DNA from: an uncultured Lachnospiraceae bacterium
Lineage (GTDB): Bacteria > Bacillota > Clostridia > Lachnospirales > Lachnospiraceae
DNA: 62,848 nucleotides
Direction of reading: 5' to 3'
Assembly: GCA_945949045.1 (NCBI GenBank)
Contig: CAMFDG010000007.1
Coordinates: forward strand, 1 to 62,848
Shown here: positions 1-62,848 of the stretch, in pieces
How positions within the stretch are numbered: the first letter of the stretch is position 1
How the letters are laid out: every line of letters starts with the position of its first letter
Made by a program: the position numbers and the translations under genes
Notes under the pieces: model-generated
What the model saw: only the letters and a program-made list of their open reading frames with translations
Databases searched by the model: none
What the model was told of the DNA's origin: nothing

Positions 1-175
1 TTCCCTTCGGGAATCACTTCATACGGGAGCGCAGCCCATATAAAATGCCTTCGGCATGGGGCTGCACGGGAAGCGATTCCCTTCGGGAATCACTTCATAC
101 GGGAGCGCAGCCCATATAAAATGCCTTCGGCATGGGGCTGCACGGGAAGTAATTCCCTTCGGGAATCACTTCATA
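1..175. repeat. 76-bp tandem repeat with UUCG-type hairpins, downstream of gap
   Basis: Two full copies of a 76-bp unit (1-76, 77-152) and the start of a third (from 153) abut the gap stop codon. Each unit holds two short stems capped by TTCG: CCC-TTCG-GGG-like (ATTCCCTTCGGGAAT) and ATGCCTTCGGCAT. The second lies inside a wider CAGCCCAT...ATGGGGCTG stem. The minus-strand gap transcript would run into this array, so it may act as 3' UTR or termination structure. The array touches the window edge, so the true copy number is unknown. Confidence 0.9.
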
Positions 176-1192
176 TTAAGCAAGTTCAGAGAAGTACTTG
201 ATTGTACGAACCATCTGAGATGTGTAGCTGTTCTCGTTATCATACCAAGAAACAACCTGTACCTCATAGAGGTCATCATCAATCTTGCTAACCATTGTCT
301 GGGTAGCATCGAATAATGAACCAAATCTCATACCAACGATATCAGAAGATACGATCTCATCTGTGTTGTATCCAAAGGACTCGTTAGCTGCTGCCTTCAT
401 AGCTGCATTGATACCCTCAACGGTAACGTCTGCCTTCTTAACAACTGCTGTTAAGATTGTAGTAGAACCTGTAGGGGTAGGAACACGCTGTGCAGATCCG
501 ATTAACTTTCCGTTTAACTCAGGAATAACAAGGCCGATTGCCTTTGCAGCACCGGTGCTGTTTGGAACGATGTTGCAAGCTGCTGCACGGGATCTTCTTA
601 AATCACCCTTACGCTGTGGTCCGTCAAGAGTCATCTGATCACCTGTGTAAGCATGGATAGTAACCATGATACCGGACTGGATCGGAGCATACTTGTTGAG
701 AGCATCAGCCATTGGTGCCAGGCAGTTTGTTGTACAGGAAGCTGCAGAAATAATTGTATCTGTTGGCTTTAATGTTGTGTGGTTTGTATTGTAAACGATG
801 GTAGGAAGGTCGTTTCCTGCAGGTGCAGAGATAACTACCTTACGAGCTCCGGCATTGATATGAGCCTGAGCCTTCTCTTTGCTTGTATAGAAGCCAGAGC
901 ACTCTAATACAACGTCAACCTTTAACTCTCCCCATGGGCAGTTGTTGGCATCCGGGAAAGCGTAGATCTTGATTTCCTTGCCACATACTGTGATGGAATC
1001 CTCACCAGCTTCTACCTCGTCTGCATGCTCATACTTACCCTGTGAGCTGTCATACTTTAACAAATGTGCTAACATCTTTGGGCTTGTTAAATCGTTGATT
1101 GCTACTACTTCGTAACCTTCTGCTCCGAACATCTGTCTGAAAGCAAGACGACCGATACGGCCGAATCCGTTGATTGCTACTCTTACTGCCAT
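176..1192 (-). CDS. gap: Glyceraldehyde-3-phosphate dehydrogenase, type I
   Basis: NAD-dependent glycolytic enzyme that converts glyceraldehyde-3-phosphate plus phosphate to 1,3-bisphosphoglycerate in the cytoplasm. The 338-residue length is normal. The Rossmann start [16 protein letters not shown] is at the N-terminus, the catalytic Cys motif [12 protein letters not shown] is intact near residue 155, and the C-terminal signature [12 protein letters not shown] is present. AGGAGG lies 9 bases before the ATG. A promoter (TTGAAC-N17-TAAAAT) sits about 65 bases upstream, followed by a small GGGAC/GTCCC hairpin in the leader. The gene stands alone, divergent from the PHP gene. Confidence 0.98.
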
Positions 1193-1257
1193 TCTTAATT
1201 CCTCCTAGAAATTATAAATAAGTTATCTTCTGGGACTACTCGTCCCAAGCTTTCTTT

Positions 1258-1286
1258 ATTTTACCCAATTATTTCCGAAAGTTCAA
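1258..1286 (-). promoter_or_regulatory. Predicted sigma-A promoter of gap
   Basis: Read on the minus strand: TTGAAC (1281-1286), 17-base spacer, TAAAAT (1258-1263). It is the only well-spaced pair in the divergent gap/PHP interval. A catabolite-element-like sequence (1316-1329, with CG at its centre, 12 of 14 positions) lies 30 bases further upstream and may also overlap the PHP promoter. Confidence 0.65.
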
Positions 1287-1387
1287 GTGTTTTCTATGAG
1301 TTTGTTAATTTTTTCACTAAACGTTTTCATTTCTGTAACAAATATAGTATAATCGTCACAGTACAAAAACAAAAGGAGGGGTTTGAT

Positions 1388-2191
1388 ATGCTTTGGGACA
1401 CACATATACACACACACTTTTCCGGAGACAGCGATGCCGGTCCACAGCAGATGATTCTGGCCGCCCAAAACGCCGGGCTGTCCGGTTTATGTTTTACCGA
1501 TCATCTGGATTATGATTATCCCGATGATCCGGATCTTTTCCAGCTGGACTTTCCTTCTTATAAAGAAGAGGTTCAAAAGCTTCAGCAGGAATATCAGAAC
1601 CGCTTTCCCATCCTGCTTGGCATCGAAATCGGGCTCCAGCCTCAGATCGCAGCCAAAAACCATGAAGCGGCAAAGGCCTGTCCCTTTGATTTCATCATCG
1701 GCTCCTCCCACGTGGTTCACGGCGTAGATCCTTACTACGACAAATACTATGAAGGCCGGGATGAGGATTCTGCCTATCTGGAATACTTTGAATCCATTCT
1801 GGAAAACCTGCATACCGAAGCGGACTTCGATGTGTATGGCCACATCGATTATGTTGTGCGCTACGGCCCTAACCGCAACCGGTTTTATTCCTATCAGAAA
1901 TTCTCTGATGTGATCGATGAGATTCTAAGAACTCTCATCCATATGGGAAAAGGAATCGAACTCAATACCGGCGGCTTTAAATACGGATTGGGTCATCCGA
2001 ATCCCACGGAAGAGATCCTCTCCCGCTACAGACAGCTGGGGGGTGAGATCATCACGGTCGGATCCGATGCCCACGCACCGGAACATGCAGGTTATGCCTT
2101 TGACCGCGTGCCGGAACTACTGACAGCCGCAGGCTTTCGCTATTTTACTATTTTCCGGAACCGGAAGCCTGTTTTTCTTCCGCTGACCTAA
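1388..2191 (+). CDS. PHP-domain phosphatase, histidinol-phosphatase (HisJ) family
   Basis: The 267-residue protein is a complete PHP fold. Metal-binding motifs visible are DTHIHTHFSGDS at residues 4-15, the FTDHLDYD motif near 36, a GSSHVVHG motif near 111, YGHIDYV near 150 and GSDAH near 225. This pattern and length match the HisJ-type histidinol phosphatases, which dephosphorylate L-histidinol phosphate in the cytoplasm. No other his genes are nearby, so the substrate is inferred from family only. AGGAGGGG lies 7 bases before the ATG. A TATAAT (1348-1353) in the upstream interval is the probable -10 box. Confidence 0.85.
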   Translation: MLWDTHIHTHFSGDSDAGPQQMILAAQNAGLSGLCFTDHLDYDYPDDPDLFQLDFPSYKEEVQKLQQEYQNRFPILLGIEIGLQPQIAAKNHEAAKACPFDFIIGSSHVVHGVDPYYDKYYEGRDEDSAYLEYFESILENLHTEADFDVYGHIDYVVRYGPNRNRFYSYQKFSDVIDEILRTLIHMGKGIELNTGGFKYGLGHPNPTEEILSRYRQLGGEIITVGSDAHAPEHAGYAFDRVPELLTAAGFRYFTIFRNRKPVFLPLT

Positions 2192-2217
2192 AAAAATGAG
2201 ATTTTATCAAAAATCTC

Positions 2218-2245
2218 TTGCAAAATCGAAAATAAATTGTATAAT
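2218..2245 (+). promoter_or_regulatory. Predicted promoter of the 2.25-2.40 kb untranslated unit
   Basis: TTGCAA (2218-2223), 16-base spacer, TATAAT (2240-2245). It lies downstream of the PHP stop and has no convincing ORF after it, only a strong terminator about 120 bases later. Confidence 0.6.
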
Positions 2246-2251
2246 ATAGAT

Positions 2252-2400
2252 ATTGAATCGCGTATGGTGAACGCAGGAAGCGTACAAAGTGAGTATGTAG
2301 TTCAATTTTATTTAACAATTATCTAATTAACTACTCAGTTACTCAATTACTTTTCAGTAACTAAGAAGGAGCAGGTTTCCTCGCCTGCTCCTTTCTTTGT
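2252..2400 (+). ncRNA. Candidate small RNA, about 145 nt, function unknown
   Basis: A well-formed promoter and a strong intrinsic terminator bracket a stretch without a credible coding sequence. The only ATG-started frame is about 20 codons and has no ribosome binding site. Internal structure includes a GTTACT...AGTAAC stem just before the terminator. It does not resemble 6S RNA, tmRNA, SRP RNA or a riboswitch known to me. Its 3' end converges on the LytTR regulator gene at 2410, so it could be an independent sRNA or act in convergent interference with that gene. Confidence 0.4.
2366..2400 (+). terminator. Intrinsic terminator, perfect 10-bp stem
   Basis: AAGGAGCAGG (2366-2375), 8-base loop, CCTGCTCCTT (2384-2393), then a T-rich tail. 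The stem is symmetrical and could also end the minus-strand regulator transcript from 2410, although T-rich sequence is clearer on the plus strand. Confidence 0.85.
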
Positions 2401-2409
2401 GTCCAAATA

Positions 2410-3129
2410 TTACAGACAGTGTTCAATTTCCTTCATATACCTTTCCACCATCCGCTTAACCTCTGCTTTCTTTCCCTTGCTGTAGTTGATCCGACTCCCA
2501 TCCTTCATCAATATCTTATCAGAAACAGCTTCAACATAAGCACAGTTCACCATACAGCTTTTGGAGGGATGTGCGAAATAATAATCCTGCAAAAGCTCCT
2601 CATAATGCACCATACTGCCACGAATCCGGTAACTTCTGTCCTCGCACTGAAGGCATAGATAATGCCCGTCGCTCACAATCAATTGTATCCTCTCAATTCG
2701 GACACAGCATGTGGACCTGCCCTCGTGAATCAAAAGACTTCGTTCTCTGTGATCAATCACCCACAGCCGATTCAACGCTTTTTCCAGATCCTCCTCCCAA
2801 TACTGTTCTCTGATATACCATAAGGGCTGATAAAAGAAAGATTGAAATACATCCTCACTGCTTCCCACAAAAATCAATTTACAGTCTTTCTTTGTCGCAG
2901 ACAGTCGGACAAGATCCGCCACAACAAAGCCGGACATATCCGCAAGCTTCGTATTTAAAAACAAAAGATCCATGGGATGATCGTCATCCAATGTATGCAT
3001 GAAGCTCTGTCCGTCCGGGAACTTCCTGACGGATACAATACAATCCCGGCAGGCATAAAAATCCTTTAATTTCACTTCAAACATCCCTGTAAAGGCACGA
3101 TCCGAACTGCAAATCACGATTTCCAACAT
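2410..3129 (-). CDS. LytTR-family response regulator with a degenerate (pseudo-) receiver
   Basis: The 239-residue protein has an N-terminal receiver-like domain (about 1-125) and a C-terminal LytTR DNA-binding domain (about 135-239, with SDGHYLCLQC and the ending HPSKSCMVNCAYVEAV typical of LytTR). The canonical phospho-acceptor Asp is replaced: MDLLFLNTKLADMSG has Asn59 where the family has Asp. The N-terminal acidic pair is also largely lost (VICSSD). It may therefore be controlled without phosphorylation, or be constitutive. AAGGGAGAG precedes the ATG. It is divergent from the Spo0A-like regulator at 3298, across a 168-base shared control region. Confidence 0.85.
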   Translation of the reverse strand: MLEIVICSSDRAFTGMFEVKLKDFYACRDCIVSVRKFPDGQSFMHTLDDDHPMDLLFLNTKLADMSGFVVADLVRLSATKKDCKLIFVGSSEDVFQSFFYQPLWYIREQYWEEDLEKALNRLWVIDHRERSLLIHEGRSTCCVRIERIQLIVSDGHYLCLQCEDRSYRIRGSMVHYEELLQDYYFAHPSKSCMVNCAYVEAVSDKILMKDGSRINYSKGKKAEVKRMVERYMKEIEHCL

Positions 3130-3241
3130 TTTTCGGCCACTCTCCCTTTTTTGTGTAAAGACATCCTCATTTTATCAATCATATTCCTTCATCTACGTGA
3201 TTAATTGTGATTGGTTTTTAGTTTGATTTTGTTTGTTTATG

Positions 3242-3270
3242 TTGATTCTTGTAGAGAAAATGCCTATAAT
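3242..3270 (+). promoter_or_regulatory. Predicted promoter of the Spo0A-like regulator
   Basis: TTGATT (3242-3247), 17-base spacer, TATAAT (3265-3270), in an AT-rich divergent interval. Spacing is ideal, and it ends about 27-42 bases before the possible start codons. Confidence 0.7.
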
Positions 3271-3297
3271 AATCCTATGTTGTAAATTTACCAAAGG

Positions 3298-4098
3298 ATG
3301 GAACAAAGAAAAATGGAACGTGAACTAACAATTTTATTGATTGAAGATGATCAGAAAGCCTGTGATGAAATTCAGGCCTATTCAGACGCCACTGACGGCA
3401 CACGCATTATCAACACTACCAATAGTGCATTTGAAGCAATTGAAATGGTAAAGGCATCACTTCCGGATGCTGTCATTCTGGATTTAGAGCTGCATCTGGG
3501 CGGCGGAAACGGACTTCTCTTTTTGAACGAGCTGGAAAACCTGGATCTGCCACGCCGGCCTTATATTTTAGTGACTACAAACAACTCCAGCAACATTACT
3601 CTGGAACAGTGCAGAAAGCTTGGTGCAGACTTCATCATCGCCAAATACGAGACGCAGTATTGTGCCCAATACGTAATTGAATTCCTGCGAATGATGAGTT
3701 CGGCCATCTTTAAGGCCGCCACACCATCCGCAGGTTCCCCGGAGATCGTTTCCGAGGAACAGCACAAACGCAGATTCACAAAGCGTATCCAGCGGGAACT
3801 GGATCTGATCGGCATCAGTCCGAAAGCCATCGGCTACCAGTATCTGACAGATGCTATCATGCTGACCTACGAGGATCCTGCCCCGAATCTCTGCCGCAGG
3901 CTCAGTGAAAAATATCACAAAACCGATGTCAGTATCGAACGGGCCATGCAGAATGCCATTAACCGCGCATGGCGGATCAGCGATCCTGATGACCTTCTGG
4001 AACACTATACCGGCAGAGTCCGCTCGGATAAGGGTGTTCCTACACTGATGGAATTTGTGTATTATTATGTGAATATGCTAAAGCTGGAAAATTGGTAA
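3298..4098 (+). CDS. Response regulator with Spo0A-type C-terminal DNA-binding domain
   Basis: The receiver (about 10-130) keeps its key residues: acidic pair IEDD at 16-18, phospho-acceptor Asp62 in AVILDLEL, Thr near 93, and Lys116 in FIIAKYE. The C-terminal part (about 155-266) resembles the Spo0A effector domain: IGISPKAIGYQYLTDAIML followed by SIERAMQNAINRAW, matching the HxIG...KGYxYLRxAI and RVERAIRHAIEVAW blocks of Spo0A. It is a paralogue rather than the sporulation master regulator, since spoIVB is absent and a GHKL kinase follows. The start is uncertain: ATG 3298 has AAAGG directly against it, while ATG 3313 has GGATGG about 11 bases upstream. Confidence 0.85.
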   Translation: MEQRKMERELTILLIEDDQKACDEIQAYSDATDGTRIINTTNSAFEAIEMVKASLPDAVILDLELHLGGGNGLLFLNELENLDLPRRPYILVTTNNSSNITLEQCRKLGADFIIAKYETQYCAQYVIEFLRMMSSAIFKAATPSAGSPEIVSEEQHKRRFTKRIQRELDLIGISPKAIGYQYLTDAIMLTYEDPAPNLCRRLSEKYHKTDVSIERAMQNAINRAWRISDPDDLLEHYTGRVRSDKGVPTLMEFVYYYVNMLKLENW

Positions 4099-4102
4099 AA
4101 CC

Positions 4103-4159
4103 TTATACTCCCAACATTTGATACACAAAATCAAGCATGTCCCAAAACCACTTTTTCAT
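4103..4159 (-). CDS. 18-residue amphipathic peptide gene between regulator and kinase
   Basis: Reads MKKWFWDMLDFVYQMLGV and stops at TAA. The ribosome binding site is near-perfect (AAAGGAGGTG, 8 bases before ATG) and the first codons are AAA AAG, as in real small genes. The sequence is aromatic-rich and would form an amphipathic membrane-binding helix. It has no Cys, so it is not an obvious AgrD thiolactone precursor. It lies antisense to the 3' flank of the Spo0A-like regulator and immediately upstream, head-to-head, of the GHKL kinase. Possible roles are a signal peptide for the kinase, a small toxin or a membrane regulator. Function is not known. Confidence 0.5.
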   Translation of the reverse strand: MKKWFWDMLDFVYQMLGV

Positions 4160-4199
4160 ATTATGCACCTCCTTTGCAGAGAGCATAATATATTGCAAA

Positions 4200-4241
4200 A
4201 ACTCCCCCCGTTTGATTGGAGGAGTTGTTTTGGTTTGTTTT
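4200..4241 (+). terminator. Intrinsic terminator or attenuator between regulator and kinase
   Basis: AACTCC (4200-4205) pairs with GGAGTT (4221-4226), followed by T-rich GTTTTGGTTTGTTTT. It ends the regulator transcript 30 bases before the kinase start, so kinase expression depends on read-through or on an unrecognised promoter. Confidence 0.7.
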
Positions 4242-4272
4242 ATGTATGTTCTTTTAAGGAGAGAGCACCTAT

Positions 4273-5736
4273 ATGCATCTGATGAAATATATTTTTATCT
4301 TTCTGACAGCCTTTGTTTATTTTCAGTATCTTACGGACACCAATATGAAAAAATATGAATTTATACTGAAGATCATTGTTCTCTCATTGCTGAGCAGTTA
4401 CGTTAGAATAAAACTTATTTCAATCGCTATCCTGTTCTCATACGGGATCTTTTTTCTCACACAACTCATTTCCTTACGCCTGAAATGGAAACCGGTTTTT
4501 ATTGTGTCCCTTATTTCTTTTTGCCTGAGTCAGGTTACATATATGCTGGCCAATTTTGTCTGTTTTATGCTATTATCGCCTTTCCCGGCACTGTACCCCA
4601 GCACTCCCGGCATCCCGTCTGTTTTACTGTCCGGAATGATAGCCATTATGTTTTCCCGATTTCTTTGCCGCTGGCCCAGATTTAAAAAGGGAATCAAATA
4701 TCTATATAAAGAACCGGCCGTCACTTTTGTGACACTCATCGGGCTTGTGATCATCATTTGCTTAACAATACCTCAGACAGCAGTTTTTTCCGATTACAGG
4801 ATCAAATTAATCTCTCTGTTCATTTTAGCTTTTGCTTTCCTGTTCTTCTTTTTTTGGCATCAACAGATCAGGCGCTACTATCTGACCAAACTCCGAAGGT
4901 TGGAGCTGGAATCCCTGCGTCAGGAAATTGAGGAAAAGGATGAAAAAATCAAATCACTAACCGAAAGCAATGATCATTTAGCCCGGATGATCCACAAGGA
5001 CAATAAGCTCATCCCTGCAATGCTCTCTGCCGTCACCGACTATCTGGAGCAGACCGGCGCAGATGTCAAGGGGCAGGCCTCCCAGGGAAAAGCCCTGGCA
5101 AAACAGCTGAGGGAGCTTGGCTGTGACCGCGCAAATCTGCTGGCAAAATCCAGTCAGACGCACAGCAGCCTCCCCTCCACCGGTCACGCCGGCGTGGATG
5201 CCATGCTAAGCTACATGGGAAAGCGGGCAGAATCGGAGCAGATTACCTATCAGGTCAGGCTCCATCCGGATTTTCCTTCCAGAATCGAAGCAGAGATATC
5301 CGAGGCAGATCTGACTCACCTGCTGTCCGACCTGATTGAAAATGCCATGATTGCCACGAAAACTGTCGATTCCAAATCGGTTCTCGTACATCTTGACATC
5401 CTCTGCAGCGCACCCACCCTGGAGATCAGTGACACCGGCATCCCTTTTGCACCGGAGGTTTACCAGGATCTGGGGCTTTCCAGACATTCCACACATTTGG
5501 AGAATGGCGGGAGTGGCATCGGGCTCATGGACATCTGGAGTCTGAAGAAAAAGTATGCTGCATCCCTGCATATTTATGAATATCAGCCCGGTTCCGGGAA
5601 ATTCACCAAAAAGATCAGTCTGGTTTTTGACCATAAAAAGCATTATCTGATTCGCAGCTATCGTTCAGAAGAGCTTGTAAGACTACAGACGCGAAGCGAC
5701 CTCTATATTCTGCCTCTGGAGGAAGCCTCCCATTGA
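4273..5736 (+). CDS. GHKL-type (AgrC-like) membrane sensor histidine kinase
   Basis: The 487-residue protein has about six hydrophobic segments in residues 1-195, a short coiled coil (200-235), a probable phospho-acceptor His241 in ARMIHKDNKLIP, and a GHKL ATPase domain. The ATPase motifs are intact: N-box DLIENAMIA (Asn357), G1 SDTGIPF (Asp387), and G2 GGSGIGL (412-418). This architecture is typical of AgrC/peptide-sensing kinases. GGAGAG precedes the ATG. It is the likely partner of the Spo0A-like regulator upstream, which has an intact phosphorylation site. The 18-residue peptide encoded in between is a candidate ligand, by inference only. Confidence 0.88.
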   Translation: MHLMKYIFIFLTAFVYFQYLTDTNMKKYEFILKIIVLSLLSSYVRIKLISIAILFSYGIFFLTQLISLRLKWKPVFIVSLISFCLSQVTYMLANFVCFMLLSPFPALYPSTPGIPSVLLSGMIAIMFSRFLCRWPRFKKGIKYLYKEPAVTFVTLIGLVIIICLTIPQTAVFSDYRIKLISLFILAFAFLFFFFWHQQIRRYYLTKLRRLELESLRQEIEEKDEKIKSLTESNDHLARMIHKDNKLIPAMLSAVTDYLEQTGADVKGQASQGKALAKQLRELGCDRANLLAKSSQTHSSLPSTGHAGVDAMLSYMGKRAESEQITYQVRLHPDFPSRIEAEISEADLTHLLSDLIENAMIATKTVDSKSVLVHLDILCSAPTLEISDTGIPFAPEVYQDLGLSRHSTHLENGGSGIGLMDIWSLKKKYAASLHIYEYQPGSGKFTKKISLVFDHKKHYLIRSYRSEELVRLQTRSDLYILPLEEASH

Positions 5737-5771
5737 TTTGTGCATTTTTTACCATACATTTTCCAAATATA

Positions 5772-5800
5772 TTGCACTTTTTATCTCTGGTTGTTATATT
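5772..5800 (+). promoter_or_regulatory. Predicted promoter of the CDF transporter
   Basis: TTGCAC (5772-5777), 17-base spacer, TATATT (5795-5800), about 40 bases before the chosen ATG at 5840. Confidence 0.65.
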
Positions 5801-5839
5801 GTAAGGATATATAGAAACAAACTAGGGGGGAATATTTTT

Positions 5840-6721
5840 ATGACAAATGATTTTCAGAAAACAGCCAACCGAGTTGCCTCAGTCAGTATCATCGGCAACC
5901 TGATTCTTTCTGCATTTAAAATGTTAGCGGGCATTATTGCCCATTCCGGCGCCATGATTTCCGATGCTGTCCATTCAGCATCGGACGTTTTCAGCAGCAT
6001 CGTGGTGATTATTGGAATTCGTATCTCTTCCAAGGAGTCCGACAGAGACCACCCTTACGGACATGAACGAATGGAATGCGTGGCCGCCATCATTCTGGCA
6101 ACCATTCTGCTGATGACCGGCCTCTCCATCGGCATTGATGCTGTTCGAACAATCATCGGCGGCAATTACGAAGATCTGGCAATCCCGGGAATGCTGGCCC
6201 TTGTGGCGGCTGTCATCTCCATAGTGACAAAGGAAGCCATGTTCTGGTACACCAAAATCAACGCAAAGCGCATTGACTCCTCGGCCCTTATGGCAGATGC
6301 CTGGCATCACCGTTCGGATGCACTCTCTTCCGTCGGTGCCTTAATCGGTATCGCTTTCGCAAGGATCGGCTTTCCCATCATGGATTCCATTGCCAGCCTA
6401 GTGATCTGTCTGTTCATCGTAAAGGCGGCCTACGATATTTTCCGGGATGCCGTTGACAAGATGGTGGACCACGCCTGTGACGAGGAAACCGAAGCGCAGA
6501 TCCGCACCTGCGCAGCGAACCAGGAAGGTGTCCTTCGCATCGACGATCTGCGGACCCGCGAATTCGGCAATAAGATCTATGTGGACATCGAAATATCCGC
6601 AGATGGGAACCATACTCTCTGGGAAGCACATGACATCGCCGAGCAGGTCCATGACCAGCTGGAGGAGCAGTATCCCAAGGTAAAACACGTGATGGTACAC
6701 GTAAATCCGTTTACCGAATAA
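5840..6721 (+). CDS. Cation diffusion facilitator (CDF) family transporter
   Basis: The start at 5840 is chosen because AGGGGGG lies 9 bases upstream and the frame before it is poor. The product is 293 residues. It has the CDF layout: six membrane segments, HSGAMISDAVHSASDV in segment 2 with the metal-site residues, DHPYGHERME after it, DAWHHRSDALSS in segment 5 with the second half of the site, and a soluble C-terminal domain ending HVMVHVNPF. CDF proteins export divalent metals such as Zn, Mn or Fe by proton antiport; the metal cannot be told from sequence. The 3' end overlaps the convergent FAD enzyme gene by 11 bases. Confidence 0.93.
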   Translation: MTNDFQKTANRVASVSIIGNLILSAFKMLAGIIAHSGAMISDAVHSASDVFSSIVVIIGIRISSKESDRDHPYGHERMECVAAIILATILLMTGLSIGIDAVRTIIGGNYEDLAIPGMLALVAAVISIVTKEAMFWYTKINAKRIDSSALMADAWHHRSDALSSVGALIGIAFARIGFPIMDSIASLVICLFIVKAAYDIFRDAVDKMVDHACDEETEAQIRTCAANQEGVLRIDDLRTREFGNKIYVDIEISADGNHTLWEAHDIAEQVHDQLEEQYPKVKHVMVHVNPFTE

Positions 6722-8084
6722 CCGTTTCTGCAATATGTCTCGCCACGTGTACCCCGGAAGCGGAGGCATGGGAAAGGGAGTGGGTCACTCCGCTGCCGTC
6801 CCCGATGATATAAAGCCCAGGGTATTTGGACTGCAGATGTTCATCGATCTCCACCTCCATATTGTAGAATTTGACTTCTACACCATAAAGCAGAGTATCG
6901 TCGTTTGCCGTGCCCGGTGCGATCTTGTCCAGAGCATAGATCATTTCCATGATGCCGTCTAAGATTCGTTTCGGGAGCACAAGGCTCAGATCGCCGGGTG
7001 TGGCTGCGAGGGTCGGTGTCACAAGTCCCTCTGCAATCCGCTTCGCATTGCTGCGGCGGCCTCTGACCAGATCTCCAAATCGCTGCACAATCACGCCGCC
7101 TCCCAGCATATTGGACAACCTTGCGATACTCTCGCCGTATCCGTTGCTGTCCTTGAAGGGTTCGGAAAAATGCTTGGCCACCAGAAGGGCAAAATTGGTA
7201 TTTTCTGTCCTAAGCTCCGGACTGTCATAGCTGTGTCCATTCACCGTCACGATTCCATTGGTATTCTCGTTAACCACCATGCCGTAAGGATTCATACAGA
7301 AGGTTCTCACATTATCCTCAAAACGCTCCGTCCGGTACACAATCTTGCTCTCATAGAGTTCATCCGTAAGATGGGAAAAGATTATTGCAGGCAACTCCAC
7401 ACGCACACCGATATCCACCCGGTTGGATCTGGTGGGAATAGAAAGCTCACTGCATACCTGCTCCATCCATTTGCTGCCACTGCGTCCTACGGATACAATA
7501 CACTTATGACATTCATAGGTTTTGTCCTTTGTCAGGATGCGGTAGCCCTCTTGAGTCACCTCAATTTTTTCCACCGGCGTGTCAAAGAAGAAATCCATAT
7601 GTTCCTTCATCTCATTGTAAAGATTTCCAAGAACAACATAATTCACGTCTGTCCCCAGATGCCGCACCGATGCATCCAGAAGCTTAAGTTTATTCTGCAG
7701 GCAGAGTTTCTTCAGGGAAGTCCCGGCCGTGGAATACATCTTTGTTCCCTCACCTCCGTGGGACATATTGATGCTATCCACATATTTCATGAGTTCAAAG
7801 GCACGTTCTCTCCCGATATATTCATAGAGGGTTCCACCGAAATCATTCGTGATATTGTATTTTCCATCGGAAAAGGCACCCGCGCCCCCAAATCCGTTCA
7901 TAATGGCGCAGGTCCTGCATTTGATACAGCTCTTGACCTTGTCCCCATCAATCGGGCAGTGCCGCTGCTCAAGGGAATGCCCTGCATCAAAAACAGCGAT
8001 CTTAAGATCGCTTCTCTTTTTCATCAGTTCATAGGCAGAAAAGATGCCTCCCGGCCCTGCCCCAATGATAATCACATCATACAT
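6711..8084 (-). CDS. FAD-dependent dehydrogenase / NAD(P)/FAD oxidoreductase (COG2509-like)
   Basis: The 457-residue protein opens with a dinucleotide-binding motif (IIIGAGPGGIFSAYEL). Cys43, Cys53, Cys56 and Cys59 follow, then the family's glycine-rich stretch NGFGGAGAFSDGKYN. The C-terminus carries GLYIIGDGSGVTHSLSHA, the second FAD-contact region. Members are uncharacterised cytoplasmic flavoproteins, and the Cys cluster might bind iron-sulfur or act in redox. AAATGGAGG-like sequence precedes the ATG. It is followed by leuA on the same strand after a 60-base gap that contains a hairpin, so it is probably a separate unit. Confidence 0.88.
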   Translation of the reverse strand: MYDVIIIGAGPGGIFSAYELMKKRSDLKIAVFDAGHSLEQRHCPIDGDKVKSCIKCRTCAIMNGFGGAGAFSDGKYNITNDFGGTLYEYIGRERAFELMKYVDSINMSHGGEGTKMYSTAGTSLKKLCLQNKLKLLDASVRHLGTDVNYVVLGNLYNEMKEHMDFFFDTPVEKIEVTQEGYRILTKDKTYECHKCIVSVGRSGSKWMEQVCSELSIPTRSNRVDIGVRVELPAIIFSHLTDELYESKIVYRTERFEDNVRTFCMNPYGMVVNENTNGIVTVNGHSYDSPELRTENTNFALLVAKHFSEPFKDSNGYGESIARLSNMLGGGVIVQRFGDLVRGRRSNAKRIAEGLVTPTLAATPGDLSLVLPKRILDGIMEMIYALDKIAPGTANDDTLLYGVEVKFYNMEVEIDEHLQSKYPGLYIIGDGSGVTHSLSHASASGVHVARHIAETVIR

Positions 8085-8112
8085 TCCATTTTCCTCCCAA
8101 ACATAGAATCAG

Positions 8113-8136
8113 CCCACCCTGCCATTGCAGGATGGG
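8113..8136 (-). terminator. Hairpin after leuA
   Basis: CCTGC-CATT-GCAGG core extended by CCCA/TGGG with one bulge, 9 bases after the leuA stop. No strong T-run follows on the minus strand, so termination may be weak and allow some read-through into the FAD enzyme gene. Confidence 0.55.
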
Positions 8137-8144
8137 TTGATCAT

Positions 8145-10145
8145 TTACTTGTTCTCGCGATTCTCGTTGCGGTACTGCAGCGGAGTCTTGTCGAAGCTCT
8201 TTTTGAAGGTGCGGGTAAAATGCTCCACATTCTGGTATCCCACAGCATAGGCAATATTCTCAACAGTCATATTCCCGTTCTTCAGAAGCGTCTTCGCCCG
8301 CTTCATACGGATGTGAGCCACATGTTCCCCAAAGGTCTTACCGGATTTATCCTTAATATACTTGGAAATATAAGGCTCCGACAAATGGAACTGATCCGCC
8401 ATGCTCTCTAATGTCACGGTCTGGTAGTTATTCTGAATGTAGTTGAGCATTGCCGTCAAGCGCTCATCCTGTCCCTCTTCATTCTGCTCAATCTGCGGCA
8501 GTTTATTCACAGCAACGATTAGTGCACTGATGGAAGCCCGGATGATATCTTCATCCATACCGACGCCCCAATAGTTCTTTCCGTCACAGGTAATACCCAC
8601 ATAGGCGATTGCCTTGGAGGAGGATCCATGGGAAAGGGCATGCTCCTCGTAGGTAGACAGCTCGTAGCTGATATCGAAGAACTGCTTAAAGGTGTTGCTG
8701 ACCGCATCCAGGCGTCCGTTTCCATTGGCATCCACGATGGTTTTCTTACCGCCAAATACGATCTCCACCTCTGCCATAATACCATCATTCTGCTTAAAGT
8801 GGCAGGAATTGATGGTAAAATAAGGTCGGGGGTTGACGTAATTTTCCTCGAAAATATTATATACCCACTGGGGTGAAAGCTCCTTGTGTTCCTCATCGGA
8901 AACCTGCTTAACCGCATAGCCGACTTCCTCCCGCATAGCCATTGGCAGGGAGATGGAGAAGTTCTGCTTTAAGATATAACTGATTCCACCCTTGCCGGAC
9001 TGGCTGTTGATACGAATCACATCCGAATCGTAGGTTCTTCCCACATCCACCGGATCGATAGGCAGATACGGAACGGTCCAGGTCTTTAAATTCTTTTCCT
9101 CCCGCCATGCCATACCCTTGGCGATGGCATCCTGATGAGAACCGGAAAAAGCGGAAAATACCAGATCTCCAGCATATGGTGCACGGTCTCCTACCTGCAT
9201 TCTGGTAAGACGCTCGTAAGTTTCCCGGATTTTCGGCATATTTTCAAAATCAAGCCCCGGATCCACACCATAGGAAAACATATTCATCGCAATCGTGATG
9301 ATATCCACGTTACCGGTACGCTCGCCGTTTCCGAAAAGTGTACCCTCGATCCGGTCTGCCCCGGCAAGAATACCAAGCTCCGCATCACTGACGCCACAGC
9401 CTCTGTCATTGTGTGGATGCAGACTCAGTACAACATTGTCTCTGTATTTTAAGTTCTTGCTCACATACTCGATCTGGGTGGCAAATACATGAGGCATTGC
9501 CGTCTCTACCGTAGCCGGAATATTGATGATGGCCTTGTGGTCCTGATCCGGCTGCCATACATCTAACACTGCGTTGCAGACATCCACTGCATATTCCACT
9601 TCCGTGCCATGGAAGCTCTCCGGACTGTACTCGAAGGAAAAATCCCCGTCGGTCTCGGACGCCAGTTTCTTTAACAGCTCTGCCCCATCCACAGCCAGCT
9701 TCATGATCTGATCCTTATCCTTCTTAAAAACCTGCTCTCTCTGAGCCACGGAGGTGGAATTGTACAGATGGATCACCGCATGGGGCGCACCCTTTACCGC
9801 CTCGAAGGTCTTCTTGATGATATGTTCTCTGGCCTGGGTCAGCACCTGAACCGTCACATCATCCGGAATCATATCCCGTTCGATCAACGTTCTCATGAAA
9901 ATAAACTCTGTCTCAGAAGCAGCCGGGAAACCAACCTCAATTTCCTTAAACCCGATATCCACCAGCATCTGGAAAAACTCCAGCTTTTCATCCAGGCTCA
10001 TGGGCTCGATCAGTGCCTGATTGCCATCTCTCAGATCCACGGAACACCAGATCGGTGCCTTCTCTATGTGATCCTTCTTCACCCAGTCGTACTCACAAAC
10101 CGGTGGAAGGAAATACTGTCTCTCATACTTGTCAAAATTCTTCAT
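8145..10145 (-). CDS. leuA: 2-isopropylmalate synthase fused to an AraC-type HTH domain
   Basis: The first step of leucine synthesis joins 2-oxoisovalerate and acetyl-CoA. Residues 30-300 are the TIM-barrel with DLRDGNQA (37-44), HPHNDRG metal ligands (His243, His245) and FGNGERTGN (271-279). Residues about 435-550 are the LeuA allosteric domain, ending normally near VAVNKLP. The reading frame then continues for about 115 residues as an AraC/XylS double helix-turn-helix: TLESMADQFHLSEPYISKYI (578-597) and NIAYAVGYQNVEHFTRTFKK (630-649). Normal LeuA of this type is about 550-560 residues, so the 666 total reflects a true in-frame fusion. It could let the enzyme read leucine and bind DNA, but that is inference. 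Confidence 0.95.
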   Translation of the reverse strand: MKNFDKYERQYFLPPVCEYDWVKKDHIEKAPIWCSVDLRDGNQALIEPMSLDEKLEFFQMLVDIGFKEIEVGFPAASETEFIFMRTLIERDMIPDDVTVQVLTQAREHIIKKTFEAVKGAPHAVIHLYNSTSVAQREQVFKKDKDQIMKLAVDGAELLKKLASETDGDFSFEYSPESFHGTEVEYAVDVCNAVLDVWQPDQDHKAIINIPATVETAMPHVFATQIEYVSKNLKYRDNVVLSLHPHNDRGCGVSDAELGILAGADRIEGTLFGNGERTGNVDIITIAMNMFSYGVDPGLDFENMPKIRETYERLTRMQVGDRAPYAGDLVFSAFSGSHQDAIAKGMAWREEKNLKTWTVPYLPIDPVDVGRTYDSDVIRINSQSGKGGISYILKQNFSISLPMAMREEVGYAVKQVSDEEHKELSPQWVYNIFEENYVNPRPYFTINSCHFKQNDGIMAEVEIVFGGKKTIVDANGNGRLDAVSNTFKQFFDISYELSTYEEHALSHGSSSKAIAYVGITCDGKNYWGVGMDEDIIRASISALIVAVNKLPQIEQNEEGQDERLTAMLNYIQNNYQTVTLESMADQFHLSEPYISKYIKDKSGKTFGEHVAHIRMKRAKTLLKNGNMTVENIAYAVGYQNVEHFTRTFKKSFDKTPLQYRNENRENK

Positions 10146-10250
10146 AGTAGTCCTCTTTTCTGATTTAAATAAATATTATCAACTTCTTTGATAGATTTTA
10201 GCATACTGGTATCTATATTAGAATGATTAAATTTATTCAGTTTTCTTGAT

Positions 10251-11594
10251 TTATTTTAATATATTTTGTTTTTCACGGAGAGCCGGCATCCGAAAGATCC
10301 TGATAATAAGCGGAATCACCATGATAAACCATACCAGGGGCTCTGCAACGATCACACCGGTGTAACCCAGCCATGGCACCAGAGTCGCCGCGATCACAAT
10401 CTTGCCAAGCATCTCCAGAAAGCTGGATACCAGAGGTATCACTCTCTCCCCCAGCCCCTGCATTGCATTTCGAAGCACACAGATCACTGCCGTGACAAAA
10501 TAAAAGAGCGTATCAAATTTCAGATAATTGGTTGCAGGCCTTACCACCTCCGGATTGCTGCTTCCGGTAACCAGGTGAACCAGCCATGGTCCAATGGAAT
10601 AACTGGCAACCACCGTCATGGAGCACCAGATACAGGTGTAAAGGATGGCCAGCCAAATGCCCTTTTTCACCCGGTCCATCCGCCCTGCCCCCATGTTCTG
10701 CCCACAGTAGGTGGCCATGGTCTGTCCAAAGACACTGAACATGATCATGAAAATTTCAGAGATTTTACGTGCCGCAGTGTGGGCTACAATGATGGTCTGT
10801 CCCAGCTTATTGATGGCGGTCTGCAGTGTCAGAGAACCAATATTGACCATGGAACTCATAAACCCCATGGACATGCCGGAGCTCATCATCACCTTCAGCA
10901 TCTGCTGATCCTGCTCCACAAAATCCTGCCGCCTGAGGCGAAGAATCTCGTATTTTTTCAACATATAGATCCAACAGATGACAAAGGCCAGCGCCTGGGA
11001 TAAAACAGTTGCAATGGCAGCTCCCCATACTCCTGTTTTAAGTACCACCATCAGAAGCAGATCCCCTGCAATATTGATTACCACCGAAACCAGCAGAATC
11101 ACAAGAGGTGTTACCGTATCCCCCAATGCGCGAAGAACAGCGGCACATGCATCGTACCAAAAGGTCGCAATCAATCCCGCAATGATAATAAAAATATATT
11201 CCTTTGCCACGGAAAACAACTCCTGCGGCACATTCAGAAAACAAAGAATCGGCCGAAGAAAAAGAAGTCCTGCAACAGTCAACGCAATTGAGATCACGGT
11301 TCCCAGAAGAAGGGAGCCCGCGAAAGACTGTCTCACGCCCCTGTCGTCCTTTGCGCCGAAGCGTTGTGCCGTCATTATGGCAAAGCCGTTAGAAAGACCC
11401 AGCAGAAAGCCAATAATCAAATTGCTGAGAGTGGTGGTTGCCCCCACAGCCGCCAGAGAATCCTCTCCCAGACAGGTGCCGACAATTCTCGTATCGACAA
11501 TACTGTAGGTAAGCTGCAGCAGGTTTCCGAGAAAAATCGGAATTGCAAATGATAAAATAAGGGCAGATGGTTTCCCCTTTGTAAGATCCTTCAT
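10251..11594 (-). CDS. MATE family efflux transporter
   Basis: A start at 11594 gives 447 residues. GAGGGTG lies 6 bases before this ATG, inside the end of the upstream gene, so translation is likely coupled. Twelve membrane segments and two MatE repeats are apparent: PSALILSFAIPIFLGNLLQ at the N-terminus and MSSGMSMGFMSSMVNIG midway. MATE proteins export drugs or metabolites using sodium or proton gradients. It is the last gene of a three-gene minus-strand set after the LacI-GGDEF and DUF4422 genes. The substrate is unknown. Confidence 0.93.
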   Translation of the reverse strand: MKDLTKGKPSALILSFAIPIFLGNLLQLTYSIVDTRIVGTCLGEDSLAAVGATTTLSNLIIGFLLGLSNGFAIMTAQRFGAKDDRGVRQSFAGSLLLGTVISIALTVAGLLFLRPILCFLNVPQELFSVAKEYIFIIIAGLIATFWYDACAAVLRALGDTVTPLVILLVSVVINIAGDLLLMVVLKTGVWGAAIATVLSQALAFVICWIYMLKKYEILRLRRQDFVEQDQQMLKVMMSSGMSMGFMSSMVNIGSLTLQTAINKLGQTIIVAHTAARKISEIFMIMFSVFGQTMATYCGQNMGAGRMDRVKKGIWLAILYTCIWCSMTVVASYSIGPWLVHLVTGSSNPEVVRPATNYLKFDTLFYFVTAVICVLRNAMQGLGERVIPLVSSFLEMLGKIVIAATLVPWLGYTGVIVAEPLVWFIMVIPLIIRIFRMPALREKQNILK

Positions 11595-11599
11595 AAAAA

Positions 11600-12724
11600 T
11601 CACCCTCTTATTGGAAATTTTTCCTGTCCAAGAGCAGCCTCCATAACCGCCTCCGCCGTCCGGTATGCCACATCGGAAATTTCCTGCTTCCCGGCCCAGC
11701 GGATCAGTCTCTCCTCCACTTCCGACGATTTCTTCTGTGCCACATAGCTGTTTAAATGATTGCAGTACTGCATCAATTGATCAAATCCGTGAATTCTCTG
11801 CAACAGGTTCTTCTGATACGCCTGCTGCTCCAGCCCGGCAATCGCTATCACCTCCATGCACAGGTGAAGCTCTCCCGTTACGTCCGATGCCTCCATCAGA
11901 AGATCCGGCCTTTGTTTCAAACGTTCCAGAAAAAAAGCCTTTGCCCCCTCAAAATCCTCCCGGTCAAAGAAATCTGCAAGTCTCTGCTTTGTCTCTGTGA
12001 CCTCAGCCTTTTCCCCCAGCATGCCAACCATGCACTCATACGCCCGCAGTCCATTCCCTGTGATCCACACATACTGAAGGAATTCCGAGAGGAACCCGAA
12101 GATTCTCCGATGGTAGGAATCTTCCTCCTCCACCTTTACCCGCCTCTGTACCTCAAACAAAACAGAGAACAGCCATTCCATGTAGGAATCATAGGTGGTT
12201 TTGTCTGTAATCAGCATATTGCCGAAATAGGTATGTTTTTCGTGCACCAGCCGGTCATAGACAGCAAAATAATCCGGATACCGCTCACCGAGGACAGCTG
12301 CCGCAGTATCCAGATATATTCTTTTATGGTTCGCCGTAAATCCCTCATAATACGAGAAATTCAGGTCTAGATTTTTGGTGGTGATCACATCATATTCCGT
12401 TAAAATATGTTCGATCTCCGAAGATGTAAACATAAAGCCCTGTCGGTTCAACAGATAGCGCCTGTAGTGACAGATACCCACATAATCACAGGAGACATTC
12501 TTCCAGACCCAGTACATCCCTGTCAACTCGCTGTAATAGCAGTTCCGGTCCGAGATATTGTCTCCGCTGTCATCCCCGGTATAGGAAAGAAGCTTCGAAT
12601 TCTCACCCGGATGTCCCTCCCTCCAAGGCCGTCGTCCCACATGAACCGGTATGTAAATGGGATCTGATGGGACTGTGAAGGGTTTGTGGGTCATCACATA
12701 AATTTCAGTCTTCCTGTCACTCAT
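11600..12724 (-). CDS. DUF4422 domain protein, probable glycosyltransferase-like
   Basis: The N-terminal 250 residues of this 374-residue protein show the DUF4422 pattern: EIYVMTHKPF at the start, NCYYSELTGMYWVWKN near 62 and YVGICHYRRYL near 82. DUF4422 occurs in capsule and exopolysaccharide loci and in fusions with glycosyltransferases. The C-terminal 120 residues are helical and unrecognised. The gene starts within the stop of the LacI-GGDEF gene (4-base ATGA overlap) and its end carries the ribosome binding site of the MATE gene, so all three are tightly coupled. Confidence 0.8.
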   Translation of the reverse strand: MSDRKTEIYVMTHKPFTVPSDPIYIPVHVGRRPWREGHPGENSKLLSYTGDDSGDNISDRNCYYSELTGMYWVWKNVSCDYVGICHYRRYLLNRQGFMFTSSEIEHILTEYDVITTKNLDLNFSYYEGFTANHKRIYLDTAAAVLGERYPDYFAVYDRLVHEKHTYFGNMLITDKTTYDSYMEWLFSVLFEVQRRVKVEEEDSYHRRIFGFLSEFLQYVWITGNGLRAYECMVGMLGEKAEVTETKQRLADFFDREDFEGAKAFFLERLKQRPDLLMEASDVTGELHLCMEVIAIAGLEQQAYQKNLLQRIHGFDQLMQYCNHLNSYVAQKKSSEVEERLIRWAGKQEISDVAYRTAEAVMEAALGQEKFPIRG

Positions 12725-14535
12725 GATTTGCTTTCCCTGTCATATTTTTCATGGAAAATACGCTTTTCCTCATACATTGCATGGTCAGCCTTATTCAGGA
12801 ACACTTCCATATCCTCCGTGCTGTTCCAGGGAGCAATCACCGTACCGATACTGACTTCAATCTTACCACCCACCGGACTGTGCTCGCTGACCTCGCCCAG
12901 CTTTCTTCTGATGGCATCGGCATCGACACCGGAAGTCTCCGTGGTCATCAGTACAAATTCATCCCCGCCGAACCGAAACGACAGGCTCTCCTCCGATTCC
13001 AGATGGGCAAGAGCCTCTCCGGTCTTCTGGATTACCCAGTCCCCGCCCTCATGTCCATAAGTATCGTTTATATATTTCAACCGGTTGATATCACAGAAAA
13101 TAAAGACCGTATTCCGATGCTCGCTGCGATTCTTCTGGAAGAACTCCAATCCGAAATCCTTCATGCCAAACCGGTTATAAATTCCCGTCAACTGGTCGAT
13201 CCGGTAAAGCCGCTGGAGCTTCCGGTTCACCCTCTGATACTGCAGCCTCTGGATGACATTCTCCATCACATAGCAGATGCTTCGGAAAAATGCTTCCACC
13301 ATCCCGGCTTCAAACAGTATCTTCACCCCTTCGATCACACAATATCCCATTCTGTGCTGCAGATAATGAAGCGGCAGGATGATCTTGATACAGCCGGGTT
13401 TTGCCTTATAATCCGCTGCATGCCAGTCCAGTTCCAGCTTGTCACAATTCCGGTACGTGGTGGGCTTCTCTGAAAAAAGATCCGGTGTCAGATAACATTT
13501 GCCACTCCTCGCTCCGATCTTCTCAAAGAAATCGCTCAGAGACTGCATCGTTTCCTCCATGGAAGCCTTTCCTGCCAGTCTCTCCTCCATGGCATCTATC
13601 TTATCCGTCACCGCACGAACACGATAGGAACGCCGTAAAAGATTATTCCGGAAGGACACCATATCAAAAGTATCCACCACATCGCAGCCACAGGTCTGAC
13701 CTACCACCAGACGGTGTTCCAGTTTCCTGTGAAGCTGCTTTTTCGTTTTCTGCCCGGCCAGCTGATGCAACAGGCGTATCCCCTCGTGGGAAATGGACTC
13801 CCTTGGTCGTGCAATAGTTGTAATAGGTGGATAATAGATCATCCCATCCAAAGAAAAATCGAATCCGGTAATCGCAACGGTTTTCTCCAGAGGTGAGCCC
13901 TCAAGGGCATCCACGATTCCGGCTGCCATAACATCATTGGCACACAGGACGCCTTCCGGGATCTCTTCTCCCCTGCCATAGGCTTCCAGAAGCTTTCTTC
14001 CATATTCCAGTCCGGACTCAATATTATATGTTCCCGGAAGCACCCAGTCCGGCATCATCTCCAGTCCCAGTTCCCGGACTCTTTGAAGCACTGCATTCTG
14101 TCTTACATAAGCCTCGGAAGAATTCTCAACGCCGCAAAGGAAACCGAAGGTTCCGATTCCATGAACATTGACCAGATGATCCACCAGCTCCTTCATTGCA
14201 GCTTCCTGATCCATGGCCACACTGGACATACCTGAAACCTCTTCCTCCAGAGCCACACAGGGCTTACCACTTGCCACAATCCAATCCATCAGCTTCTGTC
14301 TGACAGCGTCCTCCCGAATGGTCGCCCCGGCAAACAGAATCCCATCGTATTCCGCCAGATCCGCCAGCTGAAAGAAATCGTATTCCGCCTTGTTTCTGCT
14401 GTCAGAGCTCAGCTGAGCAAAACAGGTATATATGCAGATTTCATCCTGAAATTCCTGCTGTGATAATTGAAACCCGTTATAGATATATTGCAGATATTCT
14501 TTTTCCCACCCCGTCACGAATACAGCAATCTTCAT
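12721..14535 (-). CDS. LacI-type sensor domain fused to a GGDEF diguanylate cyclase
   Basis: The 604-residue protein has no membrane segment or signal peptide. Residues 1-285 are a periplasmic-binding-protein/LacI-like ligand fold without the usual HTH (GVLCANDVMAAGIVDAL at 195-211, ending TCGCDVVDTF). Residues 300-430 form a helical linker region with a GAF-like stretch. Residues 445-600 are GGDEF with intact RFGGDEF (521-527) and the NRLKYINDTYGHEGGD nucleotide site. There is no RxxD inhibitory site before GGDEF. It should make cyclic di-GMP in response to a cytoplasmic small ligand. It heads the operon with DUF4422 and MATE genes. Confidence 0.92.
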   Translation of the reverse strand: MKIAVFVTGWEKEYLQYIYNGFQLSQQEFQDEICIYTCFAQLSSDSRNKAEYDFFQLADLAEYDGILFAGATIREDAVRQKLMDWIVASGKPCVALEEEVSGMSSVAMDQEAAMKELVDHLVNVHGIGTFGFLCGVENSSEAYVRQNAVLQRVRELGLEMMPDWVLPGTYNIESGLEYGRKLLEAYGRGEEIPEGVLCANDVMAAGIVDALEGSPLEKTVAITGFDFSLDGMIYYPPITTIARPRESISHEGIRLLHQLAGQKTKKQLHRKLEHRLVVGQTCGCDVVDTFDMVSFRNNLLRRSYRVRAVTDKIDAMEERLAGKASMEETMQSLSDFFEKIGARSGKCYLTPDLFSEKPTTYRNCDKLELDWHAADYKAKPGCIKIILPLHYLQHRMGYCVIEGVKILFEAGMVEAFFRSICYVMENVIQRLQYQRVNRKLQRLYRIDQLTGIYNRFGMKDFGLEFFQKNRSEHRNTVFIFCDINRLKYINDTYGHEGGDWVIQKTGEALAHLESEESLSFRFGGDEFVLMTTETSGVDADAIRRKLGEVSEHSPVGGKIEVSIGTVIAPWNSTEDMEVFLNKADHAMYEEKRIFHEKYDRESKS

Positions 14536-14642
14536 ATTACCTCTCCCCTAAAAAAACAACTCCTTTTGAGGTTATTATACCACAGGAGAATGATACTTTC
14601 ATCCTATTTTTGTACTATTTTCGACAAAATTGTTACTTTTCG

Positions 14643-15275
14643 TTACAGCTTTTGTTTTCTTCGTCTTCTACGCCTTCTTCGCGGCTTCTGCCCATTCTCC
14701 TTCCGATAGGTCTGAATGGCATCCCAGATTTTGGTATAATCCCGTTCAAACAGCTCCTCTGAGACCTGTCGGGACAAAAGCTCCACCTGAACCGTCTCCA
14801 CGATCTTATCCGCCACAAAGCGCTTGCTCTTCTGTTTATAGGCATGCATCCCGTTGAGTTCCTGGATATGGGCGAGCTCCGGTCTCCATAGGATCTCAAT
14901 CTTGCGGTTCCAGTCCAGCCCCGGATTTTTCTTTGGTTCCCGCAGCAAATAAAAATCCATATGGTTGTCCTCCAACTCCACGGTAATGATCCCCCACCAT
15001 TCCGGAACATGTTCCTCTATGTGAGCAGCATGACTTGCACCGGCCACGATCATATTGTAATCATAGTAAAGATCATAGTCCTTTACCTGCCGTTCCAGCC
15101 TCACATAGGTATCTGCATCACTCTTGATTTCGATCCCATACAGGGCATCCGGCACCACCATGACCACATCGGCCCTGGATTGCCCCATCACCTGTTCCTC
15201 CAGAAGCCGCACCTTTCCATAGGTATTTTCCAGATACTCGAACAGCGGCTCCCTGATATCCTTATCGTACAGCAT
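14643..15275 (-). CDS. sce7726-type PD-(D/E)XK nuclease-fold protein with poly-Arg tail
   Basis: The 210-residue protein has a core like the sce7726/MmcB restriction-endonuclease-like families: SRADVVMV near 34 and LYGIEIKSDADTYVRLERQV at 45-64. This holds the Asp and Glu-x-Lys of a PD-(D/E)XK active site. The C-terminus is extremely basic, with eight consecutive Arg residues followed by KQKL, suggesting nucleic-acid binding. The stop of this gene is followed directly by the gap to the LacI-GGDEF unit. It begins 2 bases after the thioesterase stop, implying co-transcription. Nuclease activity is inferred, not shown. Confidence 0.7.
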   Translation of the reverse strand: MLYDKDIREPLFEYLENTYGKVRLLEEQVMGQSRADVVMVVPDALYGIEIKSDADTYVRLERQVKDYDLYYDYNMIVAGASHAAHIEEHVPEWWGIITVELEDNHMDFYLLREPKKNPGLDWNRKIEILWRPELAHIQELNGMHAYKQKSKRFVADKIVETVQVELLSRQVSEELFERDYTKIWDAIQTYRKENGQKPRRRRRRRRKQKL

Positions 15276-15277
15276 AA

Positions 15278-15664
15278 TTACAGCAGCTTGGCATCGGCTT
15301 TTGCCTGAAATTTCTCGTTATAAACAATAAAACGCTCATGCTCTCCCTCACCGATCAGTCCCTTTTCATCATAGGCTTTTACCGAGAAGGTCAGAGCTCT
15401 TCCATCAATCTTCACAAGCTCTGTCTCGCATGTAATCTTCATGCCAACCGGTGATGCCGACACATGTTTCACGTTCAATGCTGTACCAACGGTACCGCTT
15501 CCGTCTTCCAGTTCACCCGCCACGCTCTCATAGGCTGTTTTTTCCATAAGCGCGATCATGGCAGGCGTTGCAAATACCTCCAGTGTGCCGCTGCCCATGG
15601 CTTTTGCGGTATTCTCTGTGGTCACTGTGAGTTCCTGTTTTCCTTTGATTCCTGTCTCTAACAT
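15278..15664 (-). CDS. FlK-like hotdog thioesterase
   Basis: The 128-residue single hotdog domain matches the fluoroacetyl-CoA thioesterase-like group. The Thr-Glu-His catalytic set is visible: Thr33 in FATPAMIALME, Glu41 in the same helix, and His67 in LNVKHVSASPVGM. In other bacteria this family hydrolyses short acyl-CoA; here the substrate is unknown and fluoroacetate is not implied. The gene is preceded by a ribosome binding site (AAAAAGGAG) and sits between a MATE gene and the sce7726-type gene in one direction. Confidence 0.85.
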   Translation of the reverse strand: MLETGIKGKQELTVTTENTAKAMGSGTLEVFATPAMIALMEKTAYESVAGELEDGSGTVGTALNVKHVSASPVGMKITCETELVKIDGRALTFSVKAYDEKGLIGEGEHERFIVYNEKFQAKADAKLL

Positions 15665-15708
15665 ATTTTTCTCCTTTTTTCAGTTTCTCCCCACGCAGTG
15701 AAAGTGAT

Positions 15709-17082
15709 CTACACCAGTCGGATTCTCTTCCAGCCGCCCTGCCGGTATCGGCAACAGGCAATGATAAGCCCCACTGTCCAGCCAATCGGATTCGCCCAGA
15801 TAATGATCATGCCTGCTGTCACATCCGCCAGCAGGAAGGTGAGGGCCACCCGAAGCACCAGATTCACCAGCGTCACTCCCATAAACCAGCCCATATCCCC
15901 CGCCCCCCGGAGAACAGAGTTGGTGGTGGTCATTGCCCCCATGACAAAATAGAACATGGAAACAAGACTGATATACTTCGCTCCCACGATAATGGAAGCT
16001 GCATCTGTGGATGCATCCATAAAAGCGCCCACGCAGGCATCGCCGAAAAAGAACATCACCACGCCAATCAGAAGGCCAATTCCCATGGCCATCACAAGAC
16101 CGATATGATAGCCTTTTTTCGCCCGTTCCGGCTTTCCTGCGCCCATATTCTGGGCTACGAAGGTGGACACGGCATTTCCGGCATTGACCATGGGGACAAT
16201 GGCGATACCATCAATTTTACAGGCTGCAGTATATCCCGCGATAAAAACCGGGCCAAAACGATTCACTACCGTCTGAATCAAAAGCATCCCCACCGACACC
16301 ATGGACTGCTGCACAATGGTGGGGACTGCCACCTTTGTCATGCCGGCAAGCATCGCACCGTCAAAACGTCTGTAGCTTTCACACCTGATCTGCCCAAGCT
16401 TGCCCATCAATACGCCAAAGGAAAGAACTGCCGAAATCGCCTGGGCAATAAAGGTGGCCCAGGCCGCACCGGCAATCCCCCAGCCGAATTTACCTACGAA
16501 TAAAAGATCCAGCCCGATGTTGAAGGCCGAAGAAAACAACAGGAAATACAAAGGCTTTTTCGAATCCCCCAGTGCATTGAACACTGCCGTAAACGCATTG
16601 TATAAAAACAGAAAGAAAAAACCGTAAAAGTAAATGTTCATATAAGTTTCGGCACCGGAGAAGATATCCTTCGGTGTCCCCATCAGCTGCAGGATGCTGC
16701 GGCTGAACACTCTTCCAACGATACTCAAAAGAAGGGAAAATCCCATAATGGATATCAGTGCCGTGGAAATCGCTGTCTTCATCTGACTCAGTCTCTCCGC
16801 CCCAAAAAGCTGGGAGATGACTACCGAGCAGCCGATTCCGGTTCCCACTGCCACCATGACAAACAGCATCGTGATGGAAGTCGAGACCCCGACAGCGGCC
16901 AGCGCCTCCTTCCCCACCAGCTTGCCAACGATCATGGAATCTGCCAGATTGTAAAGCTGCTGGAACAGATTTCCCAGAATCATGGGGATTGCAAAGGTAA
17001 TCATGCAGCGGACCGGACTCCCCTCCGTCATACTGCCCTTCCTGTTTTTTTCTTTTTGGATCCTTTGTTCCTCTTCCGTCAT
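15709..17082 (-). CDS. MATE family efflux transporter (second copy)
   Basis: The start at 17082 (GGAGTAACAAT before ATG) gives 457 residues; an upstream in-frame extension is weakly supported. It has two MatE repeats, starting VRCMITFAIPMILGNLFQQLY and with MLAGMTKVAVPTIVQQSMVS midway, and about 12 membrane segments. It is only distantly similar to the MATE gene at 10251, so this is not a recent duplication. Substrate unknown. It is the first gene of the unit leading into the thioesterase, and is divergent from htpG. Confidence 0.93.
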   Translation of the reverse strand: MTEEEQRIQKEKNRKGSMTEGSPVRCMITFAIPMILGNLFQQLYNLADSMIVGKLVGKEALAAVGVSTSITMLFVMVAVGTGIGCSVVISQLFGAERLSQMKTAISTALISIMGFSLLLSIVGRVFSRSILQLMGTPKDIFSGAETYMNIYFYGFFFLFLYNAFTAVFNALGDSKKPLYFLLFSSAFNIGLDLLFVGKFGWGIAGAAWATFIAQAISAVLSFGVLMGKLGQIRCESYRRFDGAMLAGMTKVAVPTIVQQSMVSVGMLLIQTVVNRFGPVFIAGYTAACKIDGIAIVPMVNAGNAVSTFVAQNMGAGKPERAKKGYHIGLVMAMGIGLLIGVVMFFFGDACVGAFMDASTDAASIIVGAKYISLVSMFYFVMGAMTTTNSVLRGAGDMGWFMGVTLVNLVLRVALTFLLADVTAGMIIIWANPIGWTVGLIIACCRYRQGGWKRIRLV

Positions 17083-17259
17083 ATTGTTACTCCAATTTCC
17101 TTTTTCACAGCTCTTAATGAAAAACACTTGCGGTAGCAATCGTAACATTTTTTATGAAAAAAGTCTATGTTTTTCCACAAAAACAATCGTAAACCGATAG
17201 TTTAGAAAGATTTTAGAATTCCCGAAAGCCTTGATTTTTCGGTACTTTTCGCGATTTTG

Positions 17260-17286
17260 TTAGCACTCGTCACTATAGAGTGCTGA
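17260..17286 (+). promoter_or_regulatory. CIRCE operator (HrcA binding site) upstream of htpG
   Basis: TTAGCACTC (17260-17268), 9-base spacer, GAGTGCTGA (17278-17286). This matches the CIRCE consensus except one base in the right arm. It sits just upstream of the -35 box of htpG. HrcA represses heat-shock genes through this site, so htpG here is probably in the HrcA regulon. Confidence 0.93.
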
Positions 17287-17293
17287 TTTTTTA

Positions 17294-17322
17294 TTGACTT
17301 TTCCTTTTATTGGATTTATCAT
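17294..17322 (+). promoter_or_regulatory. Predicted promoter of htpG
   Basis: TTGACT (17294-17299), 17-base spacer, TATCAT (17317-17322), immediately after the CIRCE element and about 45 bases before the ATG. Confidence 0.75.
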
Positions 17323-17367
17323 GCTTAGTAGCAAAACACAAGGAAAAAATAAAGGAGATGCAAAGCT

Positions 17368-19479
17368 ATGGCAAATAAACACGGAAACTTATCCATTGAC
17401 AGTGACAACCTTTTTCCAATCATCAAGAAATGGTTATATTCTGACCACGATATTTTCTATCGCGAACTGATTTCCAACGGCTGTGATGCCATTACCAAGT
17501 TAAAGAAGCTTGACATGATGGGAGAATACACCCTTCCTGCAGATTACAAGCCAAAGATCCAGGTCATCGTAAACCCGGAGGAAAAGACCCTCAAATTTAT
17601 CGATAACGGCCTTGGCATGACTGCCGACGAGGTGGAGGAATACATTAACCAGATTGCCTTTTCCGGTGCAACGGACTTCATCGAGAAATACAAGGACAAA
17701 TCCAGTGATGACCAGATTATCGGGCACTTCGGACTGGGCTTCTACTCTGCCTTCATGGTAGCGGATGAAGTAACGATCGATACCCTTTCCTACAAGGAGG
17801 GCGCCACCCCGGTTCACTGGTCCTGTGACGGCGGCACAGAGTTCGATATGGTAGACGGTGACATGGATGACGTGGGAACTGAAATCACCCTTTACTTAAA
17901 TGAGGATTGTCTGGAGTTCGCCAACGAGTACCGGGCAAGAGAGATCATCGAGAAGTACTGTTCCTTCATGCCAACCGAAATCTACTTATCCAAGGCCAAT
18001 GCTCCGGAGGAGTATGAGACCATCGACAAAGAGGATAAACTGGACACCGATACCGTCGTAGAGGAGATCCACGAAGAGGCAAAGACTGAGGAGAAGGAAA
18101 ACGAGAACGGCGAGAAAGAGATCGTTGAAGTCTCTCCTGCCAAGGATAAATTAAAGATCGTAAAGCGCCCGGTTCCTCTCAATGATACCACCCCGCTGTG
18201 GACCAAAAACCCAAGCGAGTGCACCGATGAGGAATATAAGGAATTCTACCGCAAAGTATTTATGGATTACAAGGAACCACTGTTCTGGATTCACCTGAAC
18301 ATGGATTATCCGTTTAACCTGAAAGGTATCCTGTACTTCCCGAAGATCAACACGGAATACGATTCCATCGAGGGAACCATCAAGCTCTATAACAATCAGG
18401 TATTTATCGCCGACAATATCAAAGAGGTCATTCCGGAGTTCTTAATGCTCTTAAAGGGTGTCATCGACTGTCCGGACCTGCCCCTTAACGTATCCCGTTC
18501 TGCCCTTCAGAACGACGGTTTTGTCAAAAAGATTTCCGAGTACATTACCAAGAAGGTGGCTGACAAGCTCATCGGTATGTGCAAGACTGACAAGGAATCC
18601 TACGAGAAATACTGGGACGACATCAGCCCCTTCATCAAGTTCGGCTGCTTAAAGGATACCAAGTTCTGTGACAAGATGAATGATTATATCCTGTTTAAGG
18701 ATATCAACGACAAGTATCAGACACTTCCGGAGCTGTTAGTACCGGTTGAGGAGGAAAAGACAGAGCAAGGCGCTGACAGCGCTTCGGAGTCTTCTGAGAC
18801 TGCAGAAACGGAAAATACAGATACCACAGTAGAAAATACCGATTCCGAAGAGCCGGAGGAGGAAAAGGAACCGGAAAAAGATACCATCTACTATGTGACC
18901 GACAAGGTACAGCAGGGTCAGTACATTACCATGTTCAAGGAGCAGGGAATGAATGCCGTGATCCTCGACCACAACATAGATACCTCCTTCATCAGCCAGT
19001 TAGAGCAGCGCAACGAGCACTATCAGTTCAAGCGCATTGATGCGGATGTTACCGATGCCCTGAAATCTGAGGATGCCGGGGATCTGACCGAGGCACAGAA
19101 TACCCTTTCCGAGGTATTCAAGAAAACCTTAACCAACGATAAGCTGACCATTCAGGCAGAGGCACTGAAAAATGCGGATGTAGCATCTGTCCTTACACTC
19201 TCCGAGCAGGGAAGACGTATGCAGGATATGATGAAGATGTACTCCATGGGCGGCGATATGGATCCGAATATGTTTGCCGCAAACCAGACACTGACCTTAA
19301 ATGTCAACAATCCGCTTGTTAAGTATATCTTAGACAACAAGGATTCCGAGCATGTGCCAATGTTCGTTGAGCAGCTGTATGATCTGGCAATGCTTTCTAA
19401 CCAGCCGCTTGCACCGGAAGCCATGACGAAATTCGTAAAGCGAAGCAACGATATCATGATGCTTCTTGCAAATAAATAG
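17368..19479 (+). CDS. htpG: Hsp90-family chaperone HtpG
   Basis: The 703-residue protein is a complete bacterial Hsp90. The N-terminal GHKL ATPase has RELISNGCDAITK (around residue 32-44), IDNGLGMT and IGHFGLGFYSAFMVAD. The middle and C-terminal dimerisation domains follow (LPLNVSRSALQNDGF, and MAPEAMTKF-like end). Two strongly acidic low-complexity stretches are unusual: about residues 215-260, where eukaryotic Hsp90 has its charged linker, and about 465-510 (rich in Glu, Thr and Ser). GGAGATG precedes the ATG. It is controlled by a CIRCE element and appears to be a single-gene unit. Confidence 0.97.
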   Translation: MANKHGNLSIDSDNLFPIIKKWLYSDHDIFYRELISNGCDAITKLKKLDMMGEYTLPADYKPKIQVIVNPEEKTLKFIDNGLGMTADEVEEYINQIAFSGATDFIEKYKDKSSDDQIIGHFGLGFYSAFMVADEVTIDTLSYKEGATPVHWSCDGGTEFDMVDGDMDDVGTEITLYLNEDCLEFANEYRAREIIEKYCSFMPTEIYLSKANAPEEYETIDKEDKLDTDTVVEEIHEEAKTEEKENENGEKEIVEVSPAKDKLKIVKRPVPLNDTTPLWTKNPSECTDEEYKEFYRKVFMDYKEPLFWIHLNMDYPFNLKGILYFPKINTEYDSIEGTIKLYNNQVFIADNIKEVIPEFLMLLKGVIDCPDLPLNVSRSALQNDGFVKKISEYITKKVADKLIGMCKTDKESYEKYWDDISPFIKFGCLKDTKFCDKMNDYILFKDINDKYQTLPELLVPVEEEKTEQGADSASESSETAETENTDTTVENTDSEEPEEEKEPEKDTIYYVTDKVQQGQYITMFKEQGMNAVILDHNIDTSFISQLEQRNEHYQFKRIDADVTDALKSEDAGDLTEAQNTLSEVFKKTLTNDKLTIQAEALKNADVASVLTLSEQGRRMQDMMKMYSMGGDMDPNMFAANQTLTLNVNNPLVKYILDNKDSEHVPMFVEQLYDLAMLSNQPLAPEAMTKFVKRSNDIMMLLANK

Positions 19480-19486
19480 TGAAAAA

Positions 19487-19560
19487 TTCCCACACTGAAT
19501 TTCGTGCGGCCCTGCCGGCCGCCGGAATTCGCCGGGAATGGATAGCGCAGTGGCGGCCGG
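19487..19560. terminator. Convergent terminator region between htpG and PAP2 gene
   Basis: A perfect 9-bp inverted repeat, CCGGCCGCC (19515-19523) and GGCGGCCGG (19552-19560), spans the gap. On the minus strand a second AATTCC...GGAATT stem is followed by TTTTT. The minus-strand reading CGCAC-N8-GTGTGGGAA resembles the terminator at 54108 and its decayed copy at 53655. Confidence 0.65.
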
Positions 19561-19561
19561 A

Positions 19562-20158
19562 CTATATTTCGTCCCGTCCCGCCGAAAGCTTTTGAAATCC
19601 CATATGTACCACCAGTGCACACCCGCCTCCGATGAGGATGCCGGCTAATACATCAGTCGGAAAATGTACAAACAGATACAATCTGGAAAATGCAATCAGG
19701 GATGCAAGGATCACCGCAGGAATTCCCAGTCTTTTATCATTGCAGAAAAGAGCGACCGAGGCCGCAAATCCGTTAACTGTATGTCCCGATGGAAACGAAT
19801 AATCAGTGGGGACAGCAACCAGAAGGGCAACCTGGGAATCGATCCAGCAGGGGCGTTCTCTGGCTGCCAGCTTTTTCAGGATTAAATTTGCCAGAATAAA
19901 AGAGATTACAATGGTAACGAGCATCTGAAGTCCTGTTTTCCGGTAAGTTCGCGGAATACAAAGGATGAGCGACAGGGAAATCCAAAGAATTCCTGCATTG
20001 CCAAGGGCGGACAAAAAAACCATCACCCGGTCCAGTACAGGCCCGTGAATGCCCTGCAGTGCATATAAAATATCAAATTCCCAATTCATCCGGTAAGCCT
20101 CCCTCACTCTCTTTATCAACCTCATCGATATATTTCTGATGCATTCCTGCACCGGCAT
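19562..20158 (-). CDS. PAP2-family membrane phosphatase
   Basis: The 198-residue membrane protein carries the three PAP2 motifs: KKLAARERP (KxxxxxxRP), PSGHTVNG (PSGH) and SRLYLFVHFPTDV (SRxxxxxHxxxD). Such enzymes remove phosphate from lipid diphosphates such as undecaprenyl pyrophosphate or phosphatidic acid. The start at 20158 is backed by GAGGAGGAACA directly upstream. It follows the foldase lipoprotein gene by 9 bases, suggesting one transcript. Confidence 0.9.
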   Translation of the reverse strand: MPVQECIRNISMRLIKRVREAYRMNWEFDILYALQGIHGPVLDRVMVFLSALGNAGILWISLSLILCIPRTYRKTGLQMLVTIVISFILANLILKKLAARERPCWIDSQVALLVAVPTDYSFPSGHTVNGFAASVALFCNDKRLGIPAVILASLIAFSRLYLFVHFPTDVLAGILIGGGCALVVHMGFQKLSAGRDEI

Positions 20159-20167
20159 TGTTCCTCC

Positions 20168-21163
20168 TCACTGAAAAAACTTCTCGTAAACGGTAAAAAA
20201 GGAATCCGTCTCGATCTCATCCGTATCCGAAAGGGTAATTTTATTCCACAGGTGATCATTCATTCGAAAATCAGCATTCTCCACAAATCCCTGATAGCTG
20301 TCCTCAAACTTCTGTTTCTCCCGCCGGAGTTTGATCTTCTCCTTATTGGACTCCGTCAATTCCTTTTCGAACTTATTCAGGCATTTGATAAAATAATACC
20401 CATCCTCTGTCTCAATCCTTCCGGAGACGGCATCATTATCCAGATTAAAGGCAACATCCTCAATCTTCTGGGGATATTCTCCACGGGCAACCGTCTTTTC
20501 CAACTCATCGGAAATTTGAAATTTTTCCGCCACGGTCTGAAAATCTGTCCCTTCCTTCAGTTCCTGCTCCACCGCACGGGCACTCTTTTCATCCGTCACA
20601 CAGATCTGCTGCACGCGAATGACACGCGCCTCATCATCGCTGACCTCCTCATGGGTATCCTCCGTCAGCACCTGATACAGCTTATTGGCCAGAGCATAAT
20701 CCTCATAGGCACGCTGCACCTGCTTTTCACTGATCTGAGTGTAAGAAAGCTCTGGGGCATTAAGGGACTGATAGTATTCCTCCGCTGCCTTTTGTGCAAG
20801 AAGCCGCTCCTCTTCGGAAAGCTCCAGCCCCTTCTCCTCTGCCAGAAGCACCATGCAGACAATGCGGGAAAGTTCCTGGATCGTCACATCCTTCACATAG
20901 GTCTCCAGGGAAGCGGTATCCGAATTCTGCCACAGATCAAGCCCATTGGTCTTACCGTAAAGGTTCCTGTAATTGCAAAGATACAGCTTAGCGATCTCCA
21001 CCGGATATTTTTCATCATTAATCTGAAATACATTTTTGTAGCTGGTCAGTTCATTTCTCTCCATGCTGATTTCCATGTTTCCGAGCCTGCAGGCGCTAAG
21101 CTGCGTAAAGGCACAGCAAAGCATGAGAACTGCCCCCATCAAACTTCCACATTTTCTATGCAT
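20168..21163 (-). CDS. Lipoprotein peptidyl-prolyl isomerase (PrsA/parvulin-like)
   Basis: The 331-residue protein has a lipoprotein signal peptide ending in lipobox LSAC (Cys25). A helical SurA-like N-domain (about 45-170) follows, then a parvulin region (about 180-265, RVIRVQQICVTDEKSARAV through DGYYFIKCLNKFE), and a charged C-terminal helix. This is the PrsA/foldase layout: a membrane-anchored chaperone helping secreted proteins fold outside the membrane. It sits in an operon with the 87-residue protein and the PAP2 phosphatase. Confidence 0.85.
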   Translation of the reverse strand: MHRKCGSLMGAVLMLCCAFTQLSACRLGNMEISMERNELTSYKNVFQINDEKYPVEIAKLYLCNYRNLYGKTNGLDLWQNSDTASLETYVKDVTIQELSRIVCMVLLAEEKGLELSEEERLLAQKAAEEYYQSLNAPELSYTQISEKQVQRAYEDYALANKLYQVLTEDTHEEVSDDEARVIRVQQICVTDEKSARAVEQELKEGTDFQTVAEKFQISDELEKTVARGEYPQKIEDVAFNLDNDAVSGRIETEDGYYFIKCLNKFEKELTESNKEKIKLRREKQKFEDSYQGFVENADFRMNDHLWNKITLSDTDEIETDSFFTVYEKFFQ

Positions 21164-21166
21164 CTT

Positions 21167-21430
21167 CTATCCTTCCACAATCAGGAAACGACCATCCGAA
21201 AGCGAAAATACCTCACTTGCCTCTAACAGCTCCCGGTCACTCATCCCGGCTGCATCCATACCGGCCTCGTCAAAGTACTCCCGAACCTCCTTCAGGTCCT
21301 TAACCACCACAGCCATACAGTCCTCCAGAAAAGCCTCCGCTTCCTCCTTTGTATCCGCAACGTTTTCCGGAAAAAGCTGTCCCTGCTTCTCTAAGAAACA
21401 GGAAAGCACACTGTCATCATATTCTCCCAT
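21167..21430 (-). CDS. Small acidic protein of unknown function
   Basis: 87 residues, strongly acidic, mostly helical by composition (DTKEEAEAFLEDCMAVVV, then DLKEVREYFDEAG). No recognised domain. GAGGAAACGACA-type ribosome binding site precedes the ATG. Its stop is 3 bases from the foldase start, so the two are co-translated neighbours. Function unknown. Confidence 0.75.
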   Translation of the reverse strand: MGEYDDSVLSCFLEKQGQLFPENVADTKEEAEAFLEDCMAVVVKDLKEVREYFDEAGMDAAGMSDRELLEASEVFSLSDGRFLIVEG

Positions 21431-21480
21431 TTGTCGTTTCCTCCTTTTTGGGTTTTTCTACAGACATTATAATACACCGT

Positions 21481-22095
21481 TTACTGAAATCCAAGCTTTT
21501 TCAATTCCTGAAAGATTCTGGCCACCGGAAGTCCCACCACATTATTGTAATCTCCCCGGATTCCCTTTACGTAGGCCGCAAACGGGCCCTGAATCCCATA
21601 TCCTCCAGCCTTATCCATCGGATCACCGCTGGCCACATAGGAATCAATTTCCTTTTCCGACAGCGGATAAAACTCCACCTTCGTCTCCTCAAAAAAAGAA
21701 TACTGCCCGCACCGGTTTTCCTGATCCATAAATACAAAGGTCACGCCGGTGTAGACACTGTGCGTATTTCCCGACAACAGAGAAAGCATCCTTCCGGCAT
21801 CCTCCTCATCCTTTGGCTTTCCCAGAATCTGCCCATCATAAGCCACCACCGTATCCGCTCCAATCACTAAGATTTCCTGGGGCGTCACAAGCTCTTTGTG
21901 GTTTTCATTGTAGGTAAGGATTCCGGAAGCCACCTCCCTTGCCTTCCGGGCAGACAATTCCAGCACCACCTGATCGGGTGCCTGTACGGTCATTACCTCC
22001 TCTCCCTTTGCGGGACAGATTTCAAATTCCATACCGATCTGTTCCAGAAGTTCTTTTCGTCTCGGGGACGCAGACGCCAGTACAATACGACTCAT
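21481..22095 (-). CDS. maf: Maf-type nucleoside triphosphate pyrophosphatase
   Basis: The 204-residue protein has the Maf signature at the N-terminus (IVLASASPRRKELLEQIG) and the core VIGADTVVAYDGQILGKP and YVASGDPMDKAGGYGIQG. Maf proteins hydrolyse dTTP, UTP or modified NTPs and influence septum formation. The start overlaps the AddA stop by 4 bases (ATGA). Confidence 0.95.
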   Translation of the reverse strand: MSRIVLASASPRRKELLEQIGMEFEICPAKGEEVMTVQAPDQVVLELSARKAREVASGILTYNENHKELVTPQEILVIGADTVVAYDGQILGKPKDEEDAGRMLSLLSGNTHSVYTGVTFVFMDQENRCGQYSFFEETKVEFYPLSEKEIDSYVASGDPMDKAGGYGIQGPFAAYVKGIRGDYNNVVGLPVARIFQELKKLGFQ

Positions 22096-25000
22096 AATTT
22101 CACAACCTCCTTGAGGCGGAAGGAATAAATCAGCTTCTCCTCCGCCGTTTTCTTTTGCTCCTCTGTGGAAAAAATGCGGGTCAGAGCATTGGCATACAGC
22201 TTCAGCTGGGTCTGATACCGCAGCACCAGCTCTTCGCTCTCATTTACCCGGTCTGTCTTATAATCCAGAAGGATAATGGAATCTCCCTCCATCCAGAATA
22301 CATCGATGATTCCCTGGACCAGAACCCCGTCGTGCTCCATGATAAAAGGTTTTTCCCGGTACAGCTGTCCACGGGAGGCCGCATCTGCCATCCTCCCCGC
22401 CACAGGGTCCCTCACAAAGGCTTCGATCATGGAGGGATACACCAGAGAAAAAGACGAAGCATCCAGCGCCCCCTCCGAAAGCATCCGGGAGAGTTCCCCC
22501 CGGACAAATTCCTTCACAGCCCCCGGGTTGTCCCTGTCCAATGATGCCAGCTTTCGAAAATCCAGACACTCCATCACACGATGGACTGCCGTTCCCCGCA
22601 GTGCTCCCGGATTTGCATTTCCCTGGCTTACATCAGCTTCTGTCCCCTGCTCCTGCCCGGAAAGGGCAAAGGAAGGAATACAGTGTTCCCTGTCATTTTG
22701 AAGGAAATCCGGCACCTGTGCTTCCCCCTGGGACCGGTCAAAGACCTGCAGCATAGAATCATGCTTAAGCTCTGAAACGGAGTATTTGCTTTTTTTCCGA
22801 ACCTCTTCTTCATAGGGATACCGGTAGGAAAACAATTCGTCATACTGACGGACCACTTCTTCCTCTGCCTGCTCCACACGCTCTTTCAGTGCTCCGTAAT
22901 CCATCTGTTTTTCCACCTGTTTCTCTGCCATCCCCCATACCATCTGCTTAATATCAAAGGGCTCAATGGTATATTTGTCCGGATAGGACAGCATCGCCGG
23001 AAGAATCCAGTCCAGATAGCAGCCGGCACCTGCCCGCTGCCGGTAGCTGATGGGCTCACCAATCGTCACATTTCCGGTAAAGTCGGAAATCTTCTTTGCC
23101 GCATCACTGACGGACGCAGTCAGGATCAGCTTTTCCTTCGCCCGCGTCAGGGCAACATAGAGTATGCGAAGCTCCTCCCCCAGATTTTCCCGCCGGAGCC
23201 GGTCCGCGATCTCTGTCCGAAGGATACAGCTTTTCTTTATTTTCGGCCGTCCGGAAATCTCTGCAATTCCCATTCCCAGATCCGGATGCACCACAAGCAG
23301 CTCCCCCGATTCCATTCTGTTGAAGGCTCTGGACAGGCCGGACACAAACACCACCGGAAATTCCAGTCCCTTGCTTTTATGGATTGTCATGATCCGCACC
23401 ACATCCGCATTCTCACTGGTCATATCCGCTTCCCCGAAATCAATTTCGTAGGTCTGCAGTTCTTCAATATAGCGCACAAAATGAAACAGTCCCCGGTAGC
23501 TGGTTTTCTCAAAATCCACTGCCTTTTCCACCAGCATGGCCAGGTTTGCCGCCCGCCGCTCCCCCGCCGGAAGCGCCTCGGCATAGCTGCCGTAACCGGT
23601 CTTTTCAAGAATCTCCAGAATCAGTTCATGTACCGGAAGCTCCCGCATAGAGCGGAGTCTGGTAAAGACCTCACAGAAATCATGAAGCGGTCCCTCTTCC
23701 TGCTGTTTCATCTGTGTCAGCGCCGCCTCGGCAAAGGTATGCTCCCTGTCCCCAACACGGATCTCAGCCAGTTCCTCGTCATCCAGCCCTGCCATGGGGG
23801 ACTTCAGCACTGCAGCCATGGGAATATCCTGATAGGGATTATCCAGAATTTTGAGCATATTCAACACGGTCTGCACTTCGATGGCAGAAAAATAACCGGT
23901 AGCGGATTCCACGTGGGCAGGAATCCCATGCTCCGCAAGAATCCGTGCGAAGTCCATTCCCCAGTCCTTCAGACTGCGAAAGAGAATCACGATATCTGAA
24001 TACCGGAGAGGTCTCAGTGTGCCGGTCTCTTTATCCGTAACATATGTCTCCTCCATCAGTCGCTCAATGCGGGTCGCTGTCATATGGGCCTCCAGCTGCC
24101 GCCTGGTTTTTGCTTTCTCCCCCTTTAACAGCTCATCCTCCGTATCAATCATCAGCAGCTCTGTCTCCATGCCTGGGGTCCCGGGAAAGTCTGCCCCGGG
24201 ATAAAGGGCCGCTTCCCTGTTGTATTCGACTCTTCCCAGGTCCGGGCTCATAATCTTATAGAAAATATCATTGCAGAACTCCAGAACCTGGGAACGGCTT
24301 CTGAAATTCTGATGCAGGTCAATACGCTGTCTGTCCGATTCCTCCGTGGAGAAGGAGGCATATTTTTCCATAAAAAGCTCCGGTCTTGCCAGCCGGAAAC
24401 GATATATACTCTGCTTAACATCCCCAACCATAAACAGATTGTGTCCGCTCTCCTCCGTCCTGGAAACCGCACGCAGTATTTCCTCCTGCACCTGGTTGCT
24501 GTCCTGATACTCATCAATCATAATTTCTGCAAAATGCTCCCGGAATTCCCGGGCCACAGGGCGGCTCTTTTTCGTCTTCTCATCCACCAGAATGTTCAGG
24601 GCAAAATGTTCGATATCCGAGAAATCGACGATTCTCTTTTTCCGCTTGGCCTTCTCCATGGCATCCGTGAAGGAAAGTGCCAGAAAAACCAATTCCTCTG
24701 CCACCTTGCAAAGGCGCCGGATCTGTTCCAGAAGCTCCTCTTCATTTTCTGAAAAATAGTTCTTCTGAAGGGCTGCCAGCTCCTTTTTGATCTCATTTCT
24801 GCCGGATGAAACAGCCTGCTTTTTTGCCTCATCCTTCGTATATTTGCGGATCGGGGACAGATTCCCCAGCTTCAGTTCCGCAAAAAAGTCTCTCATTGCA
24901 GCAAAATCCGTAAGTTCCTCCACCCTGCCTAAAATCTCCAGATCCTCTTCTAAAGTCTTAGCATACGCGTTGGGCCCGTCCTCTGCCAGTGCCAGCGCAA

Positions 25001-25697
25001 GGAGTTTTTTCTCCTGCTCTGCCATATCTGCCACCAGAAGTCTGCAGTGCTCCACAATATCCGTAAAAATCGGCGACTTCTCCAGCTCCTCCTTCGAGGA
25101 AACCTGATAGGAATCCAGAAGACCTGAGAGCCAGGTCTTCGGCCACGGACTGCTCAAAGAGCTCCGGTACAGCTTAAGGACCATCTCCCTGACTGCCTGA
25201 TCCCGCCCTTTGCCGGCATAGGCATCAATCAGCTGTAAAAAACTTTCCCGCCCCGAAGCATAGCAGGTCTCAAATACCTGCTTTAATACATCCTGCTCTA
25301 AAAGCTTCATTTCTCCTTCATCCGCAATGCGAAAATTCGGATCCAGTCCAATCTCCTCAAAATGATTCCGCACCACGAACAGACAAAAGCTGTCAATGGT
25401 GGTGATCATCGCATTGTGGACAAGAGCAGACTGTCTCCTTAAATGGGAATTATCCGGGTGCAGCTCACAAAGCCTGCCTACAGCAGCCCCGATCCGTTCC
25501 CGCATCTCCGCAGCCGCCGCTCTCGTAAAGGTCACCACCAGAAGCTGGTCAATGTCAAGAGGATGTTCCCCCTCCGTGATCCGGCTGATAATCCGTTCCA
25601 CAAGAACCGCCGTTTTCCCGGAGCCTGCAGCCGCCGATACAAGAATATCCCTGTCTCTGAGCTCAATGACCTTCCTTTGCTCCTTCGTCCATTCCAT
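22092..25697 (-). CDS. addA: Helicase-exonuclease AddAB, subunit AddA
   Basis: The 1201-residue protein combines UvrD-type helicase motifs with a C-terminal RecB-type nuclease. Walker A SAAAGSGKTAVLVERI is near residue 17, helicase motif II IDEYQDSNQVQ near 395, and motif VI ILYVALTRAKEKL near 850. The nuclease core LVQGIIDVFWMEG...ILLDYKTDR is near 1130-1155. AddAB resects double-strand breaks for homologous recombination. The start lies inside the AddB 3' end (35-base overlap), and Maf follows directly. Confidence 0.97.
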   Translation of the reverse strand: MEWTKEQRKVIELRDRDILVSAAAGSGKTAVLVERIISRITEGEHPLDIDQLLVVTFTRAAAAEMRERIGAAVGRLCELHPDNSHLRRQSALVHNAMITTIDSFCLFVVRNHFEEIGLDPNFRIADEGEMKLLEQDVLKQVFETCYASGRESFLQLIDAYAGKGRDQAVREMVLKLYRSSLSSPWPKTWLSGLLDSYQVSSKEELEKSPIFTDIVEHCRLLVADMAEQEKKLLALALAEDGPNAYAKTLEEDLEILGRVEELTDFAAMRDFFAELKLGNLSPIRKYTKDEAKKQAVSSGRNEIKKELAALQKNYFSENEEELLEQIRRLCKVAEELVFLALSFTDAMEKAKRKKRIVDFSDIEHFALNILVDEKTKKSRPVAREFREHFAEIMIDEYQDSNQVQEEILRAVSRTEESGHNLFMVGDVKQSIYRFRLARPELFMEKYASFSTEESDRQRIDLHQNFRSRSQVLEFCNDIFYKIMSPDLGRVEYNREAALYPGADFPGTPGMETELLMIDTEDELLKGEKAKTRRQLEAHMTATRIERLMEETYVTDKETGTLRPLRYSDIVILFRSLKDWGMDFARILAEHGIPAHVESATGYFSAIEVQTVLNMLKILDNPYQDIPMAAVLKSPMAGLDDEELAEIRVGDREHTFAEAALTQMKQQEEGPLHDFCEVFTRLRSMRELPVHELILEILEKTGYGSYAEALPAGERRAANLAMLVEKAVDFEKTSYRGLFHFVRYIEELQTYEIDFGEADMTSENADVVRIMTIHKSKGLEFPVVFVSGLSRAFNRMESGELLVVHPDLGMGIAEISGRPKIKKSCILRTEIADRLRRENLGEELRILYVALTRAKEKLILTASVSDAAKKISDFTGNVTIGEPISYRQRAGAGCYLDWILPAMLSYPDKYTIEPFDIKQMVWGMAEKQVEKQMDYGALKERVEQAEEEVVRQYDELFSYRYPYEEEVRKKSKYSVSELKHDSMLQVFDRSQGEAQVPDFLQNDREHCIPSFALSGQEQGTEADVSQGNANPGALRGTAVHRVMECLDFRKLASLDRDNPGAVKEFVRGELSRMLSEGALDASSFSLVYPSMIEAFVRDPVAGRMADAASRGQLYREKPFIMEHDGVLVQGIIDVFWMEGDSIILLDYKTDRVNESEELVLRYQTQLKLYANALTRIFSTEEQKKTAEEKLIYSFRLKEVVKL

Positions 25698-28600
25698 TTA
25701 AGGCTTCCTCCTTTCCTGCCCTTTGCCGGGCATTTTCCGTACGCATCCGCTCGAATATATCCTCCTTACTCATCCCCTCTACACTTCGCATGTCATACCC
25801 CGGAATGCGGCTTTTTACTCCGCACACACAGGAATAGGGGCAATAGGTACAGCTGCTCTCGTTTTTATACTGATAGGGATTTACGCTGACTTTGCCGTCA
25901 TAAATCTCTCTTCCGATTTCCCCGATCTTCCCGCGGGCATACCGCTTCATAATTTCAAATTCCTCCGTTGACGCCACATGGGAACGGGCCATGGAAAGCT
26001 CCCCGGACTTTTTCTGCTCCACCGGAATCATCTCCGACCGACCTTCAAAGTTCTCATCCATTGCCCGGAAAATACGCTCCTCGCAATTGACCACCCCATC
26101 CGGACGGAGTGCTTTTAACAGTTCGTGTTCTGCCTGCTCCTTTGTCATGGCTCCATCTGCGGAAAGCACCGGATCATCAATGTGGTAGTACAGGATTCCT
26201 CCCGGCACCATTTCTCTTCCGGGATTGTTTTTCTGCATCAGCTCCGTAGCTGCATCCAGATACACCACCAGCTGAAGCGAAAGCCCCTGATAAAGCTTCA
26301 CCAGATCAAACTGGGCGTTGCCGGATTTGTAGTCAATTATTTTAATCGCGATTTCATTATCTTCTTTAAACGTATCAATTCGGTCAATTCTACCAATCAA
26401 TCGCAGTTTTACATCGTTTGGAAGCACATAGGAAAGTGCACCGACATCTGTTATTTCTGAGAAAGAAAGCTCAAATTTGTCCGGCACAAATTTTCCGGCC
26501 CTCACCTGTTTCGTCAATGCCCAGACGGTCTGTTGAAAGATCGTCATCAAACGTTCTGCCTGATAAGCATTTTCCGCCGTAGCATAAATTCCCATATTCG
26601 GATAGGATTCCAGTGCTTCTTCCATGGACTCTCTGGAAAGATTCTCTCTCATTTCATCAGGAATCCCAAACCAGTCATACCTCGACTGCTCCAGCTTGCA
26701 GCTGTACCGCTCCAATGCATCATGATAAAGATTTCCCATATCCACACCCTCGAAGCTGCTCTTTTCCCGCTCCTTCAGCTGCAGTCCATAGGCAAGAAAA
26801 TGGGAATAGGCACAAGATGCGAACCGCTCCAGCCTTGTGATGCTCTCAGCCGGTCTTTTCCCGTAGAGGGCCAGGGCCACAGCCCGGCTGATGGGCTCAT
26901 CTTCATAGCAGGCATAAGGTGCAGTAAGAAGCTTTTCCGCAAGCTCCCTCTGCCGGCCCTTCCCCTTCAAAAACCACTTGGCCAGCCCATACCAGTTCTC
27001 CTTCCGCTCCCCATGGATCAAATAGGAAAGAGCTGCTTTCTTTGTATAGAAGTCCGGCTGTGCCTCCACATTCTCTTTCTCTTCCTTAAGAAGGGCAGGA
27101 AAGAGCTGGGTCAGGACGCCGATCAGGTAGGAGGGTCTTAGGGCATGTCCCTCCCGATCTGCTTTTGCGCAGCTTACATAAAGCTGTTCCGAAGGCTTTG
27201 TCAGATTCCGGTACAGGTAAAATCTCTGAACAAAGGCCTGTTCTCTGGCTCCCGGTGCCAGCTCTACATCCCTGGAGAGAAGCAGTTCTCTCTCATACTC
27301 GGAAATGATCCCGCCGGACCTGGCATCCTTGGGAATGATCCCGTCATTGACTCCTGCAAAAAATAAAACCTTGATGTGATTTAGCCTGGTACGCTCAATA
27401 TCGCCAATCATAACGCAGTCATATCCCGGTGGAATAGCTGCAACAGTGACTGCCGAGAGGCCCGCATCAAGTATTTCGGAAAAATCCGAAATGTTCAGTT
27501 TTTCCTCTCCTAGAAAATCATAGTATTTTTCCAATAATTGAATGATGATTTGATAAATCTGCCCATTTTCTTTCGATTTTGTCTGTTCCCCCTGCTCCAA
27601 AAGCGCCTGTTCTGTGTCCCACAGCTGCTGCTCGCAGTCCAGCGCAAGAAACAGCCCATACAATGCCATAATTCCATCGCTCACAAGGGCATCCTCCCGG
27701 TGAAACACGTTCCAGAGCGGCTCCAGCAGATCAAAGATTCGGATTCGAAGTTCCTCCAGACGTTCCAGATCATACAGAGATTTTTGCTTCGGAACATGGA
27801 CAAAACGCCGGCTCCATGCCTTATGCCCCCGGATCCCCGCAGCCAGAAGGTAGTTATCCAGCCGGTCTGTCTCCTCCTGTGAAAAACCGCAGAAACCACA
27901 GCGAAGAAACCGCATCATGGACTCATAGCTGAAATTGCTCTCCACAATTTCCAGAGCGGAACGGATCATCTCAATAAAGGGATGAAACAAAACCTCCTGC
28001 GTCCGATCCATAAAATAAGGAATCTCATAAGTGTCAAACACCGGGCCCACATAGCTTTGATAGGTTTCCACGGAACCGGTCACGACGGCAATCTCCCGGT
28101 AACGATATCCGTTTCGGACCAGTTCATTGATCTTGCGGGCAATCAGAACCATTTCCTCTCTCGGAGTGCGCGTTACCGAAAGGTGAATCTCCCGGGGCTT
28201 ATCTTTCATTTTGGAAGCCATTGGACGAAACAGATTCTTCTCAAGAAACGCCAGGGAAGGCGCGTGGATAAACCGTTTTTTATCACTTTCCGTCAGGACC
28301 ACCGGTTCCTCTACCTCCACATGGAGCTGCTGCGCCATTCTGAGCAAAGAGGCAATCGTTCGTTTTGACAGATCGAACAGTTCCTCGCTGCCCCTGCTGT
28401 GATAAAAATCCTCCCTGTCATCAATCGTAAGGGTCACGTAAATCTGATCTGCCACCAGAAGCAGTTCCCTGAGAAGATCGTTCTGGATGGGAGTAAAGCC
28501 GGTAAATTCATCCAGCACAATCACGCTTTCCCGAAGCAGCTGGGATTCTGCTGCCACATCCCTCAGTACATGAAGAAGTTCCTCCGCCGTCAGACAGCTT

Positions 28601-29115
28601 CCTGCAAGAAATTCTTCAAAGGCCTGATACATGGAATGAATGTCGCGAAGCTTTGCCCGAAGTACCTGAGGAAGTGTCTGATCCTGTGTCAGTTTCTGAA
28701 GTTCCTCCGGAGAAATGTTATACTGTGCCAGTTCTGAGATAAGAGATTTTACCTCACCGATATATCCCATGCGGCTCATATTGGGTCGAAGGACCGTCAG
28801 GTTTTCTTTCTGCTTCTGGGCAAGTCTTCGGAGCACCAGATTTTTGCCGGTCTCGTCCAGCACCCGGATATCGTTTTTCCCGAGCTCATCAAATACCCGG
28901 TATGCCAGACGCTTGAAACTCAGCACGTCGATATTCATGATCGCATGGTTCGGTGCCAGTTCAACCAGCTTCTGCTGGGTCTGGAGGGTAAACTGCTCCG
29001 GCACCATCACCAGATAATTCTTGTCCGGGTGAAGGCCGGCCTCTTCTACCACCCTCCCGTATATGTATTGTGTCTTTCCGCTGCCGGAAGGACCAAGTAT
29101 GAACTGCAGGGACAT
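25663..29115 (-). CDS. addB: Helicase-exonuclease AddAB, subunit AddB
   Basis: The start at 29115 is chosen because GAGGAGGAG lies 9 bases upstream and the product then opens with MSLQFILGPSGSGKTQYIY (Walker A). 1150 residues. The C-terminal nuclease has IDYKSGNAQFDLVKLYQGLS. The four-Cys iron-sulfur cage is visible as one Cys in ERFASCAYSHF and three in CTYCPYSCVCG. It pairs with AddA immediately downstream. Confidence 0.96.
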   Translation of the reverse strand: MSLQFILGPSGSGKTQYIYGRVVEEAGLHPDKNYLVMVPEQFTLQTQQKLVELAPNHAIMNIDVLSFKRLAYRVFDELGKNDIRVLDETGKNLVLRRLAQKQKENLTVLRPNMSRMGYIGEVKSLISELAQYNISPEELQKLTQDQTLPQVLRAKLRDIHSMYQAFEEFLAGSCLTAEELLHVLRDVAAESQLLRESVIVLDEFTGFTPIQNDLLRELLLVADQIYVTLTIDDREDFYHSRGSEELFDLSKRTIASLLRMAQQLHVEVEEPVVLTESDKKRFIHAPSLAFLEKNLFRPMASKMKDKPREIHLSVTRTPREEMVLIARKINELVRNGYRYREIAVVTGSVETYQSYVGPVFDTYEIPYFMDRTQEVLFHPFIEMIRSALEIVESNFSYESMMRFLRCGFCGFSQEETDRLDNYLLAAGIRGHKAWSRRFVHVPKQKSLYDLERLEELRIRIFDLLEPLWNVFHREDALVSDGIMALYGLFLALDCEQQLWDTEQALLEQGEQTKSKENGQIYQIIIQLLEKYYDFLGEEKLNISDFSEILDAGLSAVTVAAIPPGYDCVMIGDIERTRLNHIKVLFFAGVNDGIIPKDARSGGIISEYERELLLSRDVELAPGAREQAFVQRFYLYRNLTKPSEQLYVSCAKADREGHALRPSYLIGVLTQLFPALLKEEKENVEAQPDFYTKKAALSYLIHGERKENWYGLAKWFLKGKGRQRELAEKLLTAPYACYEDEPISRAVALALYGKRPAESITRLERFASCAYSHFLAYGLQLKEREKSSFEGVDMGNLYHDALERYSCKLEQSRYDWFGIPDEMRENLSRESMEEALESYPNMGIYATAENAYQAERLMTIFQQTVWALTKQVRAGKFVPDKFELSFSEITDVGALSYVLPNDVKLRLIGRIDRIDTFKEDNEIAIKIIDYKSGNAQFDLVKLYQGLSLQLVVYLDAATELMQKNNPGREMVPGGILYYHIDDPVLSADGAMTKEQAEHELLKALRPDGVVNCEERIFRAMDENFEGRSEMIPVEQKKSGELSMARSHVASTEEFEIMKRYARGKIGEIGREIYDGKVSVNPYQYKNESSCTYCPYSCVCGVKSRIPGYDMRSVEGMSKEDIFERMRTENARQRAGKEEALNGMDEGAKEGH

Positions 29116-29249
29116 GCGTTTGCTCTCCTCCTCTCTATAATATGACAGGAGGGTCAAAAGGTGTTTTGCCCCTCATTTGATACACGAACTGCTCTGTTGC
29201 CACGCAAGTCTACGCTTCGCTTCGGCCGGGTCAGGTGGCTGCAAAACGG

Positions 29250-29942
29250 CTAGTAGATCCGGGCAAAAAGTAAGGATACAACAACCGTGAGCAGACCTGA
29301 TACCGCGATGGACAGACTGCTCATGGCCCCCTCCACTTCTCCCAACTCCATAGCCTTGGCAGTACCCATGGCGTGGGAGGCAGAACCGATACCGATTCCT
29401 TTCGCCACCGGATCTGTAATGTGAAATAGCTTGCAGATACTTTCCGCAAACATGTTGCCAATCACGCCGGTCACTACAATGACAGCGACGGTGATAGTGG
29501 CAATACCTTCAAGCTCCTCGGAGAGTCCCATGCCGATGGCAGTGGTAATCGACTTGGGCAGCAGCGTCACGTACTGCTTATGATCCAGATGAAACAGAAT
29601 GGACATCACCAATACACAGAGGGCGGAGGTCAGGGCTCCTGCAAGGATTCCCACCATGATTGCCTTCCAGTTTTTCTTCAAGGGTTCCATCTGCTCATAG
29701 AGAGGAACGGCCAGTGCAACGGTTGCCGGAGTCAGAAAATAAGACAGGTATTTTCCCCCAGCCTCATAGGTTTCGTAATCTACATGGAATACAAGAAGGA
29801 AAACAATGATAAGTGCAATCGAAATTAAAAGTGGATTAAATATTGCAAGACTCAATTTCTTTTTCACAAGAACCCCGATCTCATAGGTCAGGATACTGAT
29901 AAATACTCCAAAAAACACGGAGTTCTGCAAAAACTCATTCAT
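29250..29942 (-). CDS. lrgB: LrgB family membrane protein
   Basis: 230 residues, about seven membrane segments. Family blocks are visible: LSYFLTPATVALAVPLYEQ, LPKSITTAIGMGLSEELEG and GIGSASHAMGTAKAMELGE. LrgB/CidB proteins act with LrgA/CidA in control of murein hydrolase activity, and in plants and some bacteria as glycolate or pyruvate transporters. Starts 7 bases after the lrgA stop. Confidence 0.95.
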   Translation of the reverse strand: MNEFLQNSVFFGVFISILTYEIGVLVKKKLSLAIFNPLLISIALIIVFLLVFHVDYETYEAGGKYLSYFLTPATVALAVPLYEQMEPLKKNWKAIMVGILAGALTSALCVLVMSILFHLDHKQYVTLLPKSITTAIGMGLSEELEGIATITVAVIVVTGVIGNMFAESICKLFHITDPVAKGIGIGSASHAMGTAKAMELGEVEGAMSSLSIAVSGLLTVVVSLLFARIY

Positions 29943-29949
29943 GAATACT

Positions 29950-30309
29950 TTACTCTTCTTTCTTTTTATTTCTTCCGATCATCTCCTGGGTGACGAGCCC
30001 TGATATTCCCATCACAAGGACCGTTGAAACTGCAACAATCACACAGACCGGCAGTAAAATCGGCTTCAAAAGGCCCCAGCTCTTCAAAAGACCGACTCCG
30101 GCCGGGATAAACATAAGCGGCATCACCTCAATCAAAAAGCCGGCTGTCTCCCGGATCTGCGGCAGCTTAATCCACCCTGCCATCAAAGCGGTAAACAACA
30201 GTATCAGGCCATATATGCTGGCGGGAACCTGCAGGGGAATCAGTGCGTGAAGCACTTCTCCTGCAAAAGAAAATGCAAGTATCATTAAAAACTGTCTCAA
30301 GTATTTCAT
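29950..30309 (-). CDS. lrgA: LrgA/CidA family membrane protein
   Basis: 119 residues, four membrane segments, with the family core VPASIYGLILLFTALMAGWI and VMPLMFIPAGVGLL, and a basic C-terminus. It is the holin-like partner of LrgB, transcribed first. AAAGGA precedes the ATG. No LytSR-type regulator is adjacent. Confidence 0.93.
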   Translation of the reverse strand: MKYLRQFLMILAFSFAGEVLHALIPLQVPASIYGLILLFTALMAGWIKLPQIRETAGFLIEVMPLMFIPAGVGLLKSWGLLKPILLPVCVIVAVSTVLVMGISGLVTQEMIGRNKKKEE

Positions 30310-30352
30310 TTCTTAAATCCTTTATCTATTTTGTTTCATGATTCGTAACGAT

Positions 30353-30928
30353 TCACTGAATTCCGATTTCCCGAAGTCTTCTCTGACATTCCTTATAATC
30401 CGGAATATATCTTTCCACCAATGCCCAGAATTTATCCGAGTGATTCATATAAACACGATGGGCCAGCTCATGCACCACAACGTAATCCATCAGTTCCTGT
30501 GGAAGATAGTGCAGTCTGTAATTAAAATTAAGATTTCCCTTACTGCTGCAGCTTCCCCATCGTCCCTTCTGATTCCGGATAGTCACCTTTTCATAGTTTA
30601 CCCCCATAAGGGGCGCAAAATGCTTCAGCCGTTCCATGAAATGCAGACAGATTTGTTTTTTCTCCACACTGCTCAGATCTTCATAGACCGGAATCTCATA
30701 TTGATCCTGTTTTTCTTTTCTGTTTTTTGCGCGCACTTTCAGTTCGTTCCTTTTAGACAGGATCCAGTCTCTGTGTGTCTCCAGAAAATCCACAGCCTCC
30801 CGGTCCCTCACGCATTTAGGGCCCCGGATCACGATCCTGCCATCGGAGAATACCTGAAGCGCCATGGTTTTTCTTTCACTGCGAATCAATTCTGCCGAAA
30901 GACTTCCATCGGAGGATTGTATCATCAT
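30353..30928 (-). CDS. YgjP-like (M48-type) zinc metallopeptidase
   Basis: 191 residues. The gluzincin motif HELAHRVYMNHSDKFW gives zinc ligands His, His and a downstream Glu. Family blocks NQKGRWGSCSSKGNLNFNYR and LHYLPQELMDYVVVHELAH are typical of the YgjP/DUF45 family. AAGGATG lies before the double ATG. Physiological role is unknown. It sits alone downstream of a 380-base gap that holds palindromic repeats. Confidence 0.9.
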   Translation of the reverse strand: MMIQSSDGSLSAELIRSERKTMALQVFSDGRIVIRGPKCVRDREAVDFLETHRDWILSKRNELKVRAKNRKEKQDQYEIPVYEDLSSVEKKQICLHFMERLKHFAPLMGVNYEKVTIRNQKGRWGSCSSKGNLNFNYRLHYLPQELMDYVVVHELAHRVYMNHSDKFWALVERYIPDYKECQRRLREIGIQ

Positions 30929-31311
30929 GTGTGCATCCTTCTTTCCTATGATACTGCATATTCTTCAGCGTTTTCGAAAACTATACAGCCCCTCCTCATA
31001 CATGCAGGGAACCGCGGGCTTTGCGCTCTTTCATTATAACGGACTTTCCCCTATAATACAAATCAAAATGTTCCTGATGGTTCCGCTTCTGATTCCTCTT
31101 CTGGTTTCACTTCTGGTTTCTTTTTTGTTTCCTCTGCTGTTTCCGCATTTCGCAGTGGACCACAGTGGCAAGTTTTAACGTATCCGCCCATTTTCTGCCA
31201 TGAAAATCTTATTTTTCAAATAAATCTGGGCTCATAGAGAAATACTTTATTCCACCGCCCATTTCATTCGTTCCCCGCCGTATTGTTGAACATCGGTCCA
31301 TACAAAATTTC
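30929..31311. other. Gene-free interval, 383 bases
   Basis: Contains a T-rich, C/T-biased block (31075-31150) of near-repeats of CTTCTGGTTTC, then one complete and one degenerate copy of the 35-bp palindromic element. A 42-codon minus-strand frame (31063-31191) rich in Glu, Lys and Pro has no ribosome binding site and is not called. Confidence 0.6.
31156..31261. repeat. 35-bp palindromic elements, cluster D (1 full, 1 degenerate)
   Basis: Full copy at 31227-31261: TGGGC arm, CATAGAGAAA body start, GCCCA arm, exactly 35 bp. A second right arm GCCCA ends at 31190; 35 bp to its left lies TGGAC (31156), a one-base-degraded left arm. Same family as clusters at 41.1, 49.9, 52.8, 53.2 and 62.6 kb. 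Confidence 0.75.
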
Positions 31312-32577
31312 CTACGGCATAACCACCTGATCCAGAATCCCCGTCAGGTGAGCGATCACCACCCCGTAATTTGTCATGGGGACACTCTGTCTCTTTGCAC
31401 GATCGATCCTCGACATGACATACTTGCGGTTAAACATACAGGCCCCACACTGGATCACCAGATCATATCCCGACAGATCCTCCGGGAAATCCGTTCCGCT
31501 GACATTGTCAATGGTCAGATTCTCTCCAAACCGCTTTCGAAGCATCCTTGGAATCTTCTCCCTTCCGATATCCTCCGACAGGGGCGCGTGGGTACAGCAT
31601 TCTGCAATCAGCACATGAGACTGTTCCGTCAGAGTGTCAATCTTCTTTGCTCCCTCCACATAATAGGGCAGATCTCCCTTGTAGGCGGCAAACAGTACGG
31701 AAAAAGAAGTCAGCATACTCTCCTTTGGCTTGTGCTCATAGACATAGCCGAAAACCTGGGAGTCGGTGATGATGAGCTTCGGTGGTTTTGCCAGAGTCGC
31801 AAGAGCCGGCTCCAGCTTATCCGTGGTGACACTCATGATCAGGCATTTCTTGTCAAGAAGTTCTCTGGTGGTCTGCACCTGAGGCAGGATGAGCCTCCCC
31901 TTCGGTGCCTGAATATCCTGAGGCATGACCAGCATAACCAGATCATTTTCCCCTACCAGATCCCCGGTGATCAGACGCTCCCCAAAATTCTCGGGCACTT
32001 TTCTGGCAAGGGCCTCCTTGACCTGAGTCATCCCCTCTTTGGTCCTGGTGCTTACCAGCAGTGCTTCCTCCCCGGTTTTATTTTTGAGATAATCATAAAG
32101 GGGCTTAGGATCTGCGACATCTGTCTTATTGATCACGAAAAGCACCGGGGTGTGTTTCTCTTTGAAAAACCGATACCATTTCAATTCTTCCTGCAGGCGA
32201 TTCTCCCAAAGTTCCTGTTCTTTATTCTCATTGATTGCTCCAAGCCCATCTCCAACATTCCCGGCTTCATCCGCCGCAAATACAATCACCGCCAGATCCG
32301 TCTTGTCTGCTGCCAGCTTCGCCCGCTCCACCCTCTGAGCTCCCAGAATGCTCTCATCGTCAAATCCTGCAGTATCAATAATCGTGCAGGGACCCAGAGG
32401 ATGGATTTCCATAGCCTTGTAGACCGGATCCGTGGTGGTTCCCGCCACATCCGCCACAATAGAAACCTCCTGCCCGGTGAAGGCATTGATAAAAGAAGAT
32501 TTTCCGCTGTTTGTTTTTCCGAAGACACCGATATGCAGCCGGTTTGCCGACGGGGTATCATTGGATGTCACTCCCAT
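31312..32577 (-). CDS. hydF: [FeFe] hydrogenase H-cluster maturation GTPase HydF
   Basis: Start at 32577 (AAGGAGAATTTT before ATG), 421 residues. The GTPase domain is N-terminal (HIGVFGKTNSGKSSFINAF, DVAGTTTDPVYK, IDTAGFDD). The C-terminal iron-sulfur domain has AECCTHAPL and QCGACMFNRKY, giving the CxH...CxxC ligand set. HydF is the scaffold on which the 2Fe subcluster of [FeFe] hydrogenase is assembled by HydE and HydG. It is the last gene of the maturation cluster. No structural hydrogenase gene is in the window. Confidence 0.97.
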   Translation of the reverse strand: MGVTSNDTPSANRLHIGVFGKTNSGKSSFINAFTGQEVSIVADVAGTTTDPVYKAMEIHPLGPCTIIDTAGFDDESILGAQRVERAKLAADKTDLAVIVFAADEAGNVGDGLGAINENKEQELWENRLQEELKWYRFFKEKHTPVLFVINKTDVADPKPLYDYLKNKTGEEALLVSTRTKEGMTQVKEALARKVPENFGERLITGDLVGENDLVMLVMPQDIQAPKGRLILPQVQTTRELLDKKCLIMSVTTDKLEPALATLAKPPKLIITDSQVFGYVYEHKPKESMLTSFSVLFAAYKGDLPYYVEGAKKIDTLTEQSHVLIAECCTHAPLSEDIGREKIPRMLRKRFGENLTIDNVSGTDFPEDLSGYDLVIQCGACMFNRKYVMSRIDRAKRQSVPMTNYGVVIAHLTGILDQVVMP

Positions 32578-32619
32578 AAAATTCTCCTTCCTGAATATGA
32601 AATGATACAAGGATTGTTT

Positions 32620-32976
32620 TCAATCCAATAGCTCCAGTTGTTTTCTGTCCCACTGATAACTTACTTTTTTCAAAAGACCTGCATTTTCCACCTTTACTCT
32701 TGCAAGCATCTTTCCTTTCCCATACAAAAAATAAGTGCCGTCTGATTGATAGGTTGCCTTCAATTCTGTCAGTTGATCATGATAGCGCAGGCTTTTATTC
32801 TCTTCCACAATCTGAAGTATGACAGACGTCACATGGGGCTCGTTTTTCCTGATATAGTAAACAAGTGTAAAATCTCCCTGTTTTTTCCCTTCCTCATCGT
32901 AAAAGGAATCAGAAGGCATAAATGAAATAATAACCTCTTCTGCTCTTAATGTTTTCTTTGTCCCGATGCCTGCCAT
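32620..32976 (-). CDS. Uncharacterised 118-residue protein inside the hyd cluster
   Basis: Soluble, mixed alpha/beta composition, no recognised domain; the middle reads RKNEPHVTSVILQIVEENK. It lies between hydG and hydF, 42 bases before the chosen hydF start. There is no good ribosome binding site. A perfect palindrome (32979-32998) touches the start codon, and its loop base GGAT is the only weak Shine-Dalgarno-like sequence. Location suggests a link to hydrogenase maturation, but the T-rich 112-base gap after hydG could equally mark an inserted gene. Confidence 0.65.
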   Translation of the reverse strand: MAGIGTKKTLRAEEVIISFMPSDSFYDEEGKKQGDFTLVYYIRKNEPHVTSVILQIVEENKSLRYHDQLTELKATYQSDGTYFLYGKGKMLARVKVENAGLLKKVSYQWDRKQLELLD

Positions 32977-32978
32977 AA

Positions 32979-32998
32979 CAGATCACATCCGTGATCTG
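32979..32998. promoter_or_regulatory. Perfect palindrome adjoining the 118-residue gene start
   Basis: CAGATCAC-ATCC-GTGATCTG, 8-bp arms with no mismatch, 2 bases upstream of the ATG at 32976. It could be an operator for a dimeric regulator or an RNA hairpin that hides the start site. Confidence 0.5.
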
Positions 32999-33088
32999 CT
33001 TGGAAAAGAACAACAAAAAGAAAATACAAAACAGTCTATAAATTACCTGTTTCTGCGTTATTGGTCTAGCTATTTACGAAACGCTGTA

Positions 33089-34516
33089 CTAGAACCGGAA
33101 GTCCCTCTTTCCTTCCGAGATATCATGAATATGCTCATAGGTCGTCTGCTTTACTTTGGGATTTGGAATGGTTTCAATTTCCCGCTCGATAAGCTCCATA
33201 CCGATCTTTCTGGTTTCCGGGCTGGCATAATCCTCTAGGTACTCCTTTAATGTCATCAGCGCATTGGGATGACAGCAGTTTAAGATCTGCATGTTCTTGC
33301 ACAGTGCCATGAAACGGTCTCCGGTTCTGCCCTCTCTGTAGCAGGCGGTACAGAAGGATGGAATATATCCCATCTTCATCAGCCAGTTTACTACCTCATC
33401 CAGCGTTCTCTGGTCGCTGACATCAAACTGCTCAGAAGTTTCCTCGGCATTCTTTTCTGCTTCCGGATCTGCATAACCACCCACACTGGTCTTAGATGCA
33501 CCGCTGATCTGGGATACCCCAAGAGGGAGCACCTTTTCCCGGACAGCCTGACTCTCACGGGTAGAAATGATCATGCCGGTATAGGGCACGGAAATACGGA
33601 TCAGTGCACAGATTTTCGCAAAGATGTCATCGCTGATACCATTGTCAAATACGGAAGGATCAATATCATCCGCACGCTTGATTCTCGGCACACTGATAGT
33701 GTGAGGTCCAACGCCGTGAACCGCCTCCAGATGCTCTGCGTGCATGAGAATTCCGGCAAACTCGTAACGGTACAGTTCCAGTCCGAAGAGAACTCCAAGT
33801 CCCACATCATCGATGCCTCCCTCCATGGCACGATCCATGGCCTCTGTGTGATAGGCATAATCATGTTTCGGTCCCGTTGGATGCAGCTTTTCATAGCTCT
33901 CCTTGTTGTAGGTTTCCTGGAAAAGGACGTAGGTTCCGATGCCGGCATCCTTCAGTTTCCGGTAGTTTTCTACCGTGGTGGCTGCAATGTTCACATTGAC
34001 ACGGCGGATTGCACCGTTTTTATGCTTGATGCTGTAGATGGTGTTGATACACTCCAGAATATACTCGATCGGATTATTCACCGGATCCTCTCCTGCCTCA
34101 ATGGCCAGACGCTTATGTCCCATATCCTGCAGTGCGGTCACCTCTTTAACAATTTCCTCCTGGGTCAGCTTCTTTCTGGCAATGTGCTTGTTCTTCATAT
34201 GATACGGACAATACACACAACCGTTCACACAGTAATTGGACAGATACAGCGGTGCAAAAAGCACGATCCGGTTCCCATAGAAATCCTTTTTGATCTGCTG
34301 GGCCAGTTCAAAAACCTCCTGAATCTTCTCCTCATTCTCGCAGGCTAACAGCACGGAAGCCTCCCTGTGATTTAAGCCTTTGCGCTCCTTCGCCTTCTCG
34401 ATAATGGCATCCACCAGTTCCATGTTGTCCTTGTTGGCATCGGCGTAAGCCAGTGTTTCTTTAATTTCCTCGTCGGAGATAAACTCCTCTGCTTTCATAG
34501 ATTTTACATCGTACAT
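33089..34516 (-). CDS. hydG: [FeFe] hydrogenase maturase radical SAM enzyme HydG
   Basis: 475 residues. The radical SAM motif NYCVNGCVYCPYH (CxxxCxxC) is near residue 95-107, with a TIM barrel following. The C-terminal cluster motif SFCTACYREGRTGDRFM supports the second iron-sulfur cluster. HydG cleaves tyrosine to make the CO and CN ligands of the H-cluster. AAGGAGG precedes the ATG. Co-oriented with hydE upstream, across a 115-base gap containing a small TGCC-TTCG-GGCA-like hairpin. Confidence 0.98.
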   Translation of the reverse strand: MYDVKSMKAEEFISDEEIKETLAYADANKDNMELVDAIIEKAKERKGLNHREASVLLACENEEKIQEVFELAQQIKKDFYGNRIVLFAPLYLSNYCVNGCVYCPYHMKNKHIARKKLTQEEIVKEVTALQDMGHKRLAIEAGEDPVNNPIEYILECINTIYSIKHKNGAIRRVNVNIAATTVENYRKLKDAGIGTYVLFQETYNKESYEKLHPTGPKHDYAYHTEAMDRAMEGGIDDVGLGVLFGLELYRYEFAGILMHAEHLEAVHGVGPHTISVPRIKRADDIDPSVFDNGISDDIFAKICALIRISVPYTGMIISTRESQAVREKVLPLGVSQISGASKTSVGGYADPEAEKNAEETSEQFDVSDQRTLDEVVNWLMKMGYIPSFCTACYREGRTGDRFMALCKNMQILNCCHPNALMTLKEYLEDYASPETRKIGMELIEREIETIPNPKVKQTTYEHIHDISEGKRDFRF

Positions 34517-34631
34517 TTATTTTTCCTCCTTATTTGAACATCGGACCTGACACAATCCTTATAAATATTGATCCGTTCTAAATATGCCTTCGGCAAACAG
34601 ATCGACCTCTGTGAGACATATGCGCAAAAAA

Positions 34632-35672
34632 TCACGCAAGAAAGTCCCCGCGGCTGACCACAATCTCATATCCAATACTCTCCATCCTCCGCTGCATGCA
34701 GAAGCGGCACTCCGCCGCCTCGTCTCCGGTACAGATCTTGTTGTCATATAACAGGTATTTATCCCTCACCGCCACCGGTGACAGATTCGGCATGACTACA
34801 TTGGCGCCGGCCTGAATGCCTTTTTCCCTCCCCAGCGGGTGAATCGTTCCCAGTGCTGTGGTGGCCGGCAGCAGCACATGGGGATGCATCAGCCGGATGA
34901 TGGAAAGGAGCCTTAAGGTATCCTCCATGGTCCCCGCCTTTTCCTGTCCAAAAGGCGTATCCTTCTGGGGGATAAAGGGACCGATTCCCACCATCTGGGG
35001 TTTTAATTCCCGGATAAACTGTAGATCTTCATACAGAGTATCCACTGTCTGCCCGGGAGAACCCACCATAAAACCGCAGCCCACCTGATAACCGATTTCT
35101 TTCAGATTCCACAAACACTGTTTGCGGTTTGATAAGGACATTTCCGGTGGATGCAATGACCTGTAGTGTGCCTCATCCGCCGTCTCGTGCCGCAGCAGAT
35201 AACGATCTGCTCCCGCATCAAAATATGCCTGATAGCTCTCCCTGGATTTTTCCCCAATGGAAAGGGTAATGGCACAATCGGGGTAAGCCTTCTTTATTTT
35301 CCGAATCAGGTCACAAAGTATCTCATCGGTGTAATAGAGATCCTCTCCCCCCTGCAGCACAAAGGTCCGAAAGCCCAGTTCATAGCCGCTTTTGCAGCAG
35401 GACAGGATTTCCTCCTCCGTCAGACGATAGCGGTCCGCCTTACGGTTGCTCCTTCGGATTCCACAGTATTTGCAGTCATTTCTGCAGCAATTCGTAAACT
35501 CGATCAGACCACGGATAAAGATCTGTTTGCCGTAAATCCTGTCGGCAGTATCTCGGGCTCTGGCATGAAGGTAATCCACCGACTCCCGATCCTTTGTGGT
35601 AAGCAGAAATTCTAAGCTTTCGCGGTCAATATTCTGTTCTTTTTCGATTCGATCAACGACTTCCCGTAACAT
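34632..35672 (-). CDS. hydE: [FeFe] hydrogenase maturase radical SAM enzyme HydE
   Basis: The start is ambiguous. ATG 35672 gives 346 residues beginning MLREVVDRIEKEQ, which lines up with known HydE N-termini; ATG 35702 and 35732 are in frame with weak sites, and 35732 gives 366 residues. The radical SAM motif FTNCCRNDCKYCGIRRSN is intact, and the barrel blocks LRHETADEAHYRSLHP and MVGIGPFIPQKDTPF are typical of HydE/PylB. HydE contributes to building the dithiomethylamine bridge of the H-cluster. It overlaps the small regulator gene upstream. Confidence 0.95.
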   Translation of the reverse strand: MLREVVDRIEKEQNIDRESLEFLLTTKDRESVDYLHARARDTADRIYGKQIFIRGLIEFTNCCRNDCKYCGIRRSNRKADRYRLTEEEILSCCKSGYELGFRTFVLQGGEDLYYTDEILCDLIRKIKKAYPDCAITLSIGEKSRESYQAYFDAGADRYLLRHETADEAHYRSLHPPEMSLSNRKQCLWNLKEIGYQVGCGFMVGSPGQTVDTLYEDLQFIRELKPQMVGIGPFIPQKDTPFGQEKAGTMEDTLRLLSIIRLMHPHVLLPATTALGTIHPLGREKGIQAGANVVMPNLSPVAVRDKYLLYDNKICTGDEAAECRFCMQRRMESIGYEIVVSRGDFLA

Positions 35673-35910
35673 TTGAGTACACCGTCTTGGCACTGACGCC
35701 ATCCAATCTTCCAATTTTTCCTGAAAGAGCATTGATCATATCCTGCGGGGCATCCACCGCCACACTGATAATGTTCACACCTCTCTCCCGGTAGGGAATT
35801 CCCATGCGCCCTACCACGCACTCCCGGTATTCGTGCAGCAACGCGTTCAACGACTCCGCTGCCTCCTCTTTCTCTACAATAATTCCAATTAAGGCAATTC
35901 TTGTTTCCAT
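35653..35910 (-). CDS. TM1266-family putative regulator of the iron-only hydrogenase system
   Basis: Start at 35910 (GAGGATCAG before ATG), 85 residues. Ferredoxin-like/ACT-like small protein: RIALIGIIVEKEEAAESLN, then GIPYRERGVNIISVAVDAP and a final KIGRLDGVSAKTVYS. This family occurs almost only beside hydEFG genes and is thought to regulate them or sense a ligand. It is the first gene of the maturation cluster and overlaps hydE. Confidence 0.88.
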   Translation of the reverse strand: METRIALIGIIVEKEEAAESLNALLHEYRECVVGRMGIPYRERGVNIISVAVDAPQDMINALSGKIGRLDGVSAKTVYSNVTGSR

Positions 35911-35934
35911 CTGATCCTCATTTCTTATACACAT

Positions 35935-36247
35935 TTCGGACTTTTACGCCTATTTCTGCTACCCATTTTACATATAAAAAGAGGCTGTACCCAAAGAAAG
36001 GTACAGCCTAGTGCCTGGCACACCGAATTTCGATGCACCTGCCGCCTCACAGACAAAGCAGAAAATACATACCTTTCATGTCAACATGGTATATGCCTAA
36101 GCTATTTCTAACTTAAGTGTTTGATACCCAACTGTTTTCACGTCAGAAACATTTCATTTTTCAGTTACTTTCCATTTCACAAGGAAACTGAGAGGATAAT
36201 CTGTCAGAAATCTCTGAACAGAAGATGCTCTTGCTCCTTTTCCTAAA
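35935..36247. other. Interval between purine and hydrogenase operons
   Basis: 313 bases. Apart from the terminator at 35975-36009, no ORF, RNA gene or palindromic element was recognised in 36010-36247. The promoter of the hyd cluster should lie in 35911-35975; TATAAG near 35927 on the minus strand is a candidate -10 box. Confidence 0.5.
35975..36009 (-). terminator. Intrinsic terminator of the purine operon
   Basis: Read on the minus strand: AGGCTGTACC, 8-base loop, GGTACAGCCT, then CTTTTTAT. The 10-bp stem (35982-36009) is perfect and separates the purine operon from the hydrogenase maturation cluster. Confidence 0.9.
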
Positions 36248-37429
36248 TTAGTGATGGAACAGACGGATTCCCGTAAAGCTCATCACCATACCATACTTGT
36301 TGCAGGTCTCAATGACATTGTCATCGCGAACGGATCCGCCCGGCTCGGCAACGTATTTCACACCGCTCTTATGGGCACGCTCGATATTGTCGCCGAATGG
36401 GAAGAAAGCATCTGAACCCAGCGCTACATCGGTGTTCTTATCCAGCCATGCCCGTTTCTCCTCCGCAGTAAATACCTCCGGCTTCACCTTGAAGATCTTC
36501 TGCCATGCACCTTCTGCAAGAACATCCATGTAATCTTCACCCATGTAGAGATCAATGGCATTATCGCGGTCTGCACGCTTGATGCCGTCCACAAACTGAA
36601 GGCCCAGCACCTGCGGAGACTGGCGCAGCCACCAGTTATCAGCCTTAGAACCTGCCAGACGGGTACAATGAATACGTGACTGCTGCCCGGCACCGATACC
36701 GATGGCCTGACCGCCCTTTACATAGCATACGGAGTTGGACTGGGTATACTTCAAGGTAATCATGGCAATCGCCAGATCAATCTTGGCCTGCTGGGTCAGT
36801 TCCTTGTTCTCCGTCACGATATGATCAAAGAATTTATCATCAATGTTCAGCTCATTTCTTCCCTGCTCAAAGGTAATACCGAAAACATCCTTGCGCTCAA
36901 TGGGTGCCGGCTCGTAATCCGGATCAATCTGAATCACACAGTAATTTCCCTTTTTCTTCTGCTTTAAGATCTCAAGAGCCTCATCCGTATAGCCCGGAGC
37001 GATGACACCATCGGAAACCTCCCTCTTAATCACCAGGGCTGTACTCTTGTCACATACATCGGAAAGAGAAATAAAATCTCCGAAGGAGGACATACGATCT
37101 GCACCCCTCGCACGGATATAGGCATTTGCCAGCGGAGAGAATTCCACGTCCATATCATCCACCCAGTAAATCTTCTTCTCCACATCCGAAAGCGGAAGAC
37201 CCACAGCTGCACCGGCCGGTGAAACATGCTTGAAGGAAGTAGCTGCCGGAAGTCCGGTGGCCTTCTTTAATTCCTTTACCAGCTGCCAGCCATTAAAGGC
37301 ATCCAGGAAATTAATGTATCCGGCTCTTCCGGATAGCACCGTAATCGGCAGTTCTCCGCCATTCTGCATGTAAATTCTTGAGGGTTTCTGATTCGGGTTA
37401 CATCCGTATTTTAATTCGTATTCCTGCAT
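36248..37429 (-). CDS. AICAR transformylase (single-domain PurH formyltransferase)
   Basis: 393 residues covering only the AICARFT half of PurH; the IMP cyclohydrolase half is absent. The catalytic Lys-His pair is visible in TSFKHVSPAGAAVG (residues 66-67), and VYAKGGQAIGIGAGQQSR-like substrate-site sequence and SDAFFPFGDNIERA are present. It transfers a formyl group from 10-formyl-THF to AICAR, giving FAICAR. AAGGAGAATCATC precedes the ATG. It starts 11 bases after the PurO-type gene, which supplies the missing last step. Confidence 0.95.
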   Translation of the reverse strand: MQEYELKYGCNPNQKPSRIYMQNGGELPITVLSGRAGYINFLDAFNGWQLVKELKKATGLPAATSFKHVSPAGAAVGLPLSDVEKKIYWVDDMDVEFSPLANAYIRARGADRMSSFGDFISLSDVCDKSTALVIKREVSDGVIAPGYTDEALEILKQKKKGNYCVIQIDPDYEPAPIERKDVFGITFEQGRNELNIDDKFFDHIVTENKELTQQAKIDLAIAMITLKYTQSNSVCYVKGGQAIGIGAGQQSRIHCTRLAGSKADNWWLRQSPQVLGLQFVDGIKRADRDNAIDLYMGEDYMDVLAEGAWQKIFKVKPEVFTAEEKRAWLDKNTDVALGSDAFFPFGDNIERAHKSGVKYVAEPGGSVRDDNVIETCNKYGMVMSFTGIRLFHH

Positions 37430-37440
37430 GATGATTCTCC

Positions 37441-38154
37441 TTATTTGTTCTTGTTTACAATTCTTGACTCGTATTTTCCGGTTTCAATATCAATAAAGCG
37501 GACAAAAAGTGAAACCTTATTATCCTCGTTCAGATTCTCCCATACCATATTGGTAAAGGTGTCGATATCCCCATCGATACCCACCCAGGTCGGCTCTCCC
37601 TCAAAGCTGGGAAGCGGATTGCCGTCCCCCATATAGGTATGAATAAAATGGCCCTCTCCCGCTGCCGGATTAGAGTATGCAAAGCTATAGCGGTTGCAGG
37701 AAGATGGATCCCCATTGTTGCTCTTTAAAATAGACATAGCATAATTGTATTCGCCCTTGTCAATATGTAAAATACCGGAAATACGCGGGGTATAATTCGG
37801 TGCATCCGGCTCAAATTCTCTGGTACGAAGCGACTGCTCAAAGGTCTGCTGCTTGTCCATCAGTTCGTAAATGGTGTCGGTCTGATCTCCGTTCGTCACG
37901 ATCGTCTTGTTGCCCAGGACGCGAACCGGCGCGTAGATAATCAGGCTCGGATCCTCCAGCTTGGACTCATCAAAGGCCTGGGTACGGATCCCCTCTCCGT
38001 CCTCTACAAAAATACGGTTACGGCTGTTGGCACTGCGCCCCATAATAAAATAAGCGGTTACCGCCTTTTTCCCATCTTTGGAACGACCGATTACAATGCC
38101 GCGTCCCGGATAGGTTGTTGCACTTAATTCACTGCTTAACGCTTTCTTTTGCAT
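37441..38154 (-). CDS. purO: IMP cyclohydrolase, PurO-like (archaeal type)
   Basis: 237 residues. Matches the IMP_cyclohyd/PurO family: SATTYPGRGIVIGRSKDGK at the N-terminus, AYFIMGRSANSRNRIF, and TPRISGILHIDKGEYNYAM. It closes FAICAR to IMP, the final step of purine synthesis, normally done in bacteria by the N-terminal part of PurH. Archaeal-type PurO plus stand-alone AICARFT is a known clostridial arrangement. AAGGAGAAGTC precedes the ATG. It is first in a two-gene operon behind a ZTP riboswitch. Confidence 0.93.
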   Translation of the reverse strand: MQKKALSSELSATTYPGRGIVIGRSKDGKKAVTAYFIMGRSANSRNRIFVEDGEGIRTQAFDESKLEDPSLIIYAPVRVLGNKTIVTNGDQTDTIYELMDKQQTFEQSLRTREFEPDAPNYTPRISGILHIDKGEYNYAMSILKSNNGDPSSCNRYSFAYSNPAAGEGHFIHTYMGDGNPLPSFEGEPTWVGIDGDIDTFTNMVWENLNEDNKVSLFVRFIDIETGKYESRIVNKNK

Positions 38155-38214
38155 GACTTCTCCTTCCTGTACTTAAAACGTCTTTCCTGCCCACGTGCGA
38201 ATGACGGGTACAGG

Positions 38215-38231
38215 TGATAAAAAAGGCCAAC
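38215..38231 (-). terminator. Riboswitch-controlled terminator 3' arm and T-run
   Basis: On the minus strand GTTGGC is followed by CTTTTTTAT. GTTGGC can pair with GCCGAC inside the 3' half of the ZTP aptamer, so ligand binding to the aptamer would compete with terminator formation. This fits a termination-control riboswitch that turns expression on with ZTP. Confidence 0.65.
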
Positions 38232-38257
38232 ACACCCGGACTGAACCATCTTGCGAT

Positions 38258-38336
38258 GTCTGCCCAGACGGTCGGCTTCATTTCTTTCTTCTCCGTTATA
38301 CTCCACGTGGTTCTCCACTTATCCGTCAGTCATATA
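38258..38336 (-). promoter_or_regulatory. ZTP riboswitch (pfl motif)
   Basis: On the minus strand, in order: GACUGACGG, GUGG-AGAA-CCAC hairpin, GUGGAGUAU, a variable linker, and GCCGACCGUCUGGGC. These correspond to the ZTP aptamer landmarks (GACUGGCG, hairpin, GGGGAGC, CCGCCUGGGC). GACGG and CCGUC form the pseudoknot with compensatory changes relative to GGCG/CGCC. It precedes purO-AICARFT, the expected folate/purine context: ZTP and ZMP accumulate when 10-formyl-THF is short. Confidence 0.9.
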
Positions 38337-38346
38337 ACTATCTATT

Positions 38347-38375
38347 ATTTAATCATGGAAGCTGTGGGTTGTCAA
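38347..38375 (-). promoter_or_regulatory. Promoter of the ZTP-riboswitch purine operon
   Basis: Minus strand: TTGACA (38370-38375), 17-base spacer, TTAAAT (38347-38352). The -35 box is consensus. The riboswitch begins about 11 bases after the -10 box, and the hemerythrin stop lies only 10 bases upstream. Confidence 0.8.
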
Positions 38376-38384
38376 GAGACTCTG

Positions 38385-39206
38385 CTACTTTCGAGGAATC
38401 TTCATATCCACCTTCAATATGTGATTGATCAGCCATCCAAGCAGAAATTCTATCAGGCTCTTCACATATTCCTGAGGATTCGAACGAATCTCGTCCTCAT
38501 CGATCCCATCCAATTCCGCAATAAAAGTGCTGTGAGCTCTTATCTGGGCATCAAGCCCGTCATAATTGACACTTCTCATATAGTCTTCTTCATCAGAAAA
38601 ATGTTCCGAAGTATACTGACGCAATTCACCCAATATTTCAATGATACGATCAGCATCTTCCTCTGTGGCACCTTCCTTTAGGATGTTATAGACTCTCTCC
38701 GTGATTTCAAAAAGAGTCTTATGCTCGCCATCAATCAATGCAATCCCTGTCTTGTACTCATCTGTAAACTCACACGGATTTTCCTTCACCATCCATTCTT
38801 CAAGAGGCTCTAATTTTCCAATTAGCGCGTCACTCCCTATGATATGCTGATACAACCATTCTGTAAGAAAATTCAAAGTATCATTCAGCACCTCTATCTG
38901 GTCTTCAAATTCATCGATATTCCTTCCCACAATCTTCCACAATTCATTCCGGAAATGATTATGCTGTACTCTCTGCATGATCAGTTCCGCATCACGGATT
39001 TTCACCATGTAGGCTTCTTCTCTTGCAAAATGCGTATTGGAATAGTCTAACAGCTCACTGAATATATCCTTGATATAGTCGTATTTATCAAGGATATATT
39101 CATCCTGCAGCACATATATCCCTCTGTTTAACAATTCAAACATCTTCCGATGATCCTGATCCAGTTCTTCATGTCCTATGAGACAGTCATTTGTAAACTC
39201 AAACAT
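38385..39206 (-). CDS. Bacteriohemerythrin with two tandem hemerythrin domains
   Basis: 273 residues, two O2-binding four-helix domains. Domain 1 (about 1-135): GHEELDQDHRKMFELL, THFAREEAYM, HNHFRNE and WLYQHIIGSD. Domain 2 (about 145-270): IDGEHKTLFEI, EHFSDEEDYM, RAHSTF and WLINHILKVD. Both keep the His/Glu/Asp di-iron ligands. In anaerobes such proteins sense or scavenge oxygen. GGGGAGGACAAGGC precedes the ATG. The start overlaps the HD-GYP stop by 31 bases, so the two genes are coupled, hinting at oxygen-linked cyclic di-GMP turnover. Confidence 0.93.
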   Translation of the reverse strand: MFEFTNDCLIGHEELDQDHRKMFELLNRGIYVLQDEYILDKYDYIKDIFSELLDYSNTHFAREEAYMVKIRDAELIMQRVQHNHFRNELWKIVGRNIDEFEDQIEVLNDTLNFLTEWLYQHIIGSDALIGKLEPLEEWMVKENPCEFTDEYKTGIALIDGEHKTLFEITERVYNILKEGATEEDADRIIEILGELRQYTSEHFSDEEDYMRSVNYDGLDAQIRAHSTFIAELDGIDEDEIRSNPQEYVKSLIEFLLGWLINHILKVDMKIPRK

Positions 39207-39985
39207 GCCTTGTCCTCCCCCCTGATCAATGCCTCCATTTCTTCCCTTGCGTCCAGAAAGATTTTGACGAGCTCGGGATCAAAATCCTCCCCGGCGCCCT
39301 TTTCAATGATTTCAAAACACGCATCAATAGGCATGGCATCTCTGTAACAGCGTTTCTGGGATACCGCATCAAATACATCTGCAATGGCCATAACTCGTAC
39401 GTGAAGCGGAATATTCTCTCCACAGAGGCCATCAGGGTATCCTTTTCCATTATACTTCTCATGGTGATATCTGGCAACCTCATAGGCGATTTGCTGGAAA
39501 TCCGGATCATCCAGATCCTTAAAAATACTTTGTATAATGTCGCCCCCGCAAGCCGCATGCTGTTTCATCACTGCGTATTCATCCTCCGTCAGTTTCCCCG
39601 GCTTCTGCAGAATATGATCCGGCGTCGCAATCTTTCCAATGTCATGAAGGGGCGCAGCATTGCTGACATTGATCAGATAGTCCTTCGTAATCACGTCCCT
39701 GTACCTTCTGTCATGTCTCATCCGATGCAGCATCAGATTCACATAATCCCGGGTTCTCCTGACATGTCCACCTGTATTATCATCCCTGCTCTCAATCAAA
39801 GACGCAAATCCCTCAACCGTTTTGGAATTATATGTGGTCAGCATCCTGATATAGGGGTTTTCAAAAAACATATAGATTCCAAGCAGCAGATTCTTTTTCC
39901 GGTTGCGCTTACTAAAGCCCACGGTCTGACCATACATGTACACTGCCGTAACAATAACCGTCAGATCCATAAAAATAAAAAACAT
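39176..39985 (-). CDS. HD-GYP domain protein, N-terminally decayed
   Basis: 269 residues as called: one membrane segment at the start, then an intact HD-GYP phosphodiesterase (LHDIGKIATPDHILQKPGKL, HHEKYNGKGYPDGL, VRVMAIADVFDAV), expected to hydrolyse cyclic di-GMP. No ribosome binding site serves the ATG at 39985. The same frame continues upstream: FFDGFAAWTVNHLQVVPEAV up to an in-frame TGA (40064-40066), then 21 codons back to ATG 40129, which does have GAGAGGAAATT before it. The original gene was therefore probably 40129-39176, now interrupted by a nonsense codon and a likely small deletion. It could be a pseudogene or be re-initiated. Confidence 0.8.
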   Translation of the reverse strand: MFFIFMDLTVIVTAVYMYGQTVGFSKRNRKKNLLLGIYMFFENPYIRMLTTYNSKTVEGFASLIESRDDNTGGHVRRTRDYVNLMLHRMRHDRRYRDVITKDYLINVSNAAPLHDIGKIATPDHILQKPGKLTEDEYAVMKQHAACGGDIIQSIFKDLDDPDFQQIAYEVARYHHEKYNGKGYPDGLCGENIPLHVRVMAIADVFDAVSQKRCYRDAMPIDACFEIIEKGAGEDFDPELVKIFLDAREEMEALIRGEDKACLSLQMTVS

Positions 39986-40129
39986 AAGATGCGCAATCCT
40001 GTTAACCGCTTCCGGTACAACCTGCAGATGATTGACGGTCCAGGCTGCGAATCCGTCAAAAAATCACTTCCCAGAAAGCAATAAACATAAATACATCAAA
40101 CAGCCGATTTGTAGTTTCACATACTGCAT
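39986..40129 (-). pseudogene. Broken N-terminal part of the HD-GYP gene
   Basis: Opens MQYVKLQIGCLMYLCLLL (membrane-type) at 40129 with a good ribosome binding site, reaches TGA at 40064-40066, then resumes in frame as FFDGFAAWTVNHLQ and runs without a stop into 39985. The order matches membrane N-domains of related signalling proteins, with about one helix seemingly missing next to the stop. Confidence 0.65.
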
Positions 40130-40456
40130 ACTTTAATTTCCTCTCCGAATCCACGTTTCTTTACGTATCGTTAAAGTTCCCGCAATGCTATTGCTTCAAA
40201 ATCAATGAAGTACAAATGTGCCAAAAGATAAAGGGAAAAAAGAAGTCAATTGCAGTTTCAAAAAAGCCTGAGAAATACGAAAGAACATGCAGCCAATGGC
40301 CGCGCCTGCCATGAAAATTTGCTTTGCACATATTATAACATCACGTCCCGGGGAAAGCAAGACTCAGAAATAATAGATTCCAACCGAACTTAACAAGAGA
40401 AGTCCCGTAAATTATACTGATTACATATTTTACCAAAAATTAAAACAGGAGGACAT
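40130..40456. other. Gene-free interval, 327 bases
   Basis: Contains AT-rich sequence and the upstream region of the broken HD-GYP gene. No RNA gene, riboswitch or palindromic element was recognised. An AGGAGG at 40448-40453 leads to a short 36-codon frame that is out of phase with the fragment that follows. Confidence 0.5.
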
Positions 40457-41061
40457 TTGATGATAGTGATGTTGACAATTATCGCTTTATCATCAGAGAT
40501 CAGGCCGGGAACAACCTGGTATACGAACATGTGGGGAATGGAACGCACACCATATCAGCAGACCTGTTAGCAGGCGATTATCAAATTACCATGTGGCAAT
40601 ATGTATATTGGAACGTAGATGTTAACTATTCATTTGTCCCATCATTCCAGGCCTCTGGTGAGACTGTTAATGAATCTATTACCAGTAAGAACAACGAAGT
40701 AGGATGTGCTTCCTCTTACAAACTTAACAAAAACACAAAAGGTCAGTTTGCGCTTAATGATAATACCGACATCTACAAAGTCACTTTAAAAAAGAGCGGA
40801 ATGTTGAAGTTTACCATTAACAGCCAGCTTAAGTCTATGGACATGGTTGTACAAAATACAATGGACGATGTTTCCTATCATGAATATGGGGTTCAGGTGG
40901 GGAATCACGTATATTCCTACTTCTGCCCGAAAGGAACCTACTACATAACCTTTAGCAGTCAGGATTCCGGATTATATTCATTTCATGCAAGTTTGAAAGA
41001 CCTATACACCCATGGAATATTTAAGTATCTGCCTCACTTCCCCTTTTATGGGCGATATTAA
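40457..41061 (+). pseudogene. Fragment of a secreted/surface protein with PPC-like beta domains
   Basis: The frame reads DSDVDNYRFIIRDQAGNN from 40460 on without an ATG and stops at 41061. It looks like two bacterial pre-peptidase-type beta domains: LAGDYQITMWQYVYWNV in the first and NTDIYKVTLKKSGMLKF...GTYYITFSSQDSGLYSF in the second. There is no signal peptide or start codon, apart from a GTG at 40531 with no ribosome binding site. The ATG at 40460, which has AGGAGG, is in another frame. The stop codon lies inside a 35-bp palindromic element, so both ends look truncated. Confidence 0.7.
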
Positions 41062-41296
41062 ATCATTTTTCTCTATGCGCCCACGAAATTCTCACATTTT
41101 TATCACACCGCCCTTTTTATGGGCGCTAATAACATATTTTCTTACATGCGCCCATTTTTTCAGCCTCACCTACTGTATTCTGGAAAATTAAGGGCGCATA
41201 GTGAATTATTTCCACCCAGCGCCCATTTCAAACATAATTTTACAAATCCGGCAAGAATCCATGGGCGCATAGAAATTTATTTAAGCAATCCATTAA
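41049..41296. repeat. 35-bp palindromic elements, cluster C (3 full, 1 half)
   Basis: Copies at 41049-41083 (TGGGCG/CGCCCA), 41120-41154 (ATGGGCGC/GCGCCCAT with flanking base), 41191-41225 (AGGGCGC/GCGCCCA). A left arm at 41262 has lost its right arm. Copies share a purine-rich CATAGAGAAA-like segment next to one arm. Spacing between copies is irregular (71 bp). Confidence 0.85.
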
Positions 41297-41405
41297 ATCC
41301 GGATAAATGAAAACCAGCACCCTAAGGATTCGGTTGAAATCTCCGGGCCGCCGATTGTGTTCACTATGGCTACCAGCTTATTTGACAGGATTTCCACCTG
41401 CCTGA

Positions 41406-41610
41406 TTACACTCCCTTAGCTGGGCGCACTGTTAGGCACCGAGTGTCTACAAAGATGTTACGAAGATCGTCTGGCCCCTCCATCCACAATCCGGTGGAGT
41501 AGTCAAACAGCATTTTGTAGACGGGAGATGTCGAGAATTCAAAGAATGCGCAACTGAATGGAATGCCTTTTTCGTTGCTGATTGTTTATTTCAAATGTGG
41601 TTGAAGTCAT
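41406..41610 (-). pseudogene. Frameshifted small gene, unrecognised
   Basis: ATG 41610 has AAGGAGTGA at ideal spacing and starts MTSTTFEIN, then stops after 23 codons. Shifting frame near 41588 gives an uninterrupted 58-residue continuation, SNEKGIPFSCAFFEFSTSPV followed by KMLFDYSTGLWMEGPDDLRN and ending RPAKGV. Together these look like one 65-70 residue protein with an indel. Family unknown. Confidence 0.5.
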
Positions 41611-41818
41611 ATCGCTCACTCCTTATGAATTCGAGTGTCTGAATGGCCTTTTCATTGCAGAAACAGAATTGGTCTTCCAGCCTATTGGGTAATAATGTTG
41701 TAATGGCAATGCTGTCTGCCTGCTCAGAACCAGGTTCACCATAACCACCGGTGGTGTAGAGCTGCAGAGTAAGGGCAGTTCGGTCATTGGCTATTTTTCT
41801 TACCAGACCTTTCCGCAC
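41591..41818 (-). CDS. Unrecognised 75-residue protein, possibly decayed
   Basis: Starts at GTG 41818 without a ribosome binding site, reads RKIANDRTALTLQLYTTGGY and ends ERYDFNHI. The next small frame (41610) begins inside its end in an overlapping, operon-like way. The frame is open further upstream into the flank of the PFL gene but without ATG. No family recognised. Likely the remnant or truncated first gene of a two-gene unit, located 28 bases after the PFL stop. Confidence 0.4.
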   Translation of the reverse strand: MRKGLVRKIANDRTALTLQLYTTGGYGEPGSEQADSIAITTLLPNRLEDQFCFCNEKAIQTLEFIRSERYDFNHI

Positions 41819-41846
41819 GGATATTTTGTACGGAAAAATTTTAATT

Positions 41847-43211
41847 TTAGTTCTTGAAGGAGTGAATCGGCGCCGGAATCCGTCCCTTCCGATTCACAAA
41901 AGCATCGCAGGAGAACTGGTTCACCGGCATGATTGGTGCGTAGCCCAGAAGTCCTCCGAATTCCACCGTCTCTCCCACGCCCTTGCCGATCACCGGAATC
42001 AGACGGACAGCTGTGGTCTTCTGGTTCACCATACCGATAGCCATCTCGTCAGCAATGATACCGGCGATGGTGGTATCTTTGGTATCTCCCGGAATGGCGA
42101 TCATATCCAGTCCTACGGAGCATACACAGGTCATTGCCTCCAGCTTTTCCAGGGTCAACGCTCCATCCTCTACGGCGTTGATCATTCCCTGATCCTCGCT
42201 GACCGGAATGAAGGCACCGCTCAGGCCTCCCACATAAGAAGATGCCATGATACCGCCCTTTTTCACCTGATCATTCAAAAGCGCCAGTGCTGCAGTGGTT
42301 CCCGGTGCACCGGCATGCTCCAGGCCGATCTCGCAAAGGATATCCGCTACACTGTCTCCGATGGCCGGCGTCGGTGCAAGGGAAAGATCAATGATTCCAA
42401 AGGGAATGCCAAGCTTTTTCGAAGCTTCCTTCGCTACCAGCTGACCTACACGGGTCACCTTGAAGGCAGTTTTCTTGATGGTCTCGCACAACACCTCAAA
42501 GCTCTGCCCACGAACCTTCTCCAGGGCGGTCTTCACCACACCCGGTCCGCTGACTCCTACATTGATGACGGCATCTGCTTCTGTCACGCCGTGGAAGGCG
42601 CCCGCCATAAATGGATTGTCATCCGGCGCATTGCAGAATACCACCAGCTTCGCGCAGCCCAGGGAATCCTGCTCCTTTGTAGCCTCTGCCGTCTTCTTGA
42701 CGATTTCTCCCATGAGACGGACGGCATCCATGTTGATACCGGTCCTGGTGGAGCCCAGATTCACGGAACTGCAGACAAATTCCGTGGTGGCCAGAGCCTG
42801 GGGAATCGAACGGATGAGATTCTCATCTGCCGTGGTCATGCCCTTGGCTACCAGGGCAGAAAAGCCGCCGATGAAGTTGACGCCCACTGTCTTTGCCGCA
42901 CGGTCCAGGGTCTGAGCGATGGTGACGAAATCTTCCGGACACTTACAGGCTGCACCGCCCACCAGGGCGATGGGTGTCACGGAAATCCGCTTGTTGACGA
43001 TTGGGATACAGTAATTGTTCTCAATGCTCTGCCCTACTGCTACCAGATCCTTCGCAACGGTTGTGATCTTATGATAAATCTTCTCATTCAGACGGTTTAA
43101 GTCCGAATCAATACAATCCAAAAGGCTGATACCCAGCGTAATCGTACGGACATCCAGATTTTCCTTTTCGATCATATCATTGGTCTCTATGACTTCTCCA
43201 ATGTTAATCAT
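41847..43211 (-). CDS. PFL (UPF0210/DUF711) family protein
   Basis: 454 residues. Matches the PFL/DUF711 family throughout: [46 protein letters not shown] and [20 protein letters not shown]. The family has a glycyl-radical-enzyme-like fold but lacks a demonstrated reaction. It is nearly always encoded next to the small ACT-domain UPF0237 protein, as here (16-base gap). It ends the polA operon. Confidence 0.95.
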
Positions 43212-43227
43212 GCCTTTACTCCTTTAC

Positions 43228-43515
43228 CTAAATTCTGTGCATTTTCTCGAAGATCTCCTCGCGCTGGCACTTGATGGCAACACCGATCTCCTCACCCACG
43301 CTGTCTAATCCATCCGAGATCTCGGCAAAGGACTTCTTTGCCCCACTCAAATCCACGATCATCATCATGTTAAAATATCCGGATACAATGGTCTGGGAAA
43401 TATCTAAAACATTCACACTGATCTGGGAAAGATAGGTACATACCTTTGCAATGATTCCCACGGTATCCTTACCCACCACCGTAATAATTGCCTTGTCCAA
43501 ATTTTTTTCTGCCAT
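43228..43515 (-). CDS. ACT domain protein (UPF0237)
   Basis: 95 residues: a single ACT domain starting KAIITVVGKDTVGIIAKVCT with SVNVLDISQTIVSGYFNMMM. ACT domains bind amino acids or other small ligands. The conserved pairing with the PFL protein suggests it is a ligand sensor or subunit for that enzyme. AAGAGGAGAAAG-type ribosome binding site. Confidence 0.93.
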   Translation of the reverse strand: MAEKNLDKAIITVVGKDTVGIIAKVCTYLSQISVNVLDISQTIVSGYFNMMMIVDLSGAKKSFAEISDGLDSVGEEIGVAIKCQREEIFEKMHRI

Positions 43516-43532
43516 TTTCTTTCTCCTCTTCT

Positions 43533-44339
43533 TTATTCATTCATCCGAATTACCGGTGAAACCGCATCCCGTTTTGCCACATACATGGGAAAATCCTCTG
43601 CTTTATAGGGGTTGTCTCCCATGGTAATCTCCAGCCGGACCGCCTCATAGGCCAGTTCTTCGTAATTATTCTCTTTGCTCAGATGCCCTAACATCACTGT
43701 ACCGAAGCCGTCATGCAGCAGCTCACAGAGAAGCTGTCCGCTGCTTTCGTTGGAAAGATGGCCCTTTTCCCCCATGATCCGCCGCTTTAAGGGATAGGGA
43801 TAAATGCCGGTCTCCAGCATATGCAGGTCGTGATTTGCCTCCAAAAGCAGGGCATCCAGCCCCTTCAGCTTCTCAATCAGGGCCTCGTCGTAGGTTCCCA
43901 GATCCGTCACCACCGCAAAGCTGCGGCCCCCGCTCCGGATCCGATAGGCCACAGGATCCGCCGCATCGTGGGAAATGGAAATCGGTGTGATCGTAAGTTC
44001 TCCGATTGTAAAGGGCTCCTCCGGTTTGATTTCATGAAACAGGGCCTCATCGATTTTGCCCACGGAGGAAGTATTCTGTATCGCGTCGATGGTGCCTGCC
44101 GTGGCATAGATGGGTAATCCGTAGCGCCTGGCCATAACCCCCAGACCGGCAATATGGTCGTTATGCTCGTGGGTAATCAAAATTCCACTCATGTCCCGGC
44201 TGGTCAGGTCAATGGAATTGAGGCCGTTTTCAATCCTCTTTCCACTGATTCCCGCGTCGATCAGCAGGTGCTCCTCATCGGAACCCACACAGATACAATT
44301 GCCGCTACTTCCGCTTGCAATACTGCATAATTCTAACAT
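43533..44339 (-). CDS. MBL-fold metallohydrolase, WalJ/YycJ-like
   Basis: The start at 44339 is chosen over the longer frame: MLELCSIASGSSGNC is the family start and it sits just after the upstream stop, giving 268 residues. The beta-lactamase motif THEHNDHIAGL supplies zinc ligands, with further His in ISHDAADP and LGHLSKENN. WalJ/YycJ acts as a cytoplasmic 5'-3' exonuclease and affects cell-wall signalling in Firmicutes. No WalRK genes are adjacent here. Confidence 0.9.
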   Translation of the reverse strand: MLELCSIASGSSGNCICVGSDEEHLLIDAGISGKRIENGLNSIDLTSRDMSGILITHEHNDHIAGLGVMARRYGLPIYATAGTIDAIQNTSSVGKIDEALFHEIKPEEPFTIGELTITPISISHDAADPVAYRIRSGGRSFAVVTDLGTYDEALIEKLKGLDALLLEANHDLHMLETGIYPYPLKRRIMGEKGHLSNESSGQLLCELLHDGFGTVMLGHLSKENNYEELAYEAVRLEITMGDNPYKAEDFPMYVAKRDAVSPVIRMNE

Positions 44340-44340
44340 A

Positions 44341-46407
44341 TCAATTCTCTTTCCAATATAATTCGATCCGGTCTCCATCATGGAGTTCCTGGGAAAACTC
44401 CGCATTTTTCCCGTTGACAAGGGTAGCGATGGCTCTGCCTCTTCCGGCCGTCAGATCAAAGGTGATCCGGTCGAAGATATCTACAAAAATGTACGATTTT
44501 TTTCCGATCAGATCCACTCTCTCGCCGTTCACCGTCACCGTACAGGTTCTGGTTTCCTCCTGCATGGACGGAATCTGCACCTGTGTCCTGTCATCCTCTG
44601 TAGTCACAGCCTCTTCGGTTGTCTCTGTGACATTATAACGATTATCCGTCTCCGGTGCAACCCCGAATCCCTCTGTCGTCCAGTCAATGGAGAAATTCTC
44701 ATACACCAGAGTGTCCAGACCGGCCTCTCTGTTATTGACCAGGATCTCCTGATCCGTGTCGATTTCCACATCCATAAACTCTGCAACCTGTCCCACGGTA
44801 TAGAAATTGCGGGTCTCCACGGCATCTCCCTCGCAGATCTCATAGGAGCCCGGCTCCAGGCAGCCGTTGACCTCCACAAATTTCGGGCAACTCACCTTCT
44901 GTCCATTGATGATAAAGGAAATGGTGGACTCCCGGTATTCCGGAAGCTGTTCAATGGTATACACCGCATTTTCCCCTGCGGTGGAGGGCTCAATGGTAAT
45001 CTCACAGTTCGGGACCAAAGGCGTGTTGATGCTTACCGGTTCCCCGTCCATTGTGACAATTGCCGGCTCTCCGGCCTCTCCCCGGGCAATTCGCGCAGCC
45101 CCGTTTACAGTAAAGTTAATCGGCATGCCTCTTCTCGGGAAAAGCTGGTCATTCGGAAATCCCGCCTGAAGTGCTGCATCCACGATGGTCAGGCGGTTAT
45201 TGTCGTAGAGTTTGATCCGCTCCCCGTTAAATTTCACCATGATAAAGTTATTTTTCTGCTCATAATAATTCAGACAGATGCCAATGGGTGTCACCAGCAG
45301 AGGATCCTTTTTGATTTCCTCCTGCTCGAAAACCACTTGTTTTAAGACCTCCTCGCCTCGCAGCGCCACACGTTCCTGAGGGAGCTCCAGCTTTTCGGCC
45401 AGCATCTCGGTAAAGCCATGGACCTTGCCGCCGCCGCCAACCACAAAGCAGGCACTGACAGACTTGTCACCGTTGAGTTCCTTTATTTTTGCAGAAACCT
45501 CGGTAGTGATTTTGTCCACCGTCGGCGTGATCAGATCCCAGATCTCCGAGGAGGGAATCGTATGGGAAATACTCATAATATCTTCATATGTAATTTCTTC
45601 ATCCGTGGTGGAACCAAGCTTCATCGCCTCTGCCGTCTGGAAGTCCACCAGATAATGCTGTACGATCAGCTCCGTCAGTTCATCTCCGGCATCGGGAATC
45701 ATGCCGTAGGCAATGATGCTGCCGTCTCTGGTGACAGAAATATCGGAAGTCCCGGCTCCCACATCCACCAGAGCAATGTTCAGCATACGGAAATTCTCCG
45801 GAATGGCCACGTTGATGGCAGCAATTGGCTCCAGAGTCATATTGGCAACGGTCAGCCCCGCCTGGCCCACCGCCGTATACAGGCCGTCTACCACGTCCTC
45901 GGGCAGGAAGGTCACGATCAGATCCTCCCCGATTTTCTCCGCCTTATGGCCTTCGATACTGATAAACAGTTCCTCATTCAGGTAATATTTTACAACAGAG
46001 TATCCAACGCAGTAGAATTTATAGCGGGTATCATTCTTCTCCTTCAGGATATTCTGGGCCTTCTCGATTCCAAGCAGATCCAGGGTATGCAGATCCTCCG
46101 CCGTCACCATGGTCTCCTGGGCATATTCATATTCCACATGGACCGTGACCGTCTTAAGCACGCGCCCGGCTGCTGCTATACAGACATCCGTCAAGGGCTC
46201 GTCCAGCTGGCTCTCCAGCTGCGCCTTCACGGTGTTTATGGTTCTGGCCACCCGTCCGATATCATGAATCTGACCATCCAGCATGGCTCTTGTCTCATGC
46301 TGCTTCATATACTGGGCTTTTACAAGAAAACCGCCATCCTCCGTGCGGTGTCCTACAGTTCCCACAACATTTCGTGTTCCGATATCCAGACCAAATACGT
46401 TATCCAT
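44341..46407 (-). CDS. FtsA-like actin-fold ATPase with C-terminal beta-grasp-like repeats
   Basis: 688 residues. The N-terminal 1-385 are an actin/Hsp70-type ATPase close to FtsA: VFGLDIGTRNVVGTVGH (phosphate 1), IALVDVGAGTSDISV (phosphate 2) and CFVVGGGGKVHGFTEMLAEK (adenosine). Residues about 390-688 are beta-rich, with repeated short modules such as MVKFNGERIKLYDNNRLTIV and CTVTVNGERVDLIGKKSYIF, resembling ubiquitin/ThiS-like beta-grasp folds. There is no amphipathic FtsA membrane tail at the end. Role is unknown but probably in cell shape or envelope assembly. It overlaps the coaE stop by 8 bases. Confidence 0.82.
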   Translation of the reverse strand: MDNVFGLDIGTRNVVGTVGHRTEDGGFLVKAQYMKQHETRAMLDGQIHDIGRVARTINTVKAQLESQLDEPLTDVCIAAAGRVLKTVTVHVEYEYAQETMVTAEDLHTLDLLGIEKAQNILKEKNDTRYKFYCVGYSVVKYYLNEELFISIEGHKAEKIGEDLIVTFLPEDVVDGLYTAVGQAGLTVANMTLEPIAAINVAIPENFRMLNIALVDVGAGTSDISVTRDGSIIAYGMIPDAGDELTELIVQHYLVDFQTAEAMKLGSTTDEEITYEDIMSISHTIPSSEIWDLITPTVDKITTEVSAKIKELNGDKSVSACFVVGGGGKVHGFTEMLAEKLELPQERVALRGEEVLKQVVFEQEEIKKDPLLVTPIGICLNYYEQKNNFIMVKFNGERIKLYDNNRLTIVDAALQAGFPNDQLFPRRGMPINFTVNGAARIARGEAGEPAIVTMDGEPVSINTPLVPNCEITIEPSTAGENAVYTIEQLPEYRESTISFIINGQKVSCPKFVEVNGCLEPGSYEICEGDAVETRNFYTVGQVAEFMDVEIDTDQEILVNNREAGLDTLVYENFSIDWTTEGFGVAPETDNRYNVTETTEEAVTTEDDRTQVQIPSMQEETRTCTVTVNGERVDLIGKKSYIFVDIFDRITFDLTAGRGRAIATLVNGKNAEFSQELHDGDRIELYWKEN

Positions 46408-47005
46408 TTATTTTTCTCCTCAAAATGTCTTCCATCTGCACAAGGGTCTCCTCCAGAGGTCCATTGTTGTCAATCACTTCACAGCAGTGGGCCCGGAAAA
46501 CTTCCTCGCCAAGCTGGCTTGCAAAAATGCCGTCCACCCTTGCATCCGAATATCCCCGGGATGCCTTCAGCCGTTCCCTTCGGATATCCTCCCTTGTATA
46601 AATATACCAGAGTTCGTCACAAATTTCATCATAATGTTCTTCAATCAAAAGTGCAGCCTCCAGAACCAGCAGAGAAAGCTGTCCCTTTTCCCGTTCTCTT
46701 TGCACCTGTTCGATCACATATTCCCTGACCGCCGGGTGCACGATCCCGTTCATTTCCTGCCTTCCGGCATCATTGAAAAAAATCTCGTCTGCCAGTTTTT
46801 TCCTGTCAAAGGCTCCGTCCTCCCGGAAAATATCCAGGCCTGCGAAATGCTTTCTGATTTTCTCATAACAGTCGGTTCCCGGTTCCATGAGCTCGTGGGC
46901 AATTTCATCTGCCAGCATCACCCTTACTCCCGGTTTCTTTGCCAGATAAGACAGAATCTGCGATTTTCCGGCTCCCACACCTCCGGTAATTCCTATAAAT
47001 TTCAT
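46400..47005 (-). CDS. coaE: Dephospho-CoA kinase
   Basis: 201 residues. Walker A in MKFIGITGGVGAGKSQILSY, then VMLADEIAHELMEPG and a LID region with RLKASRGYSDARV. It phosphorylates dephospho-CoA in the last step of coenzyme A synthesis. The location right after polA is the common Firmicute order. Confidence 0.96.
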   Translation of the reverse strand: MKFIGITGGVGAGKSQILSYLAKKPGVRVMLADEIAHELMEPGTDCYEKIRKHFAGLDIFREDGAFDRKKLADEIFFNDAGRQEMNGIVHPAVREYVIEQVQREREKGQLSLLVLEAALLIEEHYDEICDELWYIYTREDIRRERLKASRGYSDARVDGIFASQLGEEVFRAHCCEVIDNNGPLEETLVQMEDILRRKING

Positions 47006-47039
47006 CCTTCGCGCCTTTCTTTAGGGACCAGATCCCTGC

Positions 47040-49871
47040 CTAGTGTGCCTCATACCAGTCCATGCCCCAGGCGGTTCCCACTGCAAGCTCCACGGCAAGG
47101 TCTGCTGCCCCTCTCATCTCCTCCTCCAGAAGGGCAATGACTGCATCCTTTTCCTCCTGAACCGTCTCGATCAGTAACTCATCGTGAACCTGCAGGATCA
47201 GCCGGGATTTGAATCCCTCCTTAAGCAGTCTGTCATGGACCCGGATCATGGCGATCTTGATGATATCCGCTGCGGTTCCCTGGATCGGGGCATTCATGGC
47301 CACCCGCTCCCCAAACTGACGCTGCATATAGTTGCCGGAGGAGAGCTCCGGAATCGGCCGGATTCTCCCATACAGTGTCCTGGAATAGCCTTTTTCCTTC
47401 GCCTCTGCCACGGTGCGGTCCAGAAATTCCTTAATTTTCGGATAGGTCTCAAAATAGCTGTCGATAAAGCTCTGGGCCTCCTTCTGGGAAATATTTAAGT
47501 CCTGGCTGAGGCCGTAAGCACTGATTCCGTATACGATTCCGAAATTCACGGCCTTGGCATTACGACGCTGCAGCTCCGAGACCTCCTCAAAAGGCACATG
47601 AAACACCTTGGAAGCGGTACTTCTGTGAATATCCTGGTTCTCCCGGAAGGCCTCGATCAGCTGCTCGTCAGCGGACATGTGGGCCAGGAGCCTGAGTTCG
47701 ATCTGGGAGTAATCGGAATCCACAAACAGATCCCCTTCCTTGGGGTGAAAGACCTTTCGAATCAGCTTTCCAAGCTCCATTCGAATCGGAATGTTCTGCA
47801 GGTTCGGGTCCGTGCTGCTTAAGCGTCCCGTAGCTGTGATGGTCTGATTGAAGGTGGTATGAATCTTCCCGGTCTCATCCACGAAGTTGGAAAGCCCGTC
47901 CGCGTAGGTGCTTTTCAGCTTGGTAAGCTTGCGGTACTCCAGGATATCGGCAACAATGGGATAATCCGGTGCCAGCTTGTCCAATACCTCCGCTGAAGTG
48001 GAAAATCCGGTCTTGGTTTTCTTCCCATTGGGGAGCTTCATTTTTTCGAAAAGAATCACTCCCAGCTGCTTCGGAGAATTGATATTAAAGGTTTCTCCGG
48101 CCTCCTCATAGATTTTCTGCTCCAGTTCTCCGATGGAGACGGACAGCTTCTTCCCGTACTCCGCCAGGGCATCGGCATCCATACAGATGCCCTCCTTCTC
48201 CATATCCGACAGCACAAACACTAACGGCATCTCAATCTGTCTCATCAGTTCATCCATGCCGGTTTTCTTCAGCTGCTGCTGTAAAACCGGCGCTGTTTTC
48301 CATGCCACATAGGTCTCATAGCAGGCATAATTCATCACCGCCTGTTCGTCCTCTGAAAGCATCTCCTCCGGTGATTTTTTCCCCAGAAAATCCGTTTTCG
48401 CCGGCACATAGAGGCCGAGATAATCCTTGGCCAGGTCGTCATAGGGGTAATCCCCCTTCAGGGGATTGAGCAGATAAGCAGCTACGGTCCGGTCGAAAAA
48501 GCGAGACCGCATATCCAGGTAGATGTTCCATTTTTCGCCCGATTTTTTCTCCGCCGCATGCTCCGTTCCGGCCGTTTTCTTCTCTGCCGTCAGATTCTTT
48601 TCTGCCGTCTTTTCTCCAGTCGCCTGCTCTTTTTCCCTGTCTGAGAGATTTTTCCACAAGTCCATGTATTTGAGAGCCGGCTTCAGATCCGGCACAATCA
48701 AAGACCTGCTGTCCCATGCCAGGAGTTTTTCTATCAGATCCTCCGAGGTCAGTTCTTCCCCGGTCACAAACAGGCAGATGTCCTCCTCGGAAAAGGCTGC
48801 TGCCATAGCGGCAAAAGCATTCTGCTTCTCTGTCTCCGTTTCAAAGAGGCTCAGCTGCCCCAGAGGTTCTTTTTTATCATTTCCAATGATCATAAAAGCC
48901 AGAGGACGATCTTTCGCTTTCTCCCAAAAGCTGTCTGCCTCTTTTTTCGTTCTAGCCAGCTTAAAATGTTCCTGCACATTGTTCTTCGGCGCATCCACCT
49001 GAAAACGGGTAAGGAGGTTCTTAAATTCCAGACGTTTGCAGAGCAGGTAGGCTTCCTCTGTATACAGATCCGCGGTGTCCTGCAGTCTGGCACTGGAAAA
49101 ATCATAATCAAGTGGCACATCTGTGATAATGGTGGCAAGTTCCTTACTCATTACCGCCTGATCCCAGTATTCTACGATATTTTTGGATGCCCTGGGGGGC
49201 TTTACCTCGTCAGCATGCTCGTGGACCTTCTCGATGGAGCCGTACTGCAGGATCAGTGCCGTGGCGGTTTTCTCCCCAATCCCAGGCACGCCGGGAATAT
49301 TGTCTGCCGTATCTCCCATCAGCGCCTTCACATCGATAAATTCCTTCGGTGTCACCTGATAGCGCGCTTTCACGTCGGCAGCATAATAATCCTCAATCTC
49401 GGTCCCGGTCTTCTTGGTCTTTGGAATCCGGATCCGCACATGCTCCGTGGCCAGCTGCAGAAGATCCCGGTCTCCGGAGATCACAGAGACCTCCATTCCT
49501 TCCCGCTCTCCCATTCCCGCAAGAGTTCCAAGAAGGTCATCTGCCTCGTAGCCGGCCATCTCGATAGTACAGATGCCCATGGCTTTCAGCATTTCCTTGA
49601 TCAGGGGAACCTGCTGCCTTAAGGCGTCATCCATGGGTGCGCGGGTTCCTTTGTAGGCGTCAAACATCTTATGACGGAAGGTGGGCGCGTGCACGTCAAA
49701 AGCAACAGTCAGATAGTCCGGCTGTTCTTCCTCTAAGATTTTAAACATTATATTTAAAAAACCATACACGGCATTTGTATGGGTTCCCTCCGAATTTGTC
49801 AGGTCCGGAAGTCCGAAAAAAGCTCGGTTTAAAATGCTGTGACCGTCCATCAGGACTAATTTCTGACTCAT
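47040..49871 (-). CDS. polA: DNA polymerase I
   Basis: 943 residues. N-terminal 5'-3' exonuclease (LVLMDGHSILNRAFFGLPDL through DNIPGVPGIGEKTATALI), a degenerate 3'-5' exonuclease-like domain without the DxE catalytic pair, and a C-terminal polymerase with SDYSQIELRLLAHMS, RRNAKAVNFGIVYGISAYGL and LQVHDELLIE. Residues about 410-447 are a low-complexity Lys/Glu/Thr/Ala insert in the middle domain. AAAGGAG precedes the ATG. It starts the operon polA, coaE, FtsA-like, WalJ-like, ACT, PFL. Confidence 0.97.
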   Translation of the reverse strand: MSQKLVLMDGHSILNRAFFGLPDLTNSEGTHTNAVYGFLNIMFKILEEEQPDYLTVAFDVHAPTFRHKMFDAYKGTRAPMDDALRQQVPLIKEMLKAMGICTIEMAGYEADDLLGTLAGMGEREGMEVSVISGDRDLLQLATEHVRIRIPKTKKTGTEIEDYYAADVKARYQVTPKEFIDVKALMGDTADNIPGVPGIGEKTATALILQYGSIEKVHEHADEVKPPRASKNIVEYWDQAVMSKELATIITDVPLDYDFSSARLQDTADLYTEEAYLLCKRLEFKNLLTRFQVDAPKNNVQEHFKLARTKKEADSFWEKAKDRPLAFMIIGNDKKEPLGQLSLFETETEKQNAFAAMAAAFSEEDICLFVTGEELTSEDLIEKLLAWDSRSLIVPDLKPALKYMDLWKNLSDREKEQATGEKTAEKNLTAEKKTAGTEHAAEKKSGEKWNIYLDMRSRFFDRTVAAYLLNPLKGDYPYDDLAKDYLGLYVPAKTDFLGKKSPEEMLSEDEQAVMNYACYETYVAWKTAPVLQQQLKKTGMDELMRQIEMPLVFVLSDMEKEGICMDADALAEYGKKLSVSIGELEQKIYEEAGETFNINSPKQLGVILFEKMKLPNGKKTKTGFSTSAEVLDKLAPDYPIVADILEYRKLTKLKSTYADGLSNFVDETGKIHTTFNQTITATGRLSSTDPNLQNIPIRMELGKLIRKVFHPKEGDLFVDSDYSQIELRLLAHMSADEQLIEAFRENQDIHRSTASKVFHVPFEEVSELQRRNAKAVNFGIVYGISAYGLSQDLNISQKEAQSFIDSYFETYPKIKEFLDRTVAEAKEKGYSRTLYGRIRPIPELSSGNYMQRQFGERVAMNAPIQGTAADIIKIAMIRVHDRLLKEGFKSRLILQVHDELLIETVQEEKDAVIALLEEEMRGAADLAVELAVGTAWGMDWYEAH

Positions 49872-49920
49872 GGATGTACTCCTTTTTGATAAAAATGATC
49901 ATGGTGTTGCTTGCGCAATA

Positions 49921-49955
49921 TGGGTAGAAGAATCCGTTTTTCGCCTATATACCCA
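49921..49955. repeat. 35-bp palindromic element, single copy (cluster F)
   Basis: TGGGTA (49921-49926) and TACCCA (49950-49955), exactly 35 bp overall, with AGAAGAA next to the left arm. The arm sequence differs from other clusters but remains self-complementary. It lies 50 bases upstream of polA and 25 bases from a truncated gene fragment. Confidence 0.7.
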
Positions 49956-49979
49956 ATTTCTGTGTTTCTCTGGTTTTCT

Positions 49980-50150
49980 TTACTCTTTCACTCCTGTGAT
50001 GTTGGCATACGTGATAGTCATTTTACCAGTATCATCAATACGATAATAAACGGCTCTATAATCGTCTCCATCTGCCCAGCTGACGAAAAAGGCGTCCTGG
50101 GCTTTTTCATATTTCCATTTAAGATCGATGTCCTCATTCCCAATTAGTCG
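49980..50150 (-). pseudogene. C-terminal fragment of an unrecognised protein
   Basis: An open frame without a start codon begins just after the aminopeptidase stop and ends at TAA 49980: LKWKYEKAQDAFFVSWADGD, then VYYRIDDTGKMTITYANITG and VKE. Its composition looks coding, but there is no ATG until its last 15 codons and it has no ribosome binding site. It is bounded by the aminopeptidase gene on one side and a 35-bp palindromic element on the other. Confidence 0.55.
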
Positions 50151-51988
50151 ATCTCACGTGTCGCAGCCCGCAGCCAGTCCAATTCCTCTCCGTCCATGTA
50201 TGGAGAGACAGTGGCATAAACTTCCTTATGGTATTGGTTCAGCCACGTCCTCTCTCTGTCCGAAAGACCGGCAGCATCCACTGCATCCAGGTCGAAGGGA
50301 ACATAGGTCAGGTTCTCGAAATACATAAACTGACCGTACTCGTTCTTACTGCCACATCGGCAGACCAGCTCATTTTCCAGACGAATGCCATATTGCCCCT
50401 CCAGATAGAGTCCCGGCTCGTCGGTGGTTACCATGCCCTCCTCTAAAACAGCCTCATCTGCCGTCTGCTTCCAGCGAAAAGCGTTCGGGCCCTCATGAAC
50501 ATTTAAGATATATCCTACGCCGTGGCCGGTGCCGTGTTTATAGTCAAGACCTGCCTCCCACAAAGGCTCACGCGCCAAAATATCCAGATTCCGTCCCGTG
50601 CAGCCATAAAGAAATTTCGCATTCATCAGGGCAAGATTGCTCCTTAAGACTCTTGTGTAATCCGCTTTCATCTGCTCCGTCAGAGGTCCCAGGGCAAAGG
50701 TTCTGGTGATGTCGGTGGTACCCTCCGGATAATGGCCGCCGGAATCCACCAGCAGGAATCCCTCCGGTTTTAAAGCCACATTGGTCTCCTCCGTCGCTGC
50801 GTAGTGGACGATGGCTCCATGCTCTCCATAGGCGCAGATGGTCTCAAAGCTCAAATCCAAAAAGCCCTCCTGCTGCATACGTAAATCCCGCAGATGCTCT
50901 GCCGCGGAGAGCTCCGTCAGCTTTCCTCCTTTGGCATTCTTCTTCAGCCAGTACATGAAACGGCACATGGCCACTGCATCCTTTTCATGGGCAATCCTTA
51001 TATTGGCAAGTTCCACCGGATTCTTCACTGACCGAAACAGTTCCTCCGGGTTCATGGTGTCCACAAGCTGATTACTGTCTGTAATGCTGCTTAATACCCG
51101 GTAGTTGACGATGGTGGAATCCAACAGGATTCTGCTGTTCCTCAGGGAAGCTGCATAGTCATAAAAAGCCTCATACGGTCTTACCTCCACATGATTATCC
51201 CTCAGATACCGCAATGTTTCTTCATCAAGAGTCTCCTTCTGCACAAACAAAAAGCAGTCCTCCCCGGTAATCGCCAGATAGGAAAGCACCACCGGCACAT
51301 AGCTGATGTCATTTCCCCGCAGGTTTAACAACCATGCGATATCACAGAGGGAGGAAACCAGATGGACATCCGCCCCCTGCTGCCTCATGCTTCTTCTCAC
51401 CGAAGCCAGCTTGTCCTCCGTGCTCTGTCCACTGTATTTAAGGTCCAGGACCCATGCCGTTTCCTTAGACAGGGGCGGGCGGTCCCTCCAGATAAAATCG
51501 ATCAGGTCCTCGTCCACCTGCAGGCTCCCCTTTTTTTTGCAGACAAGCTCCTGCAGTTTTCGCCCCAGTTTTCCGTTGACACAGCGCCCGTCAAAGCCAA
51601 GGCAGCCGCCTTCCGACAGCTTTTCCTCCAGATACTCCAAAACCGTGGGGACACCCTCTTCCCCCTCTCTATAGAGGGTAACCGTGGTGTCCTTAAGCTG
51701 TTCTGCCGCCTGAACAAAATATCGGCCATCGGTCCACATTCCCGCTTCCGAAAGGGTGATCACCGCGGTCCCTGCCGAACCGGTGAAACCTGTGATATAG
51801 GCTCTCTCCTTAAAGTGTTCCCCCACATACTCGGATTCATGAAAATCTGCTGTGGGAACCAGATAGATGTCAATGCCGCGCTTTTTCATCTCGGTTCGCA
51901 GTGCATGCAGTCGCTGTGGAATGATACCTGATGCTCCCCCACAACCCATTTTACTCATGGAAGAAACTGGCTGCCGCTCCGGGATCAT
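50144..51988 (-). CDS. pepP: Xaa-Pro aminopeptidase (M24B, APP1-like long form)
   Basis: 614 residues, the long three-domain form. Two creatinase N-domains (about 25-315; GFTGSAGTAVITLSEAGMWT and LDLKYSGQSTEDKLASVR) precede the metallopeptidase pita-bread domain with the metal ligands LLVDSGGHYPEGTTDITRTF, HGTGHGVGYILNVHEGPN and LENELVC. It removes N-terminal residues preceding proline, in the cytoplasm. AAGGAGGATCAGGA precedes ATG 51988, which overlaps the thioesterase stop by 4 bases. Confidence 0.94.
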   Translation of the reverse strand: MIPERQPVSSMSKMGCGGASGIIPQRLHALRTEMKKRGIDIYLVPTADFHESEYVGEHFKERAYITGFTGSAGTAVITLSEAGMWTDGRYFVQAAEQLKDTTVTLYREGEEGVPTVLEYLEEKLSEGGCLGFDGRCVNGKLGRKLQELVCKKKGSLQVDEDLIDFIWRDRPPLSKETAWVLDLKYSGQSTEDKLASVRRSMRQQGADVHLVSSLCDIAWLLNLRGNDISYVPVVLSYLAITGEDCFLFVQKETLDEETLRYLRDNHVEVRPYEAFYDYAASLRNSRILLDSTIVNYRVLSSITDSNQLVDTMNPEELFRSVKNPVELANIRIAHEKDAVAMCRFMYWLKKNAKGGKLTELSAAEHLRDLRMQQEGFLDLSFETICAYGEHGAIVHYAATEETNVALKPEGFLLVDSGGHYPEGTTDITRTFALGPLTEQMKADYTRVLRSNLALMNAKFLYGCTGRNLDILAREPLWEAGLDYKHGTGHGVGYILNVHEGPNAFRWKQTADEAVLEEGMVTTDEPGLYLEGQYGIRLENELVCRCGSKNEYGQFMYFENLTYVPFDLDAVDAAGLSDRERTWLNQYHKEVYATVSPYMDGEELDWLRAATREID

Positions 51989-52449
51989 TCCTGATCCTCC
52001 TTCATCTCGAAAAACTTTGTATCAAGCTCCGGATAGGACCGTTTCAGGGAAATCGGCTTCCCGGAACGATTCAGAAAGCAGTGGCTGCTTCTTCCGGTGG
52101 TTCTTAACTCCCCGGTTTCTTTATCTGTCATCACGTACTCCAGTTCCATCTTAATCCCGTTATACTTTACCAGTTTGGTCTGAATGACAACGGTATCATC
52201 AAAGTGCACCATACTATGATACTCTACGGAGACAGAGAGTACCGGGCTGATAATCTCCATCTCTTCCATCTGCTTATAATTAAGCCCGATCTGATCCATC
52301 AGATCCATACGGGCCTCCTCCATCCAGCGTACATAATTACTGTGGTGGATAATCCCCATCTGATCTGTCTCATAATACTGGGCATGATGCTCATAAGGAC
52401 GTAATCTCAAATCCCGTGCTGCTCCTGCAACCTCAATTTCCTGCTTCAA
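51985..52449 (-). CDS. YbgC/FadM-like acyl-CoA thioesterase (4HBT)
   Basis: 154 residues, hotdog fold. The active-site stretch YYETDQMGIIHHSNYVRWME is the 4-hydroxybenzoyl-CoA thioesterase signature. It starts with TTG at 52447-52449; GAGGAGGT lies 7 bases upstream, while the nearby ATG is out of frame. Probably hydrolyses short or medium acyl-CoA. First gene of a two-gene unit with pepP; promoter TTGAAT-N17-CATAAT upstream. Confidence 0.9.
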   Translation of the reverse strand: MKQEIEVAGAARDLRLRPYEHHAQYYETDQMGIIHHSNYVRWMEEARMDLMDQIGLNYKQMEEMEIISPVLSVSVEYHSMVHFDDTVVIQTKLVKYNGIKMELEYVMTDKETGELRTTGRSSHCFLNRSGKPISLKRSYPELDTKFFEMKEDQE

Positions 52450-52496
52450 ACTGCATACCTCCTCGCGAATCTTCCATAACAGATACTCCTTTTGCT

Positions 52497-52525
52497 ATTA
52501 TGCCACAACATCCGCAAAAATTCAA
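52497..52525 (-). promoter_or_regulatory. Predicted promoter of thioesterase-pepP
   Basis: Minus strand: TTGAAT (52520-52525), 17-base spacer, CATAAT (52497-52502), about 48 bases before the TTG start. Confidence 0.65.
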
Positions 52526-52538
52526 TGCTGGCAGATGC

Positions 52539-52748
52539 TTACGGATTTTTACGTACAGCCTCATGTACAGCCGCACTTGCAGCCTCCTGTACAGCTTTAT
52601 GTACAGCCGCACTTACAGCCGCACTTGCAGCCGCACGTAAGTTTTCGTATAATCTCTCATGCAGACGGATGCTTCCCCGGTTGACAGACGCTCCCCCATG
52701 TTGGCGGAACCTGGCTTTGCAATTACGAAGCAGAAGAATTTTCTTCAT
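52539..52748 (-). CDS. Doubtful 69-residue Ala-rich ORF over short tandem repeats
   Basis: Starts MKKILLLRNCKARFRQHGG and ends in a helical Ala/Val/His repeat of the form SAAV-HxAV. The repeat reflects 12-base DNA repeats (GCAGCCGCACTT variants, 52555-52640). There is no ribosome binding site and it partly overlaps the thioesterase upstream region. It may be a repeat artefact; listed because the N-terminus is basic-hydrophobic and the repeats keep frame. Confidence 0.2.
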   Translation of the reverse strand: MKKILLLRNCKARFRQHGGASVNRGSIRLHERLYENLRAAASAAVSAAVHKAVQEAASAAVHEAVRKNP

Positions 52749-52822
52749 GCGCCCATTTTAATCGCTGTGTACATGTAATTCAACCTATGCCACCCATTTT
52801 TCCGCAGTACTTCGCATTTCCG

Positions 52823-53162
52823 TGGGCTATACGACTGTGTTCTGCCTCTACCGCCCATTTTCCCGCTATACTTCGCATTTCCGTGGGCTATACGCGTGTA
52901 ATCTGCCTCTACCGCCCATTTCTCCGCTATACTTCACATTTCCGTGGGCTATACGACTGTGATTTATCTCTACCGCCCATTTTTCCACTATACTTCGCAT
53001 CCCTGTGGGCTATACGCGTGTAATCTGCCTCTACCGCCCATTTCTCCGCTATACTTCACATTTCCGTGGGCTATACGACTGTGATTTATCTCTACCGCCC
53101 ATTTTTCCACTATACTTCGCATCCCTGTGGGCTATACGCGTGTAATCTGCCTCTACCGCCCA
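52823..53162. repeat. 61-bp tandem array of 35-bp palindromic elements (cluster A)
   Basis: Six elements begin exactly every 61 bp (52823, 52884, 52945, 53006, 53067, 53128), each TGGGC-N25-GCCCA. Spacers are 26 bp. The two unit types alternate, and 52912-53033 is repeated exactly at 53034-53155, a 122-bp higher-order repeat. No ORF is supported. Confidence 0.92.
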
Positions 53163-53225
53163 TTTCCTTTCTTTTTCAATCATTTTCTCTTTGGAATGGT
53201 GATTTTTGAGTGAATTTTGCCGCCT

Positions 53226-53454
53226 TGGACATATAGAGGAAAATCCTTCTCCCTATGTCCCGTCTGCCGATTTATTTCTTTGTAATTTTATGCTTGGGGA
53301 CATATACAGCAAACCTGTTTCCCCATGTCCCACTTTCTTCCAAAAAGCGGGACATACAGCACGTGAAAAACTCTATATGTCCAAACACACTTAATTTGCG
53401 CTATTATTTGAGTGATTTGGGGACATAGAGAAACCAAAATGGTTTATATGTCCC
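53226..53454. repeat. Palindromic elements with GGGACAT arms (cluster E, 4 copies)
   Basis: Copies at 53226-53261 (36 bp), 53297-53331, 53349-53383 and 53420-53454 (35 bp each). Arms read (G)GGACAT on the left and ATGTCC(C) on the right. The copy at 53420 contains CATAGAGAAA next to its left arm, as in clusters C and D, linking this group to the GGGCG-armed elements despite different arms. Confidence 0.85.
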
Positions 53455-53519
53455 TTCCTTTTGCTATGTATATGAAGAAATACTTTCCAAACTGGTTTTC
53501 GCGTGGCTCCGCCTGCCGG

Positions 53520-53650
53520 CAGGATGCTCGGAGAATAGACGCGGAGGACGGCAGAATGCTCGGAGAATGGACCATGAAGGCCGGCAGGGTTCTCTGAGAA
53601 TGGACCGTGAAGGCCGACAGGGTTCTCTGAGAATGGACCGTGAAGGCCGG
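53520..53650. repeat. 33-bp tandem minisatellite, 4 units
   Basis: Units at 53520-53551 (32 bp), 53552-53584, 53585-53617 and 53618-53650, GC-rich unlike the flanks. Because 33 is a multiple of three, frames stay open on both strands, producing spurious 60-107 codon ORFs with 11-residue repeats. No ribosome binding site or coding signal supports them. Confidence 0.85.
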
Positions 53651-53654
53651 CGGA

Positions 53655-53685
53655 GTCGCACGAAAATCAGTGTGGGAAGTTTTAG
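53655..53685 (+). other. Decayed copy of the 54108 terminator
   Basis: CGCAC-gaaaatca-GTGTGGGAAG-TTTTAG matches the terminator after the 36-residue gene, but the CTTCCC left arm is missing. It may mark a lost sister gene. Confidence 0.45.
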
Positions 53686-53702
53686 TTAGTAGAATTAAAT
53701 AC

Positions 53703-53921
53703 AAGCTCAATGTAATGCTCAATATTAAGCTCAATATTAAGCTCAATAGCAAACACGAACCCGCCACGCAAATCGTACATTCGATGAAAAGCGTATGTTC
53801 TCAAAGCGCCCCTCTTAAAAAGTCCGTTTTATGTCACATAAAAGATGCGATAATAGTCCCAGAACAAAGAGATTTCCGTATAGAGATTTCCATATAGAGA
53901 TCTCCGTATAGAGATCTCCGA
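53703..53921. repeat. Short tandem repeats upstream of the 36-residue gene
   Basis: A 12-bp unit AAGCTCAATATT repeats about four times in 53703-53749, and a 14-bp unit AGAGATTTCCGTAT repeats nearly four times in 53868-53921. The latter directly precedes the small gene and contains TATAGAGAT steps; whether it provides promoter or operator sites is not clear. Confidence 0.8.
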
Positions 53922-53986
53922 AAGGAAAGTCTCAAAAGAGAGGTCACAAAAATAATCACAAAATGAAAGAATGGAGGGTGAAACTT

Positions 53987-54097
53987 ATGAAGGGATATAT
54001 AGTAGAAAGCGGATACATGGGACTGATTGAGGGAAGCTATCTTTTATTTGCAGATGAAACCGATTATGAAGAAGCATATTACGAGAGTCAGCTGTAA
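53987..54097 (+). CDS. 36-residue small protein
   Basis: MKGYIVESGYMGLIEGSYLL, then FADETDYEEAYYESQL. GGAGGGTGAAACTT precedes the ATG, and a strong terminator follows 11 bases after the stop. It is acidic and Tyr-rich with a conserved-looking GYMGLIEGSYLLFADE pattern; similar short ORFs occur in Lachnospiraceae but have no assigned function. It is the only supported gene in 52.5-54.2 kb. Confidence 0.75.
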   Translation: MKGYIVESGYMGLIEGSYLLFADETDYEEAYYESQL

Positions 54098-54107
54098 TTT
54101 ATGAAAC

Positions 54108-54148
54108 CTTCCCTCACGCAAATCAGTGCGGGAAGTTTTATTATTTAT
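54108..54148 (+). terminator. Intrinsic terminator of the 36-residue gene
   Basis: CTTCCC-t-CAC (54108-54117), 8-base loop, GTG-c-GGGAAG (54126-54135), then TTTTATTATTTAT. Confidence 0.88.
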
Positions 54149-54152
54149 AAAA

Positions 54153-54186
54153 ATTCCACAGACAGGTCTTGCACCATCTGTGGAAT
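54153..54186 (-). terminator. Intrinsic terminator of the Na/Pi transporter gene
   Basis: Minus strand: ATTCCACAGA, 14-base loop, TCTGTGGAAT, then TTTTATAAATAAT. Perfect 10-bp stem, 36 bases after the transporter stop. Confidence 0.88.
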
Positions 54187-54221
54187 CACGAATCCATGGA
54201 GCCCCTCCGGCTCCCTGCGTT

Positions 54222-56036
54222 TTATGTATTTGCTTTCGCCGCCGCAAGTTGTTTTTTGCGTTCCTTCTTACTGGAGGCGATATTGTATTTTCTGGCGTAC
54301 TCCTCGAACCAATCCAGATACTGATCATTCTTCATCTGGCGCACGCTCTTTAGATATTCGTGGGTATCAAAATCTGCCGTCTCAATTTCGATCATGGCCA
54401 CGCCTACATTGGAGCAGTGGGCGGCGATACGTTCCAGATTCGTCAACAGATCATTAAAAGCGAAGCCCTGTTTCATCTCACATTTGCCTTCTTTGAGTCT
54501 TGAGATGTGCCGGTTCTTTAACTCATTGCAGAGCATTCCGATCAGTTCGCGCAGAGGCTCGACTTTTGCCGCCTTGTGCAGATCATCCTCGCAAAAGGCG
54601 TCTACGGTAAGCCCCACAATTTCCCGCACTGCGGACTCTAACACATCCAGCTCATATTGGGCAAATTCGGAAAAAGCAATCTTCTTCTCTTCCAGCTCAC
54701 CTGCCACCTTGGAGATATTCACCGCATGGTCACCAAGTCGCTCAAAATCGCTTAGCGTGTGCAGGAACTTGGAAACCTCCTGACTCTGGGACATGGAAAG
54801 CTCATGGGTTGTCAGCTGCATCAGATAGGTGCCCAGCTTATCCTCATACTTGTCAATGAGATTTTCCTTCTCCTGAATCTTATTGAACTTGTCCTGGGAG
54901 AAATCTGACAGCAGGGACATCGACCGATAAATGTTCTTTCTTGCCTTCTTAGCCATGCCGTTCATTGCGGTATGACACTGTCCGATGGCCAATGCCGGGT
55001 AGGCCAGGAATCGCTCCTCCAACAGATCGAAATCCGCCTGATCCTCCAGTTCCTCCGGGTCATCCTTGATCAGCTTGAATACCAGTTTCTCAATCAAAGA
55101 GATAAAAGGAATCAGAAGCAGGATCGTCGCCAGTCTGAATACGGTATTGAGTAATGCGATGGTCACCGGACTCATGGTCATATCCATAAACGGGAAATGA
55201 ACAAAGGCATTCACCGAATAAAAGACAATCGACCAGAACACCATGCCAAATAAATCGTTGAGAAGATAAATCAGTGCGGTACGCTTTCCGTTCTTGTTGG
55301 TTCCGATGGAAGAAAGCAGCACCGGGCAGGCGGCTCCCACACCGATTCCCATAGTAATGGGGAGTGCCGTGGCAAAGCTGATGCTTCCCGTCACCGCCAG
55401 GGCCTGTAAAATACCCACGGAGGCCGATGCACTCTGCAGAATCGCCGTAAATACAATGCCCACGATAATTCCCATGATTGGGTTGGAAAACATGGTCAGT
55501 GCATTGACAAAATGCTCGTTGTCCTTGAGGGGAGACATTGCTCCGCTCATGGTCTGCATGCCCATCATCAGAATCGCAAAGCCCAGCATGATGTCCCCTA
55601 CATTCTTATAAGAGTTCTTCTTGATGAACATCTTAAAGATGCTGCCGACAATTGCTACCACTGCCGAAATCGTAGCCGTGGACAAAAGCTGCGCCACTCC
55701 ACTGGAGCCCTCGATATAGGACAGACAGAGAATCCAGCCTGTGATACTGGTACCGATATTGGCTCCCATGATAATGCCGATGGCCTGTGCCACCTTCATA
55801 ATGCCGGAATTCACAAATCCGACCACCATAACCGTCGTCGCGGAGGACGACTGGATAATTGCCGTAACAACAGTTCCGAGAAGCACTCCCTTGATGGGAG
55901 TATTCGTGAGCTTGTACAGTACAAGCTCCAGCTTGTTTCCTGCCACCTTCTTCAGTCCGTCGCCCATTAAGGACATACCGAACAGAAACAGCGCCACTCC
56001 ACTCAGAAGCGACAGGACGATTGAAATGCCATTCAT
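54222..56036 (-). CDS. Na/Pi cotransporter family protein with PhoU-like C-domain
   Basis: 604 residues. Two Na_Pi_cotrans repeats (about 1-310) with IIQSSSATTVMVVGFVNSGI and AILQSASASVGILQALAVTG, the paired QSS motifs of the family, followed by a helical PhoU-like region (about 340-560; DFERLGDHAVNISKVA, NLERIAAHCSNVGVAM). Such proteins move phosphate with sodium and may be regulated through the PhoU part. No pst or pho genes adjoin. Confidence 0.93.
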   Translation of the reverse strand: MNGISIVLSLLSGVALFLFGMSLMGDGLKKVAGNKLELVLYKLTNTPIKGVLLGTVVTAIIQSSSATTVMVVGFVNSGIMKVAQAIGIIMGANIGTSITGWILCLSYIEGSSGVAQLLSTATISAVVAIVGSIFKMFIKKNSYKNVGDIMLGFAILMMGMQTMSGAMSPLKDNEHFVNALTMFSNPIMGIIVGIVFTAILQSASASVGILQALAVTGSISFATALPITMGIGVGAACPVLLSSIGTNKNGKRTALIYLLNDLFGMVFWSIVFYSVNAFVHFPFMDMTMSPVTIALLNTVFRLATILLLIPFISLIEKLVFKLIKDDPEELEDQADFDLLEERFLAYPALAIGQCHTAMNGMAKKARKNIYRSMSLLSDFSQDKFNKIQEKENLIDKYEDKLGTYLMQLTTHELSMSQSQEVSKFLHTLSDFERLGDHAVNISKVAGELEEKKIAFSEFAQYELDVLESAVREIVGLTVDAFCEDDLHKAAKVEPLRELIGMLCNELKNRHISRLKEGKCEMKQGFAFNDLLTNLERIAAHCSNVGVAMIEIETADFDTHEYLKSVRQMKNDQYLDWFEEYARKYNIASSKKERKKQLAAAKANT

Positions 56037-56137
56037 ACTTTATTTTCCTTTTCTCTCATGTTTTACAATAGATCTCAACTATTATAAAACACTTTGCAGG
56101 AATTTTACAATCGTTTTACCCATAATTTACCTAAATT

Positions 56138-57106
56138 TTATGAGAAAAAGGATTTGATGGCATCCAGAAGTTTCTGGAAGAAAGCACATACTTTATCCCA
56201 GACACCGGCATCCTGTAAGTTTCCCTTAATCTGGTTAGCCCAGTCCTCAGCCTGATTTGCAATACTGTCCCAGTCAAGATCCAGATTCTTTAATTTGTCC
56301 AGAAGTGCAAGAATTTTCTCCTTATCCTCCTCGGACAGCTTCAGATCATACTTCTCGGCCGCATCCTCGATAGCTGCTTTTATTTCCTCCTTGGAATCCA
56401 GATCCCCGTTTGCAATGCGGGCCTTCAGGTCAGCGATCATGGCCTCCACATCCTCGGAATCGCCGTCGATGCTCTGCTCCAGTTCCCCGGTGGTCACCAG
56501 CTCATCCATAGCTGCATCTACCACATCCTCGTTCAGTTCTTCCCCAGTCAGCTTCTCGTAGGCCTCCAGGGTTCCCACCAGCGCCGCTGTGCCGGACAGT
56601 TCAAAGGGGCCCGCCACGATTACATTGGCATCCTGTACTCCGGCGGTGGCAAGGGCATTCTTGTACATACCCGCGGTACAGTAGTTAATATTGTAGGTGG
56701 ACACCTTAAGTCCGTTTCCCTTATCTGCCAGGGAGATCATCACAGAGGAAAGTGCCCTCGTACCGATCTTTTCCTTCGGAACATAAGCATCCAGGTATTT
56801 ATGCTCCTCCTCGTTGGTCACATACACCACGTCATACTGGTCAAAATCCGCCGCCTCGATTCCCATATATTCCAGAACCTTGTGCTGCTGGTCAGCCGTC
56901 AGATCTCCCCCCAGAGCCAGATACGGGCGGTCGTCCTTCGTGATGGTGACCTCATCTCCCTCCTGCTGCTGGGTGCTTTCGCTCTGCTGTGTCACCTGTT
57001 CGGTCTCCGGAGTCAGCTCCTGTGCCCTTACTGCTGCCGGTGAGGCTGCAGCCAATGTTACCGTCGCAAGAAACAACGCTGTTAATTTCTTAATTCTTCC
57101 TTTCAT
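56138..57106 (-). CDS. DUF1002 family secreted protein
   Basis: Start at 57106 (TGGAGGTAGTAGA before ATG), 322 residues. A signal peptide (KKLTALFLATVTLAAASPAA, cleavage after VRA) is followed by a Gln/Thr-rich linker, then the DUF1002 (YpuA-type) body with PYLALGGDLTADQQHKVLEY and GTRALSSVMISLADKGNGLK. The last 80 residues are helical and charged. An extracellular protein of unknown function common in Clostridia. Confidence 0.88.
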   Translation of the reverse strand: MKGRIKKLTALFLATVTLAAASPAAVRAQELTPETEQVTQQSESTQQQEGDEVTITKDDRPYLALGGDLTADQQHKVLEYMGIEAADFDQYDVVYVTNEEEHKYLDAYVPKEKIGTRALSSVMISLADKGNGLKVSTYNINYCTAGMYKNALATAGVQDANVIVAGPFELSGTAALVGTLEAYEKLTGEELNEDVVDAAMDELVTTGELEQSIDGDSEDVEAMIADLKARIANGDLDSKEEIKAAIEDAAEKYDLKLSEEDKEKILALLDKLKNLDLDWDSIANQAEDWANQIKGNLQDAGVWDKVCAFFQKLLDAIKSFFS

Positions 57107-57144
57107 TCTACTACCTCCACTCTTTTGAAACATCGAACTTCGAT

Positions 57145-58167
57145 TTAACACCATTCATACTCCAATGAAAATGAATTGTCCTCAACATGTACTTTCGCAT
57201 ATGCGCCGCTTACCACAGGCATCATAGGTGCGTGATGGCCGATATCCAGATCCATGATGATCGGAACCCCGAATTCCTGCAAGGGTTCCGTAACCGCCCG
57301 GTACTGGTCCAGCCCAAACATTTCCTGCCCGAAACAGTAAGGCCGCCCGATCAGAAATCCCTTCACATGGGAAAACCACCCGGCCTGCTTCATCTGCCAT
57401 ACTGCCCGACGGATCGACACCACATTGAGATCGCAGGCCTCCAGAAACCAGATGATGCCGTCCTCCCGGTAGCGGTCACCAAACTCCTTCACCCGGTCAA
57501 ACCCGGTTCCGGCCAGATTCACAAGTGTGTCCATACAGCCGCCCAGAAGCCGTCCCTCAAAGTCAGCCGCCCGATCCGGAAACAGTCTGATTCTTACCGG
57601 CTCCGTCAGATGATACGGTTCCAGCGGATGATCTTCATCCTTTAAGGATTCCAGTTCCCATTTCTCATAATTGTGGATGCTGTTCCTTTTCCCGCATAAA
57701 AGATCAAAGGCATCCTGAAGAGATTCGTGCCAGGGCTCCATACCGAAGGCTGCTGCACAGGGGCCGTAAATGGCCGCCGTATCACAGAGGGTTGTGGACA
57801 AAAACGTGAAATTTGTATTGTCGGAATACCCCATAAACCACTTGGGTTTTGCGGATGCAAGCTTCTCAAAATCCACATAAGGAAGGATCTCGCACATCAG
57901 CTCTCCACCCCCACAGGAGATCAGCACATCGGAAGCCTCATCTACATAGCTGTCATTTAACTCCTGTCCGCACAGACGCGGCTCGTTGCTGATACCGATT
58001 CCCTTGTCCAAAAGGCAGTTCGGCCCCAGCTTGATGCTATAACCCAGCCTTTCAAAATGCTTTCTGGCATTTGTAAAGGCAGAAGCATAGGGTTCTGTGG
58101 CACACCCGAAGGACGGTGCCACAAATCCGATGGTCCCCTTTTCCTTTAAAAATTCCGGATATCTCAT
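57145..58167 (-). CDS. LD-carboxypeptidase (MEROPS S66)
   Basis: Start at 58167 (AAGGAGAACGTAT before ATG), 340 residues. S66 features: APSFGCATEP near the start, nucleophile Ser in FMGYSDNTNF, catalytic Glu in FLEACDLN, and His in DIGHHAPMMP. These enzymes cleave the L,D bond in murein tetrapeptides or, as MccF, detoxify microcin C. It precedes the DUF1002 gene by 38 bases in the same direction. Confidence 0.9.
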   Translation of the reverse strand: MRYPEFLKEKGTIGFVAPSFGCATEPYASAFTNARKHFERLGYSIKLGPNCLLDKGIGISNEPRLCGQELNDSYVDEASDVLISCGGGELMCEILPYVDFEKLASAKPKWFMGYSDNTNFTFLSTTLCDTAAIYGPCAAAFGMEPWHESLQDAFDLLCGKRNSIHNYEKWELESLKDEDHPLEPYHLTEPVRIRLFPDRAADFEGRLLGGCMDTLVNLAGTGFDRVKEFGDRYREDGIIWFLEACDLNVVSIRRAVWQMKQAGWFSHVKGFLIGRPYCFGQEMFGLDQYRAVTEPLQEFGVPIIMDLDIGHHAPMMPVVSGAYAKVHVEDNSFSLEYEWC

Positions 58168-58272
58168 ATACGTTCTCCTTTTCATCCTCATACTACAGCA
58201 AACCTTCTCCGTGCGCAAGAAATTGTTCCTTAAAATTTTATGAAAAAACCGCCATGCGCACTGCACAGCGGT

Positions 58273-58563
58273 CTAAGCATCTCCGACAGGAAGCCGGTAT
58301 TTCATTTTCTGTCTGGAATACAGAAGGTAGGACTTAAAATTCATCCACAACGAAAATTCCGGATGATAATGAAACTGTGTCTCATACTGAATGCCCTGCC
58401 GGTTGCACCAATTGTAAATATCCTGAAGTCCCAGCCTTTTCATGGACTTAATATTGCTCATAAAGGTCTCCACCTTCGACAGCTCTCTCTCATTATTCAC
58501 ATACAAATAAAAAATCGTGTTGGGGCATTCGATCATGATCTGTCCCTTATGCTGTTCTCTCAA
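58273..58563 (-). CDS. Unrecognised 96-residue protein
   Basis: The start is uncertain. TTG 58563 has GGGGGAGG 9 bases upstream and is chosen; ATG 58536 (from MIECPNTIFYLYVNNE) has GGGAC; GTG 58596 has no site. Basic, soluble, with aromatic residues: HYHPEFSLWMNFKSYLLYSR. Overall pattern suggests a small regulatory or binding protein, but no family is recognised. Confidence 0.6.
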   Translation of the reverse strand: MREQHKGQIMIECPNTIFYLYVNNERELSKVETFMSNIKSMKRLGLQDIYNWCNRQGIQYETQFHYHPEFSLWMNFKSYLLYSRQKMKYRLPVGDA

Positions 58564-58674
58564 GAATTTGTTCCTCCCCCTGTTCCTTTGAACCACAGGT
58601 TCTATAACTATAGTACTACACCTCTCGGCAAAATACCACAGGTTTTTGACAGATATTTGACAAATTTTTCATAT

Positions 58675-59634
58675 TTATACACCCTCGCCGCTGTCAAAAT
58701 CCGGAATATAGCTTTCCTTTGCCGTCTGCCCCTCCTGGATAAAGGCACACTCCACTCCCAGGTCAATGGCATAATCCAAAAGGCGCTCATATTCCCGTCT
58801 TGTGACAGTACGGGAAAGCTCCGGAAATTCCGCCGCCCGATCATGGAAAAGGGGCGTGTACTGACTCATCATACTTAAGTATATCCGATTCCCGTATGTT
58901 TCATGCAGATAACGGACAATTGCCTTTGCATCCCTCAAATGTCCCGGGAGCAGCAGCTGCCGCACAATGACCCCCTCCCGGATCAGTGTCCCTTCCTGGT
59001 ATTCCGTATACTTTCCATCCGTTCCTCCCGGGGCCTCGTCATAAAACAGACACCGGGGCTTCTGTCGCACCATTTCCTCTACCGCGGCTTTTGCCACAGC
59101 CGGGTAATCCTTTGCATGGGAAAAGCTCTCTGCCAGCGATGGGTCCATGTATTTAAAGTCCGGCAGATACACATCCACGATACCCTCCAGCATTTTTAAG
59201 GTATCCACCGACTCGTATCCTCCCGTATTGTAAACAACCGGCAGCAAAAGCCCCTGGTTTCTTGCCGACTCTACTGCTGTAATGATGTCCGGCACATACT
59301 GGCCAGGTGTCACCAGATTGATATTATTGGCTCCCTTTTCCTGAAGTTCCAGAAAAATTTCGGAAAGCCGCCCGGACGGAACAAGCTTTCCTGCCATTCC
59401 CCGGGCGATCGGTTCATTCTGACAGAACACACAATGGAGGGCACAGCCACTGAAAAAAACGGCACCGGAGCCTTTCGTCCCGCTGATACAGGGCTCCTCC
59501 CAGAAATGCAGCGCCGCCCGGGCGATCCGAAGGGTGCTGCCTGTGCCGCAGACGCCCGTTTCCCCATGGAGCCGGTCCGATTGACAGCTCCTCGGACAAA
59601 GATTGCATTTCTCATACAAATTCTGATTTTTCAT
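58675..59634 (-). CDS. Radical SAM protein, PflX-like (COG1313)
   Basis: 319 residues. An N-terminal Cys-rich segment (CNLCPRSCQSDRLHGETGVC) comes first, then the radical SAM motif FFSGCALHCVFCQNEPI. It resembles pyruvate-formate-lyase activating-enzyme homologues of the PflX/COG1313 group, whose target is unknown. No glycyl radical enzyme is adjacent, although the PFL/DUF711 protein is encoded 16 kb away. Divergent from the PFK gene. Confidence 0.88.
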   Translation of the reverse strand: MKNQNLYEKCNLCPRSCQSDRLHGETGVCGTGSTLRIARAALHFWEEPCISGTKGSGAVFFSGCALHCVFCQNEPIARGMAGKLVPSGRLSEIFLELQEKGANNINLVTPGQYVPDIITAVESARNQGLLLPVVYNTGGYESVDTLKMLEGIVDVYLPDFKYMDPSLAESFSHAKDYPAVAKAAVEEMVRQKPRCLFYDEAPGGTDGKYTEYQEGTLIREGVIVRQLLLPGHLRDAKAIVRYLHETYGNRIYLSMMSQYTPLFHDRAAEFPELSRTVTRREYERLLDYAIDLGVECAFIQEGQTAKESYIPDFDSGEGV

Positions 59635-59643
59635 ACCTACCTC

Positions 59644-59672
59644 TTGCGAATCTAAAAGAAAACCTCTACAAT
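59644..59672 (+). promoter_or_regulatory. Predicted promoter of the PPi-PFK gene
   Basis: TTGCGA (59644-59649), 17-base spacer, TACAAT (59667-59672), about 48 bases before the ATG. Confidence 0.7.
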
Positions 59673-59720
59673 GAGGTTATTGAAAACAAGCAGCAACATA
59701 GAATGTATAAGGAGAGTCAA

Positions 59721-60959
59721 ATGAGTCAGTCAAACTGCATGGTCGCCCAGTCCGGCGGCCCAACCACAGCCATCAATGCAAGCCTTGCCGGAGTGATCTA
59801 CGGCGTCACAAACTCCGGGAAATACGATATCTGCTATGGTTCCATCAACGGAATCCTCGGCATCTTAAACGAGCGATATCTGAATCTCACCGAGGCCATC
59901 GCGGTTCCGGACAATTACAGGCGTCTTTGCCTGTCCCCGGCTATGTATCTTGGTTCCTGCCGTTACAAGCTTCCGAACTACCGGGATGACGATTCTCCTT
60001 ATGTATTTATTTTTAACCAGTTTGAAAAGCTGGGGATCAAAGCCTTCTTCTATATAGGAGGCAATGATTCCATGGATACTGTTTTAAAGTTATCCGATTA
60101 CGCCGAAAAAATCAATAGCGATATCCGCATCATCGGCATTCCGAAGACCATCGACAACGATCTGTGCGTGACAGACCATACCCCGGGCTTTGGCTCTGCT
60201 GCCAAATATATCGCAAGCACCATGCTGGAGATTGCCCATGACACCTTTATCTATGCGGTAAAATCCGTCACCATCGTGGAGATCATGGGAAGGGATGCCG
60301 GATGGCTCACCGCCGCCAGTGCACTGGCCAGGAATGAATACAACACAGCCCCGCACTTTATCTATCTGCCGGAGGCGCCTTTTGACCAGGAGCAGTTCCT
60401 TGAGGATATCCGCACGAAGCTTAAGACCTTAAACAACGTCATCGTGGCTGTTTCGGAAGGAATCCGCGACAAAGAGGGAAATTACGTCACCTCCTCCAAG
60501 GCCATGGCAGACCAGTTTGGCCACCAGCAGCTCTCCGGAGCCGGCAAAGCGTTAGAATTTCTGGTGAAAGAAAATATCGGCGTCAAGGTCCGCTCCGTGG
60601 AGATCAACGTACTGCAGCGATGCGCTGCCCATCTGGCGTCAGCCACCGATCTAAAGGAGGCCTTTACCCTGGGGCAGAAAGCTGTAGAGCTGGCCGAAGC
60701 GCAGGTAACTGCCTCCATGGTAACTTTAGAGCGGACAGGAAATGAACCTTACACTGTTGAATACCGGTACGCGCCGATCCGTGGCATCGCCAACGAGGCT
60801 AAGCTCATTCCGAGAGCATGGATCAACGATGCCGGAAATGATATCAAACCGGAATTAGAGGAATATCTTCGTCCGCTGATTCAGGGAGAGGTTGCCGTTG
60901 AATTCGAAAACGGCATTCCGGTCTACATGCCGGTGCCCCACCTGAAACCCAAGGTGTGA
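59721..60959 (+). CDS. 6-phosphofructokinase, probably PPi-dependent
   Basis: Start at 59721 (AAGGAGAGTCAA before ATG), 412 residues. VAQSGGPTTAINASLAGVIY binds phosphate donor. YIGGNDSMDT (112-121) has Asp at the position where ATP-dependent enzymes carry Gly, and PKTIDND (141-147) has the Lys typical of PPi users. GGND rather than GGDD is a minor variant. It phosphorylates fructose-6-phosphate using pyrophosphate, reversibly. It is followed after 34 bases by an L,D-transpeptidase gene. Confidence 0.9.
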   Translation: MSQSNCMVAQSGGPTTAINASLAGVIYGVTNSGKYDICYGSINGILGILNERYLNLTEAIAVPDNYRRLCLSPAMYLGSCRYKLPNYRDDDSPYVFIFNQFEKLGIKAFFYIGGNDSMDTVLKLSDYAEKINSDIRIIGIPKTIDNDLCVTDHTPGFGSAAKYIASTMLEIAHDTFIYAVKSVTIVEIMGRDAGWLTAASALARNEYNTAPHFIYLPEAPFDQEQFLEDIRTKLKTLNNVIVAVSEGIRDKEGNYVTSSKAMADQFGHQQLSGAGKALEFLVKENIGVKVRSVEINVLQRCAAHLASATDLKEAFTLGQKAVELAEAQVTASMVTLERTGNEPYTVEYRYAPIRGIANEAKLIPRAWINDAGNDIKPELEEYLRPLIQGEVAVEFENGIPVYMPVPHLKPKV

Positions 60960-60993
60960 CAGAAGCTGTTCCACAGAAGTAAAAGGAGTTTTT

Positions 60994-62481
60994 ATGGCAT
61001 CACAGTCTACAAGCCTGAAACAAAGAAACAAGAAAAAACAAAAGAGATCTGCCTTCCTGGCAGCAGTCATCAGCGGTACCGTCCTCCTTGGGATCTATCT
61101 TTGCGTTGGCTTTTTCTACAGCAGCCACTTTTTCCCAAAGACCATTGTAGGCGGCATCCCCTGCGGCAACAAAACTGCCGGGTATGTTGAAAAGAAGAAT
61201 ATTACCAATGCGAAGGAATATCTCCTCACCATCACTGATCGCAAGGATTCCCGCTTTTCCATTAAGGGAAGTGACTTCGGTTATGAATACGATGCGATGG
61301 GTGAGGAAGAGGCTCTTCTGAAAAAACAGAATGGCTTTATCTGGCCGGCCGCCCTGATGAAAACACACACATACGAACTGGCCCGTTCCTTTACTTATGA
61401 TGAGCAGGCTCTGGAGAAGCTTCTGGACGCACTTCCTCTTTTTGATGAGGAATACATAGAGCCACCCGCAGACGCCCATCTGGACATCACGGAGGATGAC
61501 TTCAAGATCGTAAAGGAATCCGAGGGAAACCAGCCTGTCCCGGACATCATGAAAACCGAGATCAAAGCAGCCATTGAAAATCAAAAGACCAAGCTGACCC
61601 TCTCCGATAACTGCTATGAGAAGCCAAATGTTTACGCCGATGATCCATCCATAACAGAGGTTGCAGATAAGATAGAACGTTTTACCGCCTCCACCGTCCA
61701 TTATGAGATTGACGGAGCCGATGAAACGGTCGATAAAAAACGGATTCTCTCCTTCCTTGACATCGGGGAGGACGGCGATGTTTCCTTAAATGATGATAAG
61801 ATCACCCAGTATGTCCAGCACCTTGCCAGCACCTACAATACCTACGGAGATGTACGGACATTCAAAACCTCGAAGAAGGATAAGGTCAAGATCGGCGGTG
61901 GCGACTACGGCTGGGTCGTGAGCAAATCGAAGGAAAAGGAACAGCTTCTTGCCGACCTGAAGGGCGGTGTCCCGGTAGATCGCGAACCGGTCTATGAACA
62001 GCGGGCTGAAAAAAGCGGCCTCGATGATATCGGCGACACCTATATCGAGATTGATTACACAAACCAGCACCTATGGTATTACAAGGAAGGAAAGCTTGTG
62101 ACGGACACGGACATCGTTTCCGGCAATATCAACCGCGGCAATGGCTCCCCGGACGGTGTTTATAAAATCGTATACAAAGAGCGAAATGCTACCCTGGTGG
62201 GCGAAAATTATGCTTCCGATGTAAAGTATTTCATGCCTTTTGCCTACAATGTGGGCATTCACGATGCCAGCTGGCGTCACGGCAAATTCGGCGAAGAGAT
62301 TTACAAGACCAACGGTTCCCACGGCTGTATCAATGTGCCGGAGGACATTGCCGAGAAGCTCTTTGAGACGGTTGAAACCGGCACTCCGGTCATCGCCTAT
62401 TACAGAGAGCCGGTAGAATTAACCGCAGAAAACGCACGGATTTCCAATGCATACTCCTATGTGGATCCCAAGAAGGAGTAA
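60994..62481 (+). CDS. L,D-transpeptidase (YkuD) with peptidoglycan-binding N-domain
   Basis: 495 residues. One membrane anchor (about 19-42), two PG_binding_4-type regions (about 60-330), and a C-terminal YkuD domain. The catalytic motif GSHGCINVP is intact, and DYTNQHLWYYKEG is the domain start. It makes 3-3 cross-links in peptidoglycan or attaches proteins to it, outside the membrane. AAAAGGAG precedes the ATG. It shares a transcript with the PFK gene and ends before a strong terminator. Confidence 0.93.
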   Translation: MASQSTSLKQRNKKKQKRSAFLAAVISGTVLLGIYLCVGFFYSSHFFPKTIVGGIPCGNKTAGYVEKKNITNAKEYLLTITDRKDSRFSIKGSDFGYEYDAMGEEEALLKKQNGFIWPAALMKTHTYELARSFTYDEQALEKLLDALPLFDEEYIEPPADAHLDITEDDFKIVKESEGNQPVPDIMKTEIKAAIENQKTKLTLSDNCYEKPNVYADDPSITEVADKIERFTASTVHYEIDGADETVDKKRILSFLDIGEDGDVSLNDDKITQYVQHLASTYNTYGDVRTFKTSKKDKVKIGGGDYGWVVSKSKEKEQLLADLKGGVPVDREPVYEQRAEKSGLDDIGDTYIEIDYTNQHLWYYKEGKLVTDTDIVSGNINRGNGSPDGVYKIVYKERNATLVGENYASDVKYFMPFAYNVGIHDASWRHGKFGEEIYKTNGSHGCINVPEDIAEKLFETVETGTPVIAYYREPVELTAENARISNAYSYVDPKKE

Positions 62482-62491
62482 ATTATACTTC

Positions 62492-62529
62492 ATATCCTTT
62501 GATGCTGCAAATATCCTTTGATGCTACAA
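62492..62529. repeat. 19-bp direct repeat before the terminator
   Basis: ATATCCTTTGATGCTGCAA (62492-62510) is followed directly by a copy with one difference (62511-62529). Confidence 0.9.
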
Positions 62530-62530
62530 A

Positions 62531-62572
62531 GCCCGCAGTCAGCTTGTTTCTGCTGACTGCGGGCTTTCTCTC
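62531..62572 (+). terminator. Intrinsic terminator of the PFK/L,D-transpeptidase unit
   Basis: GCCCGCAGTCAGC (62531-62543), 8-base loop, GCTGACTGCGGGC (62552-62564), then TTTCTCTCTT. Perfect 13-bp stem. Confidence 0.95.
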
Positions 62573-62596
62573 TTCGCCCACGACGGCCTGGCAAAT

Positions 62597-62835
62597 TGGG
62601 CGATAGCAATATTTTTCTCCCTCTTCGCCCACGACGACCGGGCGATTTGGGCGATTACAACATGTTTTTCTCTCTTCGCCCACGGCGACCGGGCGGATTG
62701 GGCGATAGCAACATTTTTCTCCCTCTTCGCCCACGACGACCGGGCGATTTGGGCGATAGCAATATTTTTCTCCCTCTTCGCCCACGACGACCGGGCGATT
62801 TGGGCGATAGCAATATTTTTCTCCCTCTTCGCCCA
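62597..62835. repeat. 51-bp tandem array of 35-bp palindromic elements (cluster B)
   Basis: Elements begin exactly every 51 bp (62597, 62648, 62699, 62750, 62801), each TGGGCG-N23-CGCCCA with a 16-bp spacer that itself holds a CCGGGCG box. The array runs to the window end. Its period is a multiple of three, so a 117-codon minus-strand frame with a 17-residue repeat is open through it and through the terminator; this is not called as a gene. Confidence 0.92.
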
Positions 62836-62848
62836 CGACGACCGGGCG

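Follow-up and report, generated by a model that had tools for sequence, protein, structure and literature searches.

Does an enzyme of leucine biosynthesis that runs on into a DNA-binding domain control its own gene? The question is raised by one reading frame of the window, by which we mean the whole 62,848-nt stretch analyzed here (contig CAMFDG010000007.1 of assembly GCA_945949045.1, from an uncultured Lachnospiraceae bacterium). A preliminary description of this DNA had seen in that frame a 2-isopropylmalate synthase (LeuA) continuing into an AraC-family double helix-turn-helix (HTH) and had proposed a leucine-responsive regulator of leuA and branched-chain genes. Here, we describe the composition of the protein, its spread and phylogeny, and a conserved site in its own promoter, and weigh what these imply for the control of leuA.

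Composition of the fused protein

The window protein is a complete LeuA, allosteric domain included, with an AraC-type HTH_18 domain at its C-terminal end. As the preliminary description had it, the enzyme runs in frame into the double HTH, in a single open frame of 666 codons with every Pfam domain above its cut-off:

8145..10145, minus strand: leuA-HTH fusion ORF, 666 aa plus stop, with an ATG start and without internal stop
9222..10055, minus strand: catalytic HMGL-like domain, residues 31-308 (Pfam 237.4 bits, cut-off 29)
8967..9167, minus strand: IPMS_D2 post-catalytic domain, residues 327-393 (Pfam 113.9, cut-off 27)
8499..8876, minus strand: LeuA_dimer allosteric domain, predicted to bind leucine, residues 424-549 (Pfam 85.6, cut-off 24.9; alignment to M. 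tuberculosis IPMS)
8463..8498, minus strand: linker of variable sequence, residues 550-561 (dN/dS 0.136, the weakest constraint among the parts measured)
8166..8402, minus strand: AraC-type double HTH (HTH_18), residues 582-660 (Pfam 73.3, cut-off 33.6)

The LeuA part belongs to the PRK03739 type, matches the solved M. tuberculosis IPMS (1SR9) with 509 bits, and scores 795.8 against NCBIfam NF002991 (2-isopropylmalate synthase; cut-off 455), a match that spans residues 5-548 only. R39/D40, H243/H245, GNGERTGN and H337, which correspond to the catalytic motifs of the solved IPMS, do not vary among 30 proteins aligned, 28 of them fused and two unfused, and G477, L479, L496, Y499 and A503 align with leucine-pocket residues of the M. 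tuberculosis enzyme. The retention of the allosteric domain suggests that the fused protein would respond to leucine. In the tail, the Pfam HTH_AraC model covers residues 622-660 (48.1 bits, cut-off 26.6), and solved AraC-type domains such as 1bl0 and 6swi match the HTH part. The cupin-type N-terminal sensor domain of AraC/XylS regulators is absent by Pfam, with LeuA in its place.

Four HMGL-like genes are present in the window's genome (2.16 Mb, 80% complete), the fourth being L004; among the three scored, the fusion is the only clear LeuA found, and the two others fall below every NCBIfam cut-off shown. The same genome encodes, on contig C32, a 488-aa HMGL-like protein of the isopropylmalate/homocitrate synthase kind (L002), below all cut-offs shown, whose gene adjoins a GntR-like regulator gene as judged by eye.

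Spread, selection and phylogeny

A survey of LeuA homologues for an HTH_18 tail, suggested in the preliminary description, found a full-length fused match in at least 89 of 397 genomes of the same family, the window's own included, and some match in 395 of the 397. By record title, the fusion is present in Roseburia faecis, R. hominis, Merdimonas faecis, Agathobacter, two Mediterraneibacter species and Ruminobacter amylophilus. Among the matches listed, all those to non-fused LeuA end at residues 548-588, and the longer ones mostly read through a stop codon or, in one genome (G163), reach the contig end. With identical proteins counted once, the fused set comprises 103 distinct full-length proteins; a stop between the domains, raised earlier as a possible flaw, is absent from the window's frame, and the junction is no local assembly error. 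In a sample of the class (196 genomes), a full-length fused match occurred in four genomes of the same family and in one of another family (G471).

Several records deserve separate mention. The fused leuA of G471 (L291), on a contig of 22.8 kb, has an operator of its own (score 34.1), and the genome also has an ordinary LeuA, 53% identical to the query; the fused copy may reflect transfer or contamination. A contig titled Muribaculaceae (L012) carries a fused leuA close to that of a Blautia-titled record from the same isolate series, NALB (L045), and its title may be wrong. In two genomes of the same family, LeuA and HTH stand in different frames at the linker: in L082 (G061), LeuA ends in TAA, the HTH frame follows, and a clear promoter site is kept (28 of 29), and in L087 (G078), LeuA ends shortly after a run of eight A and the promoter site match is weak (21 of 29). 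These splits may be errors, true splits or frameshifting.

Selection on the tail was estimated from twelve disjoint pairs. Purifying selection is as strong on the HTH as on the catalytic domain, with dN/dS of 0.059 for both; residues 309-423 gave 0.080, the allosteric domain 0.090, and the linker 0.136, the last from 144 codons only. Ten HTH positions (Y592, S594, F605, G636, Y637, E641, F643, R645, F647 and P655) have a frequency of 1.00, to two decimals, in the 103 fused proteins.

For phylogenetic comparison, the leuA set was used without L001, L049 and L051. The fused group includes L084, cut by a contig end, and the split genes L082 and L087; length alone had placed all three under unfused, and they were regrouped from the sequence behind the LeuA frame before the tree, the motif tests and the T-box count. 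The tree of the LeuA part (148 rows) requires at least nine changes between fused and unfused, six of them forced by starred branches, compared with a mean of 36.9 after shuffling. Eight unfused rows are nested among fused ones (L083, L085, L086, L093, L095, L097, L100 and L115), some on weakly supported branches; these read most simply as losses after one gain, the change count itself being blind to gain versus loss. Conversely, three Ruminobacter rows (Gammaproteobacteria; L022, L023 and L024) fall inside the fused clade of Lachnospiraceae. Gene order is common to L023 and L024, the downstream neighbors are shared by L022 as well, and a neighboring gene in L023 and L024 resembles enterobacterial NrdG by eye; because of this shared order and the NrdG-like neighbor, the Ruminobacter fusion is likely to be a transfer rather than contamination.

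A conserved site before the fused gene

Upstream of the window's fused gene, the following elements were delineated:

10222..10259, minus strand: candidate operator O1, TTAAAATAAATCAAGAAAACTGAATAAATTTAATCATT (no mismatch to the family pattern, to which the window's own site contributed; none expected in shuffled sequence)
10195..10205, minus strand: extended -10, TATGCTAAAAT (O1 core starting 47 nt before its TG)
10170..10201, minus strand: second operator-like element O2, CTAAAATCTATCAAAGAAGTTGATAATATTTA (read by eye; overlaps and follows the -10)
10152..10158, minus strand: putative ribosome binding site AAAGAGG (by eye)

O1 is a 38-bp element; in the window, it overlaps with the stop codon of the gene upstream, which is MATE-like by eye, and reaches into the place of the -35. 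It is the likely target of the fusion's HTH and, as such, the new element of this comparative analysis. Of 83 non-redundant fused rows, the 69 whose site scored at least 21 were used for promoter statistics, which therefore describe promoters that have the site. The aligned promoters share TTAAAAtAnATCAAtaAAAnTGATTAAAtTTaatCATT, followed by 16 weakly conserved bases and TGTGnTAnnAT. Measured from where the O1 core starts, the TG of the extended -10 is 47 nt away in 63 promoters, 46 nt in five and 42 nt in one; at least five of the six bases of TGnTAnnAT are matched in all 69, and the -35 place matches TTGACA at a mean of 3.14 of 6 positions, compared with 2.65 in shuffled sequence. Two fused leuA genes, L036 and L053 (G292; L053 is from the window's genus), lack a standard O1 and have TTGACT 17 bp before TAGCAT; in L036, a loose core pattern is matched higher upstream.

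Within O1, a direct repeat with a spacing of 23 bp and an inverted core are both present, and these two readings compete. Its tail comes in two variants, type I ending in ATCATT and type II in CACTT or near, split mostly by clade (three tree changes). An apparent covariation of protein and operator (residue 610 versus operator type, 82 of 85) was rejected, resting as it does on these three changes and not being independent of phylogeny. In type II promoters (e.g., L031, L072 and L074), the operator lies within a hairpin followed by a T-run, GGAAAGTGA...TCACTTTCC TTTTT (by eye), and may also serve to terminate transcription of the gene upstream. O2-like sites exceeded the 95% null in 35 of 67 promoters and the 99% null in 31 of 67, in two registers, either on the -10 or about 15 bp behind it.

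Across the tree, the conserved site in the leuA promoter goes together with the HTH. In a leave-relatives-out motif test, with models refined on fused rows less than 80% identical to the row tested, O1 exceeded the 99% null before 94 of 105 fused leuA genes versus 1 of 42 unfused ones (Fisher p 5e-25, kinship ignored); L017, with 85 bp upstream, was set aside in the motif tests. Six independent pairs on starred branches went in the same direction 5.4 times on average and never in the opposite one (sign test, median p 0.031, range 0.031-0.25). In a stricter test, a model refined within a single clade and applied to the other clades detected the site before 36 of 63 fused versus 2 of 42 unfused genes, with a median pair p of 0.125; both tests set out from a consensus derived from all rows, and neither is therefore fully blind. 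Under the leave-relatives-out test, O1 is below threshold in all eight nested unfused rows, and site and HTH are thus absent together as well as present together. In the three Ruminobacter genomes, fusion and site are both found, the site being the best genome-wide match in each (that of L022 is in the model). Chance or composition as the source of the site was tested, and rejected, against order-1 Markov versions of each upstream region and against coding stretches.

The eleven fused genes below threshold are L036, L037, L053, L071, L073, L148, L149, L151, L153, L156 and L158. The site of L071 (G007) lies farther upstream, L037 and L149 fall just short of the threshold, and several divergent fused rows have degenerate versions of O1 at best. 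In three of the 94 positive cases (L035, L072 and L150), the best match was on the other strand.

A T-box motif (GGTACCGCG) was found within 700 bp upstream of 26 of 42 unfused versus 14 of 106 fused leuA genes, and together with the operator in 13 fused genes. Rfam reported a T-box in all 17 scanned loci with the motif and in none of three without it. In seven fused loci (L026, L027, L048, L061, L062, L133 and L147), the operator lies upstream of the T-box leader, as expected of a promoter element. This distribution suggests that control of leuA at the RNA level was replaced by control at the protein level. Another RNA element, a ZMP/ZTP riboswitch (57.8 bits), lies at 38255..38343 on the minus strand of the window, ahead of two genes at 36248-38154 that resemble purH parts by eye.

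Targets and mechanism of the putative regulator

To look beyond leuA, a sequence-only site model (R1, 68 sites) was used with 150 candidates scored per genome, so that weak sites may be missed. The best match in the window's genome is the leuA promoter (E 1.5e-5), and in 24 of 25 fused genomes, all except G292, the best genome-wide match likewise lies upstream of leuA, many of these sites having helped to build R1. Across 25 unfused genomes, the best E was 0.0096 or weaker, one genome had no match, and none of the matches listed was at leuA.

Branched-chain genes in general, proposed as targets in the preliminary description, are not supported as such. No convincing site was found in 34 ilvC and leuD/aconitase loci (L207-L240) of ten fused genomes, with about 1.5 kb searched on each side (best score 11.6, in L213); ilvC was not found in the window's own, 80%-complete genome. 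Before leuB, 2 of 27 genomes exceeded the 99% null of 5.9, both in genus g18: G341 (L193 / L284), with a score of 15.0, the same layout to the -10 and an R1 E of 0.0065, and G017 (L287), with 7.6. The regulon may extend to leuB in that genus. Twenty regions around weaker genome-wide matches contained no branched-chain gene recognized by eye from N-termini. One R1 match away from leuA (G047:C11:3484-3507; 20.8 bits, E 0.002) lies between two divergent genes, the right-hand one PspA-like by eye, with no recognizable branched-chain gene there. The regulator thus looks largely autogenous. That enzyme and transcription factor are one molecule, the core of the earlier proposal, is well supported by comparative evidence, namely purifying selection on the HTH and a promoter site that tracks it.

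Taken as a whole, we consider it probable that LeuA-HTH is a leucine-sensing autogenous regulator of its own promoter. The protein would be a working LeuA and, at the same time, a dedicated transcription factor of its own gene. LeuA dimerizes; with each subunit ending in a DNA-binding domain, a dimer would therefore have two AraC-type domains to present to the long, two-part O1. Class II activation by AraC-type proteins involves an operator at the -35 place, at a fixed distance to the -10, and the position of O1, in place of a poor-consensus -35 and at a fixed distance to an extended -10, would correspond to that geometry. LeuA-HTH is probably an AraC-like activator, activation being perhaps about twice as probable as pure repression. 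Most likely, the enzyme free of leucine would activate leuA by way of O1, and leucine binding to the allosteric domain would end activation or shift the protein to O2, whose position on the -10 or just behind it would suit repression. A further, tentative step is that one leucine-binding event sets both catalysis and the choice between O1 (activating) and O2 (repressing), and that this switch has partly replaced the T-box in Lachnospiraceae; if true, the level and the activity of the enzyme would be set by one conformational change.

The closest competitor to activation is purely autogenous repression: leucine-bound LeuA-HTH on O1 or O2 would block its own promoter, in the manner of BirA, and would have no activating role. 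Biosynthetic genes are commonly repressed by their end product, and this reading would account for the O2-like sites that 35 of 67 promoters have above the 95% null, at the -10 or just past it. O1, however, is the better conserved of the two, and its constant spacing to an extended -10 that lacks a consensus -35 is the layout of an activated promoter; moreover, L036 and L053, which lack the standard O1, have a TTGACT at 17 bp instead. We regard pure repression as rather unlikely. It is less probable still that O1 belongs to another transcription factor and that the HTH tail has a different DNA target or none. Some fused genes do lack a recognizable site, and the binding of O1 by the HTH is itself a comparative reading, but the nested unfused rows are without the site, the site travels with the fusion into Ruminobacter, which belongs to another phylum, and strong model matches occur almost only at leuA, which fits a dedicated factor.

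Two remaining explanations deny the tail any regulatory role. A structural or vestigial appendage without DNA binding might be suggested by the lineages that seem to have lost the HTH and kept LeuA; it is very improbable given that the HTH is as constrained as the catalytic domain while the linker drifts, that ten HTH_18 positions are fixed across the 103 proteins, and that the promoter site is missing from the nested unfused rows. An assembly or frame artefact, for which the different frames of LeuA and HTH in L082 and L087 might speak, is refuted by the survey, the distinct open fused proteins including strain records of Roseburia hominis, R. faecis, Merdimonas faecis and two Mediterraneibacter species, and we give it practically no weight.

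To our knowledge, few self-regulating enzymes have been known so far. No description of a LeuA-AraC fusion was found in the titles and abstract beginnings that could be searched, subscription journals being mostly outside reach. The available parts of a paper on amino-acid synthesis in the gut (PMC9026213) and of one on an AraC regulator with leuA2 among its targets (PMC5107987) make no mention of a LeuA-HTH fusion. The fusion occurs in many gut bacteria and comes with a computed binding site, with lineages that naturally lack both HTH and site, and with an apparent transfer of operator and fusion to another phylum; the use of an enzyme's feedback site as the sensor of a transcription factor is therefore directly testable.

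Relative to known systems, the LeuA part has its catalytic, post-catalytic and allosteric domains all in common with enzymes of the PRK03739/NF002991 type, including M. tuberculosis IPMS (1SR9); the NF002991 model ends at residue 548, and the fusion adds about 100 residues that form the AraC-type DNA-binding domain. With AraC/XylS regulators, the protein shares a C-terminal double HTH_18 behind an N-terminal dimerizing part, here predicted to bind ligand, and a long, two-part operator that extends to the -35 place, as does that of AraC itself, and that comparative evidence places for activation. It differs from them in that the ligand-binding part is a complete biosynthetic enzyme rather than a cupin-like sensor and in that its own promoter is the only general target found. 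T-box leaders of Bacillota likewise control leuA in the same bacterial family, but they read uncharged tRNA in the leader RNA, whereas the fusion would act on initiation. In yeast, Leu3 senses alpha-isopropylmalate, the product of the LeuA step, as a separate factor; leucine-pathway transcription is tied to the LeuA step in both cases, and here the enzyme itself carries the DNA-binding domain. Trigger enzymes such as BirA and PutA, which regulate their own pathways, combine a metabolic enzyme and a DNA-binding regulator in one polypeptide, and LeuA-HTH resembles them in joining both in one chain, with a candidate site in its own pathway; it differs in the enzyme, the pathway and the C-terminal AraC-type domain, and in that a feedback-inhibition domain would double as the sensor.
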